From positions 1 to 32,187 of the forward strand of contig CACPBQ010000019.1 in assembly GCA_902632125.1 (NCBI GenBank): 32,187 nucleotides of DNA, written 5' to 3'. Below the pieces are notes generated by a model. The model saw nothing but the letters and a program-made list of their open reading frames with translations, was not told the origin of the DNA and made no database searches. Below, piece after piece: positions 1-32,187 of this stretch. Origin of the DNA: Paracoccaceae bacterium (GTDB lineage Bacteria > Pseudomonadota > Alphaproteobacteria > Rhodobacterales > Rhodobacteraceae). The position numbers and the translations under genes were made by a program. How positions within the stretch are numbered: the stretch's first letter is position 1; each line of letters begins with the position of its first letter.

Positions 1-57
1 AAATAAACAGTGTTAAAGCTTATATATATTTCGGTAGGCAAAGATGGAGTATATCTC

Positions 58-642
58 ATGAATACACCAGCAGAAAATATTATCGAAGAGCCTGTAGAAA
101 ATTTCACAGAAGCGGCTGCTTCTGATAGTCTGGAAAGTCAAGAGGAAGCAGACTCTAAAGTTAGTTCTGAGTTTGCACTGAAACTCGTTAATGCTGTTAA
201 ATCATTGAATAATGATGAAATTACACATTATGAGATGGTCAACTTATTCAATACTGCTGAGGAATTACGGTGTTTATTCCTTTTCATACGATCCTTACCC
301 TATAATCCAATTGTAAAAATATACCCCGAGGCTCCTTTTTTATTTTTTAAGGGTATCAGTGTGCCACAGTCCTTTGACTTATCAGAGGAAATGGTTCGAG
401 ACATAGAAACTTTTATGAAGGGTCAAAATAGCGAGTATTATTCAGATCTACGCTTGCATGATCTTGAGCAAACTTTTATCGATGCGTATGAAAGCGCTAT
501 TCGCATTTACAATGATATGGTTGAAAAGACGCGAGATTCCTATCACACGAATGTAAAGCTTGCAAAAACGCAAGTATTTGAAATATCCGCTGTTTTTGTC
601 TGTTTGTTCATCCTAGTACTAACGCTTATTGGTATAGGTTAA
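58..642 (+). CDS. Hypothetical tail-anchored membrane protein
   Basis: I do not recognise the family. An upstream GTG at 10 is possible, but the ATG at 58 has a GGAG eight bases before it, giving 194 residues. The first 45 residues are acidic and rich in Glu, Ser and Ala. The middle is a mixed soluble region with a predicted long helix near the end. The last 22 residues are a single hydrophobic segment ending in LTLIGIG, so the protein is probably anchored by its C-terminus with its bulk in the cytoplasm. There is no N-terminal signal peptide. It lies next to motor genes and its stop codon overlaps that of the convergent DUF1566 gene by four bases. Any link with the flagellum is inferred from position alone. 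Confidence 0.7.
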   Translation: MNTPAENIIEEPVENFTEAAASDSLESQEEADSKVSSEFALKLVNAVKSLNNDEITHYEMVNLFNTAEELRCLFLFIRSLPYNPIVKIYPEAPFLFFKGISVPQSFDLSEEMVRDIETFMKGQNSEYYSDLRLHDLEQTFIDAYESAIRIYNDMVEKTRDSYHTNVKLAKTQVFEISAVFVCLFILVLTLIGIG

Positions 643-1112
643 CGATCTTGAACAAGTAATACTGGTAACTGCTGGTAACTAAAAAATCTTGAATAATTGT
701 AACCCGTCATAAAGTTAACAGTCCAATACATTTTTTTATTGAATCTATTTTTTGTTTGGGTCCAGTAAGCTTCAGGTGAAATTCCAGGAAAATATTTTTC
801 GTTTATTTTTGGTTTTGTGCACTCTTCACATACTAAGCTCTCAAGTTCATTCAAAGTTGGTAACCTCCAAGATCCACCGAGTTGCTCAGATGCCTGTTTT
901 CGGGCTTCTTCTATCTCAGTATGATTAAGCTTAACGATTTCACCTTCACATTTTTCTGTATCATAATTCCAAGTTTGGCCAACTGTACAGCGAAGCCAAT
1001 TGATACCATTTTTGACGTCTCTGACTGTGAGCCCATCATCAAAAAATTGAGCTGTGGAACTGGTTATCCATAAAAAATAAACTAAAATGAACGTAATTGG
1101 GCGAGAGATCAT
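639..1112 (-). CDS. Secreted DUF1566 (Lcl C-terminal domain) protein
   Basis: Exported protein of 157 residues with a signal peptide (MISRPITFILVYFLWITSS, then TAQ). It carries one DUF1566 domain: the hallmark C-x3-GQTWN-x5-C-x-GE segment, then GGSWRLPTLNELESLVC, a second cysteine pair (CEEC) and YFPG...AYWTQT. The domain is the C-terminal module of the Legionella collagen-like adhesin and occurs in many surface proteins; its ligand is generally unknown. The frame stays open to an ATG at 1157, but that ATG lies in a sigma-54 promoter and has no ribosome-binding site, while the ATG at 1112 follows AAGGGAAA. The gene diverges from pomA and appears to have its own flagellar-type promoter. A role at the cell surface near the flagellum is inference. 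Confidence 0.85.
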   Translation of the reverse strand: MISRPITFILVYFLWITSSTAQFFDDGLTVRDVKNGINWLRCTVGQTWNYDTEKCEGEIVKLNHTEIEEARKQASEQLGGSWRLPTLNELESLVCEECTKPKINEKYFPGISPEAYWTQTKNRFNKKMYWTVNFMTGYNYSRFFSYQQLPVLLVQDR

Positions 1113-1140
1113 TTTGAAAGTTTCCCTTTTTGTATTAAAA

Positions 1141-1156
1141 TGCAGAATATGTGCCA
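1141..1156 (-). promoter_or_regulatory. Sigma-54 promoter for the DUF1566 gene
   Basis: The minus strand reads TGGCACATATTCTGCA, against the consensus TGGCACR-N4-TTGCA with one mismatch in the -12 box. Transcription should start near 1131, about 19 bases before the ATG at 1112. The site overlaps the start of the longest open frame and so argues against that start. Confidence 0.7.
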
Positions 1157-1178
1157 TAAACTAGCTTTATTTTATAAA

Positions 1179-1194
1179 TGGTACAATTCTTGTA
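1179..1194 (+). promoter_or_regulatory. Sigma-54 promoter for pomAB
   Basis: TGGTACAATTCTTGTA has the -24 GG and the -12 G at the right spacing; the -12 C is T. Transcription would start near 1205, leaving a short leader with GGAG before the pomA ATG at 1226. It stands back to back with the DUF1566 promoter, 22 bases apart, so one activator-bound site could serve both. Confidence 0.6.
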
Positions 1195-1225
1195 TAGATA
1201 AACGAGAGATAGTTGGAGTGCTGTA

Positions 1226-1990
1226 ATGGATATAGCTTCATTAGTTGGATTGGTAGGGGCAGTTGGCGCAATACTAGCGGCTATGATTGCTGGAGGCGGC
1301 GTTGCCCCTTTTATTGATACACAATCTATTTTTATTGTTTTTGGTGGGACTTTCTTTGCTGTCATGTACGCAAACCCTTTGCCGGTATTCCTTGGAAGTT
1401 TCGGAGCCATGGGAAAAGCTTTCTTACCCCCAATTAAGAAATTGGATGAAACAGTTGAGCGAATGGTCGAGCTTGCGGGTATGGCGCGTAAAGACGGTAT
1501 GATGGCTTTAGAGGGTCAACCTGTGCCCGATAAGTTTTTTGAAAAGGGTATGCAGATGTTGGTGGATGGCGCTGATGAGCAAAAGCTTGTCAAACAAATG
1601 AAGTCAGAAATTGCATCCATGAAGGCACGACATGAAGTCAACCAGGGTGTTGTTCAGGGTTGGGTCGATGTGGCCCCGGCTATGGGAATGATTGGTACGT
1701 TGATTGGTTTGGTTCTCATGCTGGGTAATATGGGAGACCCCAAGTCTATTGGTCCCGCGATGGCCGTTGCCCTTTTAACGACACTTTATGGTGCGTTTGT
1801 AGCAAATGTGTTGTTTGCTCCAATCGTGAGAAAACTTGAATATTACACTTCTTACGAAGTTGTTTATCGTGACATTGTGCTCGAGGGACTAAGAGGTATT
1901 GCAAGAAGTGAGTCTCCTAGAAATATTCAGGATCAAATGGCAGCAGCTTTACCTCCAAAGCTTCAAAGTAAGTTTGAACTAGCGGCCTAA
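1226..1990 (+). CDS. pomA: Flagellar stator subunit PomA/MotA
   Basis: Inner-membrane stator protein that couples ion flow to flagellar rotation with PomB. It has 254 residues, the length of Vibrio PomA and shorter than E. coli MotA. Four membrane segments are visible: around residues 3-25 and 33-50, then a pair after the cytoplasmic loop (about 145-165 and 178-200). The stretch PAMGMIGTLIGLVLMLGNM followed by DPKSIGPAMAVALLTTLYGA is very close to the Vibrio PomA TM3-TM4 region as I know it, which supports sodium coupling. The ATG follows GGAG at good spacing. pomB begins 34 bases downstream. The sodium assignment is inferred from family resemblance, not shown. Confidence 0.95.
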   Translation: MDIASLVGLVGAVGAILAAMIAGGGVAPFIDTQSIFIVFGGTFFAVMYANPLPVFLGSFGAMGKAFLPPIKKLDETVERMVELAGMARKDGMMALEGQPVPDKFFEKGMQMLVDGADEQKLVKQMKSEIASMKARHEVNQGVVQGWVDVAPAMGMIGTLIGLVLMLGNMGDPKSIGPAMAVALLTTLYGAFVANVLFAPIVRKLEYYTSYEVVYRDIVLEGLRGIARSESPRNIQDQMAAALPPKLQSKFELAA

Positions 1991-2024
1991 GTCATTAGTT
2001 CTATGTGACGAAGTGAGGGAATAA

Positions 2025-3227
2025 ATGGCGGAAGAAGTATTAGAAGAAGAACAGGAGGAAGAAGAATGTCCCAAATGTCCACCGTCGGGGGCACCAGCCT
2101 GGATGGCAACTTTTGCCGATATGGCAACGCTTTTAATGGCCTTTTTCGTTCTTATTTTGTCTTTTGCCGAATTTAATGTACCTAAATTTAAGCAGATATC
2201 TGGTTCTTTGAGAGAAGCGTTTGGTGTTCAAAAGGTTGTTCCTGTTGTCGAGCAGCCAAAGGGTACAACAGTCATTTCCTTAGAGTTTAGTCCAAACCCT
2301 ACGCCTGCAATAACCGATACTTTGAGGCAGCAAACGACTGAATTACAACAACCCGAGTTGGAGTTGCAGACTAAAACAGAAGACTCTCCGGATGGAAGTG
2401 AAACTGATAAGAAAAATAAATCAGACTTTGCGGGCGAAGGCGGCGAGGGTGCAGAACAATTAGATGCAACAGAACTTGCTAAACAACTTAAAAAGGCAAT
2501 CGATACCGGAGAAGTTACGGTTGAAACGCTGGGAGAAAATGTAGTTATTAATTTTCCTGAAGAAAAAACCTCTGATGAAGAAATTAGTACAATGATTGCC
2601 GAAACACTCGAAGCTCTTAATGACGCTCGAGAAAATGCGGGCGCGGGAGCATCCGAGCAGGAAGTACTTTTTGGTGGAATTGAAGCAGAGCTTGAAAAGC
2701 TTGCTGCATCGATGATAGAAGCATCACCCCAAAACGGGGAGGGGCCTGGAGGTTCGTCTCAGGAAGCATACCAAAAACAACAAAATGCATCGCGTACGAC
2801 TCAGGAGCTTACAACTGCGCTACAACAGCAAATTGATCAGGGTTTAGTTGATGTCGAGCAACGCGATGACAAGGTCTTTATCACAGTAGGATCTGGAGGG
2901 GCTTTCCCTTCAGGTACTGCAGATTTGACAGACGAGGCGCAAAGAATTTTAGATCGTATTTCTCTCGCTGCGATGAGCCCAAAAAGTACAATTACCGTAA
3001 CTGGCCATACGGATGATGTTCCTATTTCAAACGCGCAATTCCGAGATAATTGGGATTTGGCTGCTGGTCGAGCATCTAGTGTTGTTCAAGCAATACAGAG
3101 AACGGGTTTAATTGACGGAGACCGTCTCTCTGCCGTTAGTAAAGGCGAAATGGCACCGGTCGCAGACAACGCTACAGCCGCTGGGCGTGAAGAAAACCGT
3201 AGAATTGAGATAGAAATTACCTATTAA
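2025..3227 (+). CDS. pomB: Flagellar stator subunit PomB/MotB, enlarged
   Basis: Peptidoglycan-anchored stator subunit of 400 residues, longer than the roughly 315 of Vibrio PomB. After an acidic N-terminus and a CPKCPP motif, the membrane segment begins WMATFADMATLLMAFFVLIL; Asp32 is the ion-binding aspartate. The following FNVPKFKQISGS and AFGVQ match the PomB plug region. The C-terminal OmpA/MotB domain (about 285-400) contains VTGHTDDVPI and RRIEIEI. The extra length lies between them, where residues 150-181 resemble 261-292 (both EL-x-L-x-ID-x-G-x-V-x-VE), the segment that normally leads into the OmpA domain. The ATG follows AGGGA. Likely co-transcribed with pomA. Confidence 0.95.
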   Translation: MAEEVLEEEQEEEECPKCPPSGAPAWMATFADMATLLMAFFVLILSFAEFNVPKFKQISGSLREAFGVQKVVPVVEQPKGTTVISLEFSPNPTPAITDTLRQQTTELQQPELELQTKTEDSPDGSETDKKNKSDFAGEGGEGAEQLDATELAKQLKKAIDTGEVTVETLGENVVINFPEEKTSDEEISTMIAETLEALNDARENAGAGASEQEVLFGGIEAELEKLAASMIEASPQNGEGPGGSSQEAYQKQQNASRTTQELTTALQQQIDQGLVDVEQRDDKVFITVGSGGAFPSGTADLTDEAQRILDRISLAAMSPKSTITVTGHTDDVPISNAQFRDNWDLAAGRASSVVQAIQRTGLIDGDRLSAVSKGEMAPVADNATAAGREENRRIEIEITY

Positions 3228-3230
3228 GGC

Positions 3231-3257
3231 TAAATTGTTTTTTTTGTGGGTCGTTTC
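3231..3257 (+). promoter_or_regulatory. Possible sigma-28 promoter for fliD
   Basis: TAAA, exactly 15 bases, then GTCGTTTC. The E. coli FliA consensus is TAAA-N15-GCCGATAA, so the -35 is perfect and the -10 matches only in part. The start point would fall near 3264, with GGAG and the fliD ATG following. FliD is a usual FliA target and no sigma-54 site is visible here. Confidence 0.35.
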
Positions 3258-3281
3258 AACCTATAGTGGAGATCAAAAAAT

Positions 3282-5141
3282 ATGGTTGAAGTTGCGAAGG
3301 AAGTTACAAAGCCCGACTATTTAAGTTTAGTTAACAAAAGTGGCTCTGGGTTCAATGTAGGTGAGTTGGTCGACGCCATAGTGGGTTCAGAAATTGAACC
3401 TAAGAGAAATCTGCAAAAAACAAAGCAAGAAAAAACAGAAAATGCTATTTCTGGCATTGGTTTTTTGAAATCTCAAGCCAGCAATACCCAAACTAGTTTT
3501 ACTTCTGTAAAAAGTGATACATTTTTTGAAATTAGCTCTTCAAATTCTTCGGGTGTAACTTTAAAGGCTGAGGATGAAACAAAATTACAAGCTGGCATAA
3601 GGAGCATCTCAAATGTCACGACTGCTAAAAAGATGGCCTTTGAGTTTGGCGGATTTTCAAACCTTACAGATAAATTTACTGCAAATCTAACAATTGATCT
3701 CGGTAAATGGACTAAAACGGCGGCAAGCAGTTCGGTGAATACTAATAGTTTCGCGAGCCAAAAGACTTATATGGTTATTTCTGAAATCTCAAATGGTGCC
3801 GACGTAACTGCAATTAAAAGTAAAACTTCCTATACAGGTGATGGTCCTATAGCCGCGAATACGACATTCACGGTAAACGATGGTGAATCGGGGACTATTT
3901 CTTCGGCATTTATAAAGGAGATTGATGTTTATTCATTTCAAGATGCTGATGCCGCCAATGCTGAAACCCAAAACTTTTCAAATAAATCTGTGAGTGAGGT
4001 TGCGGCTTTACTAAATTCAGTTACAGGTATTTCTGCAACAACAGTGGATACAACAGGAGAGGGTACCAATTTCTCAATTATTGTAACAAGTGATAGAACA
4101 GGCGCTGACAATGGTTTTAAAATAACGAGCAATCTTGCTCGTTTTGCAACGCCAGCTTTACCCGATGCAAGTGCTACGATTAATAAATTCAGTCAACTTG
4201 CTTCCGATGCGACGTTTACCCTCGATGGAGTACAAGTTACCCGCGAAAGTAATTCAATTACTGACTTGTTAGATGGTGCCTCAATTGAGCTTAAATCTGA
4301 CTTCACCACTTCCGCAAGTATTGGGATAAGTCGGTCAGAAACAAATGTTCGTTCAACGGTTGATAGCGTCATCAACTCGCTAAACGAGTTTAAAGCAGAA
4401 ATAGACCGCCTTACTTTTATCGATCTTGAGGGCGACGAAAATGGCCCCCTGGCGCTTGATCCCGCTGTAAGCTCAATTAGGTCCAGCTTTAAAAAATTAG
4501 CTGTGCAGCCTTTAAATGGCTATGGTGAAAAATCGATATATTTGTCCCAATTAGGTATAAAAACTGACAATAATGGCGACTATTTTTTAGACGATACTTT
4601 ATTCAAGAAAACCTTTTCGGCTAATCCTGAATATTTTCAAGCGCTTAAGGATGAAAATTTAGCTACAGATACGAGTTCAGCTACTGTAACAAAGTCACCT
4701 TTTACTCAAATTGCAGTTGGAACATATACCGTGTCAAAAGACGGTGATCAATGGAAGTTTAATGATACAAATTTGACAAGATTTGATTACAAAGGTGGGA
4801 GTATGTTTACGTCTACTACCTATCCAGGCTTGGTTATTAAAACTGCTGCTGCCGAGCCGGCTAGTTTTAAAATTTACTCAGGGCAAAGTTTTTCAAAGCG
4901 GGTAGCAGACCTAATGGAAAAAGTTGTTGAAGTTGGATCGCCTCTGAGGAATTCAGAAGAAACTTATAAAACACAAAGTACAGATATTGAGGAAAGACTT
5001 AAGAAGTTGGAAGAGCGCGAAAAACTCATTAATAGTAAATACACTGAACAGTTTGGTAAAATGGAACAAGAGATGACACAATTTAACAGTACAAAAACGC
5101 TATTAGAAAATTTTATCGAGGCTTGGAAAAAACAAAAATAG
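3282..5141 (+). CDS. fliD: Flagellar filament cap protein FliD
   Basis: Hook-associated protein 2, which caps the growing filament and folds arriving flagellin. It has 619 residues with no signal peptide, as expected for an axial protein exported by the flagellar secretion system. The N-terminal FliD domain has GSGFNVGELVDAIVGSEIEP. The middle carries flagellin-IN-like motifs (VSEVAALLNSVTGI, then about 20 residues later FSIIVTSDRTGADNG). The FliD core motif is TFTLDGVQVTRESNSITDLL. The C-terminal coiled coil (about 570-619) has LEEREKLINSKYTEQFGKME and ends in NSTKTLLENFI. It is convergent with the sigma-54 activator gene, with one base between stops. A sigma-28-like site precedes it. Neither fliC nor fliS is in the window. 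Confidence 0.95.
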   Translation: MVEVAKEVTKPDYLSLVNKSGSGFNVGELVDAIVGSEIEPKRNLQKTKQEKTENAISGIGFLKSQASNTQTSFTSVKSDTFFEISSSNSSGVTLKAEDETKLQAGIRSISNVTTAKKMAFEFGGFSNLTDKFTANLTIDLGKWTKTAASSSVNTNSFASQKTYMVISEISNGADVTAIKSKTSYTGDGPIAANTTFTVNDGESGTISSAFIKEIDVYSFQDADAANAETQNFSNKSVSEVAALLNSVTGISATTVDTTGEGTNFSIIVTSDRTGADNGFKITSNLARFATPALPDASATINKFSQLASDATFTLDGVQVTRESNSITDLLDGASIELKSDFTTSASIGISRSETNVRSTVDSVINSLNEFKAEIDRLTFIDLEGDENGPLALDPAVSSIRSSFKKLAVQPLNGYGEKSIYLSQLGIKTDNNGDYFLDDTLFKKTFSANPEYFQALKDENLATDTSSATVTKSPFTQIAVGTYTVSKDGDQWKFNDTNLTRFDYKGGSMFTSTTYPGLVIKTAAAEPASFKIYSGQSFSKRVADLMEKVVEVGSPLRNSEETYKTQSTDIEERLKKLEEREKLINSKYTEQFGKMEQEMTQFNSTKTLLENFIEAWKKQK

Positions 5142-5142
5142 T

Positions 5143-6213
5143 TTAGAGGCTATATTTTTTTACTTTTTCAATAAGTGTTGTGCGTAACAATTTTAGGTCT
5201 TTAGCGGCTTCGCTTGTATTGCCATCATTTCTATCGAGAGCTGCTTCAATAAAGACGATTTCGATATCTCTTAGAAGACTCCGTAGATCCACTGAATTAT
5301 TCGTTTCAAACCATTTTGTAAAATCTTCAGGTTTTGGCGGATTAGTATTTTGCTCTTGGGTTTTTTCTTCAAGATTTTGCAATCCTAATTCGTCAAACTC
5401 GTACCATATTTGTGCCTGTTCTTCGGTTCTATTGATCACACCACTATCAACGTTGAGTAGGTATTTGTTCACGTCATCGCCATTAACAGTAGCGCTGGGA
5501 AAAAAGATTAGTGAACGCTCGACTACATTTCGAACTTCACGTATATTGCCTGGCCAAGTATATTCCTTCAGTGCTTCTATTGCAGTGTTGTCAAAGTTGG
5601 GCCGCTTTGTATTTTCTGATTTAGTTTTTTGTTTTAAAAAATGATCTACCAACTCGGGTATGTCATCAGAGCGTTCGTTCAAGCTCGGGACAGAGATAGG
5701 GAAGACATTCAATCTGAACAATAGATCTTCTCGGAAACTATTATTTTCCACCAAAACTTCTAAATTCTTGTGGGTGGCACAAATTATCCGAACGTCTAGT
5801 TTTACTTCTTTACTACTGCCAACCTTTGAAATTATTGAATTTTCTAAAACTCGAAGAAGTTTTGTTTGAACGCCAAAGGGCATGTCGCCAATTTCATCGA
5901 GAAACAAAGTGCCTTTGTTAGCCTGTTCAAATTTACCCATGGTAGTTTTAAGAGCGCCTGTAAAAGCTCCCTTTTCGAAACCAAATAATTCAGCTTCTAT
6001 CAATTCACTCGGGATAGCCGCGCAATTCAGCGCTATAAAATTTCCTTTTCTTCTGCTTTCATCGTGGATGGCTTCAGCAACTAATTCTTTCCCGGAACCT
6101 GTCGGTCCATTTATTATTACAGGCGACCCTGATGAGGCAATTAAGCCTATCATTTTTTTTAATTCGATAGCTGGCTTGGATTGTCCAATTATCTTGTTAT
6201 CTAATGACGTCAT
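5143..6213 (-). CDS. Sigma-54-dependent flagellar activator, FleQ/FlrA class, no N-terminal domain
   Basis: Enhancer-binding protein that remodels RNA polymerase-sigma-54. The AAA+ domain begins almost at residue 1: Walker A GPTGSGKE (36-43), sigma-54 contact loop GAFTGA (82-87), Walker B TLFLDEIGD (102-110), then FREDLLFRLNVFPI and WPGNIREVRN. After a Gln/Glu-rich linker, a Fis-type helix-turn-helix closes the protein (NTSEAAKDLKLLRTTLIEKV). FleQ and FlrA normally carry a further N-terminal domain of about 130 residues; none is present, so activity is probably set by amount or by a partner. A TTG at 6216 is an alternative start; GAGG lies 7 bases from it and 10 from the ATG. The ten sigma-54 sites in this window are its likely targets (inference). 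Confidence 0.92.
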   Translation of the reverse strand: MTSLDNKIIGQSKPAIELKKMIGLIASSGSPVIINGPTGSGKELVAEAIHDESRRKGNFIALNCAAIPSELIEAELFGFEKGAFTGALKTTMGKFEQANKGTLFLDEIGDMPFGVQTKLLRVLENSIISKVGSSKEVKLDVRIICATHKNLEVLVENNSFREDLLFRLNVFPISVPSLNERSDDIPELVDHFLKQKTKSENTKRPNFDNTAIEALKEYTWPGNIREVRNVVERSLIFFPSATVNGDDVNKYLLNVDSGVINRTEEQAQIWYEFDELGLQNLEEKTQEQNTNPPKPEDFTKWFETNNSVDLRSLLRDIEIVFIEAALDRNDGNTSEAAKDLKLLRTTLIEKVKKYSL

Positions 6214-6230
6214 CAAGTTTGTGCCTCTTT

Positions 6231-6246
6231 TGGCTCTAAATTTGCT
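6231..6246 (+). promoter_or_regulatory. Sigma-54 promoter for the NHLP-like and Sel1 genes
   Basis: TGGCTCTAAATTTGCT has GG and GC at correct spacing with TTGCT in the -12 box. Transcription would start near 6258, giving a leader of about 80 bases before the GTG at 6338. The site lies in the presumed leader of the divergent activator gene, just beyond its ribosome-binding site at 6224-6227. Confidence 0.6.
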
Positions 6247-6337
6247 TTAGGTTATAGCGGGAACTATGCTAATTCTAGCTTAAATAAAATGAATTAAAGA
6301 AACAATTTAATGTTAAGCGGTTTTTTAGGGTCATTAC

Positions 6338-6727
6338 GTGTTTGAAAAGCTACAAAAAAATTTGAGTCGAATAAGACAAAAATTTCTGACCAGAAAGCCA
6401 GATCTTGAATATCTGGATCAACAAGATCTTTCTCGTTTTAGTGAGCAAGATATTGTTCTGGAAAGCGAAAAACAAATACAAAAATATTTACCTGAAGTTT
6501 TAGGTCAGGCGCTGGCCAGAACATGGATTGATAAAAGATTTTTGGATGCATTTTATGAATATCCAGTGGAAGTATTAGAGCGTGGAGGGGTTTATTTGCC
6601 TAAAAGTGTTTCGGTGGAATTTAAAAAGGAAAAAGATCAAAGGCCAAAAGTAATCGTTTATGAAAATGAAAAAAAATCTAGGCGAAAGCTTCTTGAATTA
6701 AAATTAGTTATGGTGGCAGAACAATGA
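6338..6727 (+). CDS. Small protein with an NHLP-like (nitrile hydratase leader-like) domain
   Basis: Predicted soluble protein of 129 residues starting at GTG, with AGGG eight bases upstream. The first 50 residues are charged and helical. Residues about 58-105 resemble the nitrile hydratase alpha/NHLP pattern: LARTWIDKRFLDAFYEYP, then VLERGGVYLP and VSVEF, matching A-x-W-x-D-x2-F, Pro, Leu-x3-Gly-Val-x-Leu-Pro, Val-x-Val. The tail is Lys/Glu-rich without a Gly-Gly site or a Cys- or Ser-rich core, so it is not an obvious peptide natural-product precursor. Its stop overlaps the Sel1 gene start (ATGA), so the two are translationally coupled. The family call is from memory of the pattern; the function is unknown. 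Confidence 0.65.
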   Translation: MFEKLQKNLSRIRQKFLTRKPDLEYLDQQDLSRFSEQDIVLESEKQIQKYLPEVLGQALARTWIDKRFLDAFYEYPVEVLERGGVYLPKSVSVEFKKEKDQRPKVIVYENEKKSRRKLLELKLVMVAEQ

Positions 6728-7341
6728 ATTTGAAGTACATTTTACCGATATTTTTATTAATAAGCAGTGGGGATATTTCCCTGGCGGAAAATCATACCCC
6801 GTCTCCTAAGGTAGTGGAAGAATTTAAGGTTGGTGTAAAAAATGTGGAGAGTAAAAACTATCTAGAAGCAGTAACGATTTTTGAAAAACTTGCTCAATCG
6901 GGCCTTTCAGAAGCTCAATTTAACTTATCACTTTTATATTCAAGTGGTTTGGGCACTCCAAAAAATTATAAAACGGCTCTTTATTGGTCTTGGCAGGCAC
7001 ATTTGAATGACCATCCTACTGCGATTAACCAAATTAATGAAATATTCGATTTAATTACTGAAGCTTTGAGAGATACAGTGGCAAATCAAATAATTGATGA
7101 ATTATTGACAGTTGCAAAAGCTGGCGAACAAAATTCTGCTCTAAAGCTTGGTAAAACATATACTGACTTGCTGGTAGTACCAGATTATCAATCTGCCTAT
7201 GTTTGGTTGTCTATCGCCCAAGCTTATGGCTTGGAAAGCGCCAGTGAACTGCTTTCTCAAGTTGCCGATCAGCTCACAGTAGAAGAAATACTCGCTCAGC
7301 AAGAGAAAGCTTCAAATACATTTTCTGAGATAAATTCTTAA
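6724..7341 (+). CDS. Secreted Sel1-repeat protein, possible motor accessory
   Basis: Exported 205-residue protein with a signal peptide (MNLKYILPIFLLISSGDISL, then AEN). One clear Sel1 repeat is at about residues 50-92 (AQSGLSEAQFNLSLLYSSGL, then GTPKNYKTALYWSWQAH). A second, degenerate unit has YQSAYVWLSIAQAYGLESAS followed by LTVEEILAQQEKA, the usual closing helix of bacterial Sel1 proteins. Vibrio MotX, a T-ring protein that holds PomAB, is also a periplasmic Sel1-repeat protein of about 210 residues. With PomAB, FlgT and FlgP present here, a MotX-like role is a reasonable guess, but the sequence resemblance I can see does not go beyond the repeat. It is the second gene of a sigma-54 unit and is convergent with the flgN-like gene, stops directly adjacent. 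Confidence 0.85.
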   Translation: MNLKYILPIFLLISSGDISLAENHTPSPKVVEEFKVGVKNVESKNYLEAVTIFEKLAQSGLSEAQFNLSLLYSSGLGTPKNYKTALYWSWQAHLNDHPTAINQINEIFDLITEALRDTVANQIIDELLTVAKAGEQNSALKLGKTYTDLLVVPDYQSAYVWLSIAQAYGLESASELLSQVADQLTVEEILAQQEKASNTFSEINS

Positions 7342-7620
7342 CTAGTTTTTAGGCACTATATTTTTTACAAAATCTAATACCTTACCTTCGTAAGAGCTCA
7401 GTTTATCTATCTCTTCTAGTATATCCTTTAAATCTGATATTATAGTTTTCGTATCTTCAGTATTTGAGCTATTTTTACCGTTATAAACGCCAATAAGGTC
7501 CGCAAGCTTTGCTTGGAACCTTTCAACACACTTTTTAAAGTCATCACTTTCGCGTATCGTCGGAGACTTTAGGCTATCGTTTACGGCTTCTAGATTTCTA
7601 ATTAAAGCCTCGATATCCAT
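7342..7620 (-). CDS. Small helical protein in the flgN position
   Basis: Helical cytoplasmic protein of 92 residues, beginning MDIEALIRNLEAVNDSLKSP and ending FVKNIVPKN, six bases downstream of flgM. In many flagellar loci flgN, the export chaperone for FlgK and FlgL, follows flgM directly. The helical character and position fit, but FlgN is usually about 140 residues and I see no clear signature. A divergent, shortened FlgN is the leading guess; an unrelated small protein is possible. It is last in the minus-strand flgP-flgT-flgA-flgM series. Confidence 0.5.
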   Translation of the reverse strand: MDIEALIRNLEAVNDSLKSPTIRESDDFKKCVERFQAKLADLIGVYNGKNSSNTEDTKTIISDLKDILEEIDKLSSYEGKVLDFVKNIVPKN

Positions 7621-7626
7621 TAAATG

Positions 7627-7932
7627 TTATCCTTCGCCTTCCTTAATACTTTCGAATAGCTTATTTGTTATAGCATTTAAATCAATAGGGTATCGACCTT
7701 CCGAGACTTTCTGTCTTATTTCAGTTACAACCTCGATATTTACCGGAGGTTCGCTCGATAAGGACTTCACTTTTTCGCTAACAGATAAGTCCACGCTTAC
7801 AGATTGTGCTGAAGCGGTGGCTTTTTCGGCCATTGAAGAGTGCGATTGATCTACTTGCGATACACGCGACTTTCTTTGGTCGTGAACAGTGCTAGTCCCA
7901 GCGTTTGGGCTATTTCTTACTGTATCAACCAT
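7627..7932 (-). CDS. flgM: Anti-sigma-28 factor FlgM
   Basis: Cytoplasmic inhibitor of FliA that is exported through the finished hook, releasing sigma-28 for late genes. It has 101 residues, the normal size. The N-terminal half is Ser/Thr/Gln-rich and disordered, as expected for an export substrate. The C-terminal half carries the FlgM signature: SVDLSVSEKVKSLSSE, then VVTEIRQKVSEGRYPIDLNA and KLFESI, the FliA-binding helices. AAGGAG precedes the ATG. It lies after flgA and may also be read from a local sigma-28-like site, which would give the usual FliA-FlgM feedback. The cognate FliA is at 14571. Confidence 0.93.
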   Translation of the reverse strand: MVDTVRNSPNAGTSTVHDQRKSRVSQVDQSHSSMAEKATASAQSVSVDLSVSEKVKSLSSEPPVNIEVVTEIRQKVSEGRYPIDLNAITNKLFESIKEGEG

Positions 7933-7954
7933 TATGAAACTCCTTTCGCAAGTA

Positions 7955-7981
7955 TATACGACATATAATTGTTACATGTTA
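7955..7981 (-). promoter_or_regulatory. Possible sigma-28 promoter for flgM
   Basis: The minus strand reads TAAC, 15 bases, then GTCGTATA. This is weak against TAAA-N15-GCCGATAA, but it has the same GTCGT as the site before fliD at the same spacing. The start would be near 7948, sixteen bases from the flgM ATG. It partly overlaps the 3' end of flgA. Confidence 0.3.
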
Positions 7982-8691
7982 GTTATTGGGGCAACTTTTT
8001 TTTTGCCCGTGATTATTACTTTAAAAATTTTATCCGATTTTATATTCTTTACAGGGATCATATCACCAACTTGGCCATTTTCCAAGGCTATTGCAGAGGT
8101 AGTGATAGTAATGGTGTTATTTGAGGCGATAACTAAAACATTGTCATTTTTGTCAACAGAATAAACGGTATCAAGATGCCTAGCTTTAAGGATTGTTCCG
8201 GTAGCTATATTACTTTTCGCTTTTCTTCCCAGGACTTCATAAATATCTGTGTACGCTCCATGAATTTGGCGTTCCGCACGGGTCTCAAATCTAACATATT
8301 CTTGAGAGATCACTTGGCCTTTAGATATATTCTTTTTTATAACTGCGACCTTTAACCTGTCGAAATCCTCTGTTCCTTTTTGAAAAGTTACTGTAGTTTG
8401 TTGGCTTATTGAGCGAATAAAAGTTTCCCAATTTTCGTGACTACAGCGCACTAGAACTGTACTCCAATCGTTTTCATACCTTTGACGGAAATCCAACGGA
8501 ACAGAACACGGAAAAAAACTTCTTTTATCAGAAATTACTAAACTAAGTTTCAAGCCTTGCTGCGTGAAATATTCAGCTGCTTGTTCTTTAATATCCTGCC
8601 CACTCAGGCGATCTGCCGCCAAAGTTGTAGACAAGACCAATAAATTTAGCACGACAAGTAAACTTAAATTTTTTATCCAAGCTAAAGTCAT
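7972..8691 (-). CDS. flgA: P-ring assembly chaperone FlgA
   Basis: Periplasmic chaperone that helps FlgI polymerise into the P ring around the rod. It has 239 residues with a signal peptide (about 1-25, ending TTLAAD). The N-terminal part is variable and holds two cysteines (PCSV, VRCS). The SAF/FlgA domain begins near residue 113 with VAVIKKNISKGQVISQEYV, followed by LGRKAKSNIATGTIL, and ends with GQVGDMIPVKNIKSDKIF. The start codon overlaps the flgT stop (ATGA), so translation is coupled. FlgI is encoded at 23885. Confidence 0.93.
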   Translation of the reverse strand: MTLAWIKNLSLLVVLNLLVLSTTLAADRLSGQDIKEQAAEYFTQQGLKLSLVISDKRSFFPCSVPLDFRQRYENDWSTVLVRCSHENWETFIRSISQQTTVTFQKGTEDFDRLKVAVIKKNISKGQVISQEYVRFETRAERQIHGAYTDIYEVLGRKAKSNIATGTILKARHLDTVYSVDKNDNVLVIASNNTITITTSAIALENGQVGDMIPVKNIKSDKIFKVIITGKKKVAPITNM

Positions 8692-9803
8692 GACCCAACC
8701 ACTAATTCTACAATCTTTCCATCAATACTCACTAAACTTTCTTGTTGAGAAACAATCTCGACTTGAGTCTCGTAATCCTGAATTTCAACAATTTTCAAAT
8801 AAGTTTTCTTTGCGTTATCTGACTTAATAACAAACATATCGGACTGTCTAATGCCATCTAAGCGGCCAAAATCAATAAACGGCATGCCCGCTTTTGAGAA
8901 AACCCGAGGCGAAATATCGACACAATTTAGTGATATAATCTGTCTTAGAATACGATCTCTTAATAAGTTTGAAAAATGTTGTTTAATTTTTTGCCAATTA
9001 CCTCGATTAGTTCCCAGAAATGAACTATTTAAAAATTTCTGATGAATAACGTAAGGTTGAGTGAATTCTAATTCAGATATAACCTCATCTTTTCTCGAAA
9101 TGTTGGTTTTAATTTTAGCCAAGAGTATAATATTTTTTTCAAATAAATTGTTTCTATTATCCCGCTCAAAATGGATATGAGTATTCATCTTATATATATT
9201 TTCGATTGCAGGAGGAAACTCTTTTTGATCAAATAAACTATAAGAGCTCGCGTCAAATTTTTTTGACCCTTCTTTTGATGCAATCTTAAGTTTTGGATTG
9301 AATGAATGATTTTCTAACTCATTTAAAATCCAATTTTTTGATATATAAGCCCAAGCGGGAAAATCGTTGTTGTTTCCTTTTATTTTTAGAGAAAATTTAA
9401 TACTTTCCACGCTAGCTTTTTTACATGTTTGTTTCTTAGGGCTAATTTGATCCCGCCCAAGCAAGGCCTCCACAGTGACACGGTATTGTTTATCTTTAAT
9501 GGACTCTTCAACAACACTATATTGTAGGACTTTGACAGCCGAACGGGTTTGGATTTGGTCCAAAAGAACTTTCCCATTTTCAACGATTGAAAAGCTATTG
9601 AGGTCTTGATCAGACTCTAAAACTATCTTTTGCAGAGCGTTCTCGATAGCGCGGGCGCGAAAAATATCTTTATTAACAGCAGAAGTAATAAGAGCATAAC
9701 CTGAAGAGGTAATCGTTTCTGTAGCAGTTAAAACTGTGGGTAGTAAGAAAAAACTGATAGCTCCTACCAAATAAGTGGCGAATGTCCTTAGATTTTTTTT
9801 CAT
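8688..9803 (-). CDS. flgT: Flagellar H-ring protein FlgT
   Basis: Periplasmic protein that in Vibrio forms the H ring on the outer side of the LP ring and helps hold MotX/MotY and PomAB. It has 371 residues, about the length of Vibrio FlgT, with a signal peptide (about 1-27, LLPTVLTATE). The FlgT N-terminal domain shows ITSSGYALITSAVNKDIFRA followed by RAIENALQKIV. The middle domain is Asn/Lys-rich and less recognisable. The C-terminal domain has GRLDGIRQSDMFVI and VEIQDYETQVEIVSQQESL. It follows flgP by ten bases with a weak ribosome-binding site. Its presence fits a sodium-type polar motor. Confidence 0.88.
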   Translation of the reverse strand: MKKNLRTFATYLVGAISFFLLPTVLTATETITSSGYALITSAVNKDIFRARAIENALQKIVLESDQDLNSFSIVENGKVLLDQIQTRSAVKVLQYSVVEESIKDKQYRVTVEALLGRDQISPKKQTCKKASVESIKFSLKIKGNNNDFPAWAYISKNWILNELENHSFNPKLKIASKEGSKKFDASSYSLFDQKEFPPAIENIYKMNTHIHFERDNRNNLFEKNIILLAKIKTNISRKDEVISELEFTQPYVIHQKFLNSSFLGTNRGNWQKIKQHFSNLLRDRILRQIISLNCVDISPRVFSKAGMPFIDFGRLDGIRQSDMFVIKSDNAKKTYLKIVEIQDYETQVEIVSQQESLVSIDGKIVELVVGS

Positions 9804-9813
9804 AAGACCAAAA

Positions 9814-10356
9814 CTAAAGTAGTCCGTTGCGATATGCTCTAATTAATCGATCTACGTGAGCTTGACTTACCGCCAACTCAACTTGGTAAGTATCGCTCCC
9901 AGTCGGTTCAATTTTAACGGTTCTGGCGCCTATTACTGTTCCACGTAAAGCCGCTCCGAGTTTGTCTGAAGTAAGCACAGCTTCGCCAATTGTTGTTTCG
10001 CCTTGAATGTAAATACCATGAAGCTGCTCAGTTAGGTTGCGATAAGCATCTAATTTTGCCGCTCTTATAGCCATTAGTCTTCTCTGATTGAGACTTTTAG
10101 AGGGTTGAATGGCTATTGATGAAAAACCAATGGCCGTCACACTTGGAACATAGTACTTGGAGGTTTCCGCGGCCCTACGCTCATTCAAAAGGGCACTAGA
10201 GCTTTCCAATGAGTGTTTACTATCTAAATGGGCAGCTGGAGTTGCATCATTTACTGTTAATGGGTTCAAAAATTGACCACTAGGCGCACAGGCCACGATC
10301 CCCATTGTTCCTATAATTAACGAACTGTAAAAGGTAAATTTTTTTCTAACTGACAT
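9814..10356 (-). CDS. flgP: Flagellar outer-membrane lipoprotein FlgP (LPP20 family)
   Basis: Outer-membrane lipoprotein of 180 residues needed in Vibrio and Campylobacter for a stable polar flagellum, forming or supporting discs and rings outside the LP ring. The signal ends in GIVAC, with the acylated Cys near residue 23. The LPP20/FlgP part shows LMAIRAAKLDAYRNLTEQLH, then GETTIGEAVL, RGTVIGARTVKIEPTG and YQVELAVSQAHV. The open frame continues to 10404, but that ATG is part of a sigma-54 promoter; the ATG at 10356 follows AGGA and starts a normal lipoprotein signal. First gene of the flgP-flgT-flgA-flgM unit. A separate flgO is not seen here. Confidence 0.88.
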   Translation of the reverse strand: MSVRKKFTFYSSLIIGTMGIVACAPSGQFLNPLTVNDATPAAHLDSKHSLESSSALLNERRAAETSKYYVPSVTAIGFSSIAIQPSKSLNQRRLMAIRAAKLDAYRNLTEQLHGIYIQGETTIGEAVLTSDKLGAALRGTVIGARTVKIEPTGSDTYQVELAVSQAHVDRLIRAYRNGLL

Positions 10357-10387
10357 GTCAAAATCCTGTTTAGTATTACGGTCTATG

Positions 10388-10403
10388 AGCAAATATTGTG
10401 CCA
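10388..10403 (-). promoter_or_regulatory. Sigma-54 promoter for flgP-flgT-flgA
   Basis: The minus strand reads TGGCACAATATTTGCT, a near-perfect -24/-12 match. The start would be near 10378, 22 bases before the flgP ATG at 10356. It overlaps the extended open frame of flgP and rules out its upstream ATG. Confidence 0.8.
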
Positions 10404-10450
10404 TATTAAAACTTCTATAATCTGTGGCCTGACCAATTTCGCGGATTGTA

Positions 10451-10480
10451 AAATATTAAGATACTCTAAAACATTAAGAT
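10451..10480 (+). repeat. Direct repeat upstream of the flhA promoter
   Basis: AAATATTAAGAT at 10451-10462 and AAACATTAAGAT at 10469-10480 differ at one base and start 18 bases apart. They sit just upstream of the flhA sigma-54 site, between the two divergent promoters, where an activator could bind. AT-rich chance repetition cannot be excluded. Confidence 0.35.
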
Positions 10481-10488
10481 TTAAAGCC

Positions 10489-10504
10489 TGGCACAAATCA
10501 TGCT
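10489..10504 (+). promoter_or_regulatory. Sigma-54 promoter for flhA-flhF-flhG-fliA
   Basis: TGGCACAAATCATGCT has a perfect -24 box and GC at -12 (ATGCT). The start would be near 10515, about 95 bases before the flhA ATG. The rest of the gap between flgP and flhA (10405-10608) holds only this site, the direct repeat and AT-rich sequence. Confidence 0.7.
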
Positions 10505-10608
10505 GATATATTGTTGGCAATTTTAATAAAGAGTATTTGTCAAAAAAAATACAATAAAAACAATATGTTAAATTTCAAAAATTTGACATTTTAGACTTGG
10601 AAGGCGAA

Positions 10609-12705
10609 ATGGAAAAAACAAATACACTGAAGTTTAAAGGCTTTACTCCCAATTTGGTAAATTCATTTCTGCCCTTTGGTATTATTGCACTCGTTGCTAT
10701 GCTTGTGCTGCCACTACCTGTTGCTTTACTAGATACTTTTTTTGTTTTAAATATCACTCTTTCACTTCTTATTTTGATGGTTGCCTTACATACCCAACGA
10801 CCATTGGATTTTTCATCTTTTCCCAACTTGTTATTGATTGCCACTGTTTTAAGGCTTGGGTTAAACGTTGCTTCAACTCGGATTGTTTTAAAAGACGGTC
10901 ACACAGGGCCAGATGCTGCCGGTAAAGTCATTGAAGCTTTTGGCGAATTTATCGTGTCGGGAAACTACGCAGTTGGTATATTTGTTTTTACAATTTTAGT
11001 TATAATTAACCTCGTGGTGATCACAAAAGGTGCTGGTCGCGTCTCAGAGGTTTCTGCAAGATTTACTTTGGATGCTCTGCCAGGAAAGCAAATGGCAATT
11101 GATGCAGACCTTAATGCAGGAATATTGACGCCAGAAGAGGCTAAAGAGCGCAGGGCAGAGGTGGCGAAAGAAGCCGATTTTTACGGTTCTATGGACGGTG
11201 CTTCCAAGTTCGTTAAAGGTGATGCAATAGCGGGTATACTAATTCTCGTAGTTAATGTTGTTGGTGGGCTTATTATTGGGCTGCTTCAGCATAATCTTGC
11301 TATAGGTCAGGCGGCTGAGGCTTACATATTATTGGCAATAGGTGACGGTCTCGTCGCCCAAATTCCATCTTTATTACTTTCTATTGCCACTGCCATTATT
11401 GTGACGCGGGTATCCTCTGCGCATAACATGTCCGAGCACATTTCAAGACAAGTGAATTTGTCCGCTGCCTGGCTACCTACTTCTCTAGTGGTCTTAGCAC
11501 TCGGGCTAGTACCTGGAATGCCTAACAAACTTTTCATCTTTTTTGCGGCATTAGCTGCAGGTTTAGCTTTTTTGTCAAAGCGAAAAGAATTAAAAATGCC
11601 AGAATCTGAGGAAGAGGCTGATGAAGAGGATGAAGAAAACGCAAATGATTTTGACGTGAAAGCTGTTAAAGACGATGCTAAGATTTCTTTAAACATTGGT
11701 TTTGGCTTAGTCAGCTTGGTATCTCAATCAGATGAAAATAGTTTAGTTCCGAGCATAACTAAATTAAGAAAGGAAACATCGAAGAGGTTAGGCTTTGTAA
11801 TTCCTGGCATAAGAATAAGAGATGACATTGATCTTGAGCCATCACAATATCAAATCAAAATTGGAGAAAAAATTGTAGCCGATGATACTGTTTACTATGA
11901 TAAAATCTTAGCCATTCCTGGAGATGACGTACAACTTGATTTGAATGGTATAAAAGTGAAAGAGCCTGCTTTTGGAGTGGATGCAATTTGGATTGAGCCA
12001 GAATTGGATAAAGACGCTCAATCAAAGGGTTATGTAACTATAGATCCGACATCAGTTTTGATAACGCATGTGGGTCAAATTTTAATGAATAGTGCTGGTG
12101 AATTGCTTGGACAGGATGAAGTTCAGGCTTTATTAGATGAATTGGAAACTTCTCAACCTAATTTAGTTCAGACAGTTATACCAAAAATTATACCGCTACA
12201 TCAGTTAACTAAGATACTGCAGAATTTACTGAAAGAAGCGGTTCCTATTTCTGACTTACATGTGGTGATTAGTGAACTATCAGCAATCAATGTCCAGAAA
12301 ATGTCTAATGATGATATTTCTGAAGCTATTAGGCCAAAATTGGTGCCACTGCTTATTCAACGGCTAACTAAATTCAAAGAAACATTACCACTACTTACAT
12401 TAGCCCCAGAACTAGAACAATTAATTTTAACTTCAGTTAGGCAAAATCCAGACGAGAAAATGCTTTTACTGGATGGTACGCTCGCAAAAAATATTTTATC
12501 AAATATAAATGAAGCGTCTGAGGCATTGAGTAAGGAAAATAAAGCTGTATTTTTGATTGTAGCTCCGCAAATAAGAAGACATGTTGCAAATTTTGTTCGA
12601 TCACAGCTTTCATCTATAAATGTTCTTAGCTTTACTGAACTACCTGAGAATCGTAGTGTTGAAATTGCCTATACAATTGGCGGAGATGCCGAAGCAGGTG
12701 AATAG
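10609..12705 (+). CDS. flhA: Flagellar export gate protein FlhA
   Basis: Inner-membrane component of the flagellar type III secretion gate. A TTG at 10597 is also in frame, but the ATG at 10609 follows GGAAGG, giving 698 residues, the family's usual size. The N-terminal half holds about eight membrane segments and the FHIPEP signature (LDALPGKQMAIDADLNAGIL), with LRLGLNVASTRIVL before it. An acidic linker (SEEEADEEDEENANDFD, about residues 329-345) precedes the cytoplasmic domain, which contains LVSQSDENSLVPSITKLRKE and GFVIPGIRIRDD and forms the nonameric ring that receives substrates. First gene of the flhA-flhF-flhG-fliA series. Confidence 0.97.
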   Translation: MEKTNTLKFKGFTPNLVNSFLPFGIIALVAMLVLPLPVALLDTFFVLNITLSLLILMVALHTQRPLDFSSFPNLLLIATVLRLGLNVASTRIVLKDGHTGPDAAGKVIEAFGEFIVSGNYAVGIFVFTILVIINLVVITKGAGRVSEVSARFTLDALPGKQMAIDADLNAGILTPEEAKERRAEVAKEADFYGSMDGASKFVKGDAIAGILILVVNVVGGLIIGLLQHNLAIGQAAEAYILLAIGDGLVAQIPSLLLSIATAIIVTRVSSAHNMSEHISRQVNLSAAWLPTSLVVLALGLVPGMPNKLFIFFAALAAGLAFLSKRKELKMPESEEEADEEDEENANDFDVKAVKDDAKISLNIGFGLVSLVSQSDENSLVPSITKLRKETSKRLGFVIPGIRIRDDIDLEPSQYQIKIGEKIVADDTVYYDKILAIPGDDVQLDLNGIKVKEPAFGVDAIWIEPELDKDAQSKGYVTIDPTSVLITHVGQILMNSAGELLGQDEVQALLDELETSQPNLVQTVIPKIIPLHQLTKILQNLLKEAVPISDLHVVISELSAINVQKMSNDDISEAIRPKLVPLLIQRLTKFKETLPLLTLAPELEQLILTSVRQNPDEKMLLLDGTLAKNILSNINEASEALSKENKAVFLIVAPQIRRHVANFVRSQLSSINVLSFTELPENRSVEIAYTIGGDAEAGE

Positions 12706-12726
12706 CTCACAAAAGGAGGTCAATAA

Positions 12727-13788
12727 ATGGTAGAAATTACGGTAAAAGCTGCTGATAGCGCTTCCGCCATGGAAGAAGTTGAAAAGCGGCTTGGGGCCGA
12801 TGCAATGATCGTGTCTACCAACCGTGTAGATGGACAAATCGAAATTGTCGCAACAAATGATGACCCCTCTAAATATCAAAAGTCTCCAGAACCTTTGGTC
12901 CTTGATAAGAATTATAGAATTCAAGGATTTTCGGACGTACTTAACTCTAAGCTATCTGATGAAGATAAACCACTGAAAAATGAGGGCAATGAAAACAACA
13001 ATGATATTACGAAAACTGCAGAAAATATAAAGTTGGAGATCGATAAACTTGTTGAGCTCTCAAATCCTGTGAATGCCGTAAAGCATGAAGCAATTGGTGT
13101 TGGTGAACTATTCAAAATGTCGGGAATAAAAGCGTCTCTGTTAGAGAAATTTGAATATTTAGATGGTAATCCTTCAATAGAAGAAGTATCAAAAATGCTG
13201 GCGAAATCATTCATTTGTGGAAAATGTGATCATTTTGAAAATTCTTCTATATATTTAATTTTCGGAAATGCAGGTGCAGGTAAGACGTTATTTTCTAAAA
13301 AATTAAAAACTTTGTTCGAAGCCCAAATCGACCCAAAATCATGCACTATTTTCGGAGAACAAAATATTAAAAAATCTCTGACAGATATTAAAAATTGGCT
13401 TACAAAAAACAAATCTAAAATCGACGAGAAGAAGAAAGTTAGTATTATTGAGTTTTCAAATTCAGAAAATATTGATGATTTTTTGTTCAAATTATCCAAG
13501 ATAGATAGGAGTTTAAAAGTTAGTATTTTAAATCTTATGCCGGTCGGAACCAGCTATGAATACTTAATAAAAAATATGCCGCAAAGGCGGCTTGAAAATG
13601 AATATCTCGCTCTTACAAAACTTGATTTATGCGATTTATCGATCCTAGAAATCGCTGCATTTGTTGAACTTGGTCATAAATGTATGTTTTTTTCTGGAGT
13701 GCCGTCTCCAGAAGAGGGACTATATTTTTCTAAAGTTGGACAAACTGTAGATCATATTGTCCAAACAATTAAAAGTAGAATGGGTTAA
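12727..13788 (+). CDS. flhF: Polar flagellar placement protein FlhF, degenerate GTPase
   Basis: SRP-type GTPase homologue that marks the pole where a flagellum is built. It has 353 residues, shorter than the usual 400-500. The N-terminal domain shows ASAMEEVEKRLGADAMIVS, typical of FlhF. A variable linker follows. The G domain has a P loop GNAGAGKT (180-187) and a G4 motif TKLD (297-300), followed by FSGVPSPEEGLYF. The G3 motif DTAG is not there: the matching strand reads IIEFSNSEN. Nucleotide hydrolysis may therefore be weak or absent. A strong AAGGAGGT (12713-12720) precedes the ATG. flhG follows by three bases. Confidence 0.9.
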   Translation: MVEITVKAADSASAMEEVEKRLGADAMIVSTNRVDGQIEIVATNDDPSKYQKSPEPLVLDKNYRIQGFSDVLNSKLSDEDKPLKNEGNENNNDITKTAENIKLEIDKLVELSNPVNAVKHEAIGVGELFKMSGIKASLLEKFEYLDGNPSIEEVSKMLAKSFICGKCDHFENSSIYLIFGNAGAGKTLFSKKLKTLFEAQIDPKSCTIFGEQNIKKSLTDIKNWLTKNKSKIDEKKKVSIIEFSNSENIDDFLFKLSKIDRSLKVSILNLMPVGTSYEYLIKNMPQRRLENEYLALTKLDLCDLSILEIAAFVELGHKCMFFSGVPSPEEGLYFSKVGQTVDHIVQTIKSRMG

Positions 13789-13791
13789 GCT

Positions 13792-14574
13792 ATGGTGCGG
13801 TCTATTGCTATAGCGAGCGGTAAAGGCGGAGTAGGTAAAACTTCTTTAGCAGTAAACTGTGCCGTTAAATTAAATGCCGATGGCTATAATGTTGGTTTAT
13901 TGGACGCTGATTTTGGCATGGCAAATTCGCATATTCTGCTTAATCAAAAAATTGAGAATTCTGTAAATGATATTCTCGAAAAGAATTTGAATATTGAAAA
14001 AGTAATCCATGAGACGTCTGCCGGTTTGAAGTTAATCCCTGGGGGTTCTGGGGTTTTAGAATTACTAAATTTAAACAGTAAGAAACGATGGGAAATTATT
14101 AGGTCGTTGGATGTTTTAAAAAATGATCTAGACATTTTGGTCGTTGATACGCCTGCTGGAGCATCAGATGCGAGTATAGAGTTTTCCGCAGCCTGTGACG
14201 CCGTGGTAATAGTTTTAGTTCCTGAGCCAACGAGTTTTATGGATGCCTATTCGTTCATAAAAGCACTTTTTTTGGAAAAAAAAATTGATACCGTATCAAT
14301 AGTAGTGAATTTAGCAAAAAATGAAAAAGCTGCTAAGAAAAGCTATGATAGTTTCAAAAAAATTGTTACGAAATTTCTAAGCGTTGATATGAAGTTTTTA
14401 GGCTGGCTACCAGAAAGTAAAGCCATAGCTGGCTCGATAGTTGCAAGAAAACCTGCGGTACTGCAGAAATCTTTGGAACCAATTTTGCAAAAGAATTTCG
14501 CCGAGATTGCAAATAACTTGGTAAAAGTAGATGCAGTTAAGTCTAGTGGAGTTAAATTTTTTAGCAATAAATGA
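13792..14574 (+). CDS. flhG: Flagellar number regulator FlhG (FleN/MinD-like ATPase)
   Basis: ParA/MinD-family ATPase that limits flagellar number, in other species by stimulating FlhF GTPase and restraining FleQ/FlrA. It has 260 residues. The deviant Walker A KGGVGKT lies at residues 10-16; LLDADFGMANSHILL and LVVDTPAGASDASIEF supply the switch motifs. The C-terminal segment is Lys-rich and may include the membrane-targeting helix. The protein starts directly with the Walker A strand, so the N-terminal extension with the DQAxxLR motif that activates FlhF elsewhere is absent, and I see no better upstream start. Tightly packed between flhF and fliA, whose start overlaps its stop. Confidence 0.93.
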   Translation: MVRSIAIASGKGGVGKTSLAVNCAVKLNADGYNVGLLDADFGMANSHILLNQKIENSVNDILEKNLNIEKVIHETSAGLKLIPGGSGVLELLNLNSKKRWEIIRSLDVLKNDLDILVVDTPAGASDASIEFSAACDAVVIVLVPEPTSFMDAYSFIKALFLEKKIDTVSIVVNLAKNEKAAKKSYDSFKKIVTKFLSVDMKFLGWLPESKAIAGSIVARKPAVLQKSLEPILQKNFAEIANNLVKVDAVKSSGVKFFSNK

Positions 14575-15293
14575 TGTCAAATATGATGCATGGATATAAT
14601 CATAATACTGATGACAAAGCTCAGCTTATTAATGACAATTTAGATATTGTTAAGAAAATTGCTTTTTTTTATGTCGGGCGTGTTGGTAAAGTTGTTGAAG
14701 TTGACGATCTTTTACAATTAGGCATGGTAGGTCTAATAGAAGCTGCTCACAATTATACGCCGCAGGAGGACGTCTCCTTCGTAAACTATGCCCGTTTGCG
14801 GGTAAAGGGTGCTATTGTAGACTACTTAAGAAAGTCATCAAATCTGTGCCGTGGGACAATTAGACGTAAGCAAGATTACGAACGAGCCAAGAGAAAGTTG
14901 GAAAAAGAACTTTTTAGGCAACCGGAAACTCAGGAGATTGCTAAAGAACTGAATGTTGAAGTAAATGATCTTTTATCCTGGCAACACGATTTTGCTGCTA
15001 GCCAACATCAAAGTTTAGAAGAAGCATCTGACGCCTACGGTGATTTTCTTTTTGCAACAGATAAGTCTGTTGAGGAAAAAATCTTCAACGGTGAATTGAA
15101 AGATATTTTAAGAACAAAGTTAGAAGATCTAAATGAACAACAATTAATGGTTTTACAATTATATTATGTTGAAGAGCTAAATGTTTATGAAATTGGAGAA
15201 ATTTTATCTGTTTCGACGGGTCGAGTTTCACAAATTAAATCTGCTGCGATTAAGAAACTAAAATCCCTTATAGAAAGCGAAGTAAATGCGTGA
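14571..15293 (+). CDS. fliA: RNA polymerase sigma-28 factor FliA
   Basis: Sigma factor for late flagellar genes such as flagellin. It has 240 residues, the family size. Region 2 shows VEVDDLLQLGMVGLIEAAHN and FVNYARLRVKGAIVDYLRK; region 3 has RKLEKELFRQPETQEIAKEL; region 4 has LNVYEIGEILSVSTGRVSQI, the -35-binding helix-turn-helix. The first ATG overlaps the flhG stop (ATGA); ATGs at 14574, 14583 and 14586 are alternatives. FlgM at 7627 is its presumed anti-sigma factor. Its own transcription probably comes from the flhA sigma-54 promoter. Confidence 0.96.
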   Translation: MMSNMMHGYNHNTDDKAQLINDNLDIVKKIAFFYVGRVGKVVEVDDLLQLGMVGLIEAAHNYTPQEDVSFVNYARLRVKGAIVDYLRKSSNLCRGTIRRKQDYERAKRKLEKELFRQPETQEIAKELNVEVNDLLSWQHDFAASQHQSLEEASDAYGDFLFATDKSVEEKIFNGELKDILRTKLEDLNEQQLMVLQLYYVEELNVYEIGEILSVSTGRVSQIKSAAIKKLKSLIESEVNA

Positions 15294-15327
15294 TGCATCG
15301 GGCTCAGGCTCTAGAATTGGAGGCCAG

Positions 15328-15705
15328 ATGCAGCTAACGATTTTGAGTGCGGAGATTTTAAAGTCGCAAATAGGCGCAAAAGTTGATATTTCCATTTCAT
15401 GCAATATATCGGAGCTTCCGAACTATCACTGCAATTTGATTTTGACCCAGAAAAACCAAGACTTAGGCCCTATAGGTTTTTTGCAATTTGATAGTAAAAG
15501 GCCATTGGCAAGTGCAGTGATAAGTTTAAAGGAAGACGATTTTAAAGATATCTCTGAACTCTTAAAAACTTCTCCACCAAGAAGCGCTTCAATTTTCCTT
15601 TACACTGAGGTTTATGACGAAGACTCCATAATTAGCCGGTCCATGTCCGGTGAAGCAACCACAGTTGATATCAATGATTTAAGTTGGCGGTATCCACTTA
15701 TTTAG
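15328..15705 (+). CDS. Hypothetical beta-rich protein downstream of fliA
   Basis: Not recognised. An ATG at 15286 overlaps fliA, but the ATG at 15328 follows GGAGG at four bases and gives 125 residues starting MQLTILSAEILKSQIGAKVD. The composition suggests alternating strands, with no signal peptide and no membrane segment, so it is probably cytoplasmic. It has two Cys (SCN, HCN) without a metal-motif spacing. It is the last plus-strand gene after fliA, and its stop overlaps that of the convergent gene by four bases. Probably read with the flhA series. A flagellar role is inferred from position only. Confidence 0.7.
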   Translation: MQLTILSAEILKSQIGAKVDISISCNISELPNYHCNLILTQKNQDLGPIGFLQFDSKRPLASAVISLKEDDFKDISELLKTSPPRSASIFLYTEVYDEDSIISRSMSGEATTVDINDLSWRYPLI

Positions 15706-16163
15706 CCTTTTTCTGGCTGTTCTGCTTCACTGATCTTTGCTTTTCCGTCTTCAACTAACTTTTTGGCATTTTCTTCGGTCACTTCGAGAATAGTGTCTTT
15801 GGCTAGTTTTTTTCCATTTACAGAGCTACTTTTCAGTATAGTCACTTCGACCATTTTCTCTGGTGCTTCATCGTCAAAAAGGTTGTCTATTGCTGTTTGA
15901 TCTTCATCATCCAAATCATCGAATACGTCAGTATTCTCGATTTCGTTCAAAGTGTAAATGTAAGGGTCGTGTAAAGTTGCGTACAGCTTGTTTCGCAGTA
16001 CCCAGCTTTTTGCAGACAATAAAGCGAGCTTTTTAGTGTGATTTTTTTCCGACTGCAGTGAACTGTTTATCTCGTCCAATGCATCCGAAAAAGATTGCTC
16101 TGCATATTTCATAAGTATTTTATTTCTATCTTTATGTAATTTAGGCGTTTCTTCTTGGGCCAT
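15702..16163 (-). CDS. Hypothetical acidic protein divergent from flgB
   Basis: Not recognised with confidence. The 153-residue product has a helical N-terminal half (SFSDALDEINSSLQSEKN), a very acidic middle (DVFDDLDDEDQTAIDNLFDD) and a small C-terminal module (VEVTILKSSSVNGKKL, then LEVTEENAKKLVEDGKAKIS). That module resembles the short beta-domains with V-x-G-K and AKxLVxxGxA seen in some phage structural proteins; the likeness is from memory. No signal peptide or membrane segment. GGAG precedes the ATG. It forms a single-gene unit with its own sigma-54-like promoter, back to back with flgB, which ties it to the flagellar regulon. Confidence 0.75.
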   Translation of the reverse strand: MAQEETPKLHKDRNKILMKYAEQSFSDALDEINSSLQSEKNHTKKLALLSAKSWVLRNKLYATLHDPYIYTLNEIENTDVFDDLDDEDQTAIDNLFDDEAPEKMVEVTILKSSSVNGKKLAKDTILEVTEENAKKLVEDGKAKISEAEQPEKG

Positions 16164-16182
16164 CTATCACACTCCTCTACTT

Positions 16183-16198
16183 TGGCACGCTACTTGCA
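16183..16198 (+). promoter_or_regulatory. Sigma-54 promoter for flgBCD
   Basis: TGGCACGCTACTTGCA matches the sigma-54 consensus at every conserved position. The start would be near 16209. The ATG at 16155 that opens the longest flgB frame lies upstream of it, so translation must start later. Its -12 box shares TTGCAA (16194-16199) with the opposing promoter. Confidence 0.85.
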
Positions 16199-16210
16199 AT
16201 ATTTGAACCA
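16195..16210 (-). promoter_or_regulatory. Sigma-54 promoter for the acidic-protein gene
   Basis: The minus strand reads TGGTTCAAATATTGCA: GG and GC are at the right spacing and the -12 box is perfect. The start would be near 16185, about 22 bases before the ATG at 16163. It shares the TTGCAA -12 palindrome with the flgB promoter, so two polymerases cannot bind at once. Confidence 0.6.
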
Positions 16211-16235
16211 AATAAAACAAAAATTGGAAATAGCT

Positions 16236-16622
16236 GTGAAGTCAATCGAAAATCAACTAAAGGTACATGCCGAGGCTCTTAATTTGAGGTCTCAAAGGAA
16301 TGAAATTCTGGCGTCCAATATTGCTAACTCGGCTACTCCAAATTTTAAAGCTAAAGATTTAGATTTCGAAGCTTTGCTAAATTCACGCATGGGTTTTGGC
16401 AAAGTAAATACATCTGATGCTAGGCACTTTGATATTAGCATCGGTCCTAACGAAGAGGGCGTTAAGTTCAGACAAAATGTTACGCCTTCAAAGGATGGAA
16501 ACACAGTTGAGCTTCATGTTGAGCAATTACAATTTTCCGAAAATGTAATGCGCTATCAGACTTCTCTTGAATTTCTAAACCGAAAGATAGCCGGTCTTAT
16601 GTCGGCCATTAAAGGTGAATAA
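16236..16622 (+). CDS. flgB: Proximal rod protein FlgB
   Basis: Rod protein of 128 residues that links the MS ring to the rest of the axle. It shows LNLRSQRNEILASNIANSAT followed by PNFKAKDLDFEALL, the FlgB/rod N-terminal signature, and a C-terminal helix with MRYQTSLEFLNRKIAGLMSA. I choose the GTG at 16236: it lies downstream of the sigma-54 start near 16209, follows GGAAA at a suitable distance and gives the normal FlgB length. The in-frame ATG at 16155 would precede the promoter and add 27 residues unlike the family. First gene of flgB-flgC-flgD. Confidence 0.93.
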   Translation: MKSIENQLKVHAEALNLRSQRNEILASNIANSATPNFKAKDLDFEALLNSRMGFGKVNTSDARHFDISIGPNEEGVKFRQNVTPSKDGNTVELHVEQLQFSENVMRYQTSLEFLNRKIAGLMSAIKGE

Positions 16623-16623
16623 G

Positions 16624-17040
16624 ATGTCTGATCTCAAAAATATTTTTGATGTTGCAGCACGTGGTATGTCCGCCCAGATGGTGAGATTAAATACTGTCGC
16701 AAGTAACTTGGCGAATGCCCGCTCAGTAGCTTCATCAGAGGCTGAGGCCTATCGCGCCATAAAACCTGTCTTTAGCACTTTATATGCAGATGATCTTGAA
16801 CGCAGTGGAGTTTCCTCTGTTGATGTTGTGGATATTGTTGCTGTCGATCGAGAGCCAGAGAAAGTTTATCAGCCTGGCCATCCCAAGGCAGACAAAGATG
16901 GCTACATTTACATGGCAGCCGTAAATACGGAGGAAGAATTGGTTGAGATGCTCGAAGCATCCCGACAATACGAAAATAATGTGGAAGTTGTCAGTACACT
17001 TCGTGGACTGATGATGCGTACCATAAGCATGGGTAAATAG
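16624..17040 (+). CDS. flgC: Proximal rod protein FlgC
   Basis: Rod protein of 138 residues. The N-terminus MSDLKNIFDVAARGMSAQMV followed by NTVASNLANARSVASSE is typical of FlgC, as are VYQPGHPKADKDGYIYMAAV and the C-terminal helix EMLEASRQYENNVEVVSTLR. A GTG at 16615 is in frame, but the ATG at 16624 follows AAAGGTG and begins like the family. One base separates it from flgB. It assembles with FlgB and FlgF below the FlgG distal rod. Confidence 0.96.
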   Translation: MSDLKNIFDVAARGMSAQMVRLNTVASNLANARSVASSEAEAYRAIKPVFSTLYADDLERSGVSSVDVVDIVAVDREPEKVYQPGHPKADKDGYIYMAAVNTEEELVEMLEASRQYENNVEVVSTLRGLMMRTISMGK

Positions 17041-17048
17041 GAGTAATC

Positions 17049-17741
17049 ATGACTACCATCGATCCGAACAGCGCGCAGGCGGCACTTTTTGAAAAACTAG
17101 GCATAACAAGACAAGCTGGCACTCAAAAGGCCGCTAAAGATACCTTAGGCCAATCTGATTTTCTTAAGCTTATGACGACGCAACTTCAAAACCAAGACCC
17201 ATTTGCCCCCATGGATAATGGAGATTTTATAGCTCAAATGGCTCAGTTTTCGACTGTCACGGGCATTCAGGAAGTTAACAATTCTATTGGTCAATTGGTC
17301 GATGAATTTGATCAGGCTAGAATAGCAACAGCTTCAAACCTACTTGGACATTCTGTACTTGTTCCCGGGGATATTGGAAGAGCTGATGAAGAGGGCCAAT
17401 TACATGGTGTTCTTGATCTTCCAGAGCCAACCTTTATGACGCAGCTGACTTATTATGATGCAGAGACAAATGAGAAACTTTTCTCAGAGGATCTTGGTCC
17501 GATGGCGGCTGGCTTGGTAGGCTTCTCTTGGGGAGACATACCCCAAGATATCTTGGATTTTAATAAGCGGATTAAAATAGAAGCTTTAATTGATACTGGA
17601 AATGGTCCAGAACAGTTAAGTCCTTCCATTTACTCTAAAGTGATATCAGCCTCCGTCGGTTCTGGTGACACTAAACAAGTTTTGGTGAATGTAGAAGATT
17701 ATGGCGATATCGACGTATCCTCAGCAATCAATTTCCGATAA
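17049..17741 (+). CDS. flgD: Hook cap protein FlgD
   Basis: Scaffold that caps the growing hook while FlgE subunits add beneath it. It has 230 residues, the usual size. The N-terminal export and cap region is LGQSDFLKLMTTQLQNQDPF followed by APMDNGDFIAQMAQFSTVTG, the strongest FlgD signature. Next come a FlgD Ig/Tudor-type segment (LLGHSVLVPGDIG) and a C-terminal beta domain ending near VNVEDYGDIDVSSAINF. The cap is of normal length although the hook protein it folds is about three times the usual size. Last gene of the flgBCD unit, eight bases after flgC. Confidence 0.95.
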   Translation: MTTIDPNSAQAALFEKLGITRQAGTQKAAKDTLGQSDFLKLMTTQLQNQDPFAPMDNGDFIAQMAQFSTVTGIQEVNNSIGQLVDEFDQARIATASNLLGHSVLVPGDIGRADEEGQLHGVLDLPEPTFMTQLTYYDAETNEKLFSEDLGPMAAGLVGFSWGDIPQDILDFNKRIKIEALIDTGNGPEQLSPSIYSKVISASVGSGDTKQVLVNVEDYGDIDVSSAINFR

Positions 17742-17766
17742 TGGACCAAATTTCTAATCAATCAAT

Positions 17767-17801
17767 AAAGAATTCTTGGCATAGTTTTTGCAAAGAATTC
17801 T
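17767..17801 (+). repeat. AAAGAATTCT pair flanking the flgE promoter
   Basis: AAAGAATTCT occurs at 17767-17776 and again at 17792-17801, starting 25 bases apart. Each copy contains the 8-base palindrome AGAATTCT. The first copy ends where the -24 TGG begins and the second starts at the last base of the -12 box, so a protein bound there would overlap the polymerase site. Confidence 0.5.
17777..17792 (+). promoter_or_regulatory. Sigma-54 promoter for flgEF
   Basis: TGGCATAGTTTTTGCA matches the consensus in both boxes. The start would be near 17803, with AGGAG before the flgE ATG at 17831. It is nearly identical to the flgG promoter, including the spacer (TGGCATAGTYTTTGC). Confidence 0.85.
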
Positions 17802-17830
17802 CTAATCAAAGACCGTAACAGGAGTTAAAT

Positions 17831-20800
17831 ATGTCTTTTTATACAGCATTGACCGGCTTGAAAGGCGCACAAACAGATATAGCCACAACCTCTAACAACA
17901 TTGCAAATGTTGGTTCTAGCGGATTTAAGAAAAGCCGCGCTGAATTTGGAGATATTTTTGGTTCGACACCTTTGCAAACAAATACAATAGGTGCGGGTAC
18001 GGCAACGAAATCTATAAAACAACAATTTTCTCAGGGTAACATAAGCCAGTCAACAAATACGTTGGACATGGCTGTTTCTGGTCAGGGTTTTTTCGCTCTT
18101 AAAGGTGGCGGTAATGCTGGTCAAACTGTGTTTACGCGGAACGGTTCTTTTGAAGTTAATGATGAAGGTTTTATAGTTGATAGTAACGGTCAATTTTTAC
18201 TAGGCTATCCTGTTGATAACGATGGGTCGGTTGCTGATAAAACATTAGAAGGTGCAGTTCAAATGCAGCTAGCCGCTTCTTTTGGTGACCCTGTTGCAAC
18301 GAAAAAAATCAACGCAGGTGTTAACTTGCCTTCAGATGCACCAGTAATAGCAGCAAACGTCGCATTTGATGCAAATGACGCAAAAACTTATTCTGCATCG
18401 TCATCGGTAACTATTTTTGATAACGGTGGAAACCCAAAATCGGCTACAGTTTTCTATATTAAATCACAAAATCCAACTGACGCAGATCAAACATTTAAAT
18501 ATTCTACAAAAATGTTTGTTGATGGCGTTGAAATTAAGCCTCAGTTAACACGGGCAACCGACACGAGGGGTGTGACCCAGTTTATCGATAAATTTGGACA
18601 GAAAACAACAGCTCCAACAGAAATTAATCCCGCGTATATTTTAGAGGGTAAAGGTTCGCCGCTTTATAAGGCAGATGATCTTGGTGAGGCTACAAAGTCA
18701 ACGCCGGCAATGCTTACCGGTTTAGGCCTTGAGGCATTTTTGGGTGATGGAAAAACAGTAGAAATAGTGACGGATCCAATGCAGTTCAAACGGACCATGG
18801 AATACCAGGCACTTGCAAATATAGATCCACCGGTGCCTGGGACATTTTGGGGCAAAGACTTTTTACTCGTCGATGTAGACAATAGTGGTCCTGTTTCGAT
18901 TAATATCCCACCTGGGACATATACCGGTGTGCAGTTGGCTGATGCCGCTGAAGTGGCATTGCGAGATGCTTTTGGCGACGATAAAATGGTTCAACTTACA
19001 GCTGGGGTCGATAATACATTTTCTATTGATTTTAAGAAAGCATCTGGCGACGGAAAATCCACAGGATTACCTTCTCCAATTGTTGTTGATCTTCATGATG
19101 ACACATTTGTTACAACTACTCCTGAAAACGGCATGACAATGGATACATTTCTCAGTCACGCACAGCGTTTAATTACCGATCAATTGAATGGTTATATTCA
19201 GGATCCAAATGACGCTGACGGTGTTGATGCAACAAAAGTAGATAATATTGGCGCAGATGGGAAATTATTTAAGAAGGTGGTTGGCGCAGCTATTAATAAA
19301 CAAGCCGTGCCGCTCAAATTTGATGTAATTAAAGTGAACCACACAAACGCAGATAGTGGCGGTACAGTTGAGAGATACCTTGGATATTCCAACGTAGCTA
19401 ATCAGCCTTTTATTAAAGCTTATGATAAATTGTTTCGTCAACAAGGTGCTGGTTTTGATGGAGCGATAGCTAATAATGGAACTGATGGCTCAATTAAAGC
19501 GATTGAAGTTGATGCTGATGGCTTTCTGACAGTTACAATCAATGGTGAAATAGCTGGCGATATGGAAGTCCTACGTTTTCAGCAGAATGCTACCGATGCA
19601 AAAAAAGAAGAGTTAATTGCAATGTTTGGCTCAAACGATATTGCAATTAAAAAGACTAGCACCATAGTTGATGCTGCTGATGGCGGTGATAAAGATACAC
19701 AATATCAACTTGATTTTATTGTACCTGGCGGAGCACTTCCAGTGATAGGGGACCAAAGTCCAATTTCCATTCTGGCAAAACCTTCGGATTTTATTGAAGC
19801 GTACCTAGAAGATACGGAAGGTTTAGTTGAAGGGGTTAAGGAAGTTTTTTACTCAAATAAAATTGTAGTAAGAGAAATTGGAGATTCTGCAAAACGAAAT
19901 GCGGCAGATGAAGCTGCGGCTTTTGCGGGTTTTGCAACTACTACAGCTGGCGTTAATCTTGCTGCCTATGGCCTTAATGCAGTTACTGAAACAATGAATT
20001 GGGTAGATGATCGTGATCCTTCAGTAAAAATTGGCTATGATGAAACCAATCAACGGCTGACTTTTGATGGCGTTAATACGGCACTTGGCAAGGGTACGGG
20101 CGTAGGCTTTGATACCTTTACTGTGTACAGTAAAAAATTAGATGCCGGGAAAAATCGATTAGGTATTCCTGCGTTGGGAGAAAACCCCGAAATTAGCCTC
20201 AAAACTGATAATTTACTTCTCGGGGACGCATTTGTTAATGTTGGGCCAGAGGTGCGCCAAAATAACAAGCGCTACGGCATGGAAGTTGAATTCGATACTG
20301 TGAACAATGTCTTTAATATAAGCAGTGGTTCGACTGGGGAAGCTTTGGCTGGTGGCTCTGTCGTTGGTGTTGATTTGGCTCAAAATGCTTCTAGCGTTGC
20401 TGTTGGTCGGTTCAATTTAACTTTAGTGGGCGAGAAAGATCCAACTGACGCTGCGGATTTTGAAGCCAATAAGATAGGCAAAGGCGCAAACCAAATTATG
20501 GGTTTCCCTAGAGAGGGAATTGAGGGTTACAGAGAGCCGACAGGTCTTGTGTCAAAACCTGCTGTAGTGGTGGGCCTTGAAGGTCTTATGGATATGACCC
20601 AACCGTTTACTGTCACTACTTTAGCAAATGAAAATGTTTTCAACGTGGTTGTAGGTGGCGTGAGTGCATCGATCGCAATTCCTGAAGGAAACTACAAAGG
20701 TGAAACTCTTGCCGTCGCCCTTGAAGAGCGTATTAATTCGATGAAGAACCCAATTTCTGGACAGTCTGTTGGCGGTGTAGATGTAAAATATGATGCCGTT

Positions 20801-21568
20801 GCTAATAATTTCACGTTTACCACCGCGACGACGGGTGAAGGAAATACACTTGCAATTAATGGGGCCTTGAAATTTGGTCTAAAAGACATTCCGCTCGGTT
20901 TGGGTGAAACAACCATGGTCAGGCAACCTGTTCAGGCGACAGATGAGTTGGGACGTCCACTCTTCATTTCTCCTGCGGGTGAGATTGTTGCTAATAACCA
21001 GGATTTTGCGGATAATATGGTAGAAAATTTCTTTCCACTTTATTTGGATGAGGGTGAGCTTACCTTTGATCGTGACGGGAAGATTGTCAGCCCGATAACG
21101 GATGTTACTTACGCCGGCGGTTTGACAGAACTTACCTTGGACTTTTCGACTGCAACTCAGCTGGACCAACCATTTTCTGCTAGAGATGTAACTCAGGATG
21201 GGTTTTCGGCTGGTCGTCTTACAAACCTTGAAATTGACAATTATGGTAACGTGCAGGCTGGATACTCAAATGGTCAAAATGTAATTTTAGGTAAAATAAT
21301 GCTGGCTAGTTTTGCGAGTGAAAGTGGGTTAAAGCAAATTGGTAATTCGACCTTTATCGCAACAGCGGCGAGTGGTGATCCAGAGCTAGGTGAAGGTGCT
21401 GAGGATGGGTTTGGGCAGATCTTGTCTGGCTCAATCGAACGGTCCAACGTGGATATTACGGAGGAGTTGGTAAACTTAATCACTTCTCAACGTAACTATC
21501 AGGCTGCTGCGAAAGCTATTGAGACCTCGACCAGTATGACCCAAACTATTATCAACATCCGAAGTTAA
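17831..21568 (+). CDS. flgE: Giant flagellar hook protein FlgE
   Basis: Hook subunit of 1245 residues, about three times the usual 400. The D0/D1 ends are canonical: MSFYTALTGLKGAQTDIATT, then SNNIANVGSSGFKKSRAEFG and FALKGGGNAGQTVFTRNGSF at the front; GLKQIGNSTFIATAASGDPE, then LSGSIERSNVDITEELVNLI and RNYQAAAKAIE at the back. The middle, about residues 170-1090, is extra outer-domain sequence. Two parts of it are alike: about 344-425 (SINIPPGTYTGVQLADAAEV) and 937-1010 (SIAIPEGNYKGETLAVALEE), each followed by a strand-rich stretch ending in a short Gly-rich motif. No cysteine is seen and the frame is unbroken. AGGAG precedes the ATG. First gene of flgE-flgF. Confidence 0.96.
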   Translation: MSFYTALTGLKGAQTDIATTSNNIANVGSSGFKKSRAEFGDIFGSTPLQTNTIGAGTATKSIKQQFSQGNISQSTNTLDMAVSGQGFFALKGGGNAGQTVFTRNGSFEVNDEGFIVDSNGQFLLGYPVDNDGSVADKTLEGAVQMQLAASFGDPVATKKINAGVNLPSDAPVIAANVAFDANDAKTYSASSSVTIFDNGGNPKSATVFYIKSQNPTDADQTFKYSTKMFVDGVEIKPQLTRATDTRGVTQFIDKFGQKTTAPTEINPAYILEGKGSPLYKADDLGEATKSTPAMLTGLGLEAFLGDGKTVEIVTDPMQFKRTMEYQALANIDPPVPGTFWGKDFLLVDVDNSGPVSINIPPGTYTGVQLADAAEVALRDAFGDDKMVQLTAGVDNTFSIDFKKASGDGKSTGLPSPIVVDLHDDTFVTTTPENGMTMDTFLSHAQRLITDQLNGYIQDPNDADGVDATKVDNIGADGKLFKKVVGAAINKQAVPLKFDVIKVNHTNADSGGTVERYLGYSNVANQPFIKAYDKLFRQQGAGFDGAIANNGTDGSIKAIEVDADGFLTVTINGEIAGDMEVLRFQQNATDAKKEELIAMFGSNDIAIKKTSTIVDAADGGDKDTQYQLDFIVPGGALPVIGDQSPISILAKPSDFIEAYLEDTEGLVEGVKEVFYSNKIVVREIGDSAKRNAADEAAAFAGFATTTAGVNLAAYGLNAVTETMNWVDDRDPSVKIGYDETNQRLTFDGVNTALGKGTGVGFDTFTVYSKKLDAGKNRLGIPALGENPEISLKTDNLLLGDAFVNVGPEVRQNNKRYGMEVEFDTVNNVFNISSGSTGEALAGGSVVGVDLAQNASSVAVGRFNLTLVGEKDPTDAADFEANKIGKGANQIMGFPREGIEGYREPTGLVSKPAVVVGLEGLMDMTQPFTVTTLANENVFNVVVGGVSASIAIPEGNYKGETLAVALEERINSMKNPISGQSVGGVDVKYDAVANNFTFTTATTGEGNTLAINGALKFGLKDIPLGLGETTMVRQPVQATDELGRPLFISPAGEIVANNQDFADNMVENFFPLYLDEGELTFDRDGKIVSPITDVTYAGGLTELTLDFSTATQLDQPFSARDVTQDGFSAGRLTNLEIDNYGNVQAGYSNGQNVILGKIMLASFASESGLKQIGNSTFIATAASGDPELGEGAEDGFGQILSGSIERSNVDITEELVNLITSQRNYQAAAKAIETSTSMTQTIINIRS

Positions 21569-21588
21569 TTTTTACGTCGGCTTAAGTT

Positions 21589-22344
21589 ATGGATAGGCTC
21601 GCTCAAACGGCATTAAGTGCTATCAGGCAAATGCAGGATAATAAGTTTGATCTTGCCAATAACTTAGCTAACATAAATGTTCCTGGATTTAGGAAAGACT
21701 TGCCCAACGAGGGAAATGCTGGATTTCTTAAAGAGTTAGATAAGGTTTCAGCGAAAGTTTTGCCTTTGGAAACCGATCGGCGTTTATTTTCTAATGAGTC
21801 TGGGAGTTTACAAAATACTGGATTGGAAACGGACGTAGCAGTCTTAAATGAAGGATTTTTCTACATACAACCAGAAAATGGTCAGGTTGCTCTTTCAAGG
21901 CGTGGCGATTTGGGCGTGAATGCTCAGAATCAGTTGGTAAATGGGGTCGGAGACCTGGTGTTATCCGATGGGTTAGAACCCATTCTTCTCCCCAATTTTA
22001 CATCAATGAGTATCACAGATATTGGCGAAGTATTAGTTCAGCAGCCAGGGGTTCCTGATGGTGAACTTACGAGTGTTGGCTTTATTGGATCGACGACGAG
22101 CCAACTCGAACAGCTCATAAAAAGTCTAGACGGAAACATACGAAAAATTGATGGTACGGTTCCCGATCCAGATCAAACTGGGAAGTTTGGCCAAGGATAC
22201 TTAGAATCTTCAAATGTGAATGCAATTGAAGAGCTCATTCGGAACATTGATATGCAGCGCCAATTCGAAATTAATGTTAAATTAATTAAAAAGGCCAGTG
22301 ACTTGGATAGTGCTGGTGCAAAATTAATGGACTTACCGACCTAA
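21589..22344 (+). CDS. flgF: Proximal rod protein FlgF
   Basis: Rod protein of 251 residues. It has the rod N-terminus (DRLAQTALSAIRQMQDNKFD, then LANNLANINVPGFRKDL), the middle motif NEGFFYIQPENGQVALSRRG, and a characteristic FlgF C-terminus: GYLESSNVNAIEELIRNIDM, QRQFEINVKLIKKASDLD and AGAKLMDL. It starts 20 bases after flgE with only a weak ribosome-binding site, so translation may depend on flgE. flgG has its own promoter in the gap that follows. Confidence 0.94.
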   Translation: MDRLAQTALSAIRQMQDNKFDLANNLANINVPGFRKDLPNEGNAGFLKELDKVSAKVLPLETDRRLFSNESGSLQNTGLETDVAVLNEGFFYIQPENGQVALSRRGDLGVNAQNQLVNGVGDLVLSDGLEPILLPNFTSMSITDIGEVLVQQPGVPDGELTSVGFIGSTTSQLEQLIKSLDGNIRKIDGTVPDPDQTGKFGQGYLESSNVNAIEELIRNIDMQRQFEINVKLIKKASDLDSAGAKLMDLPT

Positions 22345-22353
22345 TTGAAAATT

Positions 22354-22369
22354 TGGCATAGTCTTTGCT
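22354..22369 (+). promoter_or_regulatory. Sigma-54 promoter for flgGHIJKL
   Basis: TGGCATAGTCTTTGCT fits the consensus in both boxes and lies in the 55-base gap between flgF and flgG. The start would be near 22380, leaving GAGGGG before the flgG ATG at 22400. Confidence 0.82.
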
Positions 22370-22399
22370 CTTAAATATTAAATCAAGAGGGGCAAAAAA

Positions 22400-23188
22400 A
22401 TGTCAACATCAGCAATGCACGTCGCCAAAACTGGTCTCAATGCTCAACAATATAAGATGCAAGTCATTGCCAATAATCTGGCAAACGTAAACACAACAGG
22501 GTTCAAGCGCGACAGAGCAAACTTTGAATCTCTTTTTTATCAAATTATCAAAACAGCTGGAGCTCAAACTGCAGACGACACGGCACTTACCTCACCTCTT
22601 GCCGTAGGTACTGGGGTTAAAGTTGTAAGTACTCAAAAGTTATTCACGCAGGGTGGCCTCGTGAGTACTGATAATTCTCTGGATCTAGCGATCGATGGTC
22701 AGGGATTTTTTCAGGCGCTGCTTCCAGATGGAAGAGTAGGGTACACAAGATCAGGTATTTTATCTCGAAACGCTGAGGGTGTGCTAACCACAACCAGTGG
22801 ATATGTTTTACAACCCCAAATTCAGCTACCTGCTGATGCTACAAGTATAAATGTATCTACCACCGGTATAGTGAGTGTAACTGAACCAGGAAATGATATA
22901 GCGCAGGAAGTTGGGCAAATCAACATAGCAAACTTTAGTAATCCACGCGGATTAACCCCAATTGGTGAAAACTTTTTTGTGCCCTCTGCTGAAAGTGGCG
23001 TTGCTCAGGAGGGTGCTCCTTTGGATGGCGGATTCGGTAAAGTACTCCAAGGGTATGTAGAGAGTTCAAATGTTAACGTGGTTCAACAGTTAGTTGATAT
23101 GATTGAAACCCAACGGGCTTATGAAGTTAGTTCTAAATCAATAACTGCAGTAGATGAAATGATGCAATTCATTTCTCGAAACTTATAG
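22400..23188 (+). CDS. flgG: Distal rod protein FlgG
   Basis: Distal rod subunit of 262 residues, the family's standard length. N-terminus: AMHVAKTGLNAQQYKMQVIA, then NNLANVNTTGFKRDRANFES. Middle: LAIDGQGFFQALLPDGRVGY and TRSGILSRNAEG. C-terminus: LQGYVESSNVNVVQQLVDMI followed by ETQRAYEVSSKSITAVDEMM. All are diagnostic of FlgG. The rod passes through the P and L rings made by FlgI and FlgH, encoded just downstream. GAGGGG precedes the ATG. Confidence 0.97.
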   Translation: MSTSAMHVAKTGLNAQQYKMQVIANNLANVNTTGFKRDRANFESLFYQIIKTAGAQTADDTALTSPLAVGTGVKVVSTQKLFTQGGLVSTDNSLDLAIDGQGFFQALLPDGRVGYTRSGILSRNAEGVLTTTSGYVLQPQIQLPADATSINVSTTGIVSVTEPGNDIAQEVGQINIANFSNPRGLTPIGENFFVPSAESGVAQEGAPLDGGFGKVLQGYVESSNVNVVQQLVDMIETQRAYEVSSKSITAVDEMMQFISRNL

Positions 23189-23195
23189 GTGAATT

Positions 23196-23873
23196 TTGAC
23201 TAGATACTTAGCTCTCTCACTTTTGCTACTTGCCGCATGCGATACATACGTTGAAGACAAACGCAGCGTGGATTTTGAACCAATTTATCTCCCAGAGACT
23301 GAGCAAGAAGACGAAAGTTCCGACGTTGGCACCATTTATCAGCAGAACAAAGGAAATTTGTTTGCTATGGAAGCTCGAGCACATAGAGTCGGGGATATTT
23401 TAACAGTATCGTTTACAGAAAGTTTTCAAGCCACAAAATCTCAAAATGCTGCATCAACTCGATCTAGCGAAAACTCTTTAACCCTGCCAACGGTTATGCA
23501 AAAACTTCCTGTCATTGGTAAAGGTATACCTGAGGCGGGTGAGTTAGCATCTAGTGGGGAAAGTAAATTTACTGGATCAGGCTCATCTAACCAGTCCAAT
23601 TCCTTAACAGGATTGATTTCTGTGCACGTAGTCCGTGTCTTTACAAATGGAAATTTAGAAATTCTAGGACAAAAGAAACTAACATTGAATAATGGTGACG
23701 AATATATTCGTGTCTCAGGAATTGTGAGGCCTCGTGATATTTCTTCAGATAACATTGTTCAGTCGGACAGAATAGCCAATGCTGATATAAATTATATTGG
23801 TGCCGGTGATACCGCCCGAAGCGGCAGAAAAGGTTGGTATACTAAAATGCTTGAAACCATCACGCCACTTTAA
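23196..23873 (+). CDS. flgH: L-ring lipoprotein FlgH
   Basis: Outer-membrane L-ring protein of 225 residues. The frame starts at TTG, with AGGTG upstream and a lipoprotein signal directly after it ([15 protein letters not shown], acylated Cys15); the next ATG lies far inside the conserved domain, so TTG is the only sensible start. FlgH motifs: [40 protein letters not shown] and [20 protein letters not shown], followed by [20 protein letters not shown]. Seven bases after flgG; flgI follows by eleven bases. Confidence 0.96.
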
Positions 23874-23884
23874 AGGTAAATATT

Positions 23885-25009
23885 ATGTATTTATTTAGAC
23901 GATTTTTGTGTTTCGTAACTTTTATCTTTGTATCTCAGACAAATTTGGTTTCTGCAGATCGAATTAAAGATTTAACTTCTCTTGCTGGTATCAGATCAAA
24001 TCAGCTTGTTGGGTATGGTGTTGTTGTTGGTTTGGCTGGATCTGGTGACGGTAACACTGGTATCACCTTACAGTCGATGCAGTCGCTTGTCTCTCGATTT
24101 GGTATTACATCTGATCTGGATGGGTTCAACGGTGATAATGCCGCTGCAGTCATGATTACAGCAGATTTACCACCATTTACTAAGCCCGGACAGGCGATAG
24201 ATGTTACGGTTTCAACGGTTGGGGGCGCCACATCGTTAAAAGGTGGAACTTTACTGATGTCTCCACTTTTAGGTGCTGATGGCGAAACTTACGCAATCGC
24301 TCAGGGTAATGTTGTTGTTGGTGGTTTGGGTGTAGAAGGAGGCGATAATTCGTCTCTTACCGTTAATATTCCAACAGTTGGTAGAATACCTCGCGGCGCT
24401 TCCGTTGAGCGCTTGGTTCCGACGGAATTTTTGAGTACTGATTTTGTTATACTCAACCTTCATCGCGGCGATTTTTCTACCGCAAACAACATAGCCAATG
24501 CAATCGATGATTTACTTGGTGCTGGCACTGCAATACCGCTAGATACAAATAGTATAAGGGTCAGAGCTCCCGAGGATCCAACGCAAAAAGTAGCTTTTGT
24601 TTCTATTTTAGAAAATATTGAAGTCGAACGAAGTGTTCCCGCCGCAAAGATTATCGTGAATTCTCGTACAGGTACTTTGGTGATTAGTGGAAATGTTAAG
24701 GTGACACCTGCTGCTGTGTCGCATGGAACGCTGTCAGTGAAAGTAAGCGAGGATGTAAATGTTGAAGTTGGTGATGCGGTAGCTGTAGGTGCAGGTGCAC
24801 AAGCAAATGCAGCAGCGGCGGCTGTTCCCGATACTGAAATAGAGGTCGAAGAAGATCTAGCGAAGGCATTTCTATTTGATGCCGGAGTTTCCTTGAGCGA
24901 TTTAGTTGATGCCATTAACGCTGTGGGCGCAACGCCTTCAGATTTAGTCGCTATTTTAGAAGCTCTGAGAGAAGCTGGTGCTCTGAACGCGGAACTAATC
25001 GTTATTTAA
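23885..25009 (+). CDS. flgI: P-ring protein FlgI
   Basis: Periplasmic P-ring subunit of 374 residues with a signal peptide (about 1-25, ending NLVSAD). The FlgI signature follows at once: [20 protein letters not shown] and [11 protein letters not shown]. Further motifs are [40 protein letters not shown] and [20 protein letters not shown]. The C-terminus ends in [20 protein letters not shown] followed by [18 protein letters not shown]. An Ala/Val-rich loop ([16 protein letters not shown]) replaces the usual variable loop. Needs FlgA, encoded at 7972, for assembly. Confidence 0.97.
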
Positions 25010-25018
25010 GGCAGTGAT

Positions 25019-25369
25019 ATGACACAGCTTATTAAACCTGGATTAGAAAGTCTCGCCGCTCTGCAGAAAATGCAAACTGAGTATTCTTCTGAAGCTAACG
25101 ATTTTCAGATTGCTAAGGCTGCTTCAGGAAAAGGTGCCGATCCAGAATTGAAGGCTGTGGCTGATCAGTTTGAAGCTATATTCTTAGAAATGCTTCTCAA
25201 GCAGGCGCGCGATAGTAAATTGAATGAAGGGTTATTTGAAAATAATGCAGATGATAATTTTGTTCAACTTTTTGACCGAGAATTAGCTAAAAGTTCCAGT
25301 GAGAAGGTCGATATTGGTATTGCAGAAGCAATATTAAATCAAATGGCTCCGCATAGGCTTGAAAAATGA
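25019..25369 (+). CDS. flgJ: Rod-binding protein FlgJ, single domain
   Basis: Rod-capping protein of 116 residues with only the N-terminal rod-binding domain: DPELKAVADQFEAIFLEMLL, then KQARDSKLNEGLFENNADDN and FVQLFDRELAKSS. The C-terminal peptidoglycan hydrolase domain found in enterobacterial and Vibrio FlgJ (about 300 residues) is absent. A separate lytic enzyme must open the wall; none is in this window. Single-domain FlgJ is common in alphaproteobacteria. The stop overlaps the flgK start (ATGA). Confidence 0.93.
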   Translation: MTQLIKPGLESLAALQKMQTEYSSEANDFQIAKAASGKGADPELKAVADQFEAIFLEMLLKQARDSKLNEGLFENNADDNFVQLFDRELAKSSSEKVDIGIAEAILNQMAPHRLEK

Positions 25370-28300
25370 GTGATATCTATGGAATAGCCAAATCTGGTCT
25401 TCAGGCTTACAAAGAGGGACTTGCTACGACTGGCCAAAACATCGCCAATGTTGGGAATAAAGACTATGCTCGAAGAGAAGCCCCGATTAGTGAAGTCAAA
25501 GCTAACAACGATGTTTTGCAGGTTTCCAATACTGCAGGGTTTGGGGTAAGAATAGATGGCATTACTCGGGCATTTGACCAGTTCATTGATACGCAACTGC
25601 AAAGTGCAACTTCTAGTTTTTCTTTCTCAACATCGCAGGCTTTGATTCTCAATCAATTGGAAACAGTAGTTCGACCAGCTGAAGGCAATGTTTCCCAAAA
25701 AATACAGGAATTATTCTCTTCTTTGAATTCGGTCGCACAAGATCCGTCTGACTTGGCTTCACGACATGTGGCTGCTGATGCATCCAAAGCGCTGGTAAAT
25801 TCTATAACCACTGTTGCTAATGGTATTTCTGATTTACGAACATTTGTTAGTCAAGATATTGAAAGTAATATCAAAGAGGTGAATGATATCTTAACTCAAA
25901 TAGCAAACGTACAAAATCAATTGCTGGGTATTTCTTCAAGCAATCGCGGACCGAATGAATTACTCGATAAAAGAGACGCATTATTGAATGATTTAAGTGA
26001 ATTGATAGATATAACTGTAGATTATAAATCTAATGGCATACTCGAAGTCAATGCGGGTACTTTTGGCCAGGGTCAGTCACTTATAACTGGTGTACAAATT
26101 TCAAAACTCGAAGTTCAAAAAGTTGATGGGGCTTCGAAAATTTTTATGAGAACTGCAAATGGTGATGGGTTATCAAAAATACAAGTGCAGGCTGGAAAGA
26201 TAGCCGGAAATCTGGCCTCAGATTTAACTCTGGTTGAGACCAAATCAGCGTTAGACCAGCTGTCTCGAAAGCTTGCAAGTGAATTCAACGAAGCGCACAC
26301 TTTCGGAGTTGATTTAAATGGTGACCTTGGTGGAAAATTTTTCGGTTTGGATGGTGTAAGAGTTGAGAAACAAGGCACTATGCAGAGTTCGTCACAAATC
26401 ATATTATCTGGTGATACAGAAAAATTTTTGGGACAACAATTAGAGATTGACTATTCCGCTGCTGAGCGATCTTGGACATTAAAGAATAATGGTGGAATAG
26501 AACTTGGTAAGTTTACAGATTTTCTTGATTATGAAGGTCTCCAGATTAATGTTTCTGGAACTGGGGAAATCGGAGATAATTTTTTAATAAACTTTACGGA
26601 AGGGCTTTCAGAAAATCTGACTTTCCAACTGGAGAACGGCCGGCAAATTGCGGCAAGTTCTTTTTACTTAGTCGAACGGGATCCGCTAAATACCAGCTCA
26701 GCAAGCGTATCGATAAGTCGCTTTGATGAAGCCGACCCGGGACCTGCTCCTAGTTTGAACGCAATGTTTGCGACGCAAAGAAATGGTGCAAACCCTATAG
26801 ATTTTTTGAGCAACGGTGCTCAGAGCACCAATGGCGCTCTTGGCGTTATACAGAATGTGGATGATTTAAATAATTTAACTTCAATCAAAACACAGTCCAA
26901 ACTTCAATTCAGCGAAAATATATCTTCTTTAGACTCCTCGAGCCAGCTTGTAATAAAACTCAACAATGTAGATAGAATTTTTAAACTCGGTAGCCTTGCT
27001 AGTTCGATCGATAATTACAAAGTTCTGGCTGATTATCTGAATATTGGTGCTATAAGGTCAGACGATGCAGATGCACTATCCTTTACGGACTTGGGTCTTT
27101 TTGCGGGCGGTAATATTTCAACTTTAAGCGTAACCTCAGCCTCATTGCCAAATCATTCTTCTTTCCCTTCAATGCAAAGTGGAACTTTCGGTGCTTCAAC
27201 GGGTATTTTGATTCCCGCACAGCCAGGGAACGCTGATATTCAAATTTTTACAAGAGAAGGTATTCAATTGGCTGGGCGCCCCTTAAGTCAAGCAGAAATA
27301 ACTTCATATATTTCTTTTGATAACGGTTTCTCTAGAAATGCTGAGTACAGGAGTGACTTTCTAACCAACGATTTGTCAGATAGTTACATCGGAGCATCTG
27401 TTGTAAGAAAGACAACTGAAGGAAATCATCTTGCATCAATTTCAAGCCTCGGACTGGCTAGCTCCGTTAATTCAAATCTAAGTGTTGCCGCCATGGCAGG
27501 ATTTCCTGCAACTCGCCCCATTATGGGTGCGCCGCTCACCATTACAAATGATGTTGGTGGATCATACACATTCCAACCTCAGGTGGGGATGATGGCCGGC
27601 AATTTAGCCGAAAGTCTTGAAAAAGAAATATCTAAACTTGGATTGGCTGCGAGTGCTTCAAATAGACTTGAGATATTTAACATTGCCAACGGCAAATTGA
27701 GTTTTGATTTATTGGGCGATAATTCTGAGGCAGTTTCTATTAGCAATACTATTTCTAGTGGCGAGACAGGCAGTTTGGTCAGTCAGATAAATAGCTCATC
27801 CGATGTTACTGGGATAAAGGCTTATAAATCAGGAGAAGGCGCTCTAATACTTCAAAAAATAGATGGAAATGACATTGTCATTAAGAATGTTGTTACAGCA
27901 AATGCATCTTCGCTTTCAACACGACAAATTGATGAATTTGGTGAAACTATAACGACTGCTGCTCAAGGCATTCCGGTTACAGTGAACACAGGTAATTACA
28001 TTGTTTCTGGGGGGCAAATAAAAATTACCAGCCCTTCAGAGTTAAAGGTTACGTGTGGAGTACATAATTTAACCAGTCAAAAATCAGAATTTATAAGCAG
28101 CTTCATTGATAAAGAATTTGACCTTGATAATAAAAAAATCGATTTCAAGTTTGATGCTCTAGCTGCAGTTGATTCAAATTTGCATGATGAAACGGGTTTG
28201 ATAGGCGTTGCTGCTTCCAGTGCTTATTCTTTTGTATTGTCGTCAGATAACCAAAATCAAAGTAACTCGGTTTTGGTAAAACCTAATTCAGCTGATGAAT

Positions 28301-29745
28301 TGACTGCTGGTGCAGTGGCTGGAGCTATAGTTTCGGAGTTGCGAAAAGCTTCACCACAGTCAAATTTTGTCGGTAATGCATTTAATTTCCAGAATGGCTT
28401 TCCTGCTGATCAGAGTACATTAGAATTTCAAATAGGAGACCAAAAATATTTTGCTGTTTTGAATAATAAGCTTTCTTATACAGTTGATGGCAGTAACGTA
28501 ATAATTGATGGTAAGAGTTTTTCTCAAGCGGATGCTTTGAAACAAATAGTCAATGCAAGTTCTTTCACTATTTCTGGTCCTGAAAAAGACAGACTCAAAG
28601 TCGGTTTTGAGGAGAGTGGCGGTGGTTTCCGTCTATTTGCGGCCGCAAAAGATGGAGTAGTTTCGGGACATGGTGTCCGCCTTGCTGAAAGTAACTCGCC
28701 AGCGCAAAAAAACATTTTCCATTTAGATCATAATGCCTCAGGTGACACAAAAACTCGCATCGTTGGTGGTGAATTTGATGTTACTCAAGCAGCAAAGGCA
28801 AATTTTGCTCAAGTTGTTGTTGGGAGTACTACAATAGATCTATCATTTAATCCTGCGACAAATCCAAAAATAACGCAGTCTTCGAATGTATCGGGTGTTG
28901 CTATAACTCTTGAAAATACAGGCACGAACAAAGGGCGTGTCGTCGTTACAGTAGATCAATCAACTGCCGATCTGGATGTTGGTTTAAAGGCGACAAACAA
29001 TTCGGCCACGTTTGGCATTATCACATCTTCCTCGCAGCTTACACATAATAGCGATGGCTTTTCAGTAATTAACCACGATAACGAAAGAGTCTCTACCAGT
29101 GCAAAAGTAGAGTCTTTAGCAAATGAGGTGTTTTCTATTAGCGGGTTAGCTGGCGAAGATTTAATAATTGTCTCGGCTGGTACAGGTAAAATTTCTCTTT
29201 TGGGAGACGTAAATACTAAGGTTACTGAAGTGAACCCTCGGGAATTGAAAGCAAAAGTTTCTGCGAATGATCCAAAGCAAATGGACATTTTTGATATGAA
29301 ATCGGGTGATCTTTTGGGTTCCCGTAAAATAAGTGAAACAAATGACTTTTTATTTCGAGACTTTAAATGGGAATTAAATGGAAATGTTGCCAGCAACGAT
29401 AGCTTTAACGTCAGAACGACCACTGACAGATTAGATGATGCTTCAAATTTGCTTCAGTTAATGAAACTATCAGAATTATCCCCGGCGACAGGGAAAGGTG
29501 GATATTCGCAACAATATAACGACTTGGTGCTAGATGTTGGCTTTAATGTTCGCTCAAGTGAGCAAGGATTGGAAAATGCCAAAGTTATTTATGACGTAGC
29601 AGCAGATCGGAAGTCAAGCTTTTCAGGTGTCGATTTGGATACAGAGGCGGCGCGACTTTTGGAACAGCAACAGGCATATCAGGCGCTAGCTAAGGTCTTG
29701 AGCACAGCTAAAGAGATGGTCGACACTCTTTTGAGGTCGATGTAG
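25366..29745 (+). CDS. flgK: Giant hook-filament junction protein FlgK
   Basis: Hook-associated protein 1 of 1459 residues; FlgK is usually 450-650. The N-terminal D0/D1 region is normal: MSDIYGIAKSGLQAYKEGLA, TTGQNIANVGNKDYARRE, then the D1 helices with NVSQKIQELFSSLNSVAQDP and GPNELLDKRDALLNDLSELI. The C-terminus is also normal: SSFSGVDLDTEAARLLEQQQ followed by AYQALAKVLSTAKEMVDTLL. The extra roughly 900 residues between them are beta-rich and Ser/Asn/Gly-rich. A single cysteine (Cys897, in KVTCGVHN) is unusual for an exposed axial protein. The frame is continuous. The start overlaps the flgJ stop (ATGA). Confidence 0.95.
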   Translation: MSDIYGIAKSGLQAYKEGLATTGQNIANVGNKDYARREAPISEVKANNDVLQVSNTAGFGVRIDGITRAFDQFIDTQLQSATSSFSFSTSQALILNQLETVVRPAEGNVSQKIQELFSSLNSVAQDPSDLASRHVAADASKALVNSITTVANGISDLRTFVSQDIESNIKEVNDILTQIANVQNQLLGISSSNRGPNELLDKRDALLNDLSELIDITVDYKSNGILEVNAGTFGQGQSLITGVQISKLEVQKVDGASKIFMRTANGDGLSKIQVQAGKIAGNLASDLTLVETKSALDQLSRKLASEFNEAHTFGVDLNGDLGGKFFGLDGVRVEKQGTMQSSSQIILSGDTEKFLGQQLEIDYSAAERSWTLKNNGGIELGKFTDFLDYEGLQINVSGTGEIGDNFLINFTEGLSENLTFQLENGRQIAASSFYLVERDPLNTSSASVSISRFDEADPGPAPSLNAMFATQRNGANPIDFLSNGAQSTNGALGVIQNVDDLNNLTSIKTQSKLQFSENISSLDSSSQLVIKLNNVDRIFKLGSLASSIDNYKVLADYLNIGAIRSDDADALSFTDLGLFAGGNISTLSVTSASLPNHSSFPSMQSGTFGASTGILIPAQPGNADIQIFTREGIQLAGRPLSQAEITSYISFDNGFSRNAEYRSDFLTNDLSDSYIGASVVRKTTEGNHLASISSLGLASSVNSNLSVAAMAGFPATRPIMGAPLTITNDVGGSYTFQPQVGMMAGNLAESLEKEISKLGLAASASNRLEIFNIANGKLSFDLLGDNSEAVSISNTISSGETGSLVSQINSSSDVTGIKAYKSGEGALILQKIDGNDIVIKNVVTANASSLSTRQIDEFGETITTAAQGIPVTVNTGNYIVSGGQIKITSPSELKVTCGVHNLTSQKSEFISSFIDKEFDLDNKKIDFKFDALAAVDSNLHDETGLIGVAASSAYSFVLSSDNQNQSNSVLVKPNSADELTAGAVAGAIVSELRKASPQSNFVGNAFNFQNGFPADQSTLEFQIGDQKYFAVLNNKLSYTVDGSNVIIDGKSFSQADALKQIVNASSFTISGPEKDRLKVGFEESGGGFRLFAAAKDGVVSGHGVRLAESNSPAQKNIFHLDHNASGDTKTRIVGGEFDVTQAAKANFAQVVVGSTTIDLSFNPATNPKITQSSNVSGVAITLENTGTNKGRVVVTVDQSTADLDVGLKATNNSATFGIITSSSQLTHNSDGFSVINHDNERVSTSAKVESLANEVFSISGLAGEDLIIVSAGTGKISLLGDVNTKVTEVNPRELKAKVSANDPKQMDIFDMKSGDLLGSRKISETNDFLFRDFKWELNGNVASNDSFNVRTTTDRLDDASNLLQLMKLSELSPATGKGGYSQQYNDLVLDVGFNVRSSEQGLENAKVIYDVAADRKSSFSGVDLDTEAARLLEQQQAYQALAKVLSTAKEMVDTLLRSM

Positions 29746-29759
29746 ATGAGAGATGAAAA

Positions 29760-31025
29760 ATGACTATAGGAACCACCAGATTTTTTGGAAATAATAGTGA
29801 ATTATTTTCGAAGCTAAACACTGAATTGCAATCTCTCCAAACACAGGCTGGGACAGGGAAAGCTGAGTTGAAGTTAGCCAATAATATTGGTGATATTTCT
29901 AAATTAAGTGCCGCTGAAGAGAAAAAATCTGAAACAAAGCAATTATTAAGTAATTCCCAGCGCGCGCAAACAGATTTGGAAGTGATGGATGTTGCTTTTG
30001 AAAGACTTCAAAACTTAATTATCCGTCTTCAAGAGTTAGCCGTTGAAAGTGCTAATGACACGCTTCTGCCCGAAGAGCGTGAGCGATTTGTGATAGAAGC
30101 TTCTATGATAAAATCTGAACTAATTGATGTTGCTAACCAGAAAGACAATTTTGATAATAGTCTTTTTGGTGGAGTTTCAGGAGCTGGAAAGCCCTTTCAG
30201 CAAGATGGAAATGGCAAAGTTTCGTACTCAGGCTCGTCATTAGCAAAAGAAATTCAGGTTACTCCTGGTTTGGCCGTCAGACAAAATTTTTCAGGTTTAG
30301 AAGTTTTCCAGAAAATTAGTAGGCCCGACGGTGAATTTTCGGTTTTTGAAGTTGTTGATGATCTTATTGAAAGTCTCAAAATTGATTTAAACAGCGGAAA
30401 ATCGTCTAATCTATTCTCAAGCTCACAATCTTCAACGATAAAGCTTCCAAACACGGGCCCTAAAGCTAACATATCTTTTACGATAGAAGCAGGTGAAAAA
30501 ACTATAAATATTAACCAAGACATCTTTGGTAATGATTTTTCTGCAGTGGCCAGTACCATAAATAGTCAAACGGGAGCAACGGGTTTGACTGCAACTTTCA
30601 ATGGAAATAATGAATTAGTTTTAACCGGTAACCTTAATGAGCTGAAAATAAGTGATTTTGAATACAAAGGCGATGCGGTCCTAGAACCTGCTTTACTGGT
30701 AGTTAATCCAAGTGATGGAACAACAAAGGAAAGTATTGCCGAAAAGGATTTGCAGAGCGAAGTCATTCGATCCAAAATTACTGATTCTTTTGAGCATTTT
30801 GCTACAAAAAGAGCAGAGGTGAGTGCTGCGGCGCGCAGAGCGCAGAGTGCCGAAGTCTCTGCTCAAGATATTCTTCTTGTATTAGAGGAAGATATTTCTG
30901 AGATAAAAGATGCAGATCTCGCATCTATCTTAACCCAGCTTGAATTTCTAATGACACAGAAAGACGCTGCCCAAGCAACTTTTACGAGGGTTACCAGCAA
31001 ATCGCTGTTTGATTTTCTAAGCTAA
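29760..31025 (+). CDS. flgL: Hook-filament junction protein FlgL
   Basis: Hook-associated protein 3 of 421 residues, slightly above the common 300-400. The flagellin-like N-terminus has TIGTTRFFGNNSELFSKLNT and LQTQAGTGKAELKLANNIGD, followed by AFERLQNLIIRLQELAVESA and ERERFVIEASMIKSELIDVA. A middle insertion carries a flagellin-IN-like unit (FSAVASTINSQTGATGLTAT, then FNGNNELVLTG). The C-terminal helix has DADLASILTQLEFLMTQKDA followed by AQATFTRVTSKSLFDFL, the flagellin/FlgL end. Last gene of the flgG-flgL unit. Confidence 0.94.
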   Translation: MTIGTTRFFGNNSELFSKLNTELQSLQTQAGTGKAELKLANNIGDISKLSAAEEKKSETKQLLSNSQRAQTDLEVMDVAFERLQNLIIRLQELAVESANDTLLPEERERFVIEASMIKSELIDVANQKDNFDNSLFGGVSGAGKPFQQDGNGKVSYSGSSLAKEIQVTPGLAVRQNFSGLEVFQKISRPDGEFSVFEVVDDLIESLKIDLNSGKSSNLFSSSQSSTIKLPNTGPKANISFTIEAGEKTININQDIFGNDFSAVASTINSQTGATGLTATFNGNNELVLTGNLNELKISDFEYKGDAVLEPALLVVNPSDGTTKESIAEKDLQSEVIRSKITDSFEHFATKRAEVSAAARRAQSAEVSAQDILLVLEEDISEIKDADLASILTQLEFLMTQKDAAQATFTRVTSKSLFDFLS

Positions 31026-31037
31026 TCCTGGCTGACT

Positions 31038-31053
31038 TGGTATGTAAATTGCT
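31038..31053 (+). promoter_or_regulatory. Sigma-54 promoter for the additional rod/hook gene
   Basis: TGGTATGTAAATTGCT has GG and GC at correct spacing with TTGCT at -12. It lies in the 54-base gap after flgL. The start would be near 31064, with AGGAG before the ATG at 31080. Confidence 0.7.
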
Positions 31054-31079
31054 CTTTTAGTTTAAATTAGGAGTAATTA

Positions 31080-31895
31080 ATGTTTTCAATAATTAAATCT
31101 GGCATGTCTTCGGCAATGCATGAACTTTCTGTTATCTCTAATAACGTTTCAAATGCAAATTCTAACGGATTTAAGAAATCTTTAGTTGCTTTTTCAGATT
31201 TTGCAGGTGGTTTGCTTCCCGATGGAGTCGGAAGTGTTTCTAGTGGTTTGGGTTCTTTTGTTGATGACACAAGAATTAGTGATGGCCAAGGTTCTGTTTT
31301 AGCGACAGAAAATATCACCGACATGGCACTTGTTGGAAATGGATTTTTTGCTATTCAAAATGTCAATGATAACAGTGTTTCTTTCACTAGGAATGGTTCT
31401 TTTGGTCTCGATGAAAATGGCTTTCTTACCACAAGTGATAATCATCGTGTTCTTGGAGCCCCTCTAGTTGATGGTGCTTTTGCTCCTATTGCTGGTGGTA
31501 TCGAGACTCTCTTTCCTATTCAAATACCAGCCCGGCAAGAAGAATTTGTAATGTCCGAATTGAATATTGCTCAGGATGGTAAAATATCAGCTAGGTATGG
31601 TGATGAAGAAAATCTAACGCCAATAAGTTCACTGACCTTGGGAATTTTTTCTAATCCTGCAGGATTAAAAGAGTTAGGAAATGCTCGATTTTCAGCAACT
31701 GAAAACTCTGGTCTGTTAACTTTAGGTTCGCCTTTAGAGGCCGGCTTTGCTGAGCTAAAAACAGGCTTGTTGGAGCAATCTAATGTAAATGTTACTGACG
31801 AACTTACAGCAATGATTAAAGCTCAACAGCAATTTAATGGATCAGCACGCCTAATGCAGGCTAACTCCGACATGGTTGAAAAACTTACGCGATAA
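31080..31895 (+). CDS. Additional flagellar rod/hook family protein (FlgE/F/G-like)
   Basis: Axial-family protein of 271 residues, distinct from FlgE, FlgF and FlgG, all of which are complete in this window. N-terminus: MFSIIKSGMSSAMHELSVIS, then NNVSNANSNGFKKSLVAFSD. Middle: LVGNGFFAIQNVNDNSVSFT and RNGSFGLDENGFLTTSDNH. C-terminus: GLLEQSNVNVTDELTAMIKA followed by QQQFNGSARLMQANSDMVE. No signal peptide, so probably exported by the flagellar system. It could be a second FlgF, a rod-hook adaptor or part of a rod variant; I cannot choose. It has its own sigma-54 promoter and AGGAG. Confidence 0.88.
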   Translation: MFSIIKSGMSSAMHELSVISNNVSNANSNGFKKSLVAFSDFAGGLLPDGVGSVSSGLGSFVDDTRISDGQGSVLATENITDMALVGNGFFAIQNVNDNSVSFTRNGSFGLDENGFLTTSDNHRVLGAPLVDGAFAPIAGGIETLFPIQIPARQEEFVMSELNIAQDGKISARYGDEENLTPISSLTLGIFSNPAGLKELGNARFSATENSGLLTLGSPLEAGFAELKTGLLEQSNVNVTDELTAMIKAQQQFNGSARLMQANSDMVEKLTR

Positions 31896-31922
31896 AAAAT
31901 AAAAAGGGAATGGTGATTGAAA

Positions 31923-32187
31923 ATGGCTAGTTGCGTAGAATGCAATGTGAAAATGGGATACAGTGAAACTAACGCGTCACGTAACCATGACGGCTTGTGT
32001 ATAGCTTGTTACGTTAAATCTCTAGTGAAGACGAAAATTAATGCAGCTAATAATACAAAAAAACCCACAAATGCCAGATCTTTAGATCACTTGTTTGAAA
32101 AGTTTGAAAATATAACGCTTACAAGCGAAACTGCACCTAATATTAGAGTAAGAAAACGTTTTGGTATCGTACATGGAGAGGCAACTT
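31923..32187 (+). CDS. Partial small CxxC zinc-ribbon-like protein
   Basis: The frame opens at ATG 31923, with GGTGAT upstream, and runs off the right edge after 88 codons. It begins MASCVECNVKMGYSETNASR and continues to GLCIACYV, giving two CxxC pairs 24 residues apart, a likely zinc-binding ribbon. The rest is Lys/Asn-rich and then reads LDHLFEKFENITL. No signal peptide; presumably cytoplasmic. It lies 27 bases after the additional rod gene, on the same strand, and may share its promoter. The family is not recognised and the C-terminus is not visible. Confidence 0.6.
   Translation, partial: MASCVECNVKMGYSETNASRNHDGLCIACYVKSLVKTKINAANNTKKPTNARSLDHLFEKFENITLTSETAPNIRVRKRFGIVHGEAT

Follow-up and report, generated by a model that had tools for sequence, protein, structure and literature searches.

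Bidirectional promoters have become a topic of research only recently, and the work on them has been built on the -10 element of sigma-70 promoters. In Escherichia coli and in other prokaryotes it has been described that a near-symmetric core element is read in both directions (Warman et al. 2026, PMC12825309). In this study, the two divergent transcription starts are most commonly 18 bp apart, distances of 10 and 23 bp are also common, and the opposing polymerases cannot bind together. Five of these promoters were tested; at their basal activity they were too weak to compete, and competition set in once one of the two directions had been activated (PMC12825309). Bidirectional sigma-70 promoters have also been described on Salmonella plasmids (PMC10268837, in excerpt). 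Neither sigma54 nor RpoN is mentioned in the main texts of these two publications.

The statement nearest to a two-way sigma-54 promoter that was retrieved from the open-licence literature concerns E. coli, where sgrR and the divergent sgrST-setA are both under the control of the NtrC-dependent RpoN holoenzyme (PMC8743547). In Salmonella, 20 of 418 RpoN sites were found at bidirectional promoters (PMC10794520). However, neither a common -12 element nor a mirrored -24 element is described in the excerpts of these two papers. In the hrpL/hrpJ region of Pseudomonas syringae, one regulatory region serves a promoter for sigma-54 as well as a divergent one, and polymerase at one of them represses the other, but there the divergent promoter is that of a different sigma factor, HrpL (PMC5263251, in excerpt). 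In the alphaproteobacterium Rhodobacter sphaeroides, sigma-54 drives the flagellar genes of the Fla1 system together with flagellar activators, but the excerpted text describes neither a bidirectional promoter nor an acidic partner (PMC7277832). A limited search of the open-licence literature in PubMed Central, based on excerpts, did not retrieve a description of a pair of opposing sigma-54 promoters with a common -12 element. Such a pair is also not described in the excerpts of PMC4551910, PMC4591121, PMC5263251, PMC10794520, PMC8743547, PMC11704786, PMC10268837, PMC7277832 and PMC12363192, and PMC3930126 does not mention the terms divergent, bidirectional, overlapping or flgB. Shared-core bidirectional promoters are thus known for sigma-70, and the sigma-54 case may so far be undescribed in the open-licence literature.

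The locus analyzed here lies in a stretch of 32,187 nucleotides from a Paracoccaceae bacterium (contig CACPBQ010000019.1), which is called the window throughout. Upstream of flgB, a 30-bp element at 16182-16211, TTGGCACGCTACTTGCAATATTTGAACCAA, contains one sigma-54 promoter on each strand. A preliminary description had proposed that two opposing promoters share one -12 palindrome, and its sites were recovered in the window sequence. The plus-strand site at 16183-16198 reads TGGCACGCTACTTGCA, the minus-strand site at 16210-16195 reads TGGTTCAAATATTGCA, and the TTGCAA at 16194-16199 is the -12 box common to both strands. The spacing is exactly GG-N10-GC in both directions, and one GC serves both sites. 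The promoter toward flgBCD, TTGGCACGCTACTTGCAA (16182-16199, plus strand), is composed of a -24 box TTGGCAC at 16182-16188 and the -12 box at 16194-16199. The promoter toward the gene for an acidic protein, TTGGTTCAAATATTGCAA as read on the minus strand (16194-16211), is composed of a -24 box at 16211-16208 and the same -12 box, read from 16199 to 16194. The palindrome in the middle is defined both by the window sequence and by its conservation (see below).

The consensus of sigma-54 promoters is TGGCAY-N5-TTGC. At the -24 position TGGC is more common than TGGT, which is one step apart, and C is the more common consensus base after TTGG. The flgB direction exhibits GG-N10-GC with the complete TGGCAY-N5-TTGC, while the acidic-gene direction exhibits GG-N10-GC with TGG and TTGC and has a -24 box with TGGT. 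Because TTGGCAY is nearer to the consensus than the TTGGT of the partner, the flgB direction is probably the stronger one. Transcription is predicted to start near 16209 on the plus strand for flgB and near 16184 on the minus strand for the acidic gene. At the level of sequence the element would therefore agree with the definition of a bidirectional promoter, i.e., one core element and two divergent starts, with TTGCAA in common and predicted starts about 25 bp apart. In both respects, the core element that is read both ways and the closeness of the (here predicted) divergent starts, it resembles the sigma-70 bidirectional promoters. In contrast to these, the common element is not a -10 element but the -12 element of sigma-54, a factor that depends on an AAA+ activator, and the element is flanked on either side by a protein gene, the two being kept as a pair across families.

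The frequency of the pattern within the window was compared with shuffled sequences. The loose form GG-N10-GC-N10-CC occurred once versus 2.41 expected occurrences, which is no better than chance, and therefore the window alone would not be convincing. The full form TTGG-N8-TTGCAA-N8-CCAA occurred at a single site without mismatches. When up to two mismatches were allowed, two matches were found versus 0.32 expected, and three of 100 shuffles reached two matches.

To characterize the conservation, loci were collected via the acidic protein and not via the motif. The sources were a single-sequence search of 61 genomes and profile searches in the family of G417 (34 of 61 genomes match), the family of G044 (25 of 32), 385 genomes of the class (12 match), the family of G140 (2 of 13) and the family of G186 (6 of 28). 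The groups of relatives are denoted f9, f109, f19 and f104; their counts cover the genomes that match the profile. Left out were G210 and G327, which match only the DUF7210-like domain, and G470, which has a partial match and no flgB on the stretch that was taken. The groups f9 and f109 had first been spotted by a motif search and their members were then collected by protein, while f104 and f19 were spotted by the protein profile; f19 was also among the matches of the motif search.

Of the 72 testable loci, 70 have the strict element TGG-N8-TTGCAA-N8-CCA in the gap that separates flgB from the acidic gene; by group, the counts were 6/6 in the window's genus, 25/25 in f9, 33/33 in f109, 6/6 in f19 and 0/2 in f104. 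In the order of collection, it was found in all 61 first loci, in three of four later loci (the fourth, G470, not being testable), in all six f19 loci and in neither of the two f104 loci. According to the preliminary description, the idea would be refuted if close relatives with the gene had lost the GG of the minus-strand -24 box. This was checked, and the box was kept in all six loci of the genus and also in all 64 testable loci of f9, f109 and f19. In both f104 loci the divergent homologue was retained and the minus-strand -24 box was lost. In G506 of this group the flgB-directed TTGGCACGCAGATTGCAA was kept and the mirrored -24 box was missing, and in G140 the palindrome was missing in addition to the mirrored box. 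Because the f104 locus of G506 keeps the flgB promoter without the mirror, the mirrored box does not simply come along with that promoter. As a side observation made by eye on the f104 loci L189 and L192, an AT-rich stretch ahead of the G140 gene may hold another promoter.

The conservation was also resolved at the level of single columns. Among the 61 first loci the invariant columns comprised TTGGCA, TTGCAA, CCA and one additional T in a spacer. The last A of CCAA was present in 56 loci, and the base following the minus-strand TTGG was T in 57 loci and C in four. The column information dropped sharply just beyond both -24 boxes and was mostly below 0.6 bits outside, apart from minor peaks of at most about 1 bit beside the boxes and at the Shine-Dalgarno sequence of the acidic gene. 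Parsimony changes were counted for 70 loci on a tree of FlgB and FlgC. The columns of TTGG, of TTGCAA and of the mirrored CCA had no changes, and the last A of CCAA had two. The spacer columns had 0 to 17 changes, and the flanks had a mean of 16 changes per column and a minimum of seven. The 70 loci contained 33 distinct 28-mers, one of them with an N, and therefore the element is not one copied sequence. Taken together, both directions of the element are conserved across four families of one class. Chance overlap in a single genome would fit the count of the loose pattern in the window, which is not above expectation, but it is hard to reconcile with an element found in 70 of 72 loci and in four of five groups with no changes at the box positions; a chance origin was rejected on conservation, and its probability is close to nil.

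As a control, other sigma-54-like sites in the same clusters were analyzed. Among 39 intergenic sites on 17 stretches from 13 genomes, which are related so that the rows are not independent, the mirrored CCA was present at nine of nine flgB sites, while the mirrored CC was present at none of the 30 other sites. The idea that the mirror is a general property of local sigma-54 sites was thus rejected. Four of the thirteen flgB sites were outside the 39, most likely because they were masked among six sites that had been classed as genic by the long-frame mask. The sigma-54 promoter of flgE at 17776-17805 is one mismatch short of the mirrored form. However, the corresponding sites in G002, G014, G003, G009 and G008 lack the mirror. 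Two further divergent pairs of sigma-54-like sites in the window do not overlap; they are located in 1141-1194 (1156 on the minus strand with 1179 on the plus strand) and in 10388-10504 (10403 on the minus strand with 10489 on the plus strand).

The strict pattern was found in three of 398 genomes of the phylum, the window included. A wide distribution elsewhere was rejected: the G891 site is within a frame of 819 aa, the G563 site has no adjacent frame of more than 83 aa, and neither of these two matches lies between long divergent genes. The N8 pattern was present in 92 of 385 genomes of the class, in at least nine of them at flgB, and 28 of 30 examined loci away from flgB sit within long reading frames. 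With N9 spacing as a control, 64 of the 385 genomes had a match, and 27 of 30 examined loci were in long frames. The examined pattern matches away from flgB, in the class as well as in the phylum, look like background. In G048 a canonical flgB promoter adjoins a divergent motA-like gene; its mirror satisfies GG-N10-GC, but not TTGC, and the DNA is GC-rich.

The gene to the left of the element (15702-16163, minus strand) encodes an acidic protein of 153 aa, in which an acidic linker connects the helical N-terminal part to a C-terminal DUF7210-like domain. It is flanked by flgB and by an open reading frame of 139 aa without an assigned function. The latter (15286-15705), which has fliA on its other side, occupies the equivalent position in the five flagellated relatives of the genus and had no Pfam match at E 0.1 and no NCBIfam match at E 1. 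A Shine-Dalgarno-like GAGGAG (16172-16177, minus strand) was read from the sequence 8 bases ahead of the ATG of the acidic gene. The earliest start codon that the script accepted was ATG or GTG at a distance of 40-63 bases from the minus-strand -24 box in 53 of the 61 first loci, and in 48 of these 53 loci the distance was 45-51 bases. In the other eight loci the first start was TTG (six loci) or an ATG less than 40 bases away (two loci), and therefore the start of the acidic gene is not fixed by the script alone. The leader contained AGG, GGA or GAG in 53 of 53 loci, which is a loose test. With transcription predicted to start about 26 bases from the -24 box, the leader would have a length of about 14-37 bases, mostly 19-25 bases.

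A comparison of the acidic gene with its G002 counterpart yielded a dN of 0.058 and a dS of 1.30 (NG86), and 58 of 77 differences were at third codon positions. It follows from the low dN relative to dS and from the bias for third positions that the gene encodes a protein under purifying selection. In f9 and f109 the protein has a longer acidic tail. Searches of Pfam and NCBIfam for its identity gave only sub-threshold matches; residues 116-142 (15738-15818 in the window) match DUF7210 below the Pfam cut-off. An AlphaFold2 model had a mean pLDDT of 76.2 and a pTM of 0.48, and a Foldseek search of the PDB and viral sets with this model gave no match with an E value of 0.001 or lower. The modelled fold of the DUF7210-like part weakly resembles many small phage proteins. 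The DUF7210-like C-terminal domain is thus the sole lead to the identity of the protein. The acidic gene and flgB co-occur in the same six of 16 genomes of the genus. The constant location of the acidic gene beside flgB suggests that its product is linked to the flagellum and has a part in early rod assembly, and it marks this uncharacterized family as a probable partner in that process.

On the other side of the element flgB (16236-16622, plus strand) encodes the proximal rod protein. Its GTG start was inferred from the sequence, it matches Flg_bb_rod of Pfam with an E value of 7.7e-08, and it resembles the genes at the flgB position of relatives. It is followed by flgC (16615-17040, plus strand), an open reading frame starting with GTG, for which the true start is perhaps the ATG at 16624 and which matches Flg_bbr_C and Flg_bb_rod, and by flgD for the hook cap (17049-17741, plus strand; Pfam FlgD, E 3.2e-24). 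The window represents a flagellar cluster, as Pfam and NCBIfam support FlhA, FliA, FlgB, FlgC, FlgD and a MinD-like ATPase in the flhG position. Further on, Pfam supports proteins of the FlgE/F/G type, FlgH, FlgI, a rod-binding protein in the flgJ position and FlgK; proteins of the FlgA, FlgM and FlgT types are also encoded. The open reading frame in the flgL position had only sub-threshold matches to flagellin, and the one in the flhF position had no decisive Pfam match. Hook proteins of 1245 aa and FlgK proteins of 1459 aa are unusually long, and these are the lengths encoded here by the hook gene in the flgE position (17831-21568; FlgE_D2) and by flgK (25366-29745).

The window also encodes an AAA+ sigma-54 activator with a Fis-type helix-turn-helix (5143-6216, minus strand; Pfam Sigma54_activat, E 1e-64, and HTH_8), which would be the candidate activator of both directions. 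A sigma-54 gene (Sigma54_DBD) is present on contig C56 of the source genome assembly G000, which is 70.55% complete and has a size of 1.9 Mb. In total, a sigma-54 gene was found in nine of 12 tested genomes, including the source genome. In G007 and G011, members of the same genus with 96% and 95% completeness, no match to sigma-54 was found, and none to flgB. G178 carries the element, yet no sigma-54 gene was found in this 92% complete genome.

The most probable reading is that the element is one conserved bidirectional sigma-54 promoter, which would couple flgBCD to the flagellum-linked acidic protein and tie their output at a set ratio. The polymerase with sigma-54 would dock in either orientation, with TTGCAA serving both orientations as the -12 box and the TTGG at the respective end serving as the -24 box. 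The flagellar AAA+ activator would open whichever closed complex is bound, and firing to the right would yield flgBCD, while firing to the left would yield the acidic protein from a transcript with a leader of about 20 bases. Because the -12 box is common to both promoters, the geometry implies that occupancy by polymerase would be mutually exclusive. As both orientations could never be filled together, the output of the partner would be tied to that of the rod operon, and the ratio of partner to rod proteins would be set by the two -24 boxes. The sigma-54 closed complex is stable before activation, and an ATP-driven activator opens it. Docking itself could therefore be the step of competition, and it could matter even before any transcription takes place. 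A set ratio, a damping effect or a switch are possible outcomes of such a competition. A natural sigma-54 example in four families of one class would be a short and testable model for the choice of orientation and its cost.

The preliminary description had interpreted the element as a switch. The opposing sigma-54 promoters with their common -12 box stood up to the analysis and are conserved beyond close relatives, but the switch itself found no support. In such an either/or switch the closed complex would park in one orientation, and expression of the rod genes and of the partner would be separated in time or between cells, so that the orientation of the waiting complex, and not the activator, would decide cell by cell between rod building and the partner protein. 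The common -12 box, which should bar double occupancy, and the binding of the sigma-54 holoenzyme to promoters in an inactive state (PMC4591121, in excerpt) are consistent with this. However, the flagellar locus retains the gene pair along with its spacing and the two boxes, and this fits a joint need and thus makes coupled expression at a set ratio the likelier interpretation. In addition, the tested sigma-70 bidirectional promoters exhibited competition only once the activity rose (PMC12825309). A switch is therefore unlikely, and the same doubt applies to a decision by the parked complex in single cells.

Another reading is that only the flgB promoter is real and that the mirrored half is a dyad arm for an overlapping regulator, either a repressor or an activator. 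The element does form an inverted repeat, although an imperfect one, and both its arms and its centre are invariant. But both halves hold an exact GG-N10-GC and the arms read as sigma-54 -24 boxes, the acidic gene starts at a nearly fixed distance behind the minus-strand half, the spacers are asymmetric and variable, and the 30 other intergenic sites in the same clusters have no dyad, all of which leaves little room for this reading. A further reading is that the leftward promoter acts mainly as a trap, in which the polymerase is held facing backwards so that flgB is damped, and that the acidic protein is incidental. In favor of a trap, the minus-strand -24 box is further from the consensus, but no changes of its CCA occurred among the 70 loci. 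Nevertheless, purifying selection on the acidic gene and the nearly fixed place of its start and of a ribosome-binding-like stretch behind the minus-strand promoter argue against it, and a trap is thus very improbable.

The first codons of flgB and of the acidic gene in f9 and f109 were searched for enhancers by an analysis of synonymous changes. Neither a clear site nor an asymmetry was revealed, which also speaks against a switch. As a minor observation, codons 1-8 of flgB in f9 (loci L143-L167) exhibit few synonymous changes, and this stretch may contain a site for an activator or a signal for translation.
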